NCBI RefSeq assembly: GCF_008727865.1
Contig: NZ_VTWU01000002.1
Location: 186,001-250,000 of the forward strand
Reading direction: 5' to 3'
Length of the DNA stretch: 64,000 nucleotides
DNA from: Hymenobacter busanensis
Lineage (GTDB): Bacteria > Bacteroidota > Bacteroidia > Cytophagales > Hymenobacteraceae
Part shown: positions 1-64,000 of the stretch, one piece after another
Position numbering within the stretch: position 1 is the stretch's first letter
Layout: each line of letters starts with the position of its first letter
The notes under the pieces: model-generated
Databases searched by the model: none
Told to the model about the DNA's origin: nothing
The model's input: only the letters and a program-made list of their open reading frames with translations
Position numbers and translations under genes: made by a program

Positions 1-165
1 CCAGTAGAAACCCACTTCCGGTTCGTAGTGCAGCCCGCACACGGGACAAGCCGTAGGCATGTCATCGAAATGCTGCAGGTTGAGGGCGCTGTGGGTGAAT
101 AGCCGACCACGGCGGCAACGCGGGCACTTCAGGCGTAGCAGCGCCAACGGCGCAGACATGGCCAT
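1..165 (-). CDS. DUF983 zinc-ribbon family protein, partial (3' end outside window)
   Basis: The window edge cuts this gene, so only its first 55 codons are visible. The N-terminus carries two CxxC pairs, CPRC at residues 14-17 and CPVC at 40-43, followed by a Gly-Phe-Tyr stretch. This is the pattern of DUF983 proteins: a short zinc-ribbon head in front of two membrane helices, which lie outside the window. ATG at 165 is chosen; ATG at 159 is in the same frame and also possible. The start lies 4 bp after the stop of the small membrane protein upstream, so the two are probably co-transcribed as the tail of the oxidase assembly operon. The family's function is not established. A membrane role linked to respiratory complex assembly is inferred from position only. 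Confidence 0.75.
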   Translation of the reverse strand, partial: MAMSAPLALLRLKCPRCRRGRLFTHSALNLQHFDDMPTACPVCGLHYEPEVGFYW

Positions 166-169
166 TGCC

Positions 170-424
170 CTAACGAGCGGCCGCCTGTCGCTTTTTCAAC
201 TGGCTGTTGCGGTACCAGAAATACCCCACCGAACCAATGAGCACATAGGGCACGGCCATTAGGTACAGAATACCCGAGTTCAGCCCCGAAAAATCGTAGG
301 CCTTTTCCTCCGAAGTACGACCCGACTCCACGTTGGTTTTGCACATGGCGCACTGGGCGGCGGCCAGTTGCGGCGCGGTGCTAAGCGTGAGGGCGAACCA
401 TGCAGCTACGAACGACTTTCTCAT
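170..424 (-). CDS. small secreted/membrane protein with CxxC motif in the oxidase assembly group
   Basis: This is an 84-residue protein with an N-terminal signal peptide (cleavage likely after the Ala run at 21-23). A Cys-Ala-Met-Cys motif at 25-28 follows at once, and one membrane helix spans about 51-70 before a basic tail. After cleavage the CxxC pair would sit at the very N-terminus of the mature protein on the periplasmic side, a good place for binding copper or exchanging thiols. It follows the DUF420 gene after 50 bp and precedes the DUF983 gene by 4 bp, at the end of a group encoding SCO, CtaA and CtaB. I do not recognise a named family. A role in oxidase metal insertion or redox maturation is inferred from motif and context. 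Confidence 0.75.
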   Translation of the reverse strand: MRKSFVAAWFALTLSTAPQLAAAQCAMCKTNVESGRTSEEKAYDFSGLNSGILYLMAVPYVLIGSVGYFWYRNSQLKKRQAAAR

Positions 425-474
425 CCCTTTTGAAACACCTTTTGGGCAGTTAAGTTTCCTGCAGACCGCGCTGG

Positions 475-1035
475 TTAGTGCTGGTAGTACGGTGAAATCA
501 TGAGGTACACCACTACCCCGGTTACCGATACGTAAAGCCAGATGGGAAACGTCCAGCGGGCAATGCGGCGGTGGCGGGCAAACTGATTGGTCAGGGCGAA
601 GTACAGCGTAAATAACACCAGCCCCACCGTTACAGCCGCCAGCACAATATGCGTCAGCAGCACGAAGTAGTAAATGCCGCGCATCAGTCCCTCGCCGCCG
701 TAGCGCGTGGTTTGGGCCTGCGAGTGGTACACCACATACGACACCAGGAACAGCGCTCCGAGCACGAAAGCAGTACCCATCATGGCCCGGTGCTGCGCCA
801 CTTTTTTCTGCCGAATGAACACGTAGCCGATGACCAGAACCAAGGCCGTCAGCGAATTCAGCACGGCATTCACGGCGGGCAGATAGCTCACGTCGAGGCC
901 TGCTACGCGAAACACCTGCGGGAAGTAATACAGAACGGCCACAGCAACCGGAATAATAAGGCCTAGGGCCAGCATTCCAATTTTGTAGGCCTGCGGCGTG
1001 GCCGGCGCGGCAACGCCGGAGTTAGTCGTGGTCAT
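475..1035 (-). CDS. DUF420 family membrane protein
   Basis: This 186-residue polytopic membrane protein has about five hydrophobic segments, with His residues in and near the middle helices (the segment around VVYHSQAQ and the HIVLAAV helix). This is the DUF420 pattern; members sit beside cytochrome c oxidase genes in many bacteria and are suspected oxidase assembly factors. The frame is open further upstream, but that part overlaps the SCO gene and is not membrane-like. ATG at 1035 gives a normal family length. The start overlaps the SCO stop by 14 bp (ATG inside the final codons), which indicates translational coupling. Confidence 0.85.
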   Translation of the reverse strand: MTTTNSGVAAPATPQAYKIGMLALGLIIPVAVAVLYYFPQVFRVAGLDVSYLPAVNAVLNSLTALVLVIGYVFIRQKKVAQHRAMMGTAFVLGALFLVSYVVYHSQAQTTRYGGEGLMRGIYYFVLLTHIVLAAVTVGLVLFTLYFALTNQFARHRRIARWTFPIWLYVSVTGVVVYLMISPYYQH

Positions 1036-1696
1036 AAGTGTAAAGCAGTACGCGGATTTCAGTGATGAGCCGGTCCACCTCGCGCGCATCCAAGCCGTCA
1101 TAGATGCCGCGAATGTGCTGGTCGCGGTCGACGAGCACGAGGCGCTGGCTGTGTACGGAACCGGCAGCCGGCCCAATGGTTGCGGGGCCGGGCTCCCCCA
1201 CGCGGTACTCATGCAGTGCCAAATGGCGGATGCTGTCTTGCGGACCGGTCAGAAAAAACCACTTACCCGCAATGGCCCCGTATTCCTCGGCGTAGCGCGC
1301 CAGTACCGGCACCGAGTCGTGCTGCGGATCGATGGAGTACGACAGCAGCTTGACGCGCGGCTCGGCGCGGTATTTCTCCTGCACGCGCTGTAGCTGCGCA
1401 TTCAGGCGCGGACACACCTGCGGGCAGGTAGCAAAGAAAAAACTGGCGACGTACACGCTGCCCTTCAGGTCGCCGGGGGCCAAGCTGCGTCCCGACTGGG
1501 TTTGCAAACTCCCCGGCGCGACCCGATGAAAAACAGTATCGCGCTGCCACTTACCTCCCGCCTGCGTGGAATCCACACGACTGGGATAGTAAGTGCGTAG
1601 CGCGAAACGGTTGGTGCCGAACGTGGTTAGAAACACGAAGGCCAGGACCGGCACAAGCAGAATGAGGCCCAGAACGAGAACTTGCTTGGGCCGCAT
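1022..1696 (-). CDS. SCO1/SenC family copper chaperone for cytochrome c oxidase
   Basis: This 224-residue protein delivers copper to the CuA site of oxidase subunit II or keeps its cysteines reduced. An N-terminal anchor helix spans about 5-25. A thioredoxin-like fold follows with the copper-binding CPQVC motif at 91-95 after the FFFAT strand, and the distal His at about 182 in the VHSQR segment. These are the three known SCO ligands, and the length is normal. It lies 3 bp downstream of the subunit IV gene and overlaps the DUF420 gene, so it is part of the assembly operon. The protein should face the periplasm. Confidence 0.93.
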   Translation of the reverse strand: MRPKQVLVLGLILLVPVLAFVFLTTFGTNRFALRTYYPSRVDSTQAGGKWQRDTVFHRVAPGSLQTQSGRSLAPGDLKGSVYVASFFFATCPQVCPRLNAQLQRVQEKYRAEPRVKLLSYSIDPQHDSVPVLARYAEEYGAIAGKWFFLTGPQDSIRHLALHEYRVGEPGPATIGPAAGSVHSQRLVLVDRDQHIRGIYDGLDAREVDRLITEIRVLLYTYDHD

Positions 1697-1699
1697 TCG

Positions 1700-2050
1700 C
1701 TATTTGTAGGCGTTGAAAATAGACTCGCCGACGAAGCTACCTTCCGAAATCAGTGCCACCAGCAGCCAGATGAGCAAAGCCATCGGTACCAGAATGGTCC
1801 AGATCAGTCCTTTGGTTTCGTGGCGCAAGTGCATAAACTCGGCAACGATAAAGAAGGCTTTGAAGATGGTCAGGATGATGAAGATGCTGTTGCGCAGCGT
1901 GCTCGAGGGCATGGTGAAAGCCAGCAAGAACTCGAAAGCGGTAATGCCGACAATCCAAGCCAGAGCCTTCAGAATGGGCTTTACGTTCGGCTTGCCGTGG
2001 TCTGCAGCGCCGTGGGCGTTGTAGTCAGTTTCAGGGGCGTGATGAGCCAT
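1700..2050 (-). CDS. cytochrome c oxidase subunit IV family protein
   Basis: This 116-residue protein has a His-rich hydrophilic N-terminus (MAHHAPETD) and three membrane helices. It matches the small prokaryotic subunit IV of aa3/caa3-type oxidases, with the FMHLRHET loop between helices 2 and 3 that is typical of the family. It follows the second subunit III gene after a 91-bp gap holding a stem-loop, and ends 3 bp before the SCO gene. It is a non-catalytic subunit thought to help assembly or stability. Confidence 0.9.
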   Translation of the reverse strand: MAHHAPETDYNAHGAADHGKPNVKPILKALAWIVGITAFEFLLAFTMPSSTLRNSIFIILTIFKAFFIVAEFMHLRHETKGLIWTILVPMALLIWLLVALISEGSFVGESIFNAYK

Positions 2051-2073
2051 TTCGTTGAATGGTTAGATGGTTA

Positions 2074-2127
2074 AATGGCTAAATGGTTGATGGTTCTGCT
2101 GTCAGAACGACCAGCCATTTAGCCATT
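2074..2127 (-). repeat. intergenic stem-loop with 13-bp perfect arms
   Basis: The arms AATGGCTAAATGG (2074-2086) and CCATTTAGCCATT (2115-2127) are perfectly complementary, with an inner 5-bp stem (2093-2097 with 2104-2108). The left side extends into a run of related ATGGTTA-type words from about 2060. There is no T-tract, so it may be an mRNA-processing or stability element between subunit III and subunit IV rather than a terminator. Confidence 0.6.
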
Positions 2128-2141
2128 GGGCCACTTGACAA

Positions 2142-2909
2142 TTAAATTAGGTAGAAGAAGGTGAAGACAAAAACCCACACCAAGTCTACAAAGTGCCAGT
2201 AGAGGCCGATTTTCTCCACCATCTCGTAGTGGCCGCGCTTGTGGAAGGTGCCGTTGGAGGTAGCAATGAATGCCCACACCAGCAGGCAAAGGCCCGAGAA
2301 TACGTGGGTGCCGTGGAAGCCCGTGATGAAGAAGAACAGGTCGGCGAAGAGCACCGGACCGTATTCGTTTACCGTAAGGTTGGCGCCAAATACGGTGCTG
2401 CCGTCGGCCATTTTCAGGCCATGCTCGCTACCGGTGATAAAGTGGGTCCATTCCCACGCCTGGCAGCCCAGGAACATGCCCCCGAATAGGATGGTCCACA
2501 ACAACCACTTTTGCACGTCGTCTTTGTCCATGCGGTGGCCAGCTTCTACAGCCAGCACCATGGTCACCGACGACACGATGAGAATCATCGTCATTAAGGC
2601 CACAAACGCCAGCGGAATATCGATGCCGTGCAGGCCGGGGAAGGCGTTGAATACTTTCTCCGGAATGGGCCAGTGGGCCGTGGAGAAGAAGAAATCATGC
2701 GCTTTGCCGACGTAAGCAAGGTGGCGGTGACGCACCATACCGTAGGTGGTCAGGAACGCCGCGAACGTGAAAGCATCCGACAGCAGGAAAAACCACATCA
2801 TCAGCTTGCCATAGCTAGCCTTGAAGGGTTCGTTGCCGCCGTCCCAGGTACCGGTGCGCGGTGCCTCAGCCGTGGCCGCAGTTTGCATTGCCGCGTGTGG
2901 AATGGCCAT
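2142..2909 (-). CDS. cytochrome c oxidase subunit III (second copy)
   Basis: This 255-residue heme-copper oxidase subunit III has an N-terminal extension of about 30 residues followed by several membrane helices. Typical segments are visible: the WEWTHFI region, the FFITGFHGTHVFSG segment with its conserved His, and a C-terminal YWHFVDLVWVFVF helix. The upstream frame is open, but ATG at 2909 starts a sensible N-terminus and follows the stop of the other subunit III gene by 23 bp. The subunit does not bind redox centres; it stabilises subunit I and may shape oxygen or proton access. It is the longer of two adjacent paralogues. Confidence 0.92.
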   Translation of the reverse strand: MAIPHAAMQTAATAEAPRTGTWDGGNEPFKASYGKLMMWFFLLSDAFTFAAFLTTYGMVRHRHLAYVGKAHDFFFSTAHWPIPEKVFNAFPGLHGIDIPLAFVALMTMILIVSSVTMVLAVEAGHRMDKDDVQKWLLWTILFGGMFLGCQAWEWTHFITGSEHGLKMADGSTVFGANLTVNEYGPVLFADLFFFITGFHGTHVFSGLCLLVWAFIATSNGTFHKRGHYEMVEKIGLYWHFVDLVWVFVFTFFYLI

Positions 2910-2932
2910 AATGAGCGTGAAAAAAGACGAAA

Positions 2933-3520
2933 CTAGTGGTTCAAAAGTAGGAACAAATACAGGTACAACCAAAGCGCGCCGAGGAAGTGCCAGTAGATGG
3001 CGCCGTTGGTAATAGCCATCATGTTGCGGGAGTGGACCTTAAAGCGCAGGCTTTTCAGCAACACCACCAGCACGAACACCAAGCCGGTAACCAGGTGAAA
3101 GGCGTGCACGCCCGTCAGCACGTACAGAAACGAGCCGGACGGATTCGCATCAACGCCACCAAAGAAAATCTTGTTGCGTACCAGCTCGCCCCACACGTTC
3201 CATTGCCCTACGAGAAAAGCCAAGCCCAAGGCCAGCGTAGCGAACAGCCCGATTTGCACGCGCTTCAACTCGTCGCGGCGGGCTTCAAACCACGCCCACT
3301 GCATAGTGGCGCTACTGGCTACGATGAGGATGGTGTTTACGAGCAGGCCGTTGGGCAAGGTGTATTCCAACCAGTTGCCTTCGCCCCGGCGCACAATGTA
3401 GGCGCTGGTAAAGGCAGCAAACATCATGGTGATGCTGACAATCATCAGCCACAACAGGAACCGAAGCGGGTGAATACCGCTGCCGGGCTGCTTGTTGCTA
3501 AGCGTTTCGGAAGAATGCAT
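2933..3520 (-). CDS. cytochrome c oxidase subunit III (first copy)
   Basis: This 195-residue heme-copper oxidase subunit III has about five membrane helices. The LTGVHAFHLVTG segment and the C-terminal IYWHFLGALWLYLYLF helix are family hallmarks. It is 60 residues shorter than the paralogue that follows, which has an extra N-terminal part. It lies downstream of ctaB, separated by a 91-bp gap with inverted TTGATTGTTGA-type words. Tandem subunit III genes are common in this phylum, and one may belong to a different subassembly. That is inference. Confidence 0.92.
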   Translation of the reverse strand: MHSSETLSNKQPGSGIHPLRFLLWLMIVSITMMFAAFTSAYIVRRGEGNWLEYTLPNGLLVNTILIVASSATMQWAWFEARRDELKRVQIGLFATLALGLAFLVGQWNVWGELVRNKIFFGGVDANPSGSFLYVLTGVHAFHLVTGLVFVLVVLLKSLRFKVHSRNMMAITNGAIYWHFLGALWLYLYLFLLLNH

Positions 3521-3611
3521 GTCGTATCAGGTATTGAGTGTTGATTGTTGAAACGGCCGTCCCAGCCGCGGGCATGAACAATGGCCCTTTCTCTCAATCA
3601 ACAATCCGCTT

Positions 3612-4487
3612 TTAAATTTTGTCAAAAACCAAGGCTATCTGCACAATAGGCAGATAGAGAAACGAACCAAACATGATGCGCATGGCGGCTTTTTTGGTGC
3701 AGGTGCGCATCAGGTAAAGGGTTTGCATCAGAAACAGCACGCCGCAGACCACGGCAATAAGCGCCGAGGTTTTGCCCGTCATGCCAAACTGCATGGGTAG
3801 CAAGCTCAGCGGTATGAGCAGCAGCGTGTAGGTCATTATTTGGAACGCCGTGCGCAGGTCGCGGCCACCAGGGGCCGGGAGCATCCGGAAGCCGGCTTTG
3901 CGGTAGTCCTCGTCCAATACCCAAGCAATGGCCCAGAAGTGCGGGAACTGCCACATAAACTGGATGCCAAACAGAATCCAAGCACCCATGCCCAATTCGC
4001 CGGTCAGGGTGTTGGTAGCGGCTACCCAGCCAATCATAGGCGGCAAGGCGCCGGGAATGGCACCTACAGCCACGCAGATGGGGGAAATCGTTTTGAGCGG
4101 CGTGTAAATGAAGCCGTACAGAATGAGCGAAATCAGCGACAACGCGGCTGTCAACGGATTGAAGTACAAGCCCAGCAGCGCCAAGCCGGCTATGCCGGTG
4201 AGCCCAACAAACACCCACCCCTCAGCCACCGACAGCACACCTTTGGGCATGGGCCGCTTGGCAGTGCGCTTCATCAGTTTGTCGAGGTCTTTCTCGTAAA
4301 TCTGATTAATGGTGTTGGCGGCGCCCGTCACCAGCATACCGCCCAGCATCACCAGCAGCGCCCCAACCCAGTGAATTTTCCAGCTGAACTCGTGCTGTCC
4401 GAGCATATAGCCAATGGCAGCCGAAAAGGACACCGTTAGCGAAAGACGGAACTTGAGCAGTTGGAAGTAAGCCCTGACTTTGGTCAT
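3612..4487 (-). CDS. ctaB: protoheme IX farnesyltransferase (heme O synthase)
   Basis: This 291-residue UbiA-superfamily membrane prenyltransferase attaches a farnesyl group to heme B, giving heme O. The first Asp-rich motif NTINQIYEKDLD (58-69), followed by KRTAKRPMP (73-81), is the heme O synthase signature. A second polar loop with LDEDYRKAGFRMLP corresponds to the second Asp motif. Several hydrophobic helices follow, and the length is normal. It lies 52 bp after ctaA, whose product turns heme O into the heme A needed by subunit I of the same cluster. Confidence 0.95.
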   Translation of the reverse strand: MTKVRAYFQLLKFRLSLTVSFSAAIGYMLGQHEFSWKIHWVGALLVMLGGMLVTGAANTINQIYEKDLDKLMKRTAKRPMPKGVLSVAEGWVFVGLTGIAGLALLGLYFNPLTAALSLISLILYGFIYTPLKTISPICVAVGAIPGALPPMIGWVAATNTLTGELGMGAWILFGIQFMWQFPHFWAIAWVLDEDYRKAGFRMLPAPGGRDLRTAFQIMTYTLLLIPLSLLPMQFGMTGKTSALIAVVCGVLFLMQTLYLMRTCTKKAAMRIMFGSFLYLPIVQIALVFDKI

Positions 4488-4539
4488 CAGTGGTTAAAAC
4501 AAGCGAGCCTGTGTAAAGGCTCCGAAACGGGCCGCAAAG

Positions 4540-5628
4540 TTACGCAACAACGCCCGGATACCGCTCCAACCGCGTCACTTTCACAGCCTGCCGGTAGCGA
4601 ATGAGTGCGAGGAACTGCAGACCAAACAGCAGCGTGCCCAGTGTGAGGTGCACCGGCTGCACAGCAGCAGGCACAGCCAGATAGGCCAATACAACACCCG
4701 CCACAATTTCCAACCCAATAACCACCATAATGGCCACTGCCAAGCGCTGCAGCCGGATGTTCCGACTGTGGTATAACTGCCAAGCGGCGTAGGCATTGAT
4801 CAGGAGCAGCACCAGCGAGAATGTGCGGTGGACTTTAAAAGCACCGCCTAACTCGGCTATCCATTGCTCGCGGTGCAGATAATTCAGGCCAAAGGCAATC
4901 ATGTCGATTTGCTCCCGCACTTGCGTACCGAGCAGGATCTGCCCAAACGTCAGCAGCGCTGCTGTGGCCAGCACGACGGCCAGCCCACGCGCTTTGGGTA
5001 TGCCCGCTCCAGACTCCCCTCCTAGTCCCTGCTTATCGGCGCGCACAAGGGCCCATTCCAGCAGTGCTACCAGCACCAGAGCCAATGCCATATGAATGGT
5101 TACCAACTCGGGCAGCAAGTTGGTGGAAACGACCAATGAACCCAGCCAACCTTGGATGCCTACGGTGATAAAACTCACAAAGGCAGCCCAGAATACGAGC
5201 GAATCGCGCCGCAGAAAGGGCCAAGCGGCCAGCACCGTTGCGAAGATGAATACACCAATCAAAGCGCCCAGCAGTCGGTTGACGTACTCAATCCACGTTT
5301 TGGTAGCATTGAAGTCGGTGTCGATATACTGCGTAGGGTGCGCAAACAAATCGGCGGCTACTTGCTTGAAACCGAGTTTCTGCAACGTTCCGGCGACGCG
5401 CTGGTTTTTGGCCACACGCTGCGCGGTGTACACTTCTTTGTAGTTCGGCGGCAATTGGCTGGCTTCGGTAGGCGGCACCCATTGGCCGAAGCACTTAGGC
5501 CAGTCGGGGCAGCCCATGCCAGAGCCGGTGCTGCGCACGATGCCTCCTACCAGAATGAGCAGGTAAACGGCCACGATGGTCAACGTGGCGGTCAGCCGAA
5601 AGCGGCGGACGAAAGCAGGTTGATTCAT
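4540..5628 (-). CDS. ctaA: heme A synthase
   Basis: This 362-residue CtaA/COX15 family integral membrane protein oxidises the heme O methyl group to make heme A. The first helix is followed by a periplasmic loop with TGSGMGCPDWPKC, the conserved ligand-loop region. EYVNRLLGAL, TIHMALAL, VHRTFSL and QPVHLTLG carry the conserved Glu/Asn/Arg and heme-ligand His residues of the two four-helix halves. ATG at 5628 is chosen over an earlier in-frame start because the extra 14 residues are not conserved-looking and overlap the terminator region. It follows the subunit I terminator and probably starts a second transcription unit. Confidence 0.95.
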   Translation of the reverse strand: MNQPAFVRRFRLTATLTIVAVYLLILVGGIVRSTGSGMGCPDWPKCFGQWVPPTEASQLPPNYKEVYTAQRVAKNQRVAGTLQKLGFKQVAADLFAHPTQYIDTDFNATKTWIEYVNRLLGALIGVFIFATVLAAWPFLRRDSLVFWAAFVSFITVGIQGWLGSLVVSTNLLPELVTIHMALALVLVALLEWALVRADKQGLGGESGAGIPKARGLAVVLATAALLTFGQILLGTQVREQIDMIAFGLNYLHREQWIAELGGAFKVHRTFSLVLLLINAYAAWQLYHSRNIRLQRLAVAIMVVIGLEIVAGVVLAYLAVPAAVQPVHLTLGTLLFGLQFLALIRYRQAVKVTRLERYPGVVA

Positions 5629-5678
5629 TTGCGTAGTCAAAACAGCGTAGGGCTCGGAAGTTCCGGCCACACACGGTC

Positions 5679-5714
5679 AAAAAGAAAGGGAAACCCTGCG
5701 CGGATTTCCCTTTC
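5679..5714 (-). terminator. rho-independent terminator after cox subunit I
   Basis: The arms GAAAGGGAAA (5684-5693) and TTTCCCTTTC (5705-5714) are perfectly complementary around an 11-nt loop. Read on the minus strand the hairpin is followed by five T (5683-5679). It sits 20 bp past the subunit I stop and separates the act-cox unit from ctaA. Confidence 0.75.
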
Positions 5715-5733
5715 GGTGAGCTGTGAAGCTCGA

Positions 5734-7590
5734 TTATTCCATTTCCTTCTCGTAAGGCAGGTTCGACGACACCGTCTGCGAGTAGGGCACGTTCTGCGGA
5801 ATGAAATCCGACTCTGAACCCGGCTTGCTGTAGTCGTAGGGCCAGCGGTACACGGCCGGAATCTCGCCGGGCCAGTTGCCGTGACCAGGCTCGATGGGCG
5901 TTGTCCACTCCAGCGTGGTCGAACGCCAGGGGTTTTCGGTGGCGCGACGGCCGCGGAAGATGCTGTAGATGAAGTTAAACAGGAAGACGAACTGCGCGAA
6001 GAATGCCAGGATGGCGGCAATCGAAATAAACGCGTTCAGGTCGGCGAACTGGTTGAACATCTCGAAGCCCGTCCAAGCGTAGTAGCGGCGCGGGAAGCCT
6101 GCAATGCCCACGTAGTGCATCGGCAGGAAGATCAGGTAGGCCGAGGTAATGGTCAGCCAGAAGTGCACGTAGCCGAGCTTCTCGTCCATCATGCGGCCAA
6201 ACATCTTGGGGAACCAGTGGTACACCCCGGCGAACATGCCGAAGAACGCCGACGAACCCATTACCAAGTGGAAGTGAGCTACCACGAAGTAGGTATTGTG
6301 CATCTGAATGTCCAGAGCGGCGTTGCCCAGGATGATACCCGTCAGACCACCCGAAATGAACAATGACACGAAACCGATAGCGAACAGCATGGCCGTGGTG
6401 AAGCGGATGTTGCCGCGCCACAATGTTGCCAACCAGTTAAACGTCTTCACCGCCGAGGGAACGGCAATGATGAGCGTCAGGAACATAAACACCGATCCAA
6501 GGAAGGGGTTCATGCCGGTGATGAACATGTGGTGAGCCCACACAACAAACGACAGCAGCGAGATGCCCAGCAACGAGCCAATCATGGCGCGGTAGCCGAA
6601 GATGGGCTTGCGGGCATTCGTGGCCATTACTTCGGACACGATACCCATGGCGGGCATGATTACGATGTACACTTCGGGGTGACCCAGGAACCAGAACAAG
6701 TGCTGGAACAGGATGGGCGAACCGCCAACGTGGTTGAGTGCTTCACCGCCGATGTAGATGTCCGACAGGAAGAACGAGGTACCGAACGAACGGTCGAAAA
6801 TCAGCAGCAGGGCAGCCGAAAACAGTACCGGGAACGACAGCACACCCAGAATAGCCGTCAGGAAGAACGACCAGATGGTGAGCGGCAGCTTGGCCATCGA
6901 CATTCCCGCGGTGCGCAGGTTGATGATGGTGGTGATGTAGTTCAGGCTACCCAACAGCGACGACACGATGAACAGCGCCATGGCTACCAGCCACATTGTC
7001 TGGCCCAGGCCCGAGCCGGGAATGGCTTGGGGTAGAGCCGACAGCGGCGGGTAAATCGTCCAGCCAGCCGAAGCAGGACCGGTTTCGAGGAACAGCGAGA
7101 TGAACATGATTACGCTCGACAGGAAGAAGAACCAGTACGAGAGCATGTTCAGGAAGCCCGAAGCCATGTCGCGGGCGCCGATCTGCAGCGGAATAAGGAA
7201 GTTCGAGAACGTACCGCTCAAACCAGCCGTCAGCACGAAGAACACCATGATGGTGCCGTGCATTGTTACCAAGGCTAGGTAGAATGCGGGGTCAAGCTTG
7301 CCGCCCTCTACCCAGCTGCCCAGAATAGGCTGCAGCCATTCCAGCGTAGCCTCGGGCCAGCCGAGTTGCAGACGGAAAATAGTAGAGAGCGTAGCGCCGA
7401 TGAACGCCCAGAAAATCCCCGAAATCAGGAATTGCTTGGCAATGACCTTGTGGTCGGTGCTGAAGACGTACTTCGTGAGGAAGTTGCCTTCGTGGTGCTC
7501 GTGCTCGTCGTGGTGGTCGCCGGTGGCGTGATGCTGCACGTGCGGGGCTTCCTGCGCGTGGGCATTCGTCGGGATATTGGTAGCAGCCAT
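5734..7590 (-). CDS. cytochrome c oxidase subunit I
   Basis: This 618-residue catalytic subunit carries heme a and the heme a3-CuB site, where O2 is reduced. Key segments are visible: TMHGTIMVFF (a heme a ligand region), WFLGHPEVYIVIMPAMG (the CuB His and its cross-linked Tyr), WAHHMFITGM (two CuB His) and HNTYFVVAHFHLVMG (heme a3 and heme a ligands). The N-terminus is rich in His and acidic residues (about residues 18-34). Its length with twelve or more helices fits the type A family. It lies 29 bp downstream of subunit II and ends at a strong terminator. Confidence 0.97.
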   Translation of the reverse strand: MAATNIPTNAHAQEAPHVQHHATGDHHDEHEHHEGNFLTKYVFSTDHKVIAKQFLISGIFWAFIGATLSTIFRLQLGWPEATLEWLQPILGSWVEGGKLDPAFYLALVTMHGTIMVFFVLTAGLSGTFSNFLIPLQIGARDMASGFLNMLSYWFFFLSSVIMFISLFLETGPASAGWTIYPPLSALPQAIPGSGLGQTMWLVAMALFIVSSLLGSLNYITTIINLRTAGMSMAKLPLTIWSFFLTAILGVLSFPVLFSAALLLIFDRSFGTSFFLSDIYIGGEALNHVGGSPILFQHLFWFLGHPEVYIVIMPAMGIVSEVMATNARKPIFGYRAMIGSLLGISLLSFVVWAHHMFITGMNPFLGSVFMFLTLIIAVPSAVKTFNWLATLWRGNIRFTTAMLFAIGFVSLFISGGLTGIILGNAALDIQMHNTYFVVAHFHLVMGSSAFFGMFAGVYHWFPKMFGRMMDEKLGYVHFWLTITSAYLIFLPMHYVGIAGFPRRYYAWTGFEMFNQFADLNAFISIAAILAFFAQFVFLFNFIYSIFRGRRATENPWRSTTLEWTTPIEPGHGNWPGEIPAVYRWPYDYSKPGSESDFIPQNVPYSQTVSSNLPYEKEME

Positions 7591-7619
7591 TAGGGACGCG
7601 TGCTTTAAGTAGTTACGGG

Positions 7620-8681
7620 TTACAGCGAAGCCTTGGCTTCAATAGCCGCGGGCGCAGCCGCCGTTGCTTCTTCAACCGACCCAGCCTGATTCTGTTTCAG
7701 GTTGGCCAGTACCTCGGGGTTCTGCTCCACAAACGGCTTCTGCTGGGCATACCAAGCTACGTAGTCGTCCGGCTCGTCCACGATGATGTTGAGCTTCATA
7801 GCGAAGTGGCCGCGGCCGCAGATCTGGTTGCAGGCCAGTTCGTAGTTGAAATTCGGGTTACCGGTTTGGCTCCGCATTTCGTCGGTCGTTTTGGTCGGCG
7901 TAAACCAGAAGCGAGTGGGCATACCCGGCACCGCGTACATCTGCACGCGGAAGTGCGGCATGTACACGGCGTGCAGCACGTCGCGCGAACGAATCTTCAG
8001 CAGCACCGGGTGGCCTTTTGGCACGTGGATTTCGCTGGCCGTGAAGTCGTCTAGGTTCTTCTGGTCGTTGAAATCGAGGCCCATTTCATTCGTGGCGTCG
8101 ATCATGCGGAAGTTGGAAGCACCCAGCTGTTGGTCACGACCGGGGTAGCGCACCATCCAGTTGAATTGCTTAGCGACTACTTCCAGCACTACCGAATCTT
8201 TGGGAGCCGGACCAGTGATGCTGGTCCATTGCTTCCAACCACCGAAAATCAGGCCCGACATTACAATGGCGGGAATGACGGTCCAGATGATTTCAATCTT
8301 GTTGTTGTGGGCAAAGAAGTACGCCCGACGGCCCTCGCGGTATTGGTACCGGTAGGAGTAAACAAACAACGCAACCTGGGTGATGACGAACACGATGCCG
8401 ATGATGAGCATGGTGGTCCAGAACATCCGTTCCAAGTGCGCCCCGTGAACAGAGGCAATGGGCGGGTTCATCTTGTCCCAGTTGGCCACGAACGAGTAGG
8501 CAAAAGCGCCACCGCCCACTACCATGAATACCAGCATCAGGATGGCATTCACCCGGTTGCTAAGGCCAATTTCACGCGAGTAGCTACCCGAGAAAATGGA
8601 AGTCAGAACTTGAAGCCGGAACAGCAGGCCGAATACGACCAGCAGCAGTACCAGCGCCAAGAGAATACCGAGAGCAATCAT
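7620..8681 (-). CDS. cytochrome c oxidase subunit II
   Basis: This 353-residue CuA-bearing subunit accepts electrons from cytochrome c domains. It has an extra N-terminal helix (1-25), a second helix (about 45-65) and a third near 90-110, before the cupredoxin domain. The CuA ligands are visible as the His of DVLHAVYMPHF and the segment CNQICGRGHFAM (two Cys, His, Met). The usual Glu between the cysteines is Gln here; that residue binds through its backbone in known CuA sites, so function can be kept. There is no C-terminal cytochrome c domain, in keeping with the heme domain on ActA. An Ala/Glu-rich tail ends the protein. It follows actF after 94 bp. Confidence 0.95.
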   Translation of the reverse strand: MIALGILLALVLLLVVFGLLFRLQVLTSIFSGSYSREIGLSNRVNAILMLVFMVVGGGAFAYSFVANWDKMNPPIASVHGAHLERMFWTTMLIIGIVFVITQVALFVYSYRYQYREGRRAYFFAHNNKIEIIWTVIPAIVMSGLIFGGWKQWTSITGPAPKDSVVLEVVAKQFNWMVRYPGRDQQLGASNFRMIDATNEMGLDFNDQKNLDDFTASEIHVPKGHPVLLKIRSRDVLHAVYMPHFRVQMYAVPGMPTRFWFTPTKTTDEMRSQTGNPNFNYELACNQICGRGHFAMKLNIIVDEPDDYVAWYAQQKPFVEQNPEVLANLKQNQAGSVEEATAAAPAAIEAKASL

Positions 8682-8775
8682 TACTTGGATGAAGAAGTGA
8701 GAGTTGAGAGGTTAGAAGTGAGATGTCGTTATACCGTCAAGTCTAACTTCTCACTCCTCAATACTCATGTCTAAA
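8682..8775 (-). repeat. low-complexity intergenic spacer with opposing TGAGA/TCTCA words
   Basis: The 94-bp gap between actF and subunit II consists of GAGTTGAGAGGTTAGAAGTGAG-like words on one side (about 8698-8725) and imperfectly complementary CTAACTTCTCACTCC words on the other (8743-8759). It could fold into a weak stem-loop. Similar word runs lie at 3521-3611 and 15945-16049. No T-tract is present. Confidence 0.4.
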
Positions 8776-10104
8776 CTAGGTGGTGTGGTGAATACTCTCG
8801 TCCACGAACGGATGGTTCACCGGCAGCAGCGAAGCTTGCGACAGACGACGGGTCATCAGGGTCAGCCAAGCGCCCAGGAAAATCAGGGCGACACCTATTT
8901 CGATGATAAACCCGCTGTCACCTTTAAGCGTTCCGGGCATGATCATCAAGTAGAAGTCGAGCCAGTGACCGATGAGGATGGCAATGGTAGCGAGCTTCAG
9001 CATGATCATCTGACGCTTGGCGTCGCGGGTCATCAGCACCAGAAACGGGAAGGCGAAGTTGATGATCAGGTTGAAGAAGAACAGCCAAGTGTACTTGCCG
9101 TCGAAGCCGCCGAGGCGCTGGTTGAAGTACACGGATTCCTCGGGGAGGTTAGCGTACCAAATCAGCATGAACTGGGAGAACCACACGTAGGTCCAGAAGA
9201 TGCTGAAACCGAACATCAGCTTGCCCAAGTCGTGCAGGTGGTTCGAGGTCAGGAAAGGCAGGTAGCCGGCTTGCTTCAGGAAGATGGCGCACAGCGTAAT
9301 GGCAGCAATGCCAGATACCCACCACGAAGCAAATACGTACCAGCCGAACATCGTCGAGAACCAGTGCGTGTCAATCGACATAACCCAGTCCCAGGCGGCC
9401 ATCGACGAGGTAACGGCAAACAGTACTAGGAACAGCGCCGACACATTGATGCTCTTGTCCCAGAAACCAGTGCCCCCCATCTGGTCTTCCTCGAGCGATA
9501 GTTTGCGCAGACGCTCCGAGAAGAACCACCAGATGGCCAGGTACACCACCATGCGAATCACGTAGAAGGGCAGGTTCAGAAAACCCGACTTGCCGGCAAT
9601 AACGGCGTCGTAGTTTTCCGATTTCGGATCCATGATGCCCGGCATCGTCCAATGGAAGATGTCGTGGTTAATCAGACCCACACCGAAAACCACCAACATG
9701 ATGATGGCGCCAGGCAGCAGCCATGCGCTAAAGGCCTCAGCAATGCGCTTAACTACAATGGACCAGCCAGCATAGGCGACGTAGTTGATAGCTACGAACA
9801 CCGTGCCTACCACCGCAATACCGGTGAAGTAAACGTTGCTGTGCCACAAGCTTATGATGAGGCGTTTTAGCCAGATGGGGCTGCCGTGGTGTTCGGCCGA
9901 AGCTCCTGCACCAGCAGCATGATGGGCGCCCTCGGCGCCGGCAGCATGGTGCTCAGCACCAATGCCCATGAAAGCCAGTACCAAGCCGATAGCGAGCAGG
10001 ATAACGCCCACTACCATGAACAAGGTGAAGCGGCGGCGAGCCGACGGTGCCAGCTCCAGAAACTCAGCCGTAGCGGTTTCGTGATGATGCGTCGTTGTTG
10101 CCAT
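8776..10104 (-). CDS. actF: alternative complex III subunit F (quinol:cytochrome c oxidoreductase membrane subunit)
   Basis: This 442-residue polytopic membrane protein is related to ActC but has about ten helices and no NrfD-like N-terminus. A His-rich loop (about 45-72) lies near the N-terminus, after the first helix. It is the last act gene, 2 bp after actE and just upstream of oxidase subunit II, the usual act-cox order in this phylum. In known Act complexes ActC and ActF form two four-helix-bundle units in the membrane, and ActF is thought to take part in proton movement. Function is assigned from gene order and hydrophobic pattern. Confidence 0.9.
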   Translation of the reverse strand: MATTTHHHETATAEFLELAPSARRRFTLFMVVGVILLAIGLVLAFMGIGAEHHAAGAEGAHHAAGAGASAEHHGSPIWLKRLIISLWHSNVYFTGIAVVGTVFVAINYVAYAGWSIVVKRIAEAFSAWLLPGAIIMLVVFGVGLINHDIFHWTMPGIMDPKSENYDAVIAGKSGFLNLPFYVIRMVVYLAIWWFFSERLRKLSLEEDQMGGTGFWDKSINVSALFLVLFAVTSSMAAWDWVMSIDTHWFSTMFGWYVFASWWVSGIAAITLCAIFLKQAGYLPFLTSNHLHDLGKLMFGFSIFWTYVWFSQFMLIWYANLPEESVYFNQRLGGFDGKYTWLFFFNLIINFAFPFLVLMTRDAKRQMIMLKLATIAILIGHWLDFYLMIMPGTLKGDSGFIIEIGVALIFLGAWLTLMTRRLSQASLLPVNHPFVDESIHHTT

Positions 10105-10106
10105 AG

Positions 10107-10829
10107 TTAGTTCGCCGTGCCGTTACGGGCTTCATCGCCTTGGGCGGGCGTTTCCGAGGCTTTGCCAGCCTGGGCTTCACCGTAAGGAGACGTGTTTTCC
10201 GGATTCGTTTTCTGACTTGGTTCGAGTTGGTCGTTCACCAGTTCGGACAGAGCGTCGGGGCCTTTGCCCTTCTGCAGCACACGTACGTACATGGCAATCT
10301 TCCACCGCTCTTCGGGGTTCACCTGCGAGCCGTGCGGCATCATGCGGTTACGTCCCCATTGAATCACGTGGTAGATATGACCGTCGTTCATGGTAGCATA
10401 AGCACCAGTAGCGTAGTTAGGCACGCCTTTGAACTTCTGCCCTACCAAACCCTGACCATCGCCTTGCTCTCCGTGGCAGTGTTGGCAAATGCGGGTGTAA
10501 AGCACTTTGCCTTCTTCCAGGTTTTCGCGGGTGTAAGGCAGCGGATTGCGCAGCGTACGCTCAGCAATACCAACACTATCCTTACCAATGTGGTCGTAAT
10601 AGTTGAGTTTGCCGCGGGGCACCGTACCGTTTACCGGGGTGCGCTCGTTGATGCCCATCGGGTTGATCGTATTGGCATCAACCTGCCGCAAGGGGTCGTA
10701 CGGTATTGACTCGTACATCTCCGGCGCGTACTCCAAGCCGGGGTCGTTGGCGTCGTTGCAAGCCGTGGCCAGCACCGAAGCAAACAGAACAGCCGAAGCC
10801 CGTACGCCGTGTTTGAGGAATGGCGTCAT
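10107..10829 (-). CDS. actE: alternative complex III subunit E, monoheme cytochrome c lipoprotein
   Basis: This 240-residue protein has a lipoprotein signal ending in LATAC (Cys 24) and one heme motif, CQHCH, at 115-119. A Met-Met-Pro segment (163-165) can supply the sixth heme ligand. This is the monoheme ActE subunit, a periplasmic-side electron carrier of the quinol-oxidising complex. The C-terminus is a polar Glu/Gln/Ala tail. Its ATG overlaps the actD stop as TAATG, pointing to translational coupling. It belongs to the actA-F operon. Confidence 0.93.
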   Translation of the reverse strand: MTPFLKHGVRASAVLFASVLATACNDANDPGLEYAPEMYESIPYDPLRQVDANTINPMGINERTPVNGTVPRGKLNYYDHIGKDSVGIAERTLRNPLPYTRENLEEGKVLYTRICQHCHGEQGDGQGLVGQKFKGVPNYATGAYATMNDGHIYHVIQWGRNRMMPHGSQVNPEERWKIAMYVRVLQKGKGPDALSELVNDQLEPSQKTNPENTSPYGEAQAGKASETPAQGDEARNGTAN

Positions 10830-11353
10830 TATTCTTTGGTCATTTCTTTCTCGTTCACTTCGGATGCGCCGTTGGCACGGAGCAACTGGCCGAGTTGGCC
10901 CATATCAGCACCATCTTTCAGTTCGATGGCCATAACGAACTTGTCGTCGGTCGAGCGAACATCCATGACGGGTACCTTAAAGCGGGGGAAAAGCTTGCTG
11001 ATAACGTAGAAGGTAATTACCATCCCGTGGCAGCAAAACAGTACCGTCAACTCGAAGGAAACCGGGATAAAAGCCGGCAGCGCAATGTGCGGCTTACCGC
11101 CAATAATCATTGGCCAGTCGAAACCCAGCGTGTAGATCTGCAGCCAGAGCGCGAAGGCCAAGCCAGTCAGTCCAAAGAAGAACGCAGCAATGGGCAGACG
11201 CGAGCGTTCGATACCCAGGGCATCGTCGATGCCGTGGACCGGGTACGGCGAGAAAACGTCGTAGATTTTTACGCCGGCCGCGCGGACGTTGTCAATGGCG
11301 TGCAGGAGCACGTCTTCGTCGTCGAAGATGCCGAGCGCGTAACGCTTAGTCAT
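10829..11353 (-). CDS. actD: alternative complex III subunit D (DUF3341)
   Basis: This 174-residue DUF3341 protein starts with an alpha/beta part (LGIFDDEDVLLHAI, then KIYDVFSPYPVHGID) followed by two membrane helices (about 58-78 and 97-117) and a polar tail. This is the ActD subunit of alternative complex III, a membrane-anchored cytoplasmic-side protein of unclear mechanistic role. Its start overlaps the actC stop by 8 bp, and its stop shares one base with the actE start. Confidence 0.93.
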   Translation of the reverse strand: MTKRYALGIFDDEDVLLHAIDNVRAAGVKIYDVFSPYPVHGIDDALGIERSRLPIAAFFFGLTGLAFALWLQIYTLGFDWPMIIGGKPHIALPAFIPVSFELTVLFCCHGMVITFYVISKLFPRFKVPVMDVRSTDDKFVMAIELKDGADMGQLGQLLRANGASEVNEKEMTKE

Positions 11354-12800
11354 GCTTGTCGTAGTTTACGGGGGCTGAAGCAGGAACACCGGTGGAACGG
11401 TAGGTCGACTGTTGCGCCCCCGTGTTGGGGCCGCCGTAGGTCGGGCCGTTATCGACACCGTACTTGAGGATGGTCTTCACTTCGGCCATGTTAATCACGG
11501 GGAAGAACTTGGCGAAGAGCAGGAACAAGGTAAAGAACAGGCCCAGCGTACCCACGTAGATGCCGATGTCGATCCACGAAGGCGAGAACATGGCCCAGCT
11601 CGACGGCAGGTAGTCGCGGTGCAGCGAGGTTACGATGATTACAAAACGCTCGAACCACATGCCGATGTTCACGATGATCGAGAGAATGAACGTGGCCGGG
11701 ATGCTGTAGCGCACGCGGCGAATCCACACCAACTGGGGCGAAATCACGTTGCAAGTCATCATCGAGGCGTAAGCCCACCAGTACGGACCGGTTGCGCGGT
11801 TGATGAAGGCGTACTGCTCAAATTCTACCTGCGAGTACCAGGCAATGAAGAATTCGGTGATGTAGGCTACACCTACAATCGAGCCCGTAATCATCATGAT
11901 TTTGTTCATCAGCGCGATGTGCTCGAGCGTGATGTAGTCTTCCAGCTTGAATACCACGCGGGTGATGAGCATCAGCGTGAGTACCATGGCGAAGCCGGAG
12001 AAGATAGCACCAGCAACGAAGTAGGGCGGGAAGATGGTGGTGTGCCAGCCCGGCACGACCGAGGTAGCAAAGTCCATCGATACGATGGTGTGTACCGAGA
12101 GTACCAGCGGAGTCGAAACCCCGGCCAGAATCAACGACACCGTCTCGTAGCGCGACCAGTGCTTGGCACCGCCTTTCCAGCCCATGCTCAGCACAGCGTA
12201 AGCGCGGCGGGCAATGGGACCGGTAGCCCGGTCACGGATGGTAGCAAAGTCGGGTACCAAACCGGTGTACCAGAATACCAGCGACACCGAGAAGTAGGTC
12301 GAAATAGCGAATACGTCCCAGAGCAGCGGCGAATTGAAGTTCGCCCACAGCGAGCCATAGGTGTTTTGCAGCGGCAGCACCCAGAAAGCGAGCCACGGCC
12401 GGCCCATGTGCAATACCGGGAACATGGCCGCGCAGATTACGGCGAAGATGGTCATGGCTTCAGCCGCGCGGTTGATGGAACTCCGCCACTTCTGACGGAA
12501 CAGCAGCAGTACGGCCGAAATCAGGGTGCCAGCGTGACCGATACCTACCCACCACACGAAGTTGGTGATGTCCCACGCCCAGCCAACGGTTTTATTTAGG
12601 CCCCACTCCCCGATTCCGTACCACAGCGTGCGGTACACCGAGTAGAAGAAGATGCCCAGAAAGAACAAGGCAACGGCCAGCGCGGCCATCCAGCGGATGT
12701 TCGGCTTGGCCTCCACCTGGCGGCACACGTCCTGGGTGACGTCGTGGTACGTCTTACCATTCGTTACGAGTGGTATGCGTACAGGCGAAACGTGCTGCAT
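11346..12800 (-). CDS. actC: alternative complex III subunit C (NrfD/PsrC family)
   Basis: This 484-residue NrfD-like membrane protein has about ten helices. It is the quinol-binding integral membrane subunit that accepts menaquinol and passes electrons toward the iron-sulfur and heme subunits. The segment FVWWVGIGHAGTLISA is typical of ActC/PsrC proteins, and the length is normal. It lies 75 bp after actB and overlaps actD. Confidence 0.95.
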   Translation of the reverse strand: MQHVSPVRIPLVTNGKTYHDVTQDVCRQVEAKPNIRWMAALAVALFFLGIFFYSVYRTLWYGIGEWGLNKTVGWAWDITNFVWWVGIGHAGTLISAVLLLFRQKWRSSINRAAEAMTIFAVICAAMFPVLHMGRPWLAFWVLPLQNTYGSLWANFNSPLLWDVFAISTYFSVSLVFWYTGLVPDFATIRDRATGPIARRAYAVLSMGWKGGAKHWSRYETVSLILAGVSTPLVLSVHTIVSMDFATSVVPGWHTTIFPPYFVAGAIFSGFAMVLTLMLITRVVFKLEDYITLEHIALMNKIMMITGSIVGVAYITEFFIAWYSQVEFEQYAFINRATGPYWWAYASMMTCNVISPQLVWIRRVRYSIPATFILSIIVNIGMWFERFVIIVTSLHRDYLPSSWAMFSPSWIDIGIYVGTLGLFFTLFLLFAKFFPVINMAEVKTILKYGVDNGPTYGGPNTGAQQSTYRSTGVPASAPVNYDKHD

Positions 12801-12875
12801 ATGCTTTATGAAAAAGTGAAGGGCGCGGCGGCTAGGCGTTGCGGCCCAGTTGCCGCGCCCGGTTAAGTCTCTGGA

Positions 12876-15944
<3,069 letters not shown>

Positions 15945-16049
15945 TTCGTTGGTAGTCGGTATTTGGCAGTGAGTATTGAGCAGTTGGTAGTGAGGGGTTG
16001 GCTGGGCCAAACGATCAGTACTCAACACCCAGGTCTCAGTACTTTCAAA
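15945..16049 (-). repeat. actA-actB spacer with TGAGTATTGAG-type opposing words
   Basis: This 105-bp gap holds AGTGAGTATTGAGCAGTTGG-like words on one side (15968-15988) and imperfectly complementary AGTACTCAACACC words on the other (16017-16029). A weak stem-loop is possible and no T-tract follows. It resembles the gaps at 3521-3611 and 8682-8775. Confidence 0.4.
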
Positions 16050-17375
16050 TTAGTAGTGGCACTTCGAGCATTCGGTGCCGCCGTTCGACGACACGGTGAA
16101 CGGAGCGCCGGCATTGGCATCGTTGTGCAGCTTCACGAGGTTGTCGTAGTAGCCGTTGCCTTTGGTGTTCAGCGGCGTCTCGCGGTGGCAGTTGATGCAC
16201 CAGCCCATCGTCAGGGCCGAGTATTGGTACACCACGTCCATCTTCTCAATCGGGCCGTGGCAGGTCTGGCACTGAATACCGCCAACTTGCGTGTGCTGCG
16301 AGTGGTTGAAGTAGGCCAGATCCGGCAGGTTATGGATACGCACCCACTGAATCGGCTGCTGGCGCTGAATGGCGCGGTAAATCTTCTTGATTTCCGGCGA
16401 GGTCGTCTTGATCTGCGAGTGGCAGTTCATACAGATGTTGGCCGACGGAATGTTGGCCGACTTGCTCTTGTACACCGAAGTGTGGCAGTACGCACAGTTG
16501 ATCTGATGCTCACCCGCGTGCAGCTTGTGCGAGAAGGCAATCGGCTGGGCCGGCTGGTAGCCTTGGCTCAGGCCTACCGCCATCAGGCCTTGGATGGATT
16601 CGTACAAGATAACCAGCACGAACAGCACCCCCACCACGCCGCGCAGCCAGCCCGATTTCAGGATAGCAGCCCAATCGGTCTTCTGCTCCAGAATCTCAAC
16701 GTCGCGGCCGTCAAGGTCTTTGCGGCCTCGCAGCACGTCTTTCATGATGTTGGCAATGATGACCAACGTCACGACAAGCACGATGAGCACTACTACCAAC
16801 ACGATCAGCACGGCGTTCATGTACTTACCCGCACCGGCAGCGTCAGAAACGCCTTTACCTTCCGAAGTATCGACAGCCGTTCCAGCTGGATCTTTAGCCG
16901 CAACAGGAGCGCCTTCGGCCGACTTCACATAGGCAACAATCGAGGTAATTTCCGCGTCGCTCAAGGCGAAGCTGGGCATCTGCTGCTTCTGGTACTCGTT
17001 GAAGATTTTCACCGCGTACTCGTCGCCGCTAGCTACCACCTTGCTGGAGTTCTTCACCCATTTGATGATCCAGGGCATGGGGCGGCGCTTGTCGATGCCA
17101 GCCAGCGCCGGACCAACCACCACGTCGTTGACGGCGTGGCACTGGGCGCAGTTACCTTTGAAAAGGGCGTCGCCGGCCGCAATAGCGGCGGCATCACCTG
17201 CGGGAGCGGCGGTACCGGCGGCAGCCGCAGCGGCGCCAGCCGGCGCAGCGCCGGGCGTCACACCTTCTTTACTTACTGAAGCGGCGTCTTGCGCGGCCAG
17301 TTGGCCAACGGCAGTAAACGTCAGAAACAGAGCAAGAAGCCAGTGTGAAAAGGGACGTAGTCGGTAGCTACTCAT
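16050..17375 (-). CDS. actA: alternative complex III subunit A, hexaheme cytochrome c (monoheme domain fused to pentaheme ActA)
   Basis: This 441-residue protein has a signal peptide (1-28) and an Ala/Pro-rich linker. A monoheme cytochrome c domain follows (CAQCH 76-80, Met 133 as likely sixth ligand). Two membrane helices (about 189-211 and 247-266) lead to a pentaheme domain with CAYCH 294-298, CMNCH 315-319, CQTCH 369-373, CINCH 393-397 and CSKCH 436-440. The last five motifs match ActA. The N-terminal heme domain could carry electrons to oxidase subunit II, which here lacks its own heme domain. ATG at 17375 is chosen because it starts a proper signal peptide. This is the first gene of the operon. 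Confidence 0.94.
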   Translation of the reverse strand: MSSYRLRPFSHWLLALFLTFTAVGQLAAQDAASVSKEGVTPGAAPAGAAAAAAGTAAPAGDAAAIAAGDALFKGNCAQCHAVNDVVVGPALAGIDKRRPMPWIIKWVKNSSKVVASGDEYAVKIFNEYQKQQMPSFALSDAEITSIVAYVKSAEGAPVAAKDPAGTAVDTSEGKGVSDAAGAGKYMNAVLIVLVVVLIVLVVTLVIIANIMKDVLRGRKDLDGRDVEILEQKTDWAAILKSGWLRGVVGVLFVLVILYESIQGLMAVGLSQGYQPAQPIAFSHKLHAGEHQINCAYCHTSVYKSKSANIPSANICMNCHSQIKTTSPEIKKIYRAIQRQQPIQWVRIHNLPDLAYFNHSQHTQVGGIQCQTCHGPIEKMDVVYQYSALTMGWCINCHRETPLNTKGNGYYDNLVKLHNDANAGAPFTVSSNGGTECSKCHY

Positions 17376-17421
17376 TGCAAAACGTGCTGAGAAAACGTAA
17401 AAGCAGGGCGCTTTAGGGCCA

Positions 17422-17452
17422 CAAATGTAGCCCACGATTGCCAGACAACAAA
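17422..17452 (-). promoter_or_regulatory. act operon promoter (Bacteroidota-type)
   Basis: On the minus strand a -33 TTTG (17449-17452) is followed after exactly 19 nt by TACATTTG (17422-17429), matching the TTTG/TAnnTTTG promoter form. Transcription should begin near 17415, giving a leader of about 40 nt before the actA ATG. Confidence 0.75.
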
Positions 17453-17705
17453 CCGCGTTTGGCTCTTTTTTGGCCTATTTGGCCTGCTTAGAATCATTCT
17501 AAGGGAGCCGACTCACACCTTATATATATAGGTATCAGCCCGGAGCAGCTACGCTTGATGCCAGTGCAATTTCACACGTTACTGCATCCTCAATCTGTTT
17601 ATCAGCCTACGCACGGAGCAAGTTGCCGGTTGGCAATCAAGGCATTAGTTGCCGGCCAACAGAAATTATTTGCAGCTCAGTGGCGGCGCCGGGCCGAAAA
17701 AGCTT
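17453..17705. other. divergent intergenic spacer between actA and rpsF promoters
   Basis: The whole gap between the two start codons is 379 bp (17376-17754). Apart from the two promoter boxes it holds a short TA-alternating tract (17521-17530) and an AT-richer segment (about 17655-17672). I see no convincing ORF, RNA or operator in it. A ribosomal-protein autoregulatory leader for rpsF cannot be excluded, but the predicted rpsF leader is only about 35 nt. Confidence 0.5.
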
Positions 17706-17713
17706 TACCTTTG
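17706..17713 (+). promoter_or_regulatory. promoter -7 box for rpsF operon
   Basis: TACCTTTG matches the TAnnTTTG element. It lies 41 nt before the rpsF ATG, predicting a leader of roughly 35 nt. No clear -33 TTG stands at the usual 19-20 nt. Confidence 0.6.
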
Positions 17714-17754
17714 CCGGCTCATTCATCGTCTCACTTACAAATCTCTGTTCCAAC

Positions 17755-18132
17755 ATGGACAACAGAAACTATGAGACCGTCTTTATTCTGACGCCCGTTC
17801 TGAACGACGCGCAGGTACAAGAGACGATCGAGAAGTTCACGCAGGTGCTTAAGGAAAATGGCGCCGACCTTCTGAACACGGAAAATTGGGGCCTGCGCAA
17901 GCTCGCCTACCCGATTCAGAAAAAATCGACCGGGTATTACTACTTGGTAGAATTTACCGCTCCCACCACGGCTATCGACGTGCTGGAACTGGCATACCGT
18001 CGCGATGAGCGCGTTATCCGCTTCCTGACCACGGCCCTCGACAAGCACGCTGTGGCTTACAACGAGCGTCGCCGCAAGGGCGAACTGAAAGGCCAGAAGG
18101 CCAATACGCAAACCGAAGCCGTAGCCCAGTAA
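17755..18132 (+). CDS. rpsF: 30S ribosomal protein S6
   Basis: This 125-residue S6 protein binds 16S rRNA together with S18 in the small-subunit platform. The start [14 protein letters not shown] and the segments [11 protein letters not shown] and GYYYLVEF are the conserved S6 core. The frame stays open upstream, but ATG at 17755 gives the family N-terminus. It is first in rpsF-rpsR-rplI, with rpsR only 1 bp downstream. There is no ssb gene between them, unlike in many other phyla. The C-terminal tail is basic and polar. Confidence 0.97.
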
Positions 18133-18133
18133 G

Positions 18134-18385
18134 ATGAGCCTCGCCAACGAACGCATCCATAAGCAGGAGCAGCGCACCAAGTACTGCCGCTTCAAGAAAG
18201 CCGGCATTCGCTACGTCGACTACAAAAACCCGGACTTCCTGCTGAAGTTCGTGAACGAGCAGGGCCGCATTCTGCCCCGCCGCATCACGGGCACCAGCCT
18301 GAAATTCCAGCGTAAAGTAGCCCAGGCCGTGGCCAAAGCCCGTCACCTGGCTATCATGCCTTACGTGGCTGACCAGCTGAAATAG
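18134..18385 (+). CDS. rpsR: 30S ribosomal protein S18
   Basis: This 83-residue S18 protein is the binding partner of S6. The core contains the [20 protein letters not shown] segment and, later, [21 protein letters not shown], the conserved RNA-binding region. The first segment keeps a single Cys. It lies 1 bp after rpsF and 30 bp before rplI. Confidence 0.97.
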
Positions 18386-18415
18386 TCCTTTACCTGATAA
18401 CGACGACCGACTGAG

Positions 18416-18859
18416 ATGGAAGTAATCCTGAAAGACGACGTAAAAGGTCTGGGCTACAAGAACGACATCGTTAGTGTAAAGCCCGGCTACGGCCGCAACT
18501 ACCTGCTGCCCCAAGGCATTGCAGTGCTGGCTGACAAGACCAACAAGAAAATCGTAGCCGAGAACGTGCGTCAAGCCGCTCACAAGGCCGATAAAATCAA
18601 AGGCGATGCGCAAGGCTTGGCTGACCGCATCGGTGACCTGACCATCGAAGTTCCGGCTAAGGTGGGCGAATCGGGCCGTATTTTCGGCCGCGTAACCACG
18701 CTGCAGATTGCCGACGCGCTGAAGGCCAAAGGCTTCGACGTGGACCGCAAGCGCATCAGCTTGGACTCGGATCCTGCTTCGGTGGGCGAGTACAGCGCCA
18801 CGATTGACCTGCACCGCGAGGTGAAGCATAAGCTGCGTGTAAACGTAGTAGCTGAATAA
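18416..18859 (+). CDS. rplI: 50S ribosomal protein L9
   Basis: This 147-residue L9 protein has the usual two globular domains joined by a long helix. The N-terminal domain shows VILKDDVKGLG, then the GYGRNYLLPQGIA signature. The C-terminal domain shows SGRIFGRVTTLQIADAL. L9 binds 23S rRNA near the L1 stalk. It is the last gene of the operon and is followed by a strong terminator. Confidence 0.97.
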   Translation: MEVILKDDVKGLGYKNDIVSVKPGYGRNYLLPQGIAVLADKTNKKIVAENVRQAAHKADKIKGDAQGLADRIGDLTIEVPAKVGESGRIFGRVTTLQIADALKAKGFDVDRKRISLDSDPASVGEYSATIDLHREVKHKLRVNVVAE

Positions 18860-18880
18860 GCTTCTGCAACGTCAGTTCTT

Positions 18881-18916
18881 GAAAGCCCTGCCCCTGCGGC
18901 GGGGCTTTCTTTTTTT
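18881..18916 (+). terminator. rho-independent terminator of the rpsF-rpsR-rplI operon
   Basis: The arms GAAAGCCC (18881-18888) and GGGCTTTC (18902-18909), with additional inner GC pairing, are followed by a run of seven T. Confidence 0.9.
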
Positions 18917-19038
18917 AGGGCGAAATTTGCGCACAGCAAGCCTGCCGATTACTGGACAAATCGGCGTTGGTTTTGGCTAACCGCGCGGTGTTGCGTAGGT
19001 TGCTTGTCCATTGCGCGGCCCTGAAGCCGCATTTGCGA

Positions 19039-21144
19039 ATGTTTCGAACTGAATTAGCTATAAAACCCGATCCGCAGCCGCTTTCTGTGGGGGCGCGGGT
19101 CTTCACCATTGGTTCCTGCTTCTCCGAGGTCATCGGCGGGCGGCTGGCGGCGCACAAAGTGGCGACGCAGGTTAACCCCTTCGGTACCGTCTTCAACCCG
19201 CTGGCCGCTGCCAAACTGCTGCGCGCCGCCGCTGGTGAAGACGTGGACTGGCAGCAGCACGTGGTAGAAGCGCGCGGCCGCTGGCAGAGCTACGACCTGC
19301 ACGCCACTTTCGGCGCCGACTCGCCGGTGGAGCTGGTACAGCACATCGAGCAAACCGTACAAGCAGCCGCGGACTTTCTACGCACCGCCGATGTAGTGTT
19401 GTGGACGCTGGGTACCGCCTTCAGCTACCGCCTGCGCGACACGGGCGAGCTGGTGAATAACCTGCATAAGCTGCCGGCCGAGCGGTTTGAGAAAGAATTG
19501 CTGAGCGCCGAGGAAATTGTGACGGCCGTGGCCGAAACCCACGCACTGCTGCGCCGCCTGAACCCCAACATCCGACTAGTACTGACGGTGAGCCCCGTGC
19601 GCCACTTGCGCGACACACTGCCGCTGAACGCGGTGAGCAAGTCGGTACTGCGCGTAGCCTGCCACTACCTGAGCGAACTGCTGCCGGCTACTTCGTACTT
19701 CCCGGCCTACGAGCTGTTGCTCGACGATTTGCGCGACTACCGCTTCTACGGGGCCGATATGCTGCACCCCTCGGAGGTGGCGGAAGATTACGTGTGGGAG
19801 AAGTTCATGGGCGCTTATTTCGACGAGGCCTTCCGCGGCTTTGTGTACGAATGGGACGCTATCCAACGCTCATTGGCACACCGGCCGCTACACGAAGGTG
19901 CGCCGGAGCACCGGCATTTCCTGGAGCAGACCGAAGCCCGTTTGCAACGCCTGGCCAACGTAGTGAACGTGCGGCAGGAGTTGCGGGAATTGCACAAACG
20001 CATTGTTGCGCTGCCGCCGCCCAAACCAGCTCCGGCAGTCGATGAAGACGACGATGAAGAGCGCATCGACATCGGGGAAGGCTCGGCACCGGCGCCGGCT
20101 CGACGCCTGGAGCCCGTCGTTACGCCCGTAGTGGAAGCGGAAGCCCTGGAAGAAGAGCGGGAGCAGGAAGCGGAAGCCGTAGAGGCCGAGGAAGCCCGCA
20201 TCGACGAGGACCACGACTACTTCAGCATGGTGGAAGGAGCGTCGTTGGACGAAACAACGGATCAGGAACAGGCCGAAGGCACCGCTCCCAAACGGCGGAA
20301 ACGCAAGCGTGGCGGCCGCAAACACAAGAAAGGCAACCGCAATGCGGCCGAAGGCGCTGCGTCCGAAGCAGGAGAAGCCGAAACTGTGGCAGCGGTTCCG
20401 GTGGATGCGGTACCTGTGGACGTAATTTCGGTTGAGCTTGCTCCAGTCGAGCCAGTTGAGTCGCCGGCCGCTTCCGATGGGGCGCATGAGCAGGCGGCAA
20501 CGTCGAAATCAAGCCGCTCGCGCCGCGGACGACGCGGCAAGCACGCTCCCGAGGCGGCGAAAACGCCGGAAGCGTTGTCGGCCGAAGCGGCAGCCCCGCT
20601 AGCAGAACCATCGGCTGCGGTACCGCAACAGGAAACGGCGTCGGAAGCCACGCCGGAAATGCCAGGCGCGCCTTCGGAATCGGCAGAAGCTGCGCCCGCG
20701 AAATCAGCGCGGACGTCGAACCGCAAACCGGCCCGCAAGCCGGTACCGGCACGTCCGCGGCCTATTCGGCAGGCTACGGCTGGGCTTACGGCCACGCCTT
20801 CGGTGGCGGAACCAGCACCGGCACCGGAGACTCCGGCAGCAGGTGAGCCTACGGGGGCAGCAGATGCTGCCGGAACACCTGCGCCGCGTCGGCGACCGGC
20901 GCCGCGCCGCAAGGCGGCGGTTTCGGCCGCTGCTGAAGCAGCTGCTTCAGTTTTGGCACCTACACCTCCAGTTCCGGCACCTGCGGTGGAAACGCCCGCA
21001 ACGCCGGAACCGGCCCGGCGACCAGCCCGAGCGCCACGCCGCAAGCCCGATACACCAGCCGCCGATGCCGCGCCCGCATCAACTGCGCCGAAACGACCGA
21101 CTCGTGCGCCGCGCCGCAAGCCCGGCGCTTCGGAAGCCTCCTAA
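19039..21144 (+). CDS. GSCFA domain protein with long charged, Ala/Pro-rich tail
   Basis: This is a 701-residue protein. Residues about 1-310 form a GSCFA domain, with [15 protein letters not shown] near the N-terminus and a [15 protein letters not shown] segment, resembling the catalytic blocks of SGNH/GDSL hydrolases. The rest is unlike a folded enzyme. An acidic stretch (about 330-420) is followed by a basic patch ([18 protein letters not shown], about 417-434), then about 260 residues of Ala/Pro/Glu with repeated RRGRRGK and APRRKP motifs. Ordinary GSCFA proteins end near residue 320. ATG at 19039 starts the family N-terminus; an earlier in-frame start has no support. The GSCFA function is unknown, and the tail suggests nucleic-acid or acidic-surface binding (inference). 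Confidence 0.88.
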
Positions 21145-21155
21145 CTTTTCTCTGC

Positions 21156-21181
21156 AAACCCGGCCCTGCAAGGCCGGGTTT
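21156..21181 (+). terminator. terminator after the GSCFA gene
   Basis: The arms AAACCCGGCC and GGCCGGGTTT are perfectly complementary around CTGCAA. A short T-containing stretch (TGTCTTT) follows. Confidence 0.75.
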
Positions 21182-21235
21182 GTCTTTGGGGGCCGGCGCG
21201 TACGTATGCATCACGGCCTCTCCCTCTTCCCTGCC

Positions 21236-23311
21236 ATGCACACCCCTTCACCCGACGCCCGCCCTAACCGCCTCGCCCACGAAACCAGCCCGTACCTGCT
21301 TCAGCATGCCTACAACCCTGTCGATTGGTATCCGTGGGGCGAAGAGGCATTGCAAAGGGCCCGCAACGAGCAGAAGCCGATTCTGGTGAGTATTGGGTAC
21401 GCGGCCTGTCATTGGTGCCACGTGATGGAGCGCGAATCGTTCGAGCACGAGCAGATTGCGCGGGTGATGAACGAGCGGTTTGTGTGCATCAAAGTGGACC
21501 GGGAAGAGCGGCCCGACGTGGACCAAGTGTATATGGACGCGGTGCAGGCCATGGGCGTGGGCGGCGGCTGGCCGCTGAACGTGTTTCTGACGCCGGAGGC
21601 CAAACCGTTCTACGGCGGCACGTACTTCCCGCCGAAGGGCTGGTTTGAGCTGCTGCAGCAGGTATCTAATGCCTACGCCTCGGCAGAGCATCGGCCCGAG
21701 TTGGACAAGTCGGCGGAGGATTTTGCGCGGGTGCTGAGGGCTTCGGACCTGGAGAAATATGGCGTGCAAGCGGCTGCTGAGAGCGTAGACCGCCAGCAGT
21801 TGCAGAAGCTGCTGCTGGCGCTGGAAAAGCGCTTTGACCGGCAGCGGGGCGGCACCGGCCGGGCCCCCAAGTTCCCGATGCCGGTAATCTGGCGGTTTCT
21901 GCTGCGGGCGCACCAACTTACCGGCAACCACCTGGCCCTGACCCAGACCACCCGCACGCTCACCGAAATGGCTTGGGGCGGTATCTACGACCAAGTGGGC
22001 GGCGGTTTTGCGCGCTACTCGGTGGACGAAGAATGGCTGGTGCCGCACTTCGAGAAGATGCTCTACGACAACGGCCAGCTCGTGAGCCTCTACGCCGAAG
22101 CCTACCAGGTGACGCAGGACGAAGAATACCGCGCCGTGGTACGCGACACGGTGGCTTTTGTACAGCGCGAGCTGCTGAGTCCCGAAGGCGGTTTTTACGC
22201 CTCGCTCGATGCCGACAGCGAAGGCGTGGAAGGCAAGTTCTACGTGTGGGAGCTGGCCGAACTCTACGACGTGCTCGGCGACGAAGCCCCGCTGGCGGCC
22301 GCGTATTACCGCTGCACCGCCGAGGGCAACTGGGAACACGGCCAGAATATCCTGCACCGTCGCCAGAACGACGCCGAGTTTGCTGCCGCCCACCAGCTCA
22401 CGTCCGGCGTAGTGGCCGAGTTAGTGCGGGGCTGGCAGCAGAAGCTCCTCACCCACCGCAGTCGACGCGTACGCCCCGGCCTCGACGACAAAATCCTGAC
22501 CGGCTGGAACGCCCTGATGTTGCGCGGCCTCTGCGACGCCTACCGCGCCTTCACTGAGCGCGAATATTTGGCGCTGGCGCTGCGAAATGCCGAGTTCATC
22601 GAAGCCAACCTGGTGCGAACTTATACGGGCGGGCTGTGGCGCAGCTGGAAAGCCGGGCGCGGCAGCGTGGTGGCTTTTTTGGAAGACTACGCCCTGCTCG
22701 TCGATGCTTACACGAGCCTCTACGAAGTGACGTTCGAGGAACGGTGGCTGCGCCGGGCACAGGAACTGGCCGACTACGTGCTAGCGCATTTCGGCGACGA
22801 TACCGGCGACCCGCACCTGTTCTACACCGACGCGACGGGCGAGGCGCTGATTGCCCGCAAAAAGGAGCTGTTCGACAACGTCATTCCGGCTTCCAACTCC
22901 GTCATGGCCTACAACCTGCTGCGCCTAGGCACGCTGCTCGACGTGCCGGCCTGGCGTGAGCGGGCCGCGGCCATGCTGGCGCGGGTGCAGGAGTTGGCCG
23001 TGAAAGAGCCGCAGCATTTGGCCAACTGGGCCGCGCTGTACCTGAGCCGGCTGGCCCCGCTGGCCGAAATAGCCATTGTGGGCCCCGATGTGGAAGCCCT
23101 GCGGCAGCAGCTCAGCCGCCACCCGCTGCCCAACGCGGTGCTGGCCGGCAGTACCCAGGAAAGTGAGTTGTCACTGCTGCAAGGGCGTTTTCAGAACAGC
23201 CAAACGCGCATCTACGTGTGTTACAACCACGCTTGCCAGCAGCCGGTAAGCTCAGCAGCCGAAGCCCTGGAACAGCTGCGGGCGGCTTGGGCGGCCGCAC
23301 AGACCGGATGA
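21236..23311 (+). CDS. DUF255 thioredoxin-fold protein (YyaL/SSP411 family)
   Basis: This 691-residue protein opens with [20 protein letters not shown], the family signature, then a thioredoxin-like domain with CHWC (about residues 61-64, [16 protein letters not shown]). A six-hairpin glycosidase-like alpha/alpha domain follows. Conserved segments [24 protein letters not shown] and GGTYFPP are present, and the length is normal. The biochemical activity of bacterial members is not established. ATG at 21236 is preferred over in-frame ATG 21206, because the latter falls just past the terminator and adds residues outside the conserved start. It stands alone between a terminator and the priA promoter. 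Confidence 0.9.
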
Positions 23312-23381
23312 GCTCATGCGGGCGGTAGATAACCCCGGCCATTGCTCGGCGGTTGTGCTTCCATCCCACCCCCGCGCGGGT

Positions 23382-23389
23382 TACCTTTG
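23382..23389 (+). promoter_or_regulatory. promoter -7 box for priA
   Basis: TACCTTTG lies 21 nt before the GTG start of priA, so the mRNA leader would be only about 15 nt. This position supports the GTG at 23411 as the start. Confidence 0.6.
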
Positions 23390-23410
23390 TAGTTCGCCGC
23401 CCCCGAATCC

Positions 23411-25978
23411 GTGTCGCAGACCCAGCTATTCATCCTTCCCGACTCCGAGCCCACCCCGGCCGCAGCCGACCGCGTTACGTTGTTTGCCGACGTAGTGCTG
23501 CCCCTGCCGCTGCCCAAGCTCTACACCTACCGCGTGCCCTACGAGCTCAACGACCAGGTAGTGGTTGGCGGGCGGGTGCTGGTGCAGTTCGGGGCCAAAA
23601 AGACGCTGAGCTGCATCGTAGCCGCTGTGCACGAAACCGCGCCCAAGGATTACCAAGCGAAGTATATCTTGGAGTTCATCGACGATGCGCCGGTTGTCAC
23701 GCAGCCGCAGCTGAAGCTGTTTCGCTGGATTGCCGAGTACTACCTCTGCACGCTGGGCGAGGTAATAAACGCGGCCTTGCCGTCGGCGCTCAAGCTCAGC
23801 TCGGAATCCAGGGTGCAGCTGCACCCGGCCTACAAGCGCGACGAGCACCCCTACCCGCTGAGCGAGCAGGAAGAGAAAATTGTGGACGCGCTCAGCACCG
23901 AAGAAGGCAAGGCGCTGACGTTTTCGGAGGTGGGCGAAGTGCTCGGCATCAGCTCGTTTCACAAGGTGATTAAGAGCCTGATGCAGAAAGACGTCATCTT
24001 TCTCTTCGAGCACATTGCCGACAAGTTCACGCCCAAGGTGGTGAAGAAAGTGCGCTTGGCCCACCATTTCGTGAGCGAGGCGGCGCTGGAGAGTTTGTTC
24101 GAGCAATTGGCCGCCAAGGCCAAGCAGCTCGACGTGCTGATGCGCTACATACAGCGCGTGCCGGTGTACCAGAACGAGCACCTCAACCACCGTGGCCTGG
24201 AAAAAGCGGCGCTGACGAGCAGCCCGCACCTGTCGCCCTCGGCGGTGAACACGCTCATCAAAAACGGCGTGCTCGAGCAATTCGACCAGATTGTGTCGCG
24301 CTTCCCGATGGATGACGACCCCAAGCAGCAAATGCCGTTTGCGCTGAGTGAAGGCCAGCTGACGGCCCGCAACGAGGTGCTCGACCACTTTCAGCAGAAG
24401 GATATTGTGCTGCTGCACGGCGTAACGGGATCGGGCAAGACGGAAATCTATATCGACCTGATCAAGAACGCGCTGGAAGGCGGCGGGCAAGTGCTGTATC
24501 TGCTGCCTGAAATTGCCCTTACGGCCCAGATTGTAACCCGTCTGATGCGCGTATTCGGTACGCGGCTAGGCGTGTACCACAGCAAGTTCTCCGACAACGA
24601 GCGGGTGGAAGTGTGGAACGGCGTGCTGTCGGGCCGCTTTCAAGTGGTGGTGGGCGTGCGCTCGGCCGTGTTTCTGCCCTTCGACAACCTCTCGCTCATC
24701 GTGGTCGACGAGGAGCACGAATCGAGCTACAAGCAGTACGACCCCGCCCCGCGCTACAACGCCCGCGAGGTGGCCCTGATGATGGGCACCTTCCAGGGCG
24801 CCAAAATTCTGCTCGGCTCGGCCACGCCCTCGGTCGAAACCTACTACCAATGCCGCGCCGGCCGCTGGGGGCTCGTCACGCTCACCAAGCGCTTCGGCGA
24901 AGCCGGTTTGCCCGACATCGAACTGATTGACACCCGCCGTAACCAGTCGCCGGGTGCCAACGGGCAGCCGAAGCGGCCCACGCACAACTTCACGCCCGAG
25001 CTGACCGCCGCCATTGAGGGCCGGCTGGAGCAGAAAGAGCAGGTGATTCTGTTTCAGAACCGCCGCGGCTACTCGCCCTTCATTACCTGCCTCGACTGCG
25101 GCTGGATACCCAAGTGCAAGAGCTGCGCCGTGAGCCTGAGCTACCACAAGCACGCCCACGAGTTGCGCTGCCACTACTGCGGCCACCACGACCAGATGCC
25201 GCGCGAGTGCCCGGCCTGCGGCTCGATGGCGCTGCGCATGATGGGTTTCGGCACCGAGCGCATCGAAGACGACCTCAAGATTATGCTGCCCCAAGCCATG
25301 GTGCAGCGCATGGACCTCGACACCACCCGCGCCAAAAACGCCTACCAGCAAATCATCAGCGACTTTGAGCAGCAGCGCACCAACGTGCTGGTGGGTACGC
25401 AAATGGTGACCAAGGGCCTCGACTTCGGCAACGTGAGTTTGGTGGGCATCATCAACGCCGACAGCATCATCCACTACCCCGATTTCCGGGCCCACGAGCG
25501 CGCCTACCAAATGTTTGTGCAGGTGAGCGGCCGGGCCGGGCGCAAGGGCAAGAAGGGCAAGGTCATCATCCAGACCGGCGACCCGCAGCAGCCCATCTTC
25601 GACAAGGTGATGCGCAACGACTACGTGCAGTTCTACGAGTACGAGCTGGAGCAGCGGCGCGAGCATCTGTACCCACCGTTTGCGCGCGTCATCAAAATTA
25701 CGGTGAAGCACGTGGAGGAGCGCGGCGCGCAGGAAACGGCTATTTCGCTGGTGCAGGAACTGGTGGAGCGGCTTGGCCGCGAAGCCGTGTTGGGCCCTGA
25801 GGCGCCGTACATCTTCCGCATCCGCAACTTCTACCTGCAGGAAATCACCATCAAGCTCAGCCGCGAGCATACCGTGCTCAAGCACGCCAAGGCCCAGATT
25901 CTGGAAAGCATCAACCTGATTAAAGCCGCGAAAGACTTCAAAGGCGCCCGCATTGCCGTCGACGTCGACCCGATGTAA
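23411..25978 (+). CDS. priA: primosomal protein N' (replication restart helicase PriA)
   Basis: This 855-residue protein recognises stalled forks and loads the replicative helicase. An N-terminal 3' DNA-binding domain (LYTYRVP) is followed by a winged-helix region. The superfamily 2 helicase core has Walker A GVTGSGKT at 337-344 and a DEEH box in VVDEEHESSYK. The helicase core carries paired zinc motifs (CLDCGWIPKCKSC, then CHYCG and CPACG), and the motif near QVSGRAGRKGKKGK completes the core. The start is GTG, about 20 nt after a TAnnTTTG box. The protein is slightly longer than E. coli PriA owing to an insertion around residues 140-300. It ends before a strong hairpin. Confidence 0.96.
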   Translation: MSQTQLFILPDSEPTPAAADRVTLFADVVLPLPLPKLYTYRVPYELNDQVVVGGRVLVQFGAKKTLSCIVAAVHETAPKDYQAKYILEFIDDAPVVTQPQLKLFRWIAEYYLCTLGEVINAALPSALKLSSESRVQLHPAYKRDEHPYPLSEQEEKIVDALSTEEGKALTFSEVGEVLGISSFHKVIKSLMQKDVIFLFEHIADKFTPKVVKKVRLAHHFVSEAALESLFEQLAAKAKQLDVLMRYIQRVPVYQNEHLNHRGLEKAALTSSPHLSPSAVNTLIKNGVLEQFDQIVSRFPMDDDPKQQMPFALSEGQLTARNEVLDHFQQKDIVLLHGVTGSGKTEIYIDLIKNALEGGGQVLYLLPEIALTAQIVTRLMRVFGTRLGVYHSKFSDNERVEVWNGVLSGRFQVVVGVRSAVFLPFDNLSLIVVDEEHESSYKQYDPAPRYNAREVALMMGTFQGAKILLGSATPSVETYYQCRAGRWGLVTLTKRFGEAGLPDIELIDTRRNQSPGANGQPKRPTHNFTPELTAAIEGRLEQKEQVILFQNRRGYSPFITCLDCGWIPKCKSCAVSLSYHKHAHELRCHYCGHHDQMPRECPACGSMALRMMGFGTERIEDDLKIMLPQAMVQRMDLDTTRAKNAYQQIISDFEQQRTNVLVGTQMVTKGLDFGNVSLVGIINADSIIHYPDFRAHERAYQMFVQVSGRAGRKGKKGKVIIQTGDPQQPIFDKVMRNDYVQFYEYELEQRREHLYPPFARVIKITVKHVEERGAQETAISLVQELVERLGREAVLGPEAPYIFRIRNFYLQEITIKLSREHTVLKHAKAQILESINLIKAAKDFKGARIAVDVDPM

Positions 25979-25991
25979 TTCCTCCTATTCC

Positions 25992-26044
25992 AAACGCAAC
26001 GCCCCGACTTGCTGCTGCTTAGCGCGAGTCGGGGCGTTGCGTTT
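25992..26044 (+). terminator. terminator hairpin after priA
   Basis: The arms AAACGCAACGCCCCGACT (25992-26009) and AGTCGGGGCGTTGCGTTT (26026-26043) are perfectly complementary (18 bp) around a 16-nt loop. A TTTT tail is part of the right end. Confidence 0.85.
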
Positions 26045-26250
26045 TGGGCGCTTTTAACGAGGCAAATCCATTTCAGGTTGCGCCAATTGGCGTTATCACC
26101 CGATTATGTGGCCAAAACTTTATTGTACCGAATGTTTGGCGCGCTAGAAATCGTCCTATATTGCCACCCAATTCCGGGAAAATTCATTCCCATTGCCGCC
26201 TTACTCCTACTCATCTCTTCACTTTTCCTACCTCTTACCCTTTTACCCAT

Positions 26251-26868
26251 ATGGGCAAAATCTCCTCCCTCCTGACCACCGCGCTGGTGGTAGTGTCCCT
26301 CGCCTCGTGCAGCAAAGAGAGCTACACGTTCCAGAACAAAGCTCCGTACGGCGCTACCTACACGGCTGCTACCACAGCTGCTCCCGTAACGGAAACAGCA
26401 GCTGCCGAGGCTCCCGTAGCAGTTGCTACGCCCGAGCTGACGGCCTCGGCTACCAAGCCTGCTGCGGTGAAGCACACGGCCCGCACCTACGCGGCCCACG
26501 CCCAAGCTGCCAAAACGGTAGCGGCTGCCGAAACCAAGGCGGCTCCCACCAAAGCCGAAATCAAAGAAGCCAAGGCTACGCTGAAGGCCATGCACAAAGC
26601 CGCCAAGAAAGCCAACCCGGCTTCGCCGCTGGCTGGTGGCAAAAGCCAACTGGTGGCCGCGCTGCTCTGCTTCTTCCTGGGCGGCCTAGGCGTGCACCGC
26701 TTCTACCTCGGCTACACGGGCCGCGGCCTGCTCTACATTGCCCTGGCAGTTACCAGCTTCCTGATTGTGCCGGCCATCGTACTGCTGGTGCTGGTTATCA
26801 TCGACCTGGTGAAAATCCTGACCGGCAGCTTGCAGCCCAAAGGCGGCAGCTACGAAACGACACTGTAG
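26251..26868 (+). CDS. TM2 domain lipoprotein
   Basis: This 205-residue protein has a lipoprotein signal (VVVSLASC, Cys 20) and an Ala/Thr/Pro/Lys-rich linker (about 30-130). A C-terminal TM2 domain with two helices and the GGLGVHRFYLGYTGRGLL segment characteristic of TM2 proteins follows. TM2 proteins have no single known function. Being anchored by both a lipid and two helices is unusual and may mean the signal is only a membrane anchor. ATG at 26251 follows a pyrimidine-rich stretch; the upstream open frame overlaps the priA terminator. The protein downstream on the opposite strand has the same overall layout. Confidence 0.85.
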   Translation: MGKISSLLTTALVVVSLASCSKESYTFQNKAPYGATYTAATTAAPVTETAAAEAPVAVATPELTASATKPAAVKHTARTYAAHAQAAKTVAAAETKAAPTKAEIKEAKATLKAMHKAAKKANPASPLAGGKSQLVAALLCFFLGGLGVHRFYLGYTGRGLLYIALAVTSFLIVPAIVLLVLVIIDLVKILTGSLQPKGGSYETTL

Positions 26869-26878
26869 AAGTAATCTT

Positions 26879-26938
26879 GCTTTACAGGCAACAAAAAACC
26901 CGGTCATTGCTGACCGGGTTTTTTGTTGCCTGTAAAGC
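26879..26938. terminator. perfect 28-bp inverted repeat, bidirectional terminator
   Basis: The arms at 26879-26906 and 26911-26938 are exact complements around a 4-nt loop (TTGC). The centre holds AAAAAACCCGGTCA and TGACCGGGTTTTTT, so both strands get a GC stem with a T-tract. It lies between two convergent genes, 10 bp after the TM2 stop and 8 bp before the stop of the minus-strand gene. Confidence 0.92.
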
Positions 26939-26946
26939 GTCTGTGC

Positions 26947-27510
26947 CTATACTTCTTCGAGCAGGCCCAGAATCAGGAGCACCACGCCGATGATGGCCAA
27001 GATGTAGCCCAGCAGGCCAATCACGCCGCCGAAGATGCCCAGCAGTACGCCGGCAATCAGCAGAATCAGGCCCAGCTTCACGTAGTGGTTCAGGGCTTGC
27101 GCATCCGAAGCCGATGCCGCGTTGTGGTGCTGGCGGATTTGCGCTTTAGCAGCCAGCTTGTCGGCTTTTTTCAGCACGTTGTTGAGGGCCAGCTTTTGCA
27201 CCACGTTCAGCTTCCGGGCGGGTGCGGGCGCTTCCACTTTGGCGGCGGATGCCGTGCTGGCGGTAGCGGGTGTAGCGGCCGCCACCGGAGCGGCTGGAGC
27301 CGTGGCTACGGGCGCTTCGGCTGCTACCGGAGCGGGCGTTTCGGCGGGGGCCTGAGCGGGCTGCTGCACAGCTACCGAGCGGTGAACATCGCCGTGGTAG
27401 GGGCTGGTCTTGGGCAGCATTGCGTACTCGCTGCGGCCGCAGCCCGACAGCGCCGCGGCAATTACCGCAGCACCTGCGAGTTTGTTGAGCAGTTTGGCAA
27501 CGTGCTTCAT
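26947..27510 (-). CDS. lipoprotein-like protein with two C-terminal membrane helices
   Basis: This 187-residue protein has a lipoprotein signal (AALSGC, Cys 24), a Pro/Ala/Val-rich linker (about 50-95), a Lys-rich segment (LNVVQKLALNNVLKKADKLAAK) and a hydrophobic C-terminus with two helices rich in Gly, Leu and Ile. No TM2 signature is present. The layout and the sequence just after the lipid Cys (C-G-R-S-E-Y against C-S-K-E-S-Y) resemble the convergent TM2 protein, so the two may be diverged relatives or partners. No named family is recognised. Confidence 0.8.
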   Translation of the reverse strand: MKHVAKLLNKLAGAAVIAAALSGCGRSEYAMLPKTSPYHGDVHRSVAVQQPAQAPAETPAPVAAEAPVATAPAAPVAAATPATASTASAAKVEAPAPARKLNVVQKLALNNVLKKADKLAAKAQIRQHHNAASASDAQALNHYVKLGLILLIAGVLLGIFGGVIGLLGYILAIIGVVLLILGLLEEV

Positions 27511-27711
27511 AAGGGGTAGGAGTTGGTGAAAGTGCGAAAGTGCAAGTATTACGGGCCCAAAATAGAAATGGCTGAATAAATATTGCAGCTTATCGATTCC
27601 TGAGGGCAGGCCAACGGCGGCATTTCCAAAGCGTAGAAGCAGTTAAGCGGTTGAGCGAACGTCGCGGGGTTGCGCGTTGTTAATCGGTTGCGCTTTTCTT
27701 TGCACGCACGT

Positions 27712-28494
27712 ATGCCGATTCTGTTCCGATTAGTTCTGCGCGAAGCCTTGCCGGGCTTGCTGATGGTTTTACTGCTGGCTGCCTGTGCGCAGCCGCCGCT
27801 CGAAAGCACCGCTGCTGCCAGCGTGCAGCGCCGCGCCGACATCATTCCCGACACGGCCGGCTACCAGCGCCGCGCCCCGCAGGACCCCAACGGCATTGGT
27901 CGCTACTATCAGGGCCGGCAAATTGCCCACGTGATGGGCCACGAGGGCGCCGACTGGCTGGAGCGTCCCGGCCGCGACGAGCAGGAAGGCACGGCCATTT
28001 TGTTGCGCGAACTGCAGCTCAAGCCCACCGACGTGGTAGCCGATATCGGGGCGGGCACGGGCTATTTTACGTTCCGCATCAGTCCGCTGGTGCCGCGTGG
28101 CAAAGTGCTGGCCGTGGATATTCAGCCCGAAATGATTGCCGAGCTGCAGCGCAACAAAGCCAAGAAGCAAGCCTACAACGTGGAGCCCGTGCTGGGCACC
28201 GTGGAAAACCCCAATCTGCCCAATAGCGGCGTGGACGTGGTGCTGATTGTGGACGCGTACCACGAGTTTGACCACCCCCGCGAGATGATGCGCGCCATTC
28301 GCAACGCGCTGCGCCCCGGCGGCCGGCTGGCCCTCATCGAGTACCGCGCCGAAGACCCCAACGTGCCCATCAAGCGCATTCACCGCATGAGCGAGGAACA
28401 GGCCCGCCGGGAGGTGGAGGCCGTGGGTTTGCAGTTCGTGGAAAACCGCACCGCGCTGCCCCAGCAGCACATGCTCATTTTCCGGCGCCCGTAG
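27712..28494 (+). CDS. class I SAM-dependent methyltransferase with lipoprotein-type N-terminus
   Basis: This 260-residue protein has the nucleotide-binding motif VADIGAGTGYFTFRI (about 109-123) and the acidic loop VDIQPEM. VDAYHEFDHPREMM fits post-motif II, and a LRPGGRLALIEYR strand is present, all as in Rossmann-fold methyltransferases. The N-terminus looks like a lipoprotein signal with LLLAAC (Cys 25). Homologues in this phylum share such a leader (recalled, not checked). Since SAM is cytoplasmic, either the signal is only an anchor or the enzyme is exported without SAM. ATG at 27712 gives a proper signal; the substrate is unknown. A TTTCTTTG sequence ends 9 nt upstream and may be its promoter. 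Confidence 0.85.
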   Translation: MPILFRLVLREALPGLLMVLLLAACAQPPLESTAAASVQRRADIIPDTAGYQRRAPQDPNGIGRYYQGRQIAHVMGHEGADWLERPGRDEQEGTAILLRELQLKPTDVVADIGAGTGYFTFRISPLVPRGKVLAVDIQPEMIAELQRNKAKKQAYNVEPVLGTVENPNLPNSGVDVVLIVDAYHEFDHPREMMRAIRNALRPGGRLALIEYRAEDPNVPIKRIHRMSEEQARREVEAVGLQFVENRTALPQQHMLIFRRP

Positions 28495-28523
28495 CAACCC
28501 GCGCAGCAGCCAGCAGCGGGCCT

Positions 28524-28531
28524 TACCTTTG
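28524..28531 (+). promoter_or_regulatory. promoter -7 box for queA
   Basis: TACCTTTG ends 6 nt before the queA ATG at 28538. With a normal distance from box to transcription start, the mRNA would begin at or next to the ATG. Confidence 0.6.
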
Positions 28532-28537
28532 CGGCTT

Positions 28538-29764
28538 ATGCAGCCCGCCAACCCTCGCCTGCTCGCCATCCGCGACTTTACCTACGACCTGCCCGCCGAG
28601 CGCATTGCGCCCGAGCCCCTCCCCGACCGCGACGCCTCCCGCCTGCTCGTTTGCCGGGCTGGTGAGCTTACCGACCGCACGTTCCGCGACCTGCCGGCTG
28701 AGCTGCCAGCTGATGCGCTGCTGGTGTTCAACAACACCAAAGTGGTGCGGGCGCGCCTGCATTTGAACAAACCCACCGGCGGGCAAATCGAGCTGTTTTG
28801 CCTTGAGCCCGTAGCCCCGCACCGCGCGCTGGAGCAGGCCATGCAGCAAACCGAAAGCTGTACCTGGCGCTGCCTGGTGGGCAACGGCAAACGCTGGAAA
28901 ACCGGCGCCATTTCCACCGATTTCGTTACGCCCACCGGCCAGCCTGCACAGCTGTTTGCCGAGCGGGCCGCCATTGAAGACGGCAGCGCGCTCATCCGCT
29001 TCAGCTGGCTGCCGGCCGAGCTGCCGTTTGCGCAGGTGCTTAGCGCCGTGGGCAAGCTGCCGCTGCCGCCCTACCTCAACCGCCAGCCCACCAACGCCGA
29101 CGATGTGCGCTACCAAACTGTGTATGCGCAGCACGAAGGTGCGGTGGCGGCTCCTACTGCCGGCCTGCACTTCACCGATGCCATCATGACCGCGCTGCAC
29201 CAGCGCGGCATCGGTACGGCGCAGTTGACCTTGCACGTGGGCGCGGGCACTTTTCAGCCGGTGAAGGCCGAGCAGATGCAAGGCCACGCCATGCACGCCG
29301 AGCCCATCAGCGTAGATGCCGGGCTGCTGCGGCAGCTTTTGGCGCACGCGCCGCGGCCGGTAATTGCGGTGGGCACCACCAGCCTGCGCACGCTCGAAAG
29401 CCTGTATTGGCTGGGGCGTGAGCTGCACCTGAGCGGTGCGTTGCCAGCTGCCGTAGAGCAGTGGCAGCCCTACCAAGAAGATGCCGCTGAGGTTTCGACC
29501 GCCGACGCTTTGCAGGCTTTGCTGACTCACCTGACCACTACCGGCTCCCATGCCATTCAGGCCAGCACGCAGCTGCTCATTGCGCCGGGCTACCGGTTTC
29601 GGGTGGTGCAAGGGCTGATTACCAACTTCCACCAGCCCGAAAGCACCTTGCTGCTGCTGGTGGCGGCCCTGCTGGGCCCTGACTGGCGCACGGTGTACGA
29701 CCACGCGCTGGCCAACGGCTACCGGTTTCTGAGCTACGGCGACAGTTCGCTGCTGCTGCCGTAG
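28538..29764 (+). CDS. queA: S-adenosylmethionine:tRNA ribosyltransferase-isomerase
   Basis: This 408-residue protein transfers and rearranges the ribosyl part of SAM onto 7-aminomethyl-7-deazaguanine in tRNA, giving epoxyqueuosine. Conserved segments are FTYDLPAERIAPEPLPDRDASRL near the start, VFNNTKVVRARL, HEGAVAAPTAGLHFT, LHVGAGTFQPV, VGTTSLRTLES and LITNFHQPESTLL. A central insertion (about 75-150) makes it longer than the E. coli protein (356). The ATG at 28538 fits the promoter box just upstream. Confidence 0.95.
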   Translation: MQPANPRLLAIRDFTYDLPAERIAPEPLPDRDASRLLVCRAGELTDRTFRDLPAELPADALLVFNNTKVVRARLHLNKPTGGQIELFCLEPVAPHRALEQAMQQTESCTWRCLVGNGKRWKTGAISTDFVTPTGQPAQLFAERAAIEDGSALIRFSWLPAELPFAQVLSAVGKLPLPPYLNRQPTNADDVRYQTVYAQHEGAVAAPTAGLHFTDAIMTALHQRGIGTAQLTLHVGAGTFQPVKAEQMQGHAMHAEPISVDAGLLRQLLAHAPRPVIAVGTTSLRTLESLYWLGRELHLSGALPAAVEQWQPYQEDAAEVSTADALQALLTHLTTTGSHAIQASTQLLIAPGYRFRVVQGLITNFHQPESTLLLLVAALLGPDWRTVYDHALANGYRFLSYGDSSLLLP

Positions 29765-29827
29765 TCGCGCAGCATCTTTCCGGTCGAGCATCCGTACAAG
29801 GTTCGTTTCCAACCCCAGAATACGACC

Positions 29828-30130
29828 ATGAAAAAGATAACTCTGCTGCTGGCCGCTGTGGCGCTGACCAGCGTTTCGGCCCTGGCCCAGAATACGCCCA
29901 CTCAGAAAACGGAAGTAGACGTACGCGAAAATGGCACGGTGAAAGCCGAAACCACCACCCGTACGGGCCGCACCAAAGCCGGCCAGAAAATTGAAAACAC
30001 GGGCCAGGACGTGAAATACGCTGGCAAGAAAACTGGCCACGCCGTGCATCGCGGTGCCCAGAAAACCGGCCATGCCGTGAAGAAGGGCGTTAAGAAAGTA
30101 GGTAACAAAGCCGAAGACGTTGTAGACTAA
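29828..30130 (+). CDS. small secreted Lys/Thr-rich repeat protein
   Basis: This 100-residue protein has a clear signal peptide ending VSALAQ (about 1-21). The mature part is hydrophilic and basic, with a short internal repeat: KKTGHAVHRG, QKTGHAVKKG, KKVGNKAED (about 66-97). No known domain is recognised. The pattern suggests a periplasmic or surface protein of low complexity. It has its own terminator. Confidence 0.8.
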   Translation: MKKITLLLAAVALTSVSALAQNTPTQKTEVDVRENGTVKAETTTRTGRTKAGQKIENTGQDVKYAGKKTGHAVHRGAQKTGHAVKKGVKKVGNKAEDVVD

Positions 30131-30151
30131 GCAAGGCTTTATTGCCCACAA

Positions 30152-30187
30152 AAAAGCCCCGGCCGAGTATAATCGGCCGGGGCTTTT
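30152..30187 (+). terminator. hairpin terminator between the repeat protein and the M14 peptidase
   Basis: The perfect 15-bp arms AAAAGCCCCGGCCGA (30152-30166) and TCGGCCGGGGCTTTT (30173-30187) surround a 6-nt loop. A/T tails on both sides allow it to serve both convergent genes. Confidence 0.9.
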
Positions 30188-30202
30188 CGTTGCGGTTGGC
30201 TG

Positions 30203-32782
30203 CTACTGCCCCACGAAAAACACCGCATTTGTGAAGAGCAGCTTGCCGGCCTGCCAGAAACCCCGGAACAGGGGATTATCGGCAAGGTAAATGACCTGGC
30301 CGCGGCCCATTTCCTGGTTGGCCAGCACCACAGTATCGGAGAGCTTACGGCGGGCGCGGCTACCGGCGAAACCGGCGGTGTACTCGTTTTTGCGCAGCAC
30401 GCCCACGTTCCAGCTGCCTTCGCCCAAAAACTGATAGTTGAGTGGGTCGCGCACGAGGGCGTAGTAGCTGCTGCCGTAGCCGAAAGCCAGGGGGTGCGAG
30501 TTGTCGAGCTGCACGCGGTAAACGCTGCCTTGCACCCGCTCGCCGAGGGCTTCGCGCTCGGCGTCGGCGTAGCGGCGCAGCAGGCGGTAGGGGTCGGCTT
30601 TCTTAGCGCGGGCCGAGTCGGCGGGCTTCACTTTCAGGGCGAAGTCTTTTTTGCCGGCCAGGTAGCTCATGGCGCCTTCGAGGGCAATGAGGCGGCCACC
30701 GCCGCGCACCCAGGTTTTCACGTTTTCCAGCTGCTTGTCGGTCAGCAGGTCGCCGTAGTCGCCGTCGGGCAGAATGAGCACGTCGAACTTGCCCAGCGGC
30801 ACGGCGGCGAAGTAATCGGTGCCGATGACGCTGATGGGGTAGCCGAGTTGTTGCTCGAAGAAATGCCAGATTTCGCCAAAAGCCGTGGGCGAAATGCCGT
30901 TGCCGGCTACTACGGCCACATTGGGCCGGCCTACGGAGCGCACGTAGCCCGAGCCAATATCGGCGCCGGTGGTCGAGAAGCCGGTTTGCACAGCTGTCAA
31001 CTCGGCTCCTACCGAATCGGCCAGGGCCCGCACCAGCGCGTCGAAGCGCGGACCAAGGGCCTCGTTGCCGGTGCGCGGAATGACGAGCGTGCCGGGCTGA
31101 AACTGCTGCTTGCTGGCCTCGAAGGCCTTTTGGGCTACGCGCACCCGCATCCGCCGCTGCAGCAGCGCCGATAGCAGGCGGGCGTCGCGCGGGGAATTCC
31201 AGCGGGCCACGTAGGCGTAGGGCTTATCGGTTGCCAACTGCGCGTTGGCGGTTGCCAATTTAGGGTCGGCAGAACGGTCTGGCACCTGCGCATTGGCAGC
31301 CGGCAACTGCGACGTTAGCGCGTAGCCTTGCAGGCCGTAGGCGTAGGGCAAGGCCCAGGCGGTAATGTCGTAGGTCAGCGAATCCTCCAGCGCGGGGCTG
31401 GGCTCGAACAAGACCTTCACCAGCGTCGATTTGGGCTGGTACATGCTCACCACCACGTCGGTGGACTTGATGGTCAGGGCCTCGTCTTTGCCGGTGGCGT
31501 AGTTATAGCCGCGCAGCTTGCGCTGTTTGCCGGCGTAGCCGAACTCGATTTGCTGCTGGCGCAGGTATTCCGTGAGCGGACGGAGCTGGTCGGCGGCACC
31601 ACTCACCACAAAGGTTTTGTAGCGACCGTGGGGCTTGGTGCGGGCATCGGTGTAGTACTTGCCGAACTCCTTCAGCAGCTGCGTTTGGTTGTCGGCAGCG
31701 GCCCGAATGGTGGCCAGGCTGGCGGCGTGGTGGTGCGCAATGCGTTGGCTGAGCGTGAGCGTGTCGCCGTCGGACTTGGTGACGCGCACGCCGGCCCGGC
31801 CCGAACCGCCCTGCTCGTAGGTCATGCCGATGGCGCCGTTGAACGAGGGCCAGGTGTCGCCGTAGCTGGGGTAAAACAGGTCGTAGGTTTCGCGAGTGAA
31901 GTAGAGCCAGTTGTTCTGGTCGAACACCTTGCGGTTGTATTCGCCGATGGTATTCTGAAACGTACGCTGCCAAGCGGTAATGTCTTCGTGGTAGGGCTTG
32001 GCGGCGGGCGAAAAATAGTAGGGGTCGTCCACGCTCATTTCGTGGAAATCGGCGTGCACCTGCGGCAGCCACTGGTTGTAGAGGGCCACGCGCTGGCGGC
32101 TTTCCTGCTGCGTTTGCCAGGCCCAGTCGCGGTTCAGGTCGAACAGATAGTGGTTGTAACGGCCGCCGGGCCAAGCTTCGCGGTGCTCCCAACTCAGGGG
32201 TGACGCGTTGGTGGGCGCACCGGCTTTCTGGCCGTACCACTGCACGTACCGCTCGTGGCCGTCGGGGTTCACGCAGGGGTCAATGAGCAGCACCACGCGC
32301 TCCAGCCACTGCTGCGCCTCCTGGTTTTGCGGGTTGCTCAGGTCGTAGAGCACGCGCATTACGGCCTCGCTCGACACGGCCTCGTTGCCGTGGATGTTGT
32401 AGCTGAGCCACACCACGGCCGGTTGGTCGGCCGACGGGGTGGCGTTGCCTTTCTCGATGCCGGTGAGCTGCAGGTTGCGGTGCCGGATGTCGTCGAGGCG
32501 CTGCAGGTTGCGGGCTGAGGCTACCTGCACCACTTCCAGCGGGCGGCCTTCGTAGGTTTTGCCGTAGGGCTGAATGCGCAGGCGGTCGGGTGCTTGCTGC
32601 GCGAGGTGGGCCACGTAGCGCAGCAGCGACTCGTGCGGCGTGAAGCGGCTGCCGAGCGGGTAGCCCAGAAACTGCTCGGGCGTGAGCGGCGCGGTGGGCT
32701 GTTGGGCAACGCTGGCAGTAACACTACACAGCGCGCTGGCCACCAAACCAACGCGTAACAGGCGCGAAAGGCATTTTATCAT
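30203..32782 (-). CDS. M14 family zinc carboxypeptidase-like protein, secreted
   Basis: This 859-residue secreted metallopeptidase has a signal peptide (about 1-27). The M14 domain carries the zinc motif HGNE (His 131, Glu 134) and a second His region HADFHEM (243-249). A MTYEQGGSGRAG segment probably holds the catalytic Glu. A long C-terminal part (about 400-859) includes a Rossmann-like region (LPDGDYGDLLTDKQLENVKTW), as in other large Bacteroidota M14 proteins. ATG at 32782 starts a proper signal peptide; the longer upstream frame does not. The substrate is unknown, and peptides or peptidoglycan fragments are possible. Confidence 0.88.
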   Translation of the reverse strand: MIKCLSRLLRVGLVASALCSVTASVAQQPTAPLTPEQFLGYPLGSRFTPHESLLRYVAHLAQQAPDRLRIQPYGKTYEGRPLEVVQVASARNLQRLDDIRHRNLQLTGIEKGNATPSADQPAVVWLSYNIHGNEAVSSEAVMRVLYDLSNPQNQEAQQWLERVVLLIDPCVNPDGHERYVQWYGQKAGAPTNASPLSWEHREAWPGGRYNHYLFDLNRDWAWQTQQESRQRVALYNQWLPQVHADFHEMSVDDPYYFSPAAKPYHEDITAWQRTFQNTIGEYNRKVFDQNNWLYFTRETYDLFYPSYGDTWPSFNGAIGMTYEQGGSGRAGVRVTKSDGDTLTLSQRIAHHHAASLATIRAAADNQTQLLKEFGKYYTDARTKPHGRYKTFVVSGAADQLRPLTEYLRQQQIEFGYAGKQRKLRGYNYATGKDEALTIKSTDVVVSMYQPKSTLVKVLFEPSPALEDSLTYDITAWALPYAYGLQGYALTSQLPAANAQVPDRSADPKLATANAQLATDKPYAYVARWNSPRDARLLSALLQRRMRVRVAQKAFEASKQQFQPGTLVIPRTGNEALGPRFDALVRALADSVGAELTAVQTGFSTTGADIGSGYVRSVGRPNVAVVAGNGISPTAFGEIWHFFEQQLGYPISVIGTDYFAAVPLGKFDVLILPDGDYGDLLTDKQLENVKTWVRGGGRLIALEGAMSYLAGKKDFALKVKPADSARAKKADPYRLLRRYADAEREALGERVQGSVYRVQLDNSHPLAFGYGSSYYALVRDPLNYQFLGEGSWNVGVLRKNEYTAGFAGSRARRKLSDTVVLANQEMGRGQVIYLADNPLFRGFWQAGKLLFTNAVFFVGQ

Positions 32783-32932
32783 GCGTGAAGAAAGCAAAAA
32801 AGAGGCAGCCGCCACTACTGCCCAAATTGCAGTCGGCACACCCGGCACGCGGCCGAATCCCAATATCCCAGGCGGCTGTTTATACTCGTGAGCGGCGCGG
32901 CATTGGCCGGCGCCTCCTACTACTTCCGCCCG

Positions 32933-33379
32933 ATGGACATTTCACTAACTACTCCTGCCCTGCTCTTCCCGGCGTTGTCGCTATTGCTACTGGCCTACAC
33001 CAACCGCTTCATGGCGCTGGCCAACCGCGTGCGCACGCTCAAAAGCCAGTACGTGGAAACGCACCGCGAGCATCACATGCGCCAGATTCAGAACCTGCGC
33101 CGGCGCCTCGTCATCGTGCGCAATATGCAGACCGTCGGCATCGGCAGCATGTTTAGCTGCGTGCTGTGCATGTTTTTGCTGTTTGCGGGCCTGCGCTCCG
33201 CCGGCGAATTGGTGTTCGGCGCGAGCCTGCTGGGCTTGCTCGTGTCGCTGGGCATGTCGCTTTGGGAAATCCAGATTTCGGTGGATGCCCTCAACATCGA
33301 ACTCGACGATTTGCAGCAAGACGAGCAACAGCGGCAGAATAGCAGCCGGCAGGAGGCTCGTGCCGAAGAAGAGCGGTAG
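32933..33379 (+). CDS. DUF2721 family membrane protein
   Basis: This 148-residue protein starts MDISLTTPALLFPALSLLLL, followed by AYTNRFMALANRVRTL, the DUF2721 pattern. It has one N-terminal helix and two helices in the middle (about 64-105), with a basic linker (HREHHMRQIQNLRRRL). The C-terminus is Gln/Glu/Arg-rich. A GTG 45 bp upstream is in frame, but ATG at 32933 gives the family start. The function is unknown. Confidence 0.85.
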   Translation: MDISLTTPALLFPALSLLLLAYTNRFMALANRVRTLKSQYVETHREHHMRQIQNLRRRLVIVRNMQTVGIGSMFSCVLCMFLLFAGLRSAGELVFGASLLGLLVSLGMSLWEIQISVDALNIELDDLQQDEQQRQNSSRQEARAEEER

Positions 33380-33385
33380 GCGTGG

Positions 33386-33664
33386 CTAGTCGAGCGGCAT
33401 GGTCAGGCGGCGGTCGGCAGCGCGGTGCGGTTTTCCGGTCGATTTTTCGCGCAGCTGATACAGCACGCTTTCGGCCACGCCCCGCCCAAACAGGCACATA
33501 CCGGCATTGAACACGCCCAGGGCCACGGTACCGGCCGCTACCCATTGGCCCGTAGGGGCGCCGTTTTGTTTCATGGCCGTGGCCCATTGCACCAGGCACG
33601 TGCCGAAGCCAATTACCATCAGCCCGCTGGGCGCAAACGTCAGCCACTTGGTTTTGTGAGTCAT
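33386..33664 (-). CDS. small two-helix membrane protein, unknown
   Basis: This 92-residue protein has two hydrophobic segments (about 8-28 and 41-63) and a basic C-terminal tail rich in Arg and Lys. No family is recognised. It converges on the DUF2721 gene with only 6 bp between the stops. The composition and clean start support a real gene, but no motif does. Confidence 0.6.
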   Translation of the reverse strand: MTHKTKWLTFAPSGLMVIGFGTCLVQWATAMKQNGAPTGQWVAAGTVALGVFNAGMCLFGRGVAESVLYQLREKSTGKPHRAADRRLTMPLD

Positions 33665-33765
33665 TGCAAAAGAATGTGAGTGGGGAAACAGGAAGCCGAA
33701 ACGCGCGCCTACCAGGCCGGCGGGCGCGTTGTTTCCCTACGTACAATCGGGCTGGGCGGTAACGC

Positions 33766-33773
33766 TACCTTTG
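33766..33773 (+). promoter_or_regulatory. promoter -7 box for the acidic unknown protein
   Basis: TACCTTTG lies 42 nt before the ATG at 33816. Confidence 0.55.
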
Positions 33774-33815
33774 CACACCCGCCGTTTGGCTTCCTCCGAT
33801 TTATCTGCCTGCCCT

Positions 33816-34286
33816 ATGTCTGCCTTCACCTTCGACCGCCTGCTCCAACTCACCTTCGGTCCCAACAACACCGAACTGCTCACGCCTGCTGCCTATTCCG
33901 CCTACGACGAATTTGAGGCGGCCCAGCCCGCCGAGCAGCCGTTCCGCTTCGAGCGCGTGCGTCTGCTGGTGGCCATGAGTTTGCTCAAAGCCTTGTCGGA
34001 CCTCGGCGGCCCCGACGACAGCCACCAGGTGTTGCTGGTGCTGCAGCGGGCGCTCCAGGCCCGGTCAACCGACGAAATCGACGCCATCATCACCAAAGAC
34101 GCGCAGCGGTTCGAGAAACTCTACACCAACCTCTACGTGAACGACGAAGGCGGCCAGTTGCTGGAGCTGTTCGAAGAAACCCTGTCGGCCGACACCGAGC
34201 CGGCCATGTCTCATGTCATCGACGATGCGGCCGAACTCATCAGCACACTCGATTTCGACGCCGCCCACGACGAAGACGAAGAGTAA
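33816..34286 (+). CDS. acidic cytoplasmic protein, unknown
   Basis: This 156-residue protein has no signal peptide or membrane helix. It is mostly helical in appearance (ERVRLLVAMSLLKALSDL, then VLLVLQRALQARSTDEID) and ends in a strongly acidic tail (Asp/Glu over the last dozen residues). No family is recognised. Its own TAnnTTTG box 42 nt upstream and a coherent start at MSAFTFDRLL support a real gene. A protein-protein interaction role is possible, but nothing in the sequence proves it. Confidence 0.7.
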   Translation: MSAFTFDRLLQLTFGPNNTELLTPAAYSAYDEFEAAQPAEQPFRFERVRLLVAMSLLKALSDLGGPDDSHQVLLVLQRALQARSTDEIDAIITKDAQRFEKLYTNLYVNDEGGQLLELFEETLSADTEPAMSHVIDDAAELISTLDFDAAHDEDEE

Positions 34287-34365
34287 TTTTGCCCCGGGCG
34301 GGAGTCGGTAATTGATTTTCCTTAAGTTGGCAGGAGTTATTTTTCCTTCCCCCCTTTTTCCTCCT

Positions 34366-34803
34366 ATGGAACACGATTACACTTCTTCCACCAGCCTGAC
34401 GCTTTCGCAGGCCGATCAGCATTACTTGTCGGCTACCCGCCGCTGGACCAGCTTTCTGGCCATTGTGGGGTTTGTTATGACGGGTTTCATCGTGCTGATG
34501 GGGCTGGGCGTGGGGTTGTTTGCCAGCAGCATGCCGGGCCAAATGAAAGGCATGGGATTCATGGGCATTTTCTATGTGCTGATTGCGGCGCTCTACTTTT
34601 TCCCTTGCCTGTACCTCATGCGCTTCAGCTCCCGCATGAACACGGCTTTGCTGCACAACGACCAGCAGGCGCTTACCCAGGCGCTGGCCAATCACAAATC
34701 GTTCTACAAGTTCATCGGCGTGCTCATGATCATCACGCTGGCACTCTACGCCTTGGGCATTGCCGTGGCCATGACTATCGGCCTGGGCAGGCTGGTGGGC
34801 TAA
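34366..34803 (+). CDS. DUF5362 family membrane protein
   Basis: This 145-residue protein has a polar N-terminus and four hydrophobic segments (about 28-50, 63-85 and two between 105 and 143). The ALANHKSFYKFIGVLMIITLALYAL segment is typical of DUF5362 proteins of this phylum. ATG at 34366 follows a poly-pyrimidine stretch; earlier in-frame codons add only hydrophobic residues. The function is unknown. A terminator follows. Confidence 0.8.
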   Translation: MEHDYTSSTSLTLSQADQHYLSATRRWTSFLAIVGFVMTGFIVLMGLGVGLFASSMPGQMKGMGFMGIFYVLIAALYFFPCLYLMRFSSRMNTALLHNDQQALTQALANHKSFYKFIGVLMIITLALYALGIAVAMTIGLGRLVG

Positions 34804-34831
34804 TCAACTGGTATTAAGCTCCCATTAGCTT

Positions 34832-34859
34832 GAAAAGCTGCCCCAATGGGCAGCTTTTC
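34832..34859 (+). terminator. terminator after the DUF5362 gene
   Basis: The perfect 12-bp arms GAAAAGCTGCCC and GGGCAGCTTTTC surround CAAT and are followed by TTATT. Confidence 0.85.
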
Positions 34860-34958
34860 TTATTGCTGGTAGCCGAACCGGCTGGCGCCGGTTGTATTCG
34901 CGCCCAACCGCTACCTTTTCGGCGGATTCTGCCAGCACGGGTGCCATAGCCTGCGCCT

Positions 34959-34966
34959 TACATTTA
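34959..34966 (+). promoter_or_regulatory. possible promoter box for the SPFH protein
   Basis: TACATTTA, one base off TAnnTTTG, ends 6 nt before the ATG at 34973. It is a weaker match than the other boxes, but its position is the same as at queA and plsC. Confidence 0.4.
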
Positions 34967-34972
34967 CCCACC

Positions 34973-35878
34973 ATGACCCTCGCTTTCATTGGCCTGCTAC
35001 TGCTCATTTTCGGGCTGAACGCGGGCAAAATTTCTCCCGCTGCCTTTCGGTTTCGCGGTGGGCTGTTGTTTACGGGGCTGTTGCTGCTTGTGCTGGGTGT
35101 GGCCACGGCCGTCGTCAAGCAAATTGAGCCCGGCGAAGTGGGCGTGCAAACGCTCTTTGGGCGGGTGCAGTCGCGCATCCTCACCAGCGGCCTGAACGTG
35201 GTCAACCCCTTCGTCAACGTCACCACCTTCGACACGCGCACCCAAAACTACACCATGTCGACGGTGCACGACGAGGGCCAGAAATCGGGCGACGACGCCA
35301 TTCGGGTACTCACCGCCGACGGCCTCGAAGTGGTGGTCGACCTGACGGTGCTCTACCGCGTGATTCCCGAGCGCACCCCGCAGATTCTCACCCGCATTGG
35401 CGAAGACTACCAGAACAAAATCGTGCGCCCCATCACCCGCACCCGCATCCGCGACAACGCCGTGTACTACGACGCCGTGGCGCTGTACTCTACCCGGCGC
35501 AACGAGTTTCAGGCGCGCATTCTGAGCACCATCCAGACCGATTTCCAGCGCAACGGGCTTGAACTGCAGCAGCTCCTGATTCGCAACATTCAGCTGCCGC
35601 AGTCGGTGAAAGGCAGTATCGAAAGCAAGATTCGGGCGGAGCAAGACGCGCAGAAAATGCAGTTTGTGCTGCAGAAAGAGCGGCAGGAAGCCGAACGCAA
35701 GCGCGTGGAAGCCCAGGGCATTGCCGACTACCAGCGCATCGTCTCGTCGCAGCTAAACGAGCAGATGCTGCAGTACGAAAGCATCAAAGCCCAGAAGGAA
35801 ATTGCCACCTCGCCCAACAGCAAAGTCATTGTGATGGGCCGCGGCAACGGTGCCCAGGTGCTGCTTTCCGATAAGTAA
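34973..35878 (+). CDS. SPFH/prohibitin family membrane protein
   Basis: This 301-residue protein has two N-terminal membrane helices (about 1-18 and 27-50). An SPFH domain follows (VVKQIEPGEVGVQTLFGRV, then FDTRTQNYTMSTV and the DGLEVVVDLTVLYRV strand) and then a long Arg/Glu/Gln coiled-coil region (about 215-285). This is a prohibitin-like layout. Such proteins form large ring or cage assemblies at the membrane and guard proteases or organise membrane areas. ATG at 34973 is chosen because it begins a membrane helix right after the box. Confidence 0.9.
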   Translation: MTLAFIGLLLLIFGLNAGKISPAAFRFRGGLLFTGLLLLVLGVATAVVKQIEPGEVGVQTLFGRVQSRILTSGLNVVNPFVNVTTFDTRTQNYTMSTVHDEGQKSGDDAIRVLTADGLEVVVDLTVLYRVIPERTPQILTRIGEDYQNKIVRPITRTRIRDNAVYYDAVALYSTRRNEFQARILSTIQTDFQRNGLELQQLLIRNIQLPQSVKGSIESKIRAEQDAQKMQFVLQKERQEAERKRVEAQGIADYQRIVSSQLNEQMLQYESIKAQKEIATSPNSKVIVMGRGNGAQVLLSDK

Positions 35879-35926
35879 GTCCCGCGGCTGCGGCTGCCGG
35901 CTTTTGGCGACCCGCCCCGAGGTAGC

Positions 35927-35934
35927 TACATTTA
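35927..35934 (+). promoter_or_regulatory. possible promoter box for rnd
   Basis: TACATTTA, one base off the TAnnTTTG form, lies 47 nt before the TTG start of rnd. Confidence 0.4.
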
Positions 35935-35981
35935 CTCACCCGGCCGCGCCGGCTCCAATCTGCTTTTCCCTTCGACTGCCC

Positions 35982-37172
35982 TTGCCTGATATCCTTTACC
36001 TGACCACGTCCGACGCATTAGCCGACGCCGTGGCCGCGCTGCGTAGCGCCCCGCGCATCGCCATCGACCTCGAATTTGACGACATGCGCCACCGCTACGG
36101 GCGCAACTTGGCGCTGATTCAGGTATTCGACGGCCAGCGCGTGTACCTGATTGACCCGCTGCCGCTGCCCAACCCCGCGCAGGAGCTGCAGCCCCTGTGG
36201 GACGTGCTGCAAGACCCCGCCGTGGAGAAAATCTTCCACAGCTGCCGCTCCGACATCTTGCTGCTCGACGAGCTGTACGGCGTGCACGTGCGCCACATCA
36301 CCGATACCAGCGTGCAATACCAGCTGCTGGGCGAGGCCGACAACAACATTTCCCTCGGCCGCCTTGTGCAGCAGGAGCTGGGCCTGGAACTGGACAAAGG
36401 CGAGCAAAAATCGAATTGGCTGAAGCGCCCCCTCTCCGAGGCGCAACTGGAGTACGCCGCCAACGACGTTATCTATCTGTTTGAGCTGGCCGAGCGCCTC
36501 ACTGCTCGGCTGGAATCGTTGGGCCGGGGCCAGTGGGCCGCCGAAGAAAGCGCCGCCCTCGAAGACGTGCGCTACCAGCGCGACGACCGGCCGTGGATGA
36601 AAATTGCGGGCCGCTACCGCATCAGCCACGACGAGATGCCGCTGTTCCGCGACCTGTATCAGCTGCGCGAAGAAGTGGCCAGAATCATCGACCGGCCGCC
36701 CTACATGGTGTTTGCCAACGACCGCCTCGCCGAGCTGGTGCGCGACACGCCCAACGGCACCAACGCCTGGCGCAACGCCCGCGGCCTGCACCCCGAACTC
36801 AAGCGCAGCCCCTACTTGGAGCGTCTCACGGCCATGTCGCCGGGCCAGTACCAGCCCGCCCCCGACCCGCCTACCCCCTACCAGGAGCGCCGCTTCCCGT
36901 CGCGCCGCCGCCTCACCGGCGCCGCCGCCGCCCGCGCCGACCAGCGCGAGCAGCAGCTGATGGCCCTCAAAACCCAATTGGCCGACAATTTCAACGGCTA
37001 CGTGGCCAACCTCGTACTGTCGAACCGCCTCATCGGCGAGATTGTGGAGCAAGGCGCCGCCGAAGCCCTGCGCCCGTGGCAGCAGGAGCTATTGCGCGAA
37101 GCCAGCCGCCGCCAGGGTGTCGATTTTGAAGAATTGGCCCGCCCACTCGACGTTTCCGGCAGCCGGCGCTAA
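35982..37172 (+). CDS. rnd: ribonuclease D
   Basis: This 396-residue 3'-5' exoribonuclease is used in tRNA and structured RNA processing. The DEDDy motifs are visible: Exo I IAIDLEFD (Asp and Glu), Exo II HSCRSDILLLDELYG and Exo III YAANDVIYLFEL (Tyr and Asp). HRDC-like helical domains follow (DLYQLREEVARIIDRPPYMVFAND). The C-terminal region has an Arg-rich linker (about 297-320). No ATG fits; TTG at 35982 starts LPDILYLTTSDAL, and a promoter-like box lies 47 nt upstream. It converges on aceA. Confidence 0.9.
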   Translation: MPDILYLTTSDALADAVAALRSAPRIAIDLEFDDMRHRYGRNLALIQVFDGQRVYLIDPLPLPNPAQELQPLWDVLQDPAVEKIFHSCRSDILLLDELYGVHVRHITDTSVQYQLLGEADNNISLGRLVQQELGLELDKGEQKSNWLKRPLSEAQLEYAANDVIYLFELAERLTARLESLGRGQWAAEESAALEDVRYQRDDRPWMKIAGRYRISHDEMPLFRDLYQLREEVARIIDRPPYMVFANDRLAELVRDTPNGTNAWRNARGLHPELKRSPYLERLTAMSPGQYQPAPDPPTPYQERRFPSRRRLTGAAAARADQREQQLMALKTQLADNFNGYVANLVLSNRLIGEIVEQGAAEALRPWQQELLREASRRQGVDFEELARPLDVSGSRR

Positions 37173-37192
37173 CCCATTGCGTCCTAAAAACA

Positions 37193-37223
37193 ACAACGCC
37201 CGGCTAACTTGGTCGGGCGTTGT
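37193..37223. terminator. hairpin between rnd and aceA
   Basis: The perfect 10-bp arms ACAACGCCCG and CGGGCGTTGT surround an 11-nt loop between two convergent genes. Flanking A- and T-rich bases are modest. Confidence 0.65.
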
Positions 37224-37274
37224 GCTGTTTATGCGAGCAGGTAGTAAAACAGGGCGTTTGGGCGCATAACGCAC

Positions 37275-38576
37275 TTAGTGCCCGTGAAATTGCTCTTCCT
37301 CGGTAGAGCCCACCAACGCCGCCGTGCTACTCTGCCCCGCCGACACCACGTTTTGCACCGCATCGAAGTAGCCCGTGCCCACGAACGACTGATGCTTGAC
37401 GGCCTTAAAACCGTCTTTCTGCAGCGCAAACTCGCGCTGCTGCAGTTGCGAGTAACCGGCCATGCCCCGGTCGCGGTAGGCCAAGGCCAGTTCAAACATG
37501 CTGGTATTGAGGGCGTGAAATCCGGCCAGCGTGATGAACTGAAACTTGTAGCCCAAAGCGGCCAGCTCTTCGCGGAAGGTTTCCATCTGCTCGACGCTCA
37601 GCTTGGAGGCCCAATTAAACGAGGGCGAGCAGTTGTAAGCCAGCAGCTTGCCGGGGTAATGCGCATGAATGCCTTCGGCAAACTGCCGGGCCTGCTCCAG
37701 ATCGGGGTGCGAGGTTTCCATCCAAATCAGGTCGGCGTAGGGCGCATAGGCGAGGCCGCGCGCAATGCAGGCTTCCACGCCGCAGCGGACACGGTAGAAG
37801 CCTTCGGGAGTACGCTCGGCCTCTTGCAGCACAAAAGGTTTGTCGCGCGAGTCCACGTCGGCAGTGAGCAAGTCGGCCGCGTCGGCATCGGTGCGGGCCA
37901 CAATGAGCGTAGGCACGCCCAGTACATCGGCGGCCAGGCGGGCCGAAACGAGCTTCTGCACGGCCTCCTGCGTAGGCACGAGCACTTTGCCGCCGAGGTG
38001 GCCGCACTTCTTGGCCGAGGAAAGCTGGTCTTCGAAATGCACGCCCGCAGCGCCGGCCTCAATCATCATCTTCATCAGCTCGAAGGCGTTCAGGTTGCCG
38101 CCAAAGCCCGCTTCGGCATCGGCCACAATGGGCACCAGCCAGTGCACGTTGCCTTGCTCGCCGTTTTCATCTGCCAGGTGCTGAATCTGATCGGCGCGCA
38201 GCAGGGCGTTGTTGATGCGGCGCACTACGTTCGGCACCGAGTCGGCGGGGTACAGGCTTTGGTCGGGGTACATCTGGCCGGCGCCGTTGGCGTCGGCGGC
38301 CACTTGCCAACCGCTCAAGTAAATGGCGTTCAGCCCAGCTTGTACTTCTTGCACCGCTTGGTTGCCGGTGAGGGCACCGAGGCCGGCCACGTATTCTTCG
38401 GTGTGCAGCTGTTGCCAGAGCCGCTCAGCCCCTTGTCGGGCCAAGGAATACTCGATGCACACCGAGCCCTGCAGCTTCACTACGTCTTCGGCAGAATACG
38501 GGCGCTGGATGCCCTGCCAGCGGGGGTTGGTCGACCAGTCGTGGGCAATGGCGGCAATACGTTCGGCGCGGTTCAT
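37275..38576 (-). CDS. aceA: isocitrate lyase
   Basis: This 433-residue protein splits isocitrate into glyoxylate and succinate, the first step of the glyoxylate shunt. The catalytic loop KKCGHLGGK is at 189-197, with Cys 191 as the catalytic acid. The segments [23 protein letters not shown] and [10 protein letters not shown] (metal and substrate binding) and YNCSPSFNW are conserved. The length matches the bacterial short form. It lies 190 bp downstream of aceB on the same strand and is probably co-transcribed from the aceB promoter. No separate strong promoter box is visible in the gap. Confidence 0.97.
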
Positions 38577-38766
38577 AAGCAGTGGTTTGGGGTTGTGGAA
38601 AAGAGGTCAGAAAAGGCAAAGCGGTATCGTCCGACCGTTTTAGGGTCGGTGTAGGGGCGCGTTGCACGCACCTATCGAGACTTCGTGAATGTGCTGGGGC
38701 CGGACTGCCAGCCGCCGTTAGCATCAGCTTACGATGGCAGCAACGACGGGCACCTGTGAGGCGCCG
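38577..38766 (-). other. aceB-aceA spacer with a small stem-loop
   Basis: This is a 190-bp gap. A hairpin with arms CCGACC and GGTCGG (38631-38636 and 38644-38649) is present, and no TTAGCGAA operator word is seen. It may set relative expression of the two genes, but no terminator T-tract is visible on the minus strand. Confidence 0.4.
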
Positions 38767-40395
38767 CTACGGCAGGAGTTCGTAGGCGGGCAGCGTCAGG
38801 AAATCGGCGCATTCGTCGGCCGTCACGAGGCGGTCGAGGAGTTGCACGGCCGGGCGGTAGTGCTCCACGTAGGTTTCCTCCTCTACTTCCTGGCGCAGTT
38901 TGTCTACCACGTCTTTCAGCAAAGCCCGGTACAACTCGGCCGTTACGGCGCGGCCATCGGCCAGTTCGGTGCCGGGCGTGTGCAGCCATTGCCACACTTG
39001 CACACGCGATATTTCGGCTGTGGCGGCATCCTCCATCAGGTTGTAGAGCGGTACGCAGCCGTTGCCGCCAATCCACGCACCGAGGTAGCGCAGCGCCACA
39101 TCGAGGTTCTGGCGAAGGCCGGCCTCCGTAATGGTGCCCTGCGGCGCCTGCAGCAATTCGGCGGCCGTGGGCAGCGGCTCGGTAGAACGCGGCTTGTCAA
39201 TCTGGTTGGGGCCGGGCATCAGCTCGTCGAACACCTCCAGCGCAATGGGCACCAGCGCCGGGTGCGCTACCCATGTGCCGTCGTGGCCGAGGCGGGCTTC
39301 GCGGAGTTTGTCGGTGTGCACCTTGTCGAGGGCAATGGCGTTTTCGGCTTGGTTGTCTTTGATAGGAATTTGGGCGGCCATACCACCCATGGCGTGCACA
39401 CCCCGGCGGTGGCAGGTATCGATGACGAGACGCACGTAGGCAGCCATATTGGGCACCGTCATCGTCACTTGGCTGCGGTCGGGCAGGCGGTATTCGGGCT
39501 GGGCACCCACGGTTTTGATGTAGGAGAAGATGTAGTCCCAGCGGCCGCAGTTCAGTCCGGCCGAGTGCTGGCGCAGCTCCCACAGAATTTCGTTGGTTTC
39601 GAAGGCGGCCGGTAGCGTTTCAATCAGCACCGTGGCTTTAATGGTGCCTTTTGGAATCTTCAGCTCCCACTGCGCCAGCTCAAATACCTCGTTCCAGAGG
39701 CGCGCTTCGAGGTGGCTTTCCAGCTTGGGCAGGTAGAAATACGGGCCGGTACCGCGGGCCAGCAGCTCGTGGGCGTTGTGGAAGAAATACAGCCCGAAGT
39801 CGAACAGCGCGCCACTCACCGGTTCGCCATCTACCAGCACATGCTTTTCGTTGAGGTGCCAGCCTCGCGGGCGCACCAGCAGCGTAGCGGTTTTTTCTTT
39901 CAGCCGATAGGTTTTGGCAGGCGTTTCCAGCGCAATGGTGCGGCGCACGGCGTCGCGCAGGTTAATCTGCCCGTGCACCACGTTTTCCCAAGTCGGCGCC
40001 GAGGAGTCCTCGCAGTCGGCCATAAACACCTTTGCTCCCGAGTTCAGGGCGTTGATAATCATCTTCCGCTCCGTGGGGCCGGTAATTTCCACGCGCCGGT
40101 CCTGCAAATCGTCGGGCAGCGGTGCCACCTGCCAGTCACTTTGGCGCAGGCTCTGGGTTTCGGGCAGAAAGTCGGGGAGCTTTCCGGCGGCGTATTCGGC
40201 ACGGCGCAGCTGCCGCAGTTTCAGCAATTCCTGACGGCGCGGCTCGAAATGGCGGTGCAACGCGGCCACGAATGCCAACGCCGAGGGCGTCAGGATTTCT
40301 GCAAAGGTGCTGGCATGTGCGCCCGTTACTTTCACTCGTTCGGGACAGAGAAAGGAGCTTGAGGTACTCACACGCGGTTGGTCGAGGGTTTCCAT
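38767..40395 (-). CDS. aceB: malate synthase A
   Basis: This 542-residue protein condenses glyoxylate with acetyl-CoA to malate. The segments [48 protein letters not shown] and [13 protein letters not shown] are the conserved blocks of the AceB family, including the catalytic Arg of the RPRG strand. The length (532 in E. coli) is normal. It is the first gene of aceB-aceA and is divergent from the RamB-type regulator, which probably controls it. Confidence 0.97.
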
Positions 40396-40402
40396 GATGT
40401 TT

Positions 40403-40473
40403 TAGCGAAGGTTAGGTCGAGTAGTGACCAAACATACGCTAGCGAATTTGTTTTTTCAAGCGAATTTTCGCTA
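40403..40473. promoter_or_regulatory. cluster of TTAGCGAA-type operator words between aceB and its regulator
   Basis: TAGCGAA occurs at 40403-40409 and 40440-40446, AAGCGAA at 40458-40464, and TTCGCTA at 40467-40473. The last two form the palindrome AGCGAA-TT-TTCGCT. One site lies just downstream of the aceB -7 box, one directly beside it, and the palindrome overlaps its -33 region. That is an ideal place for a regulator to block or steer polymerase. Confidence 0.65.
40429..40459 (-). promoter_or_regulatory. aceB promoter (Bacteroidota-type)
   Basis: On the minus strand TTG (40457-40459) is followed after 20 nt by TATGTTTG (40429-40436), a good -33/-7 pair. Transcription would begin near 40422, giving a leader of about 27 nt before the aceB ATG at 40395. 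Confidence 0.7.
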
Positions 40474-40610
40474 ATAATAAATTATTCTCTAAAAATGAGT
40501 CTTTCACTAAATGCAAAGCTGCTTTTGTTTCTTTGTATTCTCCCTTGATACATGTCCACAGCCTATCCGATCAACTGCTGTCAGGCTTTGGCTTACGCTC
40601 ATTTCCCTCT

Positions 40611-42089
40611 ATGCTTACGCACGCCCAGGTTGTTCGCCTGATTTTCGGCCTAAAATTGCGGCAGCTGCGGCAGGAACGCAGTTTTACTCCCGCTGCTCTG
40701 GCACAGGAGGTCGACGTTTCGGTGTCGTATCTGAACGAAATTGAGAAAGGGAAGAAGTATCCCAAGGCCGACAAAATCATGGCTTTTGCACGGGTGCTGG
40801 GCGTGAGCTACGACGAGTTGGTGTCGCTGAATCTAGGCAAGCGGCTGGCGGCCGTGTCGGAGTTGCTGCAGTCGCCGGTGCTGCGCGAGTTTCCGCTGGA
40901 TATGTTCGGGCTCGACCCCAGCCGGCTCATCGAGCTGGTTTCGGACGCACCGACGCGGGTTATGGCGTTTGTGAGTACGCTCTGGGAACTGGCCCGCAAC
41001 TACGAGGTGCGGCAGGAGCACTTTTACCTGGCCGCACTCCGCTCCTACCAGGAGATGCACGAAAACTACTTCGACGACTTGGAGGACGCCGTGCGCAGCT
41101 GCGTGGCGCGCTTTCGGCTGCGCACCGAGCCGCCGTTTGACCTGCATCAGCTGGAAGACTTGCTGGGGCAGGAATACGACTACCTAATCGACCGGCACGA
41201 ACTGGGCACACTGCCCGAACTCCAAGGGCTGCGGTCGGTGTTTCAGCCGGCGGCCAAGCGGCTGCTGTTGCGGCCGGGCCTGTCGCGGGCGCAGGAGGCG
41301 TTTGTGCTGGGGCGCGAAGTGGCGTTCAACTACCTCGGGCTGAAAGACCGGCCGTACACCAACGTGCCGGCCGCTACGCCGGGCTCGTTTGAGCAGGTGC
41401 TGAACCACTTTCGGGCCTCGTATTTCGCCGTGGCGTTGTTGATGGAAGAAAGCCAGCTGGTGGCCGATTTGCAGGCGTTTTTCTCGGCGTCGCGCTGGAA
41501 CGCGGCCCTGCTGCTGGGTTTGCTGGCGCGCTACGAGGTGTCGCCGGAAATGCTGCTGCAGCGCGTAACCAACCTGCTGGCGCGGCACTTCGGCATCGGC
41601 AGCCTGTTCTTCCTGCGCTTCGACCAAGCGCCCGGCGACGAGCGGTTTCAGCTGACCAAGGAGCTGCACCTCTCACGCCTGCACAACCCCCACGGCAACG
41701 AGCTGCAGGAACATTACTGCCGCCGCTGGGTGAGCTTGTGGCTGATGGAGCAGGCCCGCCAGGCCGGCAGCCCCGGCTTGCGCGTGGGCGCGCAACGCTC
41801 CCGCTACTGGGGCACCACCGACGAGTATCTGTGCCTGACCATTGCTCGTTCCGACGCCTCGGGCCACACCACGAGCGTAACAGTGGGCCTGCCCATCGAC
41901 CAGAACCTGCGGCAAAAAGTGGCATTTCTCGACGACGAAGCCATTCCCACGCGCTGGGTGAACGAAACCTGCGAACGGTGCTCGATTCCCGACTGCGAGG
42001 TTCGTGCCGCGCCGCCGGTGGTCATCAACAAGCAGCTGCAACGGCAGGCCCTCACCGATGCCGTGGCGGCGTTGGTGCGCGGGCAATAG
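40611..42089 (+). CDS. XRE-family regulator of the RamB/ScfR type
   Basis: This 492-residue protein has an N-terminal helix-turn-helix (about 11-66: LRQLRQERSFTPAALAQEVDVSVSYLNEIEKG, given here as its span). A long middle part follows, with a region related to the IrrE/ImmA fold whose zinc HExxH motif is absent (GREVAFNYL stands in its place). The C-terminal domain has CERCSIPDCEVR, the cysteine pattern of short-chain fatty acyl regulators (RamB, MccR, PrpR). RamB-type proteins control aceA and aceB in other bacteria, and this gene is divergent from aceB with repeated TAGCGAA words between them. ATG at 40611 is chosen because the HTH domain begins directly after it. Confidence 0.9.
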   Translation: MLTHAQVVRLIFGLKLRQLRQERSFTPAALAQEVDVSVSYLNEIEKGKKYPKADKIMAFARVLGVSYDELVSLNLGKRLAAVSELLQSPVLREFPLDMFGLDPSRLIELVSDAPTRVMAFVSTLWELARNYEVRQEHFYLAALRSYQEMHENYFDDLEDAVRSCVARFRLRTEPPFDLHQLEDLLGQEYDYLIDRHELGTLPELQGLRSVFQPAAKRLLLRPGLSRAQEAFVLGREVAFNYLGLKDRPYTNVPAATPGSFEQVLNHFRASYFAVALLMEESQLVADLQAFFSASRWNAALLLGLLARYEVSPEMLLQRVTNLLARHFGIGSLFFLRFDQAPGDERFQLTKELHLSRLHNPHGNELQEHYCRRWVSLWLMEQARQAGSPGLRVGAQRSRYWGTTDEYLCLTIARSDASGHTTSVTVGLPIDQNLRQKVAFLDDEAIPTRWVNETCERCSIPDCEVRAAPPVVINKQLQRQALTDAVAALVRGQ

Positions 42090-42189
42090 CGCCGTAGCGC
42101 GGAACCCGGCAGCTGGCTGTTAACGTCTCTACTCCATTCCATTCGATGCCGGCACCTTTCCGTACCGGCTTCGCTTCACCGATTGCTCT

Positions 42190-43254
42190 TTGGCCTCTCG
42201 CAGTTCTTCTTCCAAACTCTGGCGCCGTGTAAGCGCGGCCTTGCTGTTGCTCCTGCTGGTGCTGGGCGGCGCCAGCCTATACGCCGCATGGCGGGTGCTG
42301 TGGCGGCCCAACGTAGCTGATTCGGCTTATGGGCCGGCCTACTTGTTTATCCGCACGGGCGCTACTTACCAAAGCGTGCTCGATTCGCTGGAACGGCACG
42401 AGCTGCTGCAGGAGCCGGCCACCTTTAAATGGCTGGCTGAGCGGCGCGGCTACCCCGCGCAGGTGCACCCCGGCCGGTACCGGCTCGATTTCGGCCTCGG
42501 CAACGCGGCCTTGCTGGACCGGTTGCTGCGCGGCGAGCAAGACACGGTGGATTTCGTGCTCGACGCCTTCAAGTACAAGCCGCAACTGGCGCGGCAGATG
42601 CAGCGGCAGCTGGAAGCCGATTCGACTTCACTGCGGCGCTTGCTGAACCGGCAAGCGTGGCTGCAGCAGCAATATGGCGTCGATACCACGTCGGTGCTGA
42701 CGCTCTTTATTCCCGGCCGCTACCGGTTCGTGTGGAATACCTCGACGCTGCAGTTTGTCGACAGCATGGCGGCGCATCACCGCCGGTTCTGGACGGCTGA
42801 GCGCCGCCGCCGGGCCGATTCTTTGCAACTCAGCCCAACCGAGGTGCACGTGCTGGCCAGCATTGTGCAGCGCGAAACCGCCAAGCCAGAGGACAAACCC
42901 GTCATTGCGGGCGTATACCTCAACCGCCTGCGCCGCGGTATGCGCCTGCAAGCCGACCCCACGCTGCTCTGGGCCATCGGTAACTTCGGCGTGAAGCGGG
43001 TCCTGAACCAGGACAAGCTGGTGGATTCGCCCTACAACACCTACAAGCACAAGGGCCTGCCACCCGGCCCCATCACCTCGGCTAACCGCCAGACGCTCGA
43101 CGCCGTGCTGAAGCCTGCCGCGCACCAGTACCTGTTCTTTTGCGCCCGACCCGACGGCAGCGGCTTTTCCGACTTCGCCGTAACGTTTGCCGAGCACAAG
43201 CAAAACGCCCGCCGCTACCAGCGCCGCCTCGACAGCCTCAACATCAAGCGCTGA
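42190..43254 (+). CDS. mltG: endolytic murein transglycosylase MltG
   Basis: This 354-residue protein cuts nascent glycan strands and sets their length. One membrane helix (about 14-34) is followed by a LysM-like region and the YceG/MltG domain. ASIVQRETAKPEDKPVIAGVYLNRL holds the catalytic Glu, and LQADPTLLWAIG and DSPYNTYKHKGLPPGPI are conserved blocks. No ATG stands in frame before the membrane helix; TTG at 42190 is the best start. The nearest gene upstream is the regulator, 100 bp away. Confidence 0.92.
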   Translation: MASRSSSSKLWRRVSAALLLLLLVLGGASLYAAWRVLWRPNVADSAYGPAYLFIRTGATYQSVLDSLERHELLQEPATFKWLAERRGYPAQVHPGRYRLDFGLGNAALLDRLLRGEQDTVDFVLDAFKYKPQLARQMQRQLEADSTSLRRLLNRQAWLQQQYGVDTTSVLTLFIPGRYRFVWNTSTLQFVDSMAAHHRRFWTAERRRRADSLQLSPTEVHVLASIVQRETAKPEDKPVIAGVYLNRLRRGMRLQADPTLLWAIGNFGVKRVLNQDKLVDSPYNTYKHKGLPPGPITSANRQTLDAVLKPAAHQYLFFCARPDGSGFSDFAVTFAEHKQNARRYQRRLDSLNIKR

Positions 43255-43269
43255 AGCGGGAAACACGGC

Positions 43270-44823
43270 TTAGCGCAGCGGAATCAGCCGCAGTTGCACC
43301 GAATCGTGGGCGGCTTGCTGCTGGCGGGCTAGCGTGGCGCGGTAGCCGAGGCCGGTAAACTCGGAGTGCTCCAAGTACAGCAATGGCGCGGTCAGCGGCG
43401 GCTCGGGCCACGCGGCCACGGGCGGCACCGCACGCAAGGAATCGAAGGCCCGCACGTTGGTCACGCGGTGGTAGTCGTCGAGCAGCAGGTAGTGGTAGCC
43501 TTGCCGGCGCAACGCCCGCAGCTGCGCGCCGGTGGTGGCGGGGGTTACGGCAATGCCGTAGCGCTGCGCGGCGGGCACCAGGCCAATACCCACGGTGGTG
43601 GCCACCCGCTGAATGCCGTGCTGATGCAGCCACGCGGCTACTTGCGGGTAGCGCGTGGGTAGGTAGGCGTACACCTCGCGCTGCAACTGCCACACGTTGT
43701 AACCGATAGCGGCTAGTAGTGCTACGACGGTAATGGGCCGCGCAAGCCACTGCCGCAGCACCAATACCACCAGCCCGTACATCGGCACGAAGCCGAACAA
43801 CAGGCCGCGCGGCGCTTTGTAGAGCAACGACATGCCCGCCAGAATGCACACGGCCCACACCAGCAGGTAGGTGGCAATGGGCAGTGGCCGCTGCCGCACT
43901 CCGCCCCCAAACCACACCAACCCGGCCGCCAGTGCCGGCAGCAGCAAGGGTGTTTCGAACGCGGCCAGAAAGCGGAAGTAGTATGACAAATCCAGGTCGC
44001 GGGTGGCTTGCGCGATGCCGCCGCGCCCGGCCGCGTTGGCGCCGGGAAACAGGATGGACACGTATACCGCCGGCCAACGATACACCGGCACGCCCGACAC
44101 CGCCCAGGCCACCACGCTCAGTACCACAAACGGCGCGGCCAGCACCAGCAGCACGCGCCACCAGTTGCCCGAGCGCGTCAGTAGGCCGTCGTGTTGCTGC
44201 ACCTCCAGCACGGCCAGAATGGGCAGCGTGAGCAGGAATTTGTAGTTGATGCTGAGCCCAAACGCCAGCCACGCAGCCGTGCGCAGCAGCGTAGCCCGCG
44301 ACGGATGGTGCAGCCGCTGCCAGTGCGCCCGCAGCAGCCCGGTTAGCGCCAGCAAACTCCAGGAACTCATGATAAAGTCGCGGCCGGAGGCGGTGAGAAA
44401 TACCGAAGAACCCGTAAGCATCACCAGCAGCGCAATTTCGGGGCCGGGCAGGCGGGCGGCGCGGGCAATCCAGTCGGTGAGCAGGCCCAGAGCGGCTACG
44501 GCCACAAGGGCGTTCAGCACGAGGAACACGCGGTAGTCGGTGCTGAACCAGGCCACCGGGGCGTAGAGCAGGTAGAAGGCGGGGCTGCCGTGCCGGAAAA
44601 TCTGGCCGAAGTCGAGATGGGCGACTTGCTGCACAATCTGCCAGTTACGCACCGAGTCGAAATCGGCCAGCGAGGCTTCGGGCAGGCGCCAGAGCCGCAG
44701 CAGCGCCACGGCGGCCAGGGCCGGCAGCAGCCAGCGCAGCTGAGCGGCGGGCAACGGAACGGAAGCGGGAACGGGCTGCACGCGGCGAAGATGGGTATTT
44801 GCTGCCTTTCTTTGCCGTAGCAT
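43270..44823 (-). CDS. polytopic glycosyltransferase of the GT-C type
   Basis: This 517-residue membrane protein has about ten or more helices and, near the start, a periplasmic-loop acidic pair in [10 protein letters not shown], the ArnT/PMT-like GT-C position. A soluble C-terminal part follows (about 380-517). It probably moves a sugar from a polyprenyl-phosphate carrier to lipid, glycan or protein. The frame stays open far upstream over dtd, but ATG at 44823 gives a normal N-terminus; a later GTG near residue 15 is also possible. Its start is only 21 bp from the divergent dtd start, so the two promoters must overlap. Confidence 0.85.
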
Positions 44824-44844
44824 CACGTTCCGACGTTCCCGTTT

Positions 44845-45300
44845 ATGCGAGTAGTAGTACAACGCGTCACCGAAGCCTCGGTGACAGTAGAAGGCGAAGT
44901 TACCGGCCAAATTGCGGCCGGCCTGCTGGTGCTGGTCGGGTTTGCCCCTACCGACACCGCCGCCGACCTCGACTGGATGGCCCGCAAGCTGGTGCAGCTG
45001 CGCATTTTTGGCGACGACGAGGGCCGCATGAACCGCTCGGTGCAGGACATCGGCGGCGACGTGCTCGTGGTGAGCCAGTTCACCCTCTTGGCCGACGCCC
45101 GCAAAGGCAACCGCCCCAGCTACATCGGCGCCGCCGGGCCCGACATTGCCGTACCGCTCTACGAGCAGCTTGCGACCCTCTTGCAGCGCCTCATGGGCCG
45201 CCCCGTGGCCACCGGCCGTTTCGGCGCCGACATGAAAGTGCGCCTGCTCAACGACGGCCCCGTGACCATCGTGCTCGACTCGCCCAGTTCCGCCGCCTAA
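44845..45300 (+). CDS. dtd: D-aminoacyl-tRNA deacylase
   Basis: This 151-residue protein removes D-amino acids wrongly attached to t[21 protein letters not shown] opens the family fold. [17 protein letters not shown] carries the active-site SQ-T-L motif, and [13 protein letters not shown] carries the cross-subunit Gly-Pro motif that excludes L-amino acids. The length is normal. A MazG-like gene follows after 13 bp, probably in the same transcript, making a small quality-control pair. Confidence 0.96.
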
Positions 45301-45313
45301 CTCCACCCGTACC

Positions 45314-45640
45314 ATGACCATCGAAGAAGCCCAACAAACCGTCGACCAGTGGATTCAGACCACCGGCGTGCGGTATTTCAACGAGCTAACCAATATGGCC
45401 ATGCTCACCGAGGAAGTGGGCGAAGTGGCCCGCATCATTGCCCGGCAGTATGGCGAGCAGTCCTTTAAGCCTTCGGACCGCGACAAAGTGCTGGCCGATG
45501 AGTTGGCCGACGTATTGTTTGTGGTGATTTGCCTGGCTAACCAAACCGGCGTGAACCTGACCGAGGCCCTGCAGCGCAACTTGGAGAAGAAAACCCAGCG
45601 CGACGCCATCCGGCACCAGCAAAACGAGAAATTGCGGTAG
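45314..45640 (+). CDS. MazG-like nucleotide pyrophosphohydrolase
   Basis: This 108-residue all-alpha protein has EEVGEVAR and a DELADVL motif, the Mg-binding E-ExxE and ExxD pattern of MazG/dUTPase-like hydrolases. It is the short one-domain form. Members cleave non-canonical or excess NTPs to NMP and PPi. It follows dtd by 13 bp. The exact substrate cannot be told from the sequence. Confidence 0.9.
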   Translation: MTIEEAQQTVDQWIQTTGVRYFNELTNMAMLTEEVGEVARIIARQYGEQSFKPSDRDKVLADELADVLFVVICLANQTGVNLTEALQRNLEKKTQRDAIRHQQNEKLR

Positions 45641-45676
45641 GGGTACGTTGTTGCACGCGCCCGCCGTCAGGTCATT

Positions 45677-45987
45677 CCTGCAAACCGGAATAGCAAACCC
45701 GGGCCTCGTACACCATTCCCCTGCGCGGGAATGGCAAACCGGAGCAGCCGAATGTGAAATCGGAACACCGGAATCCCATTCCGCCGCAGCCGAACGCCGT
45801 TCGGCTACAGCGGAGGGCCCTCCGCTACAGCCGAACGTGAAACCGGTGCAGCCGAATGGCATTCGGCTGCACCGGTTTCACGTTCGGCTGCACAGGAATG
45901 AGGTTTGGCTGCTACGGTTTGCCATTCCGCTGCACAGGAGGGGCCTCAGCTACAACGGAGGCCCCTCCGCTGCACGGGAGGGGCCCC
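45677..45987. repeat. tandem modular repeat: about 14 units of 19-23 bp with internal and inter-unit palindromes
   Basis: The 367-bp gap between the MazG-like gene and the ComB-type gene is largely made of units that start with a GCTGCA/GCTACA/GCCGCA-like 6-mer, followed by two half-sites. The half-sites come from a small set of words: GGAATG, CGAACG or CGAATG, GGAGGG and GGTTT, each also present as its reverse complement (CATTCC, CGTTCG, CCCTCC, AAACC). Clear units begin at 45741, 45762, 45783, 45804, 45824, 45846, 45866, 45887, 45908, 45929, 45949 and 45969. A 31-bp perfect inverted repeat (45828-45858 with 45860-45890, 1-nt spacer) spans three units, and an 18-bp perfect palindrome AGCGGAGGGCCCTCCGCT lies inside another (45809-45826). 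A 133-codon plus-strand frame crosses it but has no start context. Confidence 0.85.
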
Positions 45988-46007
45988 GCCGCCAACTCCG
46001 AAACGGC

Positions 46008-46733
46008 CTAGCCGGCTGCTACCAGCCGGTCGTCCTGCCACACGGGTAGCGTGGTGGGATACTCGTCGAGGCGCAGACAGAAATCAAAGTCTTTGTTGGC
46101 TTCGAGCGAATTCAGGCGCCGCACGTGCGACGACTGCAGCAGGTAGGCATGTAAATCGGGTCGGGCTTGCTGCCACAGGTGCAGCGCGGCCAGGGTATCG
46201 TCGGAGGACGTTACATCGAAGGTAGCGGCCAGGCGCTCGGCCAGGGCCCCACCGAATACGGTGTCTTCGAGGCAAAACTTGCCTTTCCAGCCGGCGCACA
46301 CCACCACCACGTCTTTCTGCTGGGCCTGGGCAAAATCGGCCACGGCCTGCAGGTTCAGGAACGCGCCCACCACCACGGCATCGGCTGCCAAGGAGCGGCG
46401 CAGGGCCAGCGTGCCGTTGGTGGTGCTGATGGCCACGGCCCGGCCACGCACCGGCAGCCTGCCGCCCGGAAGGTAGCCGAAGGGCGAATTCCCGAGGTCG
46501 AAGCCCTCGGCGGCGCGGCCGTCGCGCTCGGCGGCGGTCAGGCAGCCGTGCTGCTGGCCCAGGGCGGCGCATTCGGCCAACTCGGCCACCGGAAATACGT
46601 GCGTCACGCCGTTGGCCAGCGCCGTAACGATGCTGGAGGTGGCGCGCAGAATATCAACCACCACGGCCACCTTGCCGCGCAGGTCGTAGAGCGGCAGCAG
46701 CTCGGGCGAGAAACAGATATCGACGGAGGGCAT
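46008..46733 (-). CDS. 2-phosphosulfolactate phosphatase (ComB family)
   Basis: This 241-residue ComB family protein shows VVVDILRATSSIVTAL (Mg and phosphate site), GNSPFGY, STTNGTLALRR and VCAGWKGKFCLEDTV, all conserved blocks. The family hydrolyses 2-phosphosulfolactate to sulfolactate. Coenzyme M is not expected here, so the enzyme may serve sulfonate metabolism such as precursors of Bacteroidota sulfonolipids. That link is an inference. No neighbouring sulfonate gene is visible. It stands alone between the repeat block and a REP-like element. Confidence 0.9.
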   Translation of the reverse strand: MPSVDICFSPELLPLYDLRGKVAVVVDILRATSSIVTALANGVTHVFPVAELAECAALGQQHGCLTAAERDGRAAEGFDLGNSPFGYLPGGRLPVRGRAVAISTTNGTLALRRSLAADAVVVGAFLNLQAVADFAQAQQKDVVVVCAGWKGKFCLEDTVFGGALAERLAATFDVTSSDDTLAALHLWQQARPDLHAYLLQSSHVRRLNSLEANKDFDFCLRLDEYPTTLPVWQDDRLVAAG

Positions 46734-46754
46734 GGTACGGTGGGTAATGAAATA

Positions 46755-46866
46755 CGTCTGTCATCCTGAGGCGCAGCCGAAGGACCTTTTCACCACTGAA
46801 CGGCCATCGAAACAACGACTCGTTCGGCAAGCATAAGGTCCTTCGCTGCGCTCAGGATGACAGACG
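46755..46866. repeat. REP/MITE-like inverted repeat element
   Basis: The left arm (46755-46788, beginning CGTCTGTCATCCTGAG) and the right arm (46835-46866, ending CTCAGGATGACAGACG) are complementary over about 32 bp with two single-base bulges. A 46-bp middle separates them. The TCATCCTGAG...GAAGGACCTT core resembles an intergenic repeat that I recall as widespread in this group. It lies between two genes on the minus strand. Confidence 0.8.
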
Positions 46867-46882
46867 ATTTGCTAGGTTCAAC

Positions 46883-47983
46883 TTATTCCTCCGTGCCTTT
46901 TACCAGCGGCAGCTTGCTCACGGTGGCGGGCAGGTTTTTGCCGCGCACCTGCACGAAAATGGGGGTACCGGGCTGGCTGTACTCTGTTTTGACGTAGCCC
47001 AGGCCCACACCCTTGCCCAACGAGGGCGACTGGGTGCCCGAGGTAACCTCGCCGATAACCTCGCCGGCTTCGGTCACCAGCGGGTAGTGGCTGCGCGGAA
47101 TGCCGGCAGCGTCCATCACAAAGCCCACCAGCTTGCGCGTCACACCTTGCTCCTTCTGCTGCTTGAGGGCGGCCGAGTTGGTGAATTCTTTGGTGAACTT
47201 GGTAATCCAGCCCAGGCCGCCTTCCAGCGGCGAGGTGGTGTCGTCGATGTCGTTGCCGTAGAGGCAGTAGCCCATTTCCAGGCGCAGCGTGTCGCGGGCG
47301 CCCAGGCCGATGGGCTTCAGGCCGTAGGGCTGGCCGGCTTCCATGATCTTGTCCCATACCTGCCGGGCCGACTGGTTGGGCACGTACAGCTCGAAGCCGC
47401 CCGCGCCGGTGTAGCCGGTGGCCGAGATGATGACATCGGGCACGCCCGCAAACTCGCCCTGCACGAAGGAGTAGTAGGGAATGCTCTTGAGGTCGGCGGC
47501 GGTCAGGCCCTGGAGCGCGTCGGCGGCTTTGGGGCCCTGCACGGCAAACAGGCTCATTTCGTCCGACACGTTCTGCAGGTCGGCGCCCTGGGTGTTGTGC
47601 TGGCTGATCCAGTTCCAGTCTTTGTCGATGTTGGAGGCGTTGACCACCAGCATGTAGTCCTCGTCGGCCAGCTTGTAGACCAGCAAATCGTCGACGATAC
47701 CGCCCTCATTGTTGGGCAGGCACGAGTACTGGGCCTTGCCGTCGGCGAGCTTGCTGGCGTCGTTGCTGGTCACGCGCTGAATCAGGTCGAGGGCATGGGG
47801 GCCGCGCACCCGAAACTCGCCCATGTGCGACACATCAAAAATGCCTACGGCCCGGCGCACGGTGTGGTGCTCGTCGAGGTCGGAGGAGTAGCGCACGGGC
47901 ATGTTGTAGCCGGCGAAGGGCACCATCTTGGCGCCGAGTTGCTGGTGCACGTCGTTGAGCACGACGGTTTTCAGGTCGCTCAT
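46883..47983 (-). CDS. gcvT: aminomethyltransferase, glycine cleavage system T protein
   Basis: This 366-residue T protein releases ammonia and transfers the methylene group from lipoyl-H protein to tetrahydrofolate. [59 protein letters not shown] and the late [13 protein letters not shown] blocks are conserved, and the length is normal. The frame extends upstream, but ATG at 47983 gives the family start and fits the promoter at 48041-48070. The other gcv genes are not nearby. Confidence 0.96.
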
Positions 47984-48040
47984 AAAAACAGGATGCGTGG
48001 GAGGTCGTCGATGGGGAAACTTCGGCCCGGGGGCCGGGCG

Positions 48041-48070
48041 CAAAAGTAGCCCAATTCGGGCGGAGGCCAA
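48041..48070 (-). promoter_or_regulatory. gcvT promoter (Bacteroidota-type)
   Basis: On the minus strand TTG (48068-48070) is followed after 19 nt by TACTTTTG (48041-48048). The gcvT ATG is 57 nt downstream of the box. The divergent CZB gene's box starts 6 bp from this -33, so the two promoters compete for space. Confidence 0.75.
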
Positions 48071-48075
48071 TTGGT

Positions 48076-48083
48076 TATCTTTG
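48076..48083 (+). promoter_or_regulatory. promoter -7 box for the CZB-kinase-regulator operon
   Basis: TATCTTTG lies 48 nt before the ATG at 48132, back-to-back with the gcvT promoter. Confidence 0.6.
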
Positions 48084-48131
48084 GGCCTGGTTGCCCGTTT
48101 ACCCGTCTTCGGCAGGGCGTTATTTGGTTCC

Positions 48132-48500
48132 ATGCCCCGTCCCTTCAAGGAAGAGCTTGACGCCGCCCGGCTCAAGCACGTACTCTTCAAGTCCAAGCTG
48201 CGCTCCTACCTCTACGGGTCGGGCATCGACGATGCGCCCATTCGCGACCCGCGGGTGTGCGCCCTGGGCCAGTGGATTGAGCAGATTGGCCGGCCCCAAT
48301 TTCGGCACCTGCCCGAGATGCAGCAGCTCGACGAACTGCACGAAGAAATGCACCGCGAAGCCAACCGCCTGCTCGACCTTTACGGCGCCGGCCGCCGCGA
48401 CGAAGCCGTGGCCGGGCTGAGCGGCGTCAACCGCTTGGCCGATATGCTGACGGACCTGCTTGATACTTTAGAAGCGAAGTTGCGTACAGAAGGCCGCTAA
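48132..48500 (+). CDS. CZB (chemoreceptor zinc-binding) domain protein
   Basis: This 122-residue stand-alone CZB domain has the four expected ligands: His 16 (RLKHVLFK), Cys 43 (CALGQWI) and His 70 and His 74 (LDELHEEMH). CZB domains bind zinc with sub-micromolar or tighter affinity and sense zinc or hypochlorous acid through the Cys, usually as part of chemoreceptors or cyclases. Here the domain is free, 24 bp before a CHASE3 histidine kinase, which it may inform (inference). ATG at 48132 gives the domain start; the longer upstream frame is not protein-like. Confidence 0.88.
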
Positions 48501-48524
48501 CCCCAGCGCCCCCTGCCGCTCCTG

Positions 48525-50027
48525 ATGAAGCTCAAGCTTTCTACCCGCCTCTTTATTGGGTTTCTGTCCATTGCGCTGCTGTTTCTGGCAGTCGTCATCG
48601 TCAACTACCAACTCTCGCGCAGCGTGCTGCGCAACTCCGAGCGCGTAGCCCATTCCCAGAACCGCACCGCCCAATCGACGCGCATGCTGGGCAGCGTGGT
48701 GGACATGGAGGCCGGTTTTCGGGGCTATTTGCTGGTGGGCAACGAGCGGCTGCTCGACTCTTACTACGAGGGCGAGCGGCAGCTGCTGGGCAGCTTCACC
48801 AACCTGCGCGCCGAGTTCGAGCCCGACGACCCGCAGTACCAGCGCCTGCTGCGCGCCCAAAACCTCTACGAGCGGTGGTCGGCCTACTCGCACCTGCTAG
48901 TCGCCGAAAAACGGGCGGCGCGTAAGCGCAACCCCATTCAGGAAGGCCTCGACGGCATGGAGCACCGCAACTTGGCCGGCGACCTGACCGGCAAGCGCCT
49001 CATGGACCAAATTCGGGTGCTGTTCCGGGGCTTCGACCGCACCGAGCTGGCCGCCCGCGAGAAGCTGCGCGAGAAGCTGGCCGACAGCATCCGCGAAACA
49101 CGCATCCTGTCCATCACGCTCACGCTGCTGGCCCTGCTGCTGGGGCTGCTCAGCGCCTTATTTCTGGCCCGGCTACTCTCGCGCCGCATCAATATCATGG
49201 TGCAGCTGGCCCAGCGCATTGCCCAAGGCGAATACCACGCCCACCTGGCCGACCGCGGGCAGGACGAGCTGAGCGAGCTGGCCGCTTCGCTGAACTCGAT
49301 GGCCGGCACCATCGGCACCACCATTACCCAGCTGGAGCGTCGCAACCAAGAACTCGACCAGTTTGCCTACGTGGTGTCGCACGACCTGAAAGCGCCGTTG
49401 CGCGGCATCGAAAGCGCCTCGCGCTGGATTGAGGAAGACATGAACCAGGAGCTGCCGGCTCACATTCAGGAGTTTCTGATGCTGATGCGCGTGCGGGTGC
49501 ACCGCATGGAAAACCTCATCAGCGGCATTCTGGAGCTGGCCCGCATCGGCCGCGTCGAGCAGCTCGACGAGCGGGTAGATGTGCGCGAGCTGCTCACCGA
49601 AATCGTGGACGTGCTGGCCCCGCCGGAGGGTTTTCAGATTACGCTGCCCTCCTACCTGCCCGTGCTGCTGGCCCCGCGCGTGGAGCTGCACCAGGTGTTC
49701 AGCAACCTGCTCAGCAACGCGCTCAAGTACCACCACGAGCCCGCGCGCGGCGTGGTGCGCGTGGGCTACCGCGAAACGCCCGCCGATTATGTTTTTACCG
49801 TAGCCGACAACGGCCCGGGCATTGCGCCCGAATACCACGAGCGGGTGTTCGTCATTTTTCAGACCCTAACCGAGCGCGACACCCTGGAAAGTACCGGCGT
49901 GGGCCTGGCCATCGTCAAAAAAATTGTGGAGCGCCACGGCGGCACCATCCGGCTGGAATCGGCCGAGGGACGGGGTGCCACGTTCACATTTACCTGGCCC
50001 AAGCAGGCGCCGAAGCCCGGCGCCTGA
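48525..50027 (+). CDS. CHASE3-domain sensor histidine kinase
   Basis: This 500-residue protein has a membrane helix at about 8-28 and a periplasmic CHASE3 domain (30-190, with DMEAGFRGYLLVGNERLLDSY). A second helix (about 193-215), a HAMP domain (215-268) and a short coiled coil lead to HisKA with VVSHDLKAPL (His 286 as the phosphorylation site). The ATPase domain shows the N box (NLLSNALKYHH), G1 (VADNGPGIAPE), F box and G2 (STGVGLAIVKKIVERHGG). The HisKA type matches bacteriophytochrome-like kinases paired with Rcp1 regulators, and just such a gene follows. Confidence 0.95.
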   Translation: MKLKLSTRLFIGFLSIALLFLAVVIVNYQLSRSVLRNSERVAHSQNRTAQSTRMLGSVVDMEAGFRGYLLVGNERLLDSYYEGERQLLGSFTNLRAEFEPDDPQYQRLLRAQNLYERWSAYSHLLVAEKRAARKRNPIQEGLDGMEHRNLAGDLTGKRLMDQIRVLFRGFDRTELAAREKLREKLADSIRETRILSITLTLLALLLGLLSALFLARLLSRRINIMVQLAQRIAQGEYHAHLADRGQDELSELAASLNSMAGTIGTTITQLERRNQELDQFAYVVSHDLKAPLRGIESASRWIEEDMNQELPAHIQEFLMLMRVRVHRMENLISGILELARIGRVEQLDERVDVRELLTEIVDVLAPPEGFQITLPSYLPVLLAPRVELHQVFSNLLSNALKYHHEPARGVVRVGYRETPADYVFTVADNGPGIAPEYHERVFVIFQTLTERDTLESTGVGLAIVKKIVERHGGTIRLESAEGRGATFTFTWPKQAPKPGA

Positions 50028-50099
50028 CGGGCTGAATAACTCAAGGGCCTGCGTTTCGCGTATACTGCGCTCCGCCCTTCTGCTTTCCTTCTTCTTACT

Positions 50100-50555
50100 A
50101 TGCTCCCTGCCCCTACCACAGCTGCCAGTATCCTTCTGGTTGAAGACGACCAAATGGATATCATGAACGTGCAGCGCGAACTGCGCAAGCACGACATAAC
50201 CGTTCCCATGTACGTGGCCCGCAACGGCCGCGAGGCCCTTGCCCTGCTGCGCGGCGAAGGCGACAAAGCCCCCATTCAGAAACCCACGGTGGTGATGCTC
50301 GACATCAACATGCCCCGCATGAATGGGCTGGAGCTCCTCGAAGTCCTCCGCTCCGACCCCGAGTTTGTGGGCCTGAACGTGTTCATCATGACGACTTCCG
50401 ACCTCGAATCGGACCGTCTGAAAGCCCAGCAGCTGGCGGTGAGCGGCTACATCATCAAGCCCCTGAACTTCGACAGCTTCGGCGAAGGCGGTTCCACCGT
50501 CGATGGGTTTAGCCTGTTTCTGGATTTGCTCAAGCTCAAAGAGCACCACCAATAG
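50100..50555 (+). CDS. single-domain response regulator (Rcp1-like)
   Basis: This 151-residue receiver domain has no output domain. Acidic pocket residues Asp 16 and Asp 17 (VEDDQMD), phospho-acceptor Asp 68 (VVMLDINMPRMNG), Thr 98/99 (MTTSD) and Lys 120 (IIKPLN) are all present. The EDDxxD layout and the long loops are typical of Rcp1-type regulators that pair with kinases of the preceding gene's type. Output must occur by binding another protein. It is the third gene of the CZB-kinase-regulator group and is followed by a terminator. Confidence 0.95.
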   Translation: MLPAPTTAASILLVEDDQMDIMNVQRELRKHDITVPMYVARNGREALALLRGEGDKAPIQKPTVVMLDINMPRMNGLELLEVLRSDPEFVGLNVFIMTTSDLESDRLKAQQLAVSGYIIKPLNFDSFGEGGSTVDGFSLFLDLLKLKEHHQ

Positions 50556-50582
50556 AGCTGCATTGCAGCGAACCTGCCCAAA

Positions 50583-50626
50583 CGCCGCGGCCGGCCTTGC
50601 TACTTCAGCACAGGCCGGCCGCGGCG
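50583..50626. terminator. hairpin between the response regulator and rnhB
   Basis: The perfect 15-bp GC-rich arms CGCCGCGGCCGGCCT (50583-50597) and AGGCCGGCCGCGGCG (50612-50626) surround a 14-nt loop and are followed by CTTTA. It lies between convergent genes. Confidence 0.8.
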
Positions 50627-50640
50627 CTTTACCCCGGCAC

Positions 50641-51216
50641 CTACAGCAACCGGAACCCCATGCGGTGGTGCGGGGTGGGGCCGAAGTCGCGGATGGCTTG
50701 GCGGTGCTGCGCGGTAGGATAGCCCGCGTTCTGCTCCCAGCGGTAGTGCGGGTAATCGGCCGCCAGTTCTCGCATTCGCTCGTCGCGGAAGGTTTTGGCC
50801 AGCACCGAGGCCGCCGCAATGTGCCGGTACAGCCCGTCGCCCCGAATGATGCAGGTATGCTCGATGCCCTCGTAAGCCTTAAAACGGTTGCCGTCGACCA
50901 GCAGGTGGGTGGGCGTGATACTTAGCTGGGCCACGGCGCGGTGCATAGCCAGGTAACTCGCCTGAGCAATGTTGTAAGCCGCAATATCGTCGGGCGAGGC
51001 TTCGGCCACGGCCCAGGCCACGGCTTCGCGGCAAATGATTTCGCGCAGGGTGTCGCGGCGCTTGGCCGACAGCAGCTTGGAATCGGTGAGGCCGGCGGGG
51101 GCTAGGTCGGGCGGCAAAATGACGGCGGCGGCAAACACCGGCCCGGCCAAGCAGCCGCGGCCGGATTCGTCGAGGCCGGCCTCGTGGGGCTGACCGGTAA
51201 AGGAAGCGAGAAGCAT
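50641..51216 (-). CDS. rnhB: ribonuclease HII
   Basis: This 191-residue protein cuts RNA-DNA hybrids and removes ribonucleotides from DNA. DESGRG (Asp 16, Glu 17) is the first metal site. LLVDGNRF holds the third Asp, and AAASVLAKTFRDERM with YPTAQHRQAI are conserved blocks. The length is normal. ATG at 51216 is only 8 nt past a TAnnTTTG box, so the transcript is nearly leaderless. Confidence 0.96.
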   Translation of the reverse strand: MLLASFTGQPHEAGLDESGRGCLAGPVFAAAVILPPDLAPAGLTDSKLLSAKRRDTLREIICREAVAWAVAEASPDDIAAYNIAQASYLAMHRAVAQLSITPTHLLVDGNRFKAYEGIEHTCIIRGDGLYRHIAAASVLAKTFRDERMRELAADYPHYRWEQNAGYPTAQHRQAIRDFGPTPHHRMGFRLL

Positions 51217-51224
51217 AAGTGGCG

Positions 51225-51232
51225 CAAAGGTA
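51225..51232 (-). promoter_or_regulatory. promoter -7 box for rnhB
   Basis: TACCTTTG read on the minus strand ends 8 nt before the rnhB ATG. Confidence 0.6.
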
Positions 51233-51272
51233 GGCTGCTATGGCCTTCAGCCAGACTCCAGTACACGCAAAA

Positions 51273-51300
51273 CCGCCTCCCTGTTGGTGCAAGGAGGCGG
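51273..51300 (-). terminator. terminator after the small hydrophilic gene
   Basis: The arms CCGCCTCC and GGAGGCGG surround a 12-nt loop and, on the minus strand, are followed by TTTTG. Confidence 0.7.
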
Positions 51301-51325
51301 CTTACTTGTATTGGAGGAACCGTCG

Positions 51326-51574
51326 CTAGTGTTTGCCGGCGGTGCTGCCGGTAATGTTGGCCGAGTCGTTTTCGCCACGGCGCTGGCCTTGGCTGTCACG
51401 CGGGCCCTCGTCCAGTTCCCCGTCTTCGTCGGTGCTCATGTATTCGTTGGTGGTCGGCCCCAGGCCACCGGTTTGCTGCTGCAGTTCGGCTTCTACCTGG
51501 GCGTGCTTCAGGTTGAAGAGCGGGTCGCCGGGTTGTTGGGTGTTTTGGTTGGTCGATTTTTGGTTGTTAGCCAT
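51326..51574 (-). CDS. small hydrophilic protein, unknown
   Basis: This 82-residue protein is rich in Gln, Asn, Gly, Asp and Thr, with no hydrophobic core and no signal peptide. It is probably disordered. A terminator directly downstream and a weak promoter-like TACCTTAG (51616-51623, minus) about 40 nt upstream support a real gene. No family is recognised. Confidence 0.65.
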   Translation of the reverse strand: MANNQKSTNQNTQQPGDPLFNLKHAQVEAELQQQTGGLGPTTNEYMSTDEDGELDEGPRDSQGQRRGENDSANITGSTAGKH

Positions 51575-51673
51575 AGTAGTGCGGCGCTGGTCGGGATGTA
51601 GGCGGCCAGCAGAACCTAAGGTACGGAGCCAACAAATACAGAGTTAAGCTAATATTACCCCAAGCTCAACAAA

Positions 51674-51703
51674 AACGGCCGCTACCCTAAGGTAGCGGCC
51701 GTT
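51674..51703 (-). terminator. terminator after the giant T9SS protein gene
   Basis: The perfect 13-bp arms AACGGCCGCTACC (51674-51686) and GGTAGCGGCCGTT (51691-51703) surround CTAA. On the minus strand five T follow, counting the arm end. Confidence 0.9.
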
Positions 51704-51728
51704 GCCGTTCATGAAGGGTCCATCCACC

Positions 51729-54700
51729 CTATTGTTTCACGAAGCGGCGGGTCAGGCTCAGGCCGTTGGCGCCCTGAACTTTCACGTTGTATACCCCGGC
51801 CGGCAGGCGGCGCAGGTCCAGCGTCGTACGCAGGGTGCTGTCGAGCGCCTGGGTCATCAGCAGGGCGCCGGTGGTCGAGTACACCTGCACCGTAGCCTGC
51901 TGGGCCGAGGCCTGCAGCGTCACGTTCAGGTAGTCGGCCGCCGGGCTGGGGTACAGCGCCAGTTCCACAGTGGCATTGCTGGCCCCGAAGCGCACGGTGC
52001 GGATTTCCGAAGCGGTAGCCGTGCCGTCGAAGTCCACCTGCACGAGGCGGTAGTACACCGTGGCGGCCGTGCGGGCGGCATTGGCGTCGGTGTAGGCGTA
52101 TTGCTGCTTGGCGCTGGTGCTGCCGTGGCCTTCCACCGAGCCCACCTTCTCGAAGGTCTTGCCGTCGATGGAGCGCTCTACGTCGAAGTGGTCGTTGTTT
52201 TTCTCCGAAGCGGTTTCCCAGGTCAGCAGCGCGTCGGCCGACTTGGCTTTGGCTTCAAAGCTCGTCAGCTCTACCGGCAGGGGCTGGTTGAGACCCACGG
52301 CGGCATTGCCCGAAAACTCCGAGGTATTGCCTACTGCCGTACCGTTGACCAACGTACCGCTCAGCAAAGTGGCCGTGGCCGTGATGCGGGCGTTGGCGGC
52401 CGTCAGCGCGGCGCGCTGGGTAGAATTAAGGCTGCTGATCGGGATGATGAAGGCGTAGCGGTTCACGCCGGACTCCGTGCCCTGGTTCAGGCCGTTGATC
52501 AGGCCGCTGTAGCCCCAGGTGCGGGTGTCCACGTCCTGGGTCGAGAGGCCTTCCGTGCGGGCGGTCAGGTACGTACGGCCTTCACCGAAAGCGGCCGTGG
52601 TGGCGTCTGACACGAAGAACTCCAGCAAGGCACCGGCCGGGGCAAAGCCCGTAATTTCCAGGTTGCCGGTCGTCGTGTTGGTGATTACCGACTGCGTGAT
52701 GATAGGGAAGTTCAGGATGCCGTTGGCACCCGAGTCACCGTCCCCGTTGTCGTTTACAGTCGTGCCGTCACCGTTGGGGCTGGCCGCGCTGGCCAAGTCA
52801 ATGCCGAGGCCGGTGGCGGCGCCGTTCAGGAAAATCGAGTTCTGCGTGAAGCGGTTGCCCGAGGTACCGGTACCGGCGGCAATACCGGCGGCGCTGTTGT
52901 TGTTGATGGTGTTGCCGCTGATCAGGTTGTTGGTGCCCAGCTGGATGCTGATGCCCGAATCGTTGGCGGTGCCGCCAGTGCCGTTGTTGTTGATGGTGTT
53001 GCCGCTGATGTTGTTGGTGCTGTTGGCACCCGCCCCCGACAGCTCAATGCCGTAGCCGGCGTTGTTGCTGATGAAGTTGTTGGTAACCGTGTTGCCGGAG
53101 GCATTCTGCAGTACCACGCCTTCGGCATCGGTGGCGGCAATACCGGCTGCCGCCACCGTGGCCCGACCGGTACGCAGCACGTTAGCCGTAACGGTTACGC
53201 CCGTGGCGCCACCCGTGAGCAGCACGCCCGCCGTGGCGTTATTGAGCGTCGTAACGTCGGTGATGGTGGTGCCCGTGGCTGCCGCGCCGCTCACCGTTAC
53301 GCCTGCACCCTGCGCCAATACCGCGCCGCTGGTGGCCGTGCTGTTGCCCACGGCGCTGCTCAGGCCGAGAGAGGCAAGGCGCGTGCTGGCACCCGTCACA
53401 AACAGACCGGCGTTGTTGTTGAAGTTCACAATCACCTCCGGATCGGTCGTGGTAGCGTCCGAAGCGGCCGGGCCGTCACCGGTCAGGGCCGTTTGCGTCG
53501 AGCCGTCGATGGTGGTTTGGCCGTCGATGATGGAGGGCAAGGCGCTGCTGAGCGTGATGGTAAAGGCTTTGGTGGCGGCGCTGTAGCCGGCCGGAGCCGT
53601 CAGGCCAGTGCGCAAGCCGGCCAGCACGTCCGAGGTGCGGCCGTCGTTCATCATAAAGATGGCCGACTCGATGCCCGCGGCGGGATTGACGCCCGTGGGC
53701 GTGCCGTTGTTGTTGAACTGCTCCTGATTCAGGTTGGTGTTCGGCAGGGCGTTGGCGTTGGTAATGAACTGGCGCAACGAGCCTTGGCCGGTGTCGTTGG
53801 TATTCACCACGGCATCGAAGTTGAAGCCGAAGTTCACGTTTGTAGCAGCGGCTACTACCGTCGGAATCGAAACCGTGCTGATGGACTGCGGCAGTTTGTT
53901 ACCCGCCGTCAGGGCCGACAGCAACTGGCTGCCCGAGTTGGCTGCGGCGTCCTCCTTGGTGGGGTCTACCCCGCCCACGTAGTTCGTCACGCCCTTCACG
54001 TACGTCTGCACCGGCACTACACCGCTGGCCGCGCTGTTGCGCACCGACGTTACGGTGGAATTAACCACGCGCACCGAGTAGTTGCCGCTCAGCACGAGCG
54101 GGAAGGTGTACGCCCCGTTGGTGCCCGACGAGATGGTGTTGACGATTGCACCCGATTCGGTGTCGTACAGCTCCACGGTGGCTCCGCTGCGGCCGATGGC
54201 GTTGTTGGCAAAGCCGCTGGCTTGCGCCGCCGTGTTGGCGGCGGCAAAGTCGCGGCCGGCACCACCGCCGTAGTTCACGTCGTCGAAGATGATGCCCGAA
54301 ATGGTGGTGCTGTTCTCCACCGAAATCGAGTAGGTAGCAGCCTCGCTCAGCTCGCCGGTGTTGTCGCGGCTGCTGTAGAGGAATTCGGCCGTGCCCACGT
54401 AGCCCGAAACCGGGGTAAACTTGATGCGGCTGGCGTCGGCGAGGGAAATTTCCTGGCCGTTGCGCAGCGCCGCGCCGTCGAGCGTGAGCGTGCCCTGCGT
54501 GGTGGGCGAGGTAATGGTCTGGATGTAGAACGAGCTAACCGAGCCGGGCGCCGTGTCGGAGCCGGTGAGGGCCGGAATGGTGGTGGCCGAAGCTTGGTTC
54601 GAGACGCGGAAGGTCTTGGCGTCGGCTACGGGCAGCACGTTCACGGTGCAGTCGTTGCCGTCGTTTTTGGCCGTGGCCACGGCGGCGTTGCTCACACTCA

Positions 54701-57590
54701 CTTGGTCGAGGCTGACGGTGGTGGTGCTGGCAGCGGCCGTCGTGAAGCCGATCTGTACTTTGTACACACCGCTTTGCGGAATGCTCACCGACAGGTTTTG
54801 CACGTTGGCGTTGCCGAAGGCAGTGCTGGCCTGTACCGCCGTGCTATTGCCCGCTGCGTCGATGATGTTTACACGGTAGACTGGCGTGTTGGTCGTCGCC
54901 GAAGCTTTGGCCTGGAAAGTTACCACCGACGAGCCGTTCAGGCGCAGGAAGGGGGTAGTGTACGAGCTGAGTGTAGTGCTCAGCGCACCGCTCAGCAACG
55001 ATTCGTTGCCCGTGAGGGTCGGCGTGGTGCCGCCGTCGTTCAGGCTCATGTTGGTCACCGCTTCGCACAAATCAGTCACGATGCGGCCCTCGAAATCCTG
55101 GGCGTACGCCGTGGTACCGGGGTTGACGGTCTGGCTGGCCTGGTTGTTATTCAGGTTGGTTTCGGCCTGCGTAGCGGCGCCCGAAATAGTGGCTGTGTTC
55201 GTGAATGTGCCGTTCTGGGACAGCGTAGCCTGAATAGCCAGAGTAGCCGAAGCGCCGTTGGCGAAGTTGCCAATGGTCCAGATGCCGGTGCTGGGGTCGT
55301 AGCTACCAACCGAAGGCGTAGCCGATACGAAGGTCAGGCCGCCGGGCAGTTGGTCGCGCACTTGCACGCTGGTAGCGGCGGCACCGTTGTTGGTAGCCGT
55401 TACCGTGAAGGTCACCGTTTCGCCGAGGGAGTACGGGCCGAGCTGCACTTGCTGGGTCACGGCCAAATCGGTACCACCGGTAGCCGAAGGAGCAACTGGA
55501 ATGGTATAAGTAGCCGTGTTCGATGTCGCGCCGATGTCGTCCACCGCCGTGTAGGTGAAGGTCGGCGTAATAGCTACAGCTACTACAACCGGCGAGAAAG
55601 TCAACCGCGAAATTTCGGTCGGCGTAAGCGTGCGGTCGGTCAGCGAGGAGGCTGTGGTCAGCGAAACGACAGTGCCGTTGTCGCGGGTGTATTTCAAAGA
55701 ACCCTGCGTGGCCGTGTTTGGAATGCTGGCGGCCGTAATGACGTAGCTGGCAATGGTGTTGTCACCATTCGGGTCGGTAGCTACCAAGGCCGGAATTGGC
55801 TGGTTGGCCGTGCCGCTCACCAGCGTCGGCGAGGTAATGTTGCGCGCAACGGGCGCCTGGTTGGGCTGCGTCGTTACCTGAGCGGCGCTCAGGCTGCCGT
55901 TGTTGTTTTCCGGCTGGTCGTCTACCGTTACCGTGCTGGCCGCCACACCCGAAACCGAGTTGCTGGGCATGGTGAAGGTCACCGTGTTGGTCACTACCGC
56001 GCCCGAAGCGACAGTGGGGTTGTTGGCGAAGGTCACCACGCCGGTGGTGCTGTTGTAGCTAGCCGTGCCTGGAATGGTAGGCGTCACACCAATCGGCAGC
56101 TGCAGAGTCGGCTGTACGTTAAGGGCATTTTCGGCGCTGTTGTTGGTCGTCGTCACGGTGTAAGTGACGGTGTTGCCAGTAGTGGCGCGAGCCGGGCCAC
56201 TCACCACGGTAGCCACGTCGGCGGCGCACCACGAAAACGACTCGAAGGTCAGCAACTGCTGGCCGGGGTTAGCGGCCGTAGTAGTATTGGAGTAGGTTAT
56301 GACGACCTTGTTGATCGGCACGGGAAAAGTCACTACCGTATTGCCGTCAGGCGAGGTGCTGTTGGCACCGGAACCCGTGAAGGTGTTGCCGGATTGGGTC
56401 ACGTTGGTACCTTCAACAGCGTTGGCGGCGCTAAGCGTGTAGATGGTGCCGTTGCTCTGGTAGCCTTCAATTCTTACTTGGTCGGTCCAGCTGGCGTTCT
56501 GGAAGTCAACGTCCCCCATGGACATCGAGAAGCCCGACACGAAGCGGCTCAATGTGAAAGTTACCGTCGCCGTCTTGTTGGTAGCGTTGTTGGGGTAATC
56601 GGAAGTCCACACCAGGGCATTACCAGGCATGGTGGGGTTGGCTTCTATCCGCAGTGCCGAAGGCACGCTGCCCGTGTAACCCGGTACCGAAAAACCGCTA
56701 GCCGAAATGGTAGTAGCACCTACTTTAACTGCTTGGGTACCGGTCGTCCAGTCTTCCAGCATCGGGCGGGCGGCAAAGTCGAGGACCGAGTTTTTATTGC
56801 AGCCCGCATTGCCGACCGGAATAGCGTATAGCACCGAAGCCGCCCCCGAAGCGCCGTTGTTGTCGGTGGCGTTGTACGAGAACGTGACGTTGCCAAACAA
56901 ACCGGCAATGGGGTCAAACGTTAGGCTGGCAGCCTGCGCCGGCGTGAGCGGTTGGTTGACCGGTACGGCCACGCCGTTCAGCTTCAGCGTGCCTTGAGTA
57001 GCAGGGTCGGGCACCGTCAGCAGGGTATACGAGGAGATGCTGCCATCCACATCGGCGGCAAACAGCGGGTACGCCAGCGGCGTGTCACCAGCCGTGTTTT
57101 GCAGCAGCGGCGAGGTAATTTGGCGCGGAAAAGGAGCCGCGTTGACGCGTGCGCCGCTCGTGATGCTGTTGATGGTATAGGTAGCCGTGTTCGACGTTGC
57201 GTTGGTATTGTCGGCTACGCTGAAGGTAAAACTGTCGCTGCCTGTGGCACCGGCATTGGGGTCGTAAAGCCAAGCCGGGTACTCCAGTGGGCTCACCGTC
57301 AGGCCGGCCGTTACTTGCACGGACGCCCCGTTCGAGACGTTGTAGGCATACAGCACACCTTTGGTGGGCACGGTCACAAACGTCAATTCCGTCACCGTGA
57401 GGTTGGCGTCGGCGTCGGCATAGATGGTGGCGCTGATGGCGTTGTTGAACAGCAACGTTGGCCCGTTACCGTTCGGGATGGCCGTGGCATAGGCCGTGTT
57501 GTTGGCTACCGGGGCCGCCGCGTGAGCAGCTAGCCCCGTAAAACCGCTCAGCGCCAGCAGAAGCACTGCAAAGCGTACGGCTGTTTTCAT
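51729..57590 (-). CDS. giant secreted multidomain protein with type IX secretion sorting domain
   Basis: This 1953-residue protein has a signal peptide (1-25) followed by several cadherin-like/Ig-like repeats (ATYTI, VADNTN and [14 protein letters not shown] segments). At least two DUF11-type repeats are present ([19 protein letters not shown], then [19 protein letters not shown]). A carboxypeptidase-like fold follows ([12 protein letters not shown], then [14 protein letters not shown]). A right-handed beta-helix region lies at about 1380-1630 with ISGNTINNN-type rungs. The C-terminus (about 1879-1953) is a type A T9SS sorting domain ([14 protein letters not shown] and [12 protein letters not shown]), which should send it to the cell surface. 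ATG at 57590 starts the signal peptide. It has its own promoter and terminator. Adhesion or polysaccharide binding is inferred. Confidence 0.92.
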
Positions 57591-58072
57591 TGAAGTATGG
57601 TTTGAATGGATGGATTCTTCGCCAAGCCAAGGACTGCCCTTCGCTTCATAATGCAAAACTATATCGACCTTCTATGACAGCTCATTGATTTTCGACCAAC
57701 GTAGCATTTTGCTAGGCGAACGATAAATTTGAGTTGCTGTACGAATCCATTGCCCCTGCACTATTCCAGCAAGTGAGATTCGTAATAATCGGCCCTACTT
57801 GAGACCTTCTACACGGCTAATTTTCACCAAACGAACTATTTTTCTAAGATTGGCTCGTTTTGAGGTTATATATAAATAGTAAAATATACACACATAATGG
57901 CCTTTCCCGCCTTGCATTAACAGGGCTCTTCAAAAGGTGAAACGCAAAATCAGCCACCTACGAAGTAGCTAGAAAGCCGGATTTACAGCAGCCCATTTTA
58001 TTTGATAAATACAAATATTTCACATTACAGATAACTCCAAACTCCACTTCTACTTGTGGCATGTTCCCCAGC
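57591..58072. other. AT-richer intergenic region, no gene found
   Basis: The 519-bp gap between the T9SS protein and the Nudix gene is clearly AT-richer than its surroundings, with long A/T runs such as 57860-57898. It holds a minus-strand TAGTTTTG box near the left end and an isolated plus-strand TAAATTTG (57724-57731) with no ORF behind it. I see no tRNA, no coding frame of merit and no strong hairpin. A small RNA starting near 57738 is possible but unsupported. Confidence 0.5.
57654..57661 (-). promoter_or_regulatory. possible promoter -7 box for the T9SS protein
   Basis: TAGTTTTG read on the minus strand matches TAnnTTTG and lies 63 nt before the ATG. No -33 TTG stands at the usual spacing. 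Confidence 0.5.
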
Positions 58073-58080
58073 TACATTTG
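58073..58080 (+). promoter_or_regulatory. promoter -7 box for the Nudix gene
   Basis: TACATTTG lies 29 nt before the ATG at 58110. A TTG stands 16 nt upstream, which is closer than usual. Confidence 0.55.
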
Positions 58081-58109
58081 CGGTGCTGGTCTATACCCAC
58101 TACTCGCTC

Positions 58110-58694
58110 ATGCAAGCTCAACCCGACGAAACCCACAACCCCTGGCAAACGCTCAGCACACAGCCTATCTACCAGAACCCTTGGATCAGCGTGCGCGAAG
58201 ACCAAGTGATTAACCCGGGCGGCGGGCGTGGCATCTACGGCGTGGTGTCGATGAAGAACAAGGCCCTCGGCATTGTGCCCATCGACGAGCACGGCAACAC
58301 GTGGCTGGTGGGCCAGTACCGCTACACGCTCAACGAATACTGCTGGGAAATTCCGATGGGTGGCGGCCCGGTAGAGCTAGACATCCTCGAATCGGCGCAG
58401 CGGGAATTGCTGGAAGAAACCGGCCTGCGCGCCCACCGCTGGACCAACATTGCCCGCCTGCACACTTCCAACTCCGTAACCGACGAAGAGGGGTTCGTGT
58501 TTCTGGCCGAGGAACTGGAACAAGGCGAGGCTGTGCCCGAGGAAACCGAGGAGCTTCACCTCTGGAAGCTGCCTTTGCACGAGGCGGTGGAAATGGTGAT
58601 GAACAACCGCATTACCGACGCCATTAGCGTGGCCGGTTTGCTGAAGGCCGAGCGGGTGTTGGCTGCCCGCACCGGCCACAGTTCGGCCACGTAA
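58110..58694 (+). CDS. Nudix hydrolase
   Basis: This 194-residue protein resembles ADP-ribose/NADH-type Nudix enzymes: EIPMGGGP followed by LESAQRELLEETGL. The REUxEExGU core is intact, but where the motif normally has Glu before the seven-residue spacer this protein has Leu, so the box is not perfect. Nudix enzymes cleave X-linked nucleoside diphosphates. ATG at 58110 is supported by the promoter box 29 nt upstream; earlier in-frame codons have no support. The substrate is unknown. Confidence 0.9.
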   Translation: MQAQPDETHNPWQTLSTQPIYQNPWISVREDQVINPGGGRGIYGVVSMKNKALGIVPIDEHGNTWLVGQYRYTLNEYCWEIPMGGGPVELDILESAQRELLEETGLRAHRWTNIARLHTSNSVTDEEGFVFLAEELEQGEAVPEETEELHLWKLPLHEAVEMVMNNRITDAISVAGLLKAERVLAARTGHSSAT

Positions 58695-58760
58695 CGGCAC
58701 TTAATGCAGACCGGGGAGCGTTAAGACCTCGTTTCTGCCCGGTCCATCCTTGTTGGTTGC

Positions 58761-58768
58761 TACCTTTG
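58761..58768 (+). promoter_or_regulatory. promoter -7 box for plsC
   Basis: TACCTTTG ends 4 nt before the plsC ATG, so the transcript probably starts on or just inside the start codon. Confidence 0.6.
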
Positions 58769-58772
58769 CACG

Positions 58773-59603
58773 ATGCGTCGATTGTTGCGCTATATCGGTC
58801 ACCGCCTATACACCACCTGGGCTACGTTCTGGTTCGTTATGCCGTTTGTGCTGACGTACCCGCTGCAGTGGCTCCTGAGCCGACGCCCGGCCGGGCATCG
58901 GTACATGCACGCGCTCAACCGCGTATGGGCGCTGCTCTTCATTCGCATGTGGGGCATTCCCGTCGATATCATTCGTAAGGCTCCCATGCCCACGGGGCCG
59001 TACGTGTACGTATCCAACCACAGCTCCTACATCGATATTCCGTTGCTGTTCAAGGCCATTCCGGGTTTTTTGAACATCATCGGCAAAAGCTCCCTGGCCA
59101 AGGTGCCGCTCTGGGGAACCATCTTCGGCAATACCTACATTACTGTCAACCGCGACAGTGTGGTGAGCCGGGCCCGCTCGATTGTGCAGGCCCGCAAGAG
59201 CCTGGAGGAGGGCCGTTCGGTCATCATTTTCGCCGAAGGCAAGATTTCGGACAAACCCGGTGAGGAGTTGATGCCCTTTAAAGACGGACCCTTTCAACTG
59301 GCCATTGCGGTGGGCGTACCGGTGGTGCCCATTACTATGCCCTACAACCACCACTTCATGCCCGATGTGAGCGGTTCGTTGCGGGTACGTTACGCGCCGC
59401 TCCGGGTGGTAATGCACGCACCTATTTCCACCCAGGGCCTTACCGCGGCCGATGCCCCCGCGCTGAGGGAACGGGTGCAAGGCATTGTAGCCAGTGCGCT
59501 GGATCCGGCCGCCGGCGGCATACCCGAGCCCAGCACTTGGCGTACCTTGGTGGCGCCGAAGCGCACTACGGCCCCAGCCGACGCGGTGCTGCCCAATTCT
59601 TAA
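58773..59603 (+). CDS. plsC: 1-acyl-sn-glycerol-3-phosphate acyltransferase
   Basis: This 276-residue acyltransferase makes phosphatidic acid from lysophosphatidic acid. The catalytic HxxxxD motif is NHSSYIDIP (His 83, Asp 88). The second motif region is FAEGKISDKP (Glu 155 onward), a variant of the usual EGTRS, and PVVPITMPYNHHFMP is block IV. Two N-terminal hydrophobic stretches anchor it to the membrane. The start is fixed by the promoter box 4 nt upstream. gatC follows after 13 bp, so plsC-gatC and perhaps the following gene share a transcript. Confidence 0.93.
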   Translation: MRRLLRYIGHRLYTTWATFWFVMPFVLTYPLQWLLSRRPAGHRYMHALNRVWALLFIRMWGIPVDIIRKAPMPTGPYVYVSNHSSYIDIPLLFKAIPGFLNIIGKSSLAKVPLWGTIFGNTYITVNRDSVVSRARSIVQARKSLEEGRSVIIFAEGKISDKPGEELMPFKDGPFQLAIAVGVPVVPITMPYNHHFMPDVSGSLRVRYAPLRVVMHAPISTQGLTAADAPALRERVQGIVASALDPAAGGIPEPSTWRTLVAPKRTTAPADAVLPNS

Positions 59604-59616
59604 CGACTTCTTTCCG

Positions 59617-59904
59617 ATGAGTACTGACCTGAATACCCTCCGCCAGCTGGCGCACTTGGCCCGTCTCGAATTTGATGAGCGCAACGAGCAAAAAATGCTC
59701 GGGGACCTGAACGAAATCCTGAACTGGGTGGAACAGTTGCGGGAGTTGGATACCACCCAAGTAGAACCCCTGGTACACCTCTCGCGCGAGCTAAACGTGC
59801 TGCGCGAAGACACGCCGCGCAACACCGTTTCGCACGCCGAGGGCCTGCTCAACGCCCCGCGCAAAGACAGCGACTATTTCCGCGTGCCCAAAGTATTGGA
59901 ATAA
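59617..59904 (+). CDS. gatC: Asp-tRNA(Asn)/Glu-tRNA(Gln) amidotransferase subunit C
   Basis: This 95-residue small subunit of the GatCAB amidotransferase holds A and B together while Gln-tRNA or Asn-tRNA is made by transamidation. LRQLAHLARLEFDE starts the protein, followed by EILNWVEQLRELDT and VEPLVHLSRELNVLREDTP, the family's conserved pattern. gatA and gatB are not in this window. ATG at 59617 gives the usual start. The next gene starts 3 bp after its stop with GTG. Confidence 0.94.
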   Translation: MSTDLNTLRQLAHLARLEFDERNEQKMLGDLNEILNWVEQLRELDTTQVEPLVHLSRELNVLREDTPRNTVSHAEGLLNAPRKDSDYFRVPKVLE

Positions 59905-59907
59905 GGC

Positions 59908-62622
59908 GTGCCCGAGCCCATTTCTTCACCGTCCCCGCTAGCCCGTTTTCGCGGCATTACCGCGCTGCTCGGCACGCTGGTGGTGTTGGCCTTGGGCTTG
60001 GCGCTGTATCAATTTCTCACGGGCAACGACCATACTCTGCCCGTGGGCACGGTGGCGCAGCTAACGCCCGTGCCCGTCACGGTGGCCCGTATTCCCACCG
60101 GCCTCGACAGCCTCGCGCTGCAGGTCAACGGCTACTTAGTGACCCAAACCCGCGACGTGGGCGGCCCCGAACTATGGCCCGCCGCCGCCACGCTGTGGGT
60201 GGTGTGGCTGGGGGTGGCCCTCACCGTTTGGCTGGCCGTCATCAGCACTTTGGCCCGCCCGGCGTTTCTGGGCGGCATGGTGGCCGTCATCTTCCTGCTC
60301 ATGTCGCTCAATGTAGATGTGCTGGAGGTTTTCGGGGCGCAGCGGTATTTCCTGCTGGCCGCACTTATCCTGTTGGGCGGTGCGGCGTTTGTCTTGCAGG
60401 CGTTTCTGGAGCATGTTTCGCTCGGTCTGCGCCTAGTGCTGTTCGCAGTGCTGGTAGTCGGTTTGGGCGCTTTGCTCTACTGGCGGGCCCCGTTTCCGGC
60501 TGCTTATATCACCTTACATTTAGCCGCCTACGGCACGCTGGCTGGCGCCGCGGCCGTGGTGTTGCTGGCCCTGTGGGTTGGCGTTGAGCTGATCTTCGCC
60601 CTGCTGTGGTTCAACACGCAATCCGACAATCCCAAAAGCCGTTTCGGCCTGTTGCCGTTTGTGCTGACGAGCCTGCTGCTGTTGGGCTCGTTGCTGTTTT
60701 ATTACCTAAACGGCGGCCAGCTTCAGATTTTTCCCGGTGGCATCTACCTCGACCCCTACCTGCTGGTGCTCTTGGCTGCCGTAGCAGGCTGGTGGGGCCT
60801 GCCTCAACGGGCCCGTACCTACACCGACTGGCTTCCCTACCCTGCCGCGGCCTTGCTCTACCTTACGTTGCTCTTGGTGGCCATAGCCTCGGCGGGCTAC
60901 GCGGCAGCTACGGCCAACGGACCGGTGCTGTCGGCTAGTCGGGAGTTGGCGGCATTGGCGTTGCTGAGCGTGGGCGGGGCATTTTTCCTGTATCTGCTGC
61001 TCAATTTTGCACCGCTCATGCGCAAGCGGCTGCAGGTGTTTCGCGTGGCTTACGACCCACGCCGGCTGCCCTTTTATACCGTGTATCTATTGGCTGCCGC
61101 CGCAATGGGGGCTGTACTCGTCCGCAACAATGCGGATTTGATTGACCAAGTTCATGCCGGGCAATACGTGCAGCTGGGCGACCTTACCCGCTTCCAAAGC
61201 GAAGGCCAGCCCAACGACGAGTACTTAGCCTTGCTGGCCGAACGCTACTATGCCGAGGCCGACCAACTCGACCCGCGCAATGCCCGCGCCGCGCTGGGCC
61301 GGGCGGCTTTGTACCAAAGGCTGGCCCAGCGGCAAAACGAAATCAATATTCTGCGGCTGACGCTGGAGCGAGAGCCCAACGAAAAGGCCCTGTTGCGTCT
61401 GGCAGCCCGCTTCGACCAAGCCACCGACTTCTTCGAGCACCAGCAGATTCTGCGGCAGGGCCTGCGCAGCTACCCCGCCAGCCGGTGGCTCAACACCGAA
61501 ATGGCGCAGCTCTACACCCGCTCCGCCCTCACCGATTCGGTGGTGTATTACCACCAGCGCGCCGTCGCCGTCGATGCCGACGACGCTGTGGCCCACACCA
61601 ACTGGCTGGCCTTTCTGCTGAAAAACAACCAACTGCGCGGCGCTCAGGAAGCCACAGCCGCTCATCCATTGCCCTCTTGGCTGGCTTGGCAGAGCAACGA
61701 CGTGCTTCGGCAACTTATGGCCGGCGCGAGCACCCCGTTACCGGCTTCCCAAACGAGCAATGATTCGGTGTTGACGGCCGCACAGTTTGCCCGCTTCTAC
61801 CACGTTGGGCTCATGCGGGCCGCCCGCCGCGACACGGCCATGCTGCCCTCGTTGCGGCGCCTGCGTCAGCTACCGGCCAACGACGCCTTTGCCGACCAGC
61901 TGATTTTTCTACAGGCTCTCACGCAACTACGCAGCCAGGAACCGGCGCAGGGCTACAACCTGATGGAAACACTTGCAGCGGGCGACAACGGCGGTTACTT
62001 TCATCATGTACTCGGGCTTTACTTGCTGGAACGCGGCCTCTATGCTTCGGCGGCGCCGCGCTTCCAACTAGCCCAGCAAACCGGCGACGTCTCGGCCTCC
62101 TTGCCTCGTGCCTATGCTTTCGCCCTCAGTTCCCAGCCCGATTCGGCGCGGGCAGCGGCAAGCGTAGCGGCGGCTACGCCCGCGTTGGCGACGTCAGCAA
62201 AACGTTTAGTTGACGCCTTGCCGCTCCAGGCAAAACCGGTACCGTTTCAGCCGCTTGCCGCCCAATTCCGGCAAGCGGCGGGGCTCCCGAAACGCGCTGC
62301 CGAAAACCAGTACCGCCGGTTGGTCGAGGTTGACCCGTTCTCCGAAACCGGCATTGTGCAAGCCGCCGATTTCTTCGCCGGCCAAGGTCAATACCTAGCG
62401 GCGTATGAGGCCCTGCGACGCGCCACGCAGTATAATCCCGAGTCTACGGCACTTCTGCAGCGGTTTGCCTTAGCCGCCGCCGACGCTGGTTTGGTTCAAT
62501 ACGGCGACCAAACAGTAGCCAAATTGCGCCCATTGCTTCCAAGCGCGGAATATATTACCTTTCAGCGCCAATACGACAAGCGGCGCGCCGTCCACCGGGC
62601 CGCCGCAGCACCCTGGGACTAA
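59908..62622 (+). CDS. large polytopic membrane protein with TPR-like C-terminus
   Basis: This 904-residue protein has about ten hydrophobic helices (about 15-420) and then a soluble part with TPR-like helical repeats ([27 protein letters not shown] and similar, about 440-880). The start is GTG at 59908, 3 bp after the gatC stop. No named family is recognised. Polymer-export or envelope proteins with membrane and TPR halves have this layout. Its neighbour, 11 bp downstream, is an ABC ATPase of the LolD/MacB type, but no matching permease is nearby. A joint role is inference. Confidence 0.85.
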
Positions 62623-62633
62623 AACCACGCGCC

Positions 62634-63359
62634 ATGCTGCCGCCTGTCATCGACACGTCCGAAATTTCCAAAATGTACCAGATGGGTACCGAGCGCATCC
62701 ATGCGCTCCGTTCCATCACCATTCGCATTCAGCGAGGGGAGTACGTCGCCTTCATGGGCCCGTCGGGCTCGGGCAAATCCACGCTCATGAACATCGTGGG
62801 CTGTCTGGACACCCCCACATCGGGGTCCTACGTGCTCAACGGCAAAGACGTCAGTCGCATGACCGACAACCAGCTGGCGGAGGTACGTAACCGCGAAATT
62901 GGGTTCGTTTTCCAGACGTTTAACCTGCTACCTCGCGCCACCTCGCTCGATAACGTAGCCCTGCCGCTCATCTATGCCGGCTACAGCAAATCGGAGCGCG
63001 AAGAGCGGGCCATGGAGTCGTTGCGCTCGGTAGGCCTAGCCGACCGCGCCAAGCACAAGCCCAACGAACTGTCGGGCGGGCAGCGCCAGCGTGTGGCCAT
63101 TGCCCGTGCCTTGGTCAACGACCCGAGCATCATTCTAGCCGACGAACCGACCGGTAACCTCGACAGCAAGACCAGCTACGAAATCATGGACTTGTTTGAG
63201 GCGCTCTATGCCAAAGGCAACACCATCATCATGGTTACCCACGAAGACGATATTGCCCACTACGCCCACCGCATTGTGCGCCTGCGCGACGGGCTTGTGG
63301 AAAGCGACAACGTCAACGAAAACGTAGCCTCGCACCACGCCGCCATGCGCGGCGTATAG
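62634..63359 (+). CDS. ABC transporter ATP-binding protein (LolD/MacB type)
   Basis: This 241-residue ATPase has Walker [10 protein letters not shown] (42-50), the Q loop [16 protein letters not shown], signature [15 protein letters not shown], Walker [14 protein letters not shown] and the H loop [12 protein letters not shown]. The sequence around the Q loop and NLDS is typical of the lipoprotein-release and MacB group, which drives proteins across the periplasm by membrane movement. The partner permease is not adjacent. It starts 11 bp after the membrane-TPR gene and is followed by a terminator. Confidence 0.93.
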
Positions 63360-63385
63360 CACCCGCTCTTTCTCCATTTCTTTTG

Positions 63386-63420
63386 ATGCCTCAACCCGGC
63401 CCGTTGAGGCATTATTTTTT
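63386..63420 (+). terminator. terminator after the ABC ATPase gene
   Basis: The arms ATGCCTCAA and TTGAGGCAT surround a 9-nt loop and are followed by TATTTTTT. Confidence 0.88.
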
Positions 63421-63425
63421 GCCTG

Positions 63426-63433
63426 TTACCTTC
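63426..63433 (+). promoter_or_regulatory. possible promoter box for the adenosyltransferase
   Basis: TACCTTCG, one base off TAnnTTTG, lies 46 nt before the GTG start. Confidence 0.4.
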
Positions 63434-63479
63434 GAAGTCGCTAACGTTCGTTAGCTTTCATTCTCTTTCACCTTCCGCT

Positions 63480-64000
63480 GTGAAAATTTATACCCGCACC
63501 GGCGACAAAGGCCTCACTTCCCTCATAGGCGGCACGCGCGTGCCCAAGTCGAGCTTGCGCATCGAAGCCTACGGCACCGTCGACGAGTTGAACTCCTGGA
63601 TTGGGCTGGTGCGCGACCAGGATGTGTGCGCTCTATACCGCCCCCTGCTGAAGCAGATTCAGGACCGCCTTTTCACCATCGGGGCCACGCTGGCCTCCGA
63701 CCCCGAACGAGCCCGCATGGCGCTGCCCGACTTGCACGATGCCGACGTGCTGGTACTGGAGCAGGAAATGGACCGCATGAATGATATTTTGCCCGAGTTG
63801 CGGCATTTTATTCTGCCCGGCGGGCACCCCTCGGTTTCCTACGCCCACGTCGCCCGTTGCGTGTGCCGCCGCGCCGAACGCCTCGCCATTTCCCTGCGCG
63901 AAGAATCCTTCGTGCCCGATTTAGTGGTAATGTACCTGAACCGCCTGTCGGATTACCTGTTTGTATTAGCCCGCCTGATGTGCCACGACCTCGGCAGCGA
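63480..64000 (+). CDS. cob(I)yrinic acid a,c-diamide adenosyltransferase (PduO type), partial (3' end outside window)
   Basis: The first 173 codons are visible and run off the window end. The start is GTG at 63480, giving KIYTRTGDKGLTSLIGG, the ATP-binding signature of PduO-type adenosyltransferases. YGTVDELNSWIGL, FILPGGHPSVSYAHVARCVCRRAE and YLNRLSDYLFVLAR are conserved blocks. The enzyme adds the adenosyl group to cobalamin, giving the coenzyme B12 used by mutases and class II ribonucleotide reductase. No B12-dependent gene is visible beside it. Confidence 0.95.
   Translation, partial: MKIYTRTGDKGLTSLIGGTRVPKSSLRIEAYGTVDELNSWIGLVRDQDVCALYRPLLKQIQDRLFTIGATLASDPERARMALPDLHDADVLVLEQEMDRMNDILPELRHFILPGGHPSVSYAHVARCVCRRAERLAISLREESFVPDLVVMYLNRLSDYLFVLARLMCHDLGS

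Follow-up and report, generated by a model that had tools for sequence, protein, structure and literature searches.

A family of self-complementary arrays with a 21-bp period in Hymenobacter-like bacteria, and an associated small-protein gene

Phased arrays of about 21–22 bp units, next to the gene of the protein that binds them, are known as the iterons of replication initiators, and the Tas protein of TIGR-Tas systems carries a Nop domain. Palindromic repeats beside a gene are a feature of REP/RAYT pairs, for which PMC3686654 describes dispersed copies dependent on a cognate gene, a number of repeat classes, and repeats that outlast the loss of the gene. In ParR-parC, the plasmid centromere of ParMRC systems, according to PMC9426499, tandem binding sites lie upstream of a gene and cognate specificity separates relatives, while the sequence and spacing of the repeats vary between families (the repeats are 20 bp in pSK41).

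The array considered here, in a window of 64,000 nucleotides to which unprefixed coordinates refer, is part of a family of self-complementary, 21-bp-period arrays in a Hymenobacter-like bacterial family. The family includes a cassette of array and small-protein gene, which is well supported, and it has dyad-symmetric units, a spacing held at 21 bp and several sequence dialects. The window array and its surroundings are as follows.

45314 to 45640, forward strand: gene for a MazG-type nucleotide pyrophosphohydrolase (PF03819, E 4.6e-16).
45677 to 45987, unstranded: the window array, a self-complementary, 21-bp-phased, gene-less satellite of about 14 units (periodicity, weight matrix and self-complementarity).
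45727 to 45929, unstranded: core units, ten detected 15-bp near-palindromes (weight-matrix scan).
45828 to 45858, forward strand: left arm of a perfect 31-bp inverted repeat (self-complementarity), with a 1-nt spacer at 45859.
45860 to 45890, reverse strand: right arm of the same perfect 31-bp inverted repeat (self-complementarity).
45931 to 45987, unstranded: GC-rich array end, GGAGGnnCCTCC-type units with a spacing of about 20 bp.
46008 to 46733, reverse strand: convergent gene of the 2-phosphosulfolactate phosphatase family (ComB-like; PF04029, E 3.8e-73).

Over the 311 bp from 45677 to 45987 the identity at lag 21 is 0.503 (z 9.5), against a mean of 0.268 (sd 0.025) and a maximum of 0.355 in 1000 dinucleotide-preserving shuffles, and it is 0.385 at lag 20 and 0.242 at lag 22. 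The self-complementary array of about 21-bp period that a sequence-only reading had placed here is thereby confirmed. When the 64 kb are scanned at lag 21 in 50-bp steps, the best four positions overlap the array (0.51, 0.49, 0.49 and 0.44), and the top value outside it is 0.43, near 20801. The unit is a near-palindrome of about 15 bp, consensus CSGWWTGSCAWWCSG, with a linker of about 6 bp that is often palindromic too. A weight matrix built from ten arrays, which gives the symmetric 15-bp core CSGWWTGSCAWWCSG, detects 12 core units in the window array, ten of them starting at 45727, 45748, 45769, 45790, 45810, 45831, 45852, 45873, 45894 and 45915 and two further ones at 45686 and 45955, with intervals of 41, 21, 21, 21, 20, 21, 21, 21, 21, 21 and 40 bp. 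If weak units are counted as well, which occur in both double gaps and at the right end, the total comes to about 14, the number originally proposed. The inverted repeat of 31 bp with a 1-nt spacer, claimed for 45828–45890, is likewise real, its arms being perfectly complementary, while the longest self-complementary word among 30 shuffles is 12. The nearly fixed 6-mer of the earlier description is there, as the linker, but looser than was thought: on the forward strand GCTGCA occurs four times, GCTACA three times, GCCGCA once and TGCAGC once.

Tandem Repeats Finder splits the window array into four fragments; it also reports short repeats at 27309–27361 (period 24), 36888–36932 (period 20) and 52979–53019 (period 21). 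The view that the block is neither a CRISPR, nor a normal terminator, nor a simple tandem repeat holds: unique spacers are lacking, 45677–45987 contains no terminator-like site (a GC hairpin with a T run), and the array has no match in Rfam.

The array starts 36 bp past the stop codon of the MazG-type gene, whose closest named relatives are in Solirubrum puertoriconensis (97% identity) and Hymenobacter sp. BT18 (95%). At the MazG-comB junction an array is present in three of eight genus members and missing in the other five, which have other inverted-repeat-like sequence there, as judged by eye. Since five of the eight are without an array at the locus, nothing shows selection on the window copy, which may be no more than a satellite or a relic. 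Just upstream of the ComB-like gene, at 46760–46862, there is an imperfect palindrome of about 100 bp (GTCATCCTGAGGCGCAGCCGAAGGACCTT ... AAGGTCCTTCGCTGCGCTCAGGATGAC), single-copy in the window. A similar GTCATCC...AAGGACC sequence occurs at the MazG-comB junction of G201 (L203); the palindrome looks like a dispersed repeat with no relation to the array.

G000, the genome of the window (G-numbers denote genomes and C-numbers contigs), has a second array with the same words at C7:343373–343649. It lies directly upstream of an orphan gene, at C7:343767–344153, for a 128-aa protein (MPRKPR...), the two together making a cassette at C7:343373–344153, and two is the total for this genome by both array queries and by R1, a 78-position sequence model of the window dialect. 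R1 has matches at E 0.001 in 13 of 204 family genomes, and real arrays of the window dialect, 13 of them, are found in nine genomes (G000, G015, G026, G031, G106, G110, G126, G197 and G198). The same words and spacing thus recur at another locus in the genome and, as dialect arrays, in nine genomes of the family; a lack of any such locus would have told against the first description. Matches of R1 in G052, G064, G087 and G132 and at one G198 place were dropped, no array of the window-dialect kind being visible in the sequence; likewise, among nine genomes matched by an array query, G199, G203 and G141 proved on viewing the sequence to have chance or coding matches. The weak R1 match in G064:C2 (L142, about 1950–2150) is to a stretch of 21-bp period with CCCGAAGCCCTCCCCGGCGCA-like sequence, and might represent a further dialect or else a heptad repeat of coding sequence. 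Among 390 genomes of the order R1 gave six matches, every one an already known family member, and array DNA had no match in 72,556 plasmid and 50,697 phage records.

The orphan gene is in two of 60 sampled family genomes at E 1e-5, and arrays of G026, G031, G106 and G126 are also upstream of an MPRKPR-type gene. A profile of five members has relatives in 12 of 204 family genomes, and a wider one of 16 members finds 20 homologous reading frames in 14 of the 204; the protein is 119–154 aa long. All 18 of the near-full-length relatives in the 204 genomes have an array upstream, five of the 18 being those by which the gene family was defined. (Two fragments, in G056 and G109, are within the count of 20 and outside the 18; the 18 include G016a, which has an in-frame stop, and G106b, whose contig extends just 206 bp upstream.) When up to 550 bp ahead of the gene are considered, lag 21 ranks first of lags 10–40 for 18 of the 20, and for 13 of 15 when the five founders, chosen for having arrays, are set aside. 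The exceptions are the G056 fragment and G108a, where lag 21 ranks second beside a 14-bp minisatellite and the array alone peaks at 21; for the G109 fragment it ranks first, weakly (z 3.4). Downstream controls have it first in two of 20 (G107b, z 5.8; G124, z 3.0). In 450 random segments the ten top values fell on known arrays and the next was 4.9, a value not exceeded by G107c (z 4.8), whose period is the weakest among the cassettes. The 550 bp downstream of one cassette gene (L172, G107:C669), with lag 21 at rank 1 and z 5.8, differ in this from nearly all other cassettes, and in L173 (G108:C132) the cassette array is closely preceded by a long CCCAAAACCCAACA-type minisatellite, about 300–480 bp upstream of the gene. 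In 14 of the 18 cassettes a promoter-like TAnnTTT lies no more than 90 bp ahead of the start codon, and in 13 it is at −39 to −47 (raw counts without a chance control); its place between array and gene puts the array upstream of the likely promoter.

The cassette protein has at most weak, scattered matches in Pfam, NCBIfam, PHROGs, PADLOC and PDB sequences, the best being to PADLOC PDC-M09B for one of 16 members (E 0.004). No DNA-binding domain was matched in Pfam, NCBIfam, PHROGs or PDB sequences, and no transposase for any of the 16 proteins up to E 0.1 in Pfam, PHROGs or NCBIfam. The protein of subfamily I had no match in plasmid and phage records, nor had those of subfamilies II and III in plasmid records; three queries found no relatives in viral contigs. 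An origin from plasmid or phage was accordingly rejected, array DNA and protein alike being unmatched in these records. In 296 genomes of the phylum, a sample with few family members, the protein profile at E 1e-5 found its own genome only. Four array-bearing genomes (G197, G198, G015 and G110) have no homologue of the cassette gene at E 0.01 or better.

Symmetry of the arrays was assessed by local alignment of each to its own reverse complement, the null being permutation of columns within the 21-bp unit. All 18 cassette arrays are self-complementary (z 3.3–16.3), as are all ten satellites (z 5.7–16.2, the window array having 16.2). This test replaced a simpler fixed-phase dyad statistic after the latter's result was known: p was below 0.05 for 8 of the 18 cassette arrays, 6 of the 10 satellites and 1 of 7 in-gene arrays, and the window array was not significant (z −0.1). 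The fixed-phase statistic falls short because 20-bp units upset the phase. Seven linker stretches of an outer-membrane-type gene serve as a comparison. Those of G055, G126, G110 and G030 are self-complementary and those of G077, G016 and G075 are not (z −0.6 to 0.1; G077 −0.2, G016 −0.6). The G077 and G016 linkers are heptad-coding repeats with a strong lag-21 signal, while that of G075 is weakly periodic. As G077 and G016 are periodic yet not self-complementary, the symmetry is not produced by the period alone.

Among 155 neighbouring detected units in 14 arrays the spacing is 21 in 121, 20 in 20 and 22 in 2, and 16 of the 20 spacings of 20 bp are beside a GC-rich unit. Such units recur toward at least one end in 12 of the 13 window-dialect arrays, that of G126 being without any. 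Within the unit dyads 60–65% of pairs are complementary. An RNA hairpin under selection is expected to have more G-T than A-C mismatches; on the gene strand of six cassette arrays there are 32 G-T and 30 A-C, and in eight satellites 48 and 46. The equal frequency of the two favours duplex DNA over RNA hairpins. Taken with the spacing and the GC-rich ends, this balance is more in keeping with dimer sites lined up along one face of the duplex than with RNA hairpins or coding repeats.

The words of the arrays are related within the MPRKPR subfamily and unrelated between subfamilies (examples are GATGTTGGCACATCCGGCGTT in G107a, where the array is a nearly perfect recent amplification, GGAAACGGCGTTTCC in G016b and CAAAGGCTTGAG in G055b). 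Across 18 cassettes protein and array similarity are correlated (Mantel r 0.77, p 0.0002), to which co-inheritance of neighbours would contribute. For the 13 arrays of the window dialect, similarity within a genome is 0.817 against 0.727 when permuted (p 0.0002; five pairs, from G000, G026 and G031). Similarity within a locus is 0.712 against 0.727 (p 0.77) if all gene-upstream arrays are taken as one locus, and somewhat raised, 0.760 against 0.726 (p 0.11), if only positions of conserved context are. The window array has a similarity of 0.786 to its own cassette array, and of 0.748 and 0.742 to the G197 and G198 arrays of the same locus, though a G026 array, at 0.81, resembles it a little more than its own cassette array does (0.79). 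Resemblance within a genome is not general. The G106 satellites have similarities of 0.75 and 0.77 to casB against 0.67 and 0.68 to casA, and the in-gene array of G055 one of 0.73 to casA against 0.52 to casB, yet the latter is marginally nearer to the G126 cassette (0.75) than to its own casA, and the in-gene arrays of G126 and G110 are nearer to arrays of other genomes than to their own.

One to four arrays were detected per genome. Apart from the MazG-comB junction, satellites lie between MFS and PDDEXK genes in G031, within an RND system of G106, where the HlyD-type gene meets the AcrB-type gene (C59), and between a histidine kinase and a LytTR regulator, also in G106 (C88), the same place as in G110. 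Other dialects were predicted to have satellites of their own; with the casA array of G055 as query in 11 genomes, satellites were recovered in G055 (C22) and, twice, in G106 (C59 and C88). Satellites often adjoin regulatory or transport genes, such as a sigma-54 regulator, a histidine kinase-LytTR junction or an MFS gene (L125 in G026, L131 in G031, L139 in G110, L198 in G106:C88). The G055 array at C22 is in frame inside a 609-aa outer-membrane-type protein. The linker of this protein (L196:1912–3741, G055:C22, with orthologues L208–L217), whose gene adjoins one for an ECF-type sigma factor, has in-frame repeats of 21 or 42 bp with differing words in G055, G126, G077, G016, G110 and G030, self-complementary in part only.

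What had been noticed in the window was right and understated, the partner gene and the dialects being the main point beyond it; its interpretation is partly supported. Of the three functions offered, a protein-binding array, a recombination target and a domesticated mobile repeat, the first is best supported by the spacing held at 21, the dyad-symmetric units and the equal G-T and A-C mismatches, with binding itself a deduction from these; nothing pointing to the second came up in analyses directed at other questions. The reading preferred here, with a probability of roughly 0.47, is that the units are helically phased sites bound by a dimeric protein, probably that of the cassette, which would act in trans, with the window copy as a gene-less satellite. 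A cassette comprises about 8–14 units just ahead of the likely promoter region of a gene for a small protein of no known family, and the dialects go with the protein subfamily: between subfamilies period, dyad symmetry and position stay and the words differ completely. Each near-palindrome of about 15 bp would bind a protein dimer, and the 21-bp spacing, being two helical turns, would set the dimers on one face of the DNA. The row of dimers could then assemble into a nucleoprotein complex through which the cassette gene is regulated and satellite sites may be marked or regulated. The prime candidate for the binder would be the cassette protein. Confidence in this explanation is slightly reduced because the same-genome grouping rests on five pairs. 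Its weakest point is the four genomes with arrays and no detectable cassette gene, which tell against it; the arrays there may be relics, or be read by a different protein. A further step, possible but doubtful, is that the whole constitutes a private DNA-addressing system: a small uncharacterised protein and the phased palindrome array it recognises, with words rewritten between subfamilies or paralogues, several non-interfering channels per genome, and satellites marking remote sites.

A mobile origin has to be weighed against this. Were the arrays REP-like repeats mobilised in trans by a putative enzyme, copying from cassettes to new sites and merely tolerated at 3′ ends and in protein linkers, then satellites at scattered, unrelated sites (the MazG-comB junction, G031, G106 and in frame in the G055 gene) would be natural, the same-genome grouping in one dialect would be equally expected from recent copying, and a dialect per paralogue would parallel the REP classes per RAYT, as described in PMC3686654. 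The domesticated mobile repeat of the earlier interpretation gains from the same scattered satellites, one of them in frame in a gene, and gives way to the protein-binding array as the better supported. However, REP-like repeats number tens to hundreds whereas one to four arrays were detected per genome, the cassette protein is without a transposase match, there is no transposase among the neighbours put to Pfam, and neither a clean insertion site nor a target duplication has been established; this origin is rather unlikely. Unlikely too is neutral, hairpin-driven satellite DNA, arising by slippage and template switching between palindromes and kept where harmless, with the link to the gene a matter of hitch-hiking. 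Shuffled and inverted words, the recent amplification in G107a and the convergent-gene junction of the window locus, where the five array-less genus members have other inverted-repeat-like sequence by eye, are what it would lead one to expect, but it sits badly with 18 of 18 near-full-length genes keeping an array of the same period in the same place despite unrelated words between subfamilies, with tight spacing despite heavy substitution, and with the GC-rich end units of 12 of 13 dialect arrays.

The remaining two explanations were rejected. A transcribed array of hairpin RNAs, structured or guide-like, with the small protein as partner, is very improbable: though as RNA either strand of the window array has a very stable fold (z −13.7 and −12.0), the same would go for any palindrome array, and though an array beside a small-protein gene resembles the layout of RNA-guided systems, there is no excess of G-T over A-C (32 against 30, gene strand) and no Rfam match at gathering score. 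Moreover, hairpins do not need a strict 21-bp spacing, and in 13 of 18 cassettes the promoter-like motif (a raw count without a chance control) is between array and gene. Barely credible is an origin in coding tandem repeats, 21 bp being seven codons and so a heptapeptide, or in decayed coding sequence of a neighbour. The G055 array is in frame within its 609-aa protein, and the G077 and G016 orthologues have heptad repeats there, but these heptads are not self-complementary and all 28 cassette and satellite arrays are; the frame is lost wherever a unit has 20 bp; and the window array is outside both flanking genes, past their stop codons.

If the preferred reading of phased dimer sites is right, and the cassette protein reads its array, nature would here offer, in compact form, a case of protein-DNA co-evolution with the recognition words replaced wholesale while spacing and symmetry persist. 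There would then be several independent protein-array pairs in one genome, the joint change of specificity of a DNA-binding protein and its whole array would become directly testable, and a source of orthogonal small DNA-binding proteins might be at hand. Should the idea of binding prove mistaken, it would still have to be explained why a 21-bp period is conserved, in unrelated words, ahead of a gene family that is itself uncharacterised. No description of such arrays came up in searches confined to the open-access literature, and the array-gene cassette, a matched pair of DNA array and protein, appears to be undescribed.

Set beside the known systems, the arrays differ from CRISPR in having degenerate near-palindromes with 6-bp linkers and no identical repeats with unique spacers, and there are no cas genes at the window array, flanked by the MazG-type and ComB-like genes, or among the neighbours of other arrays put to Pfam. 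As in the published description of TIGR-Tas, an array of short units is next to a protein gene, but here the units are self-complementary, without unique spacers and without a strand-specific RNA signal, and the 16 cassette proteins have no Pfam match to Nop. Unlike iterons, the arrays are also found far from the gene and in several unrelated dialects, and the small cassette protein has no match to a Rep family. With ParMRC they share tandem units, here putative binding sites, upstream of a gene (18 of 18 near-full-length cassette genes); they differ in being on chromosomal-type contigs without a plasmid match, in their dyad-symmetric units and gene-less satellites, in having no ParM-like neighbour among those put to Pfam, and in a protein without a ribbon-helix-helix match. 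With REP/RAYT (REP-associated tyrosine transposase) they share genomic dispersal of the units and their self-complementarity, the latter seen in 28 of 28 cassette and satellite arrays. The differences are that these are phased tandem arrays of about 8–14 units, with one to four arrays found per genome and two in G000 against tens to over a thousand REP copies, and that the cognate RAYT is a Y1/HUH tyrosine transposase, while the 16 cassette proteins are without a transposase match. For each of REP/RAYT and ParR-parC one defining test came out negative, and the cassette is therefore filed under neither, though it is to these two kinds of pair that its logic is closest.
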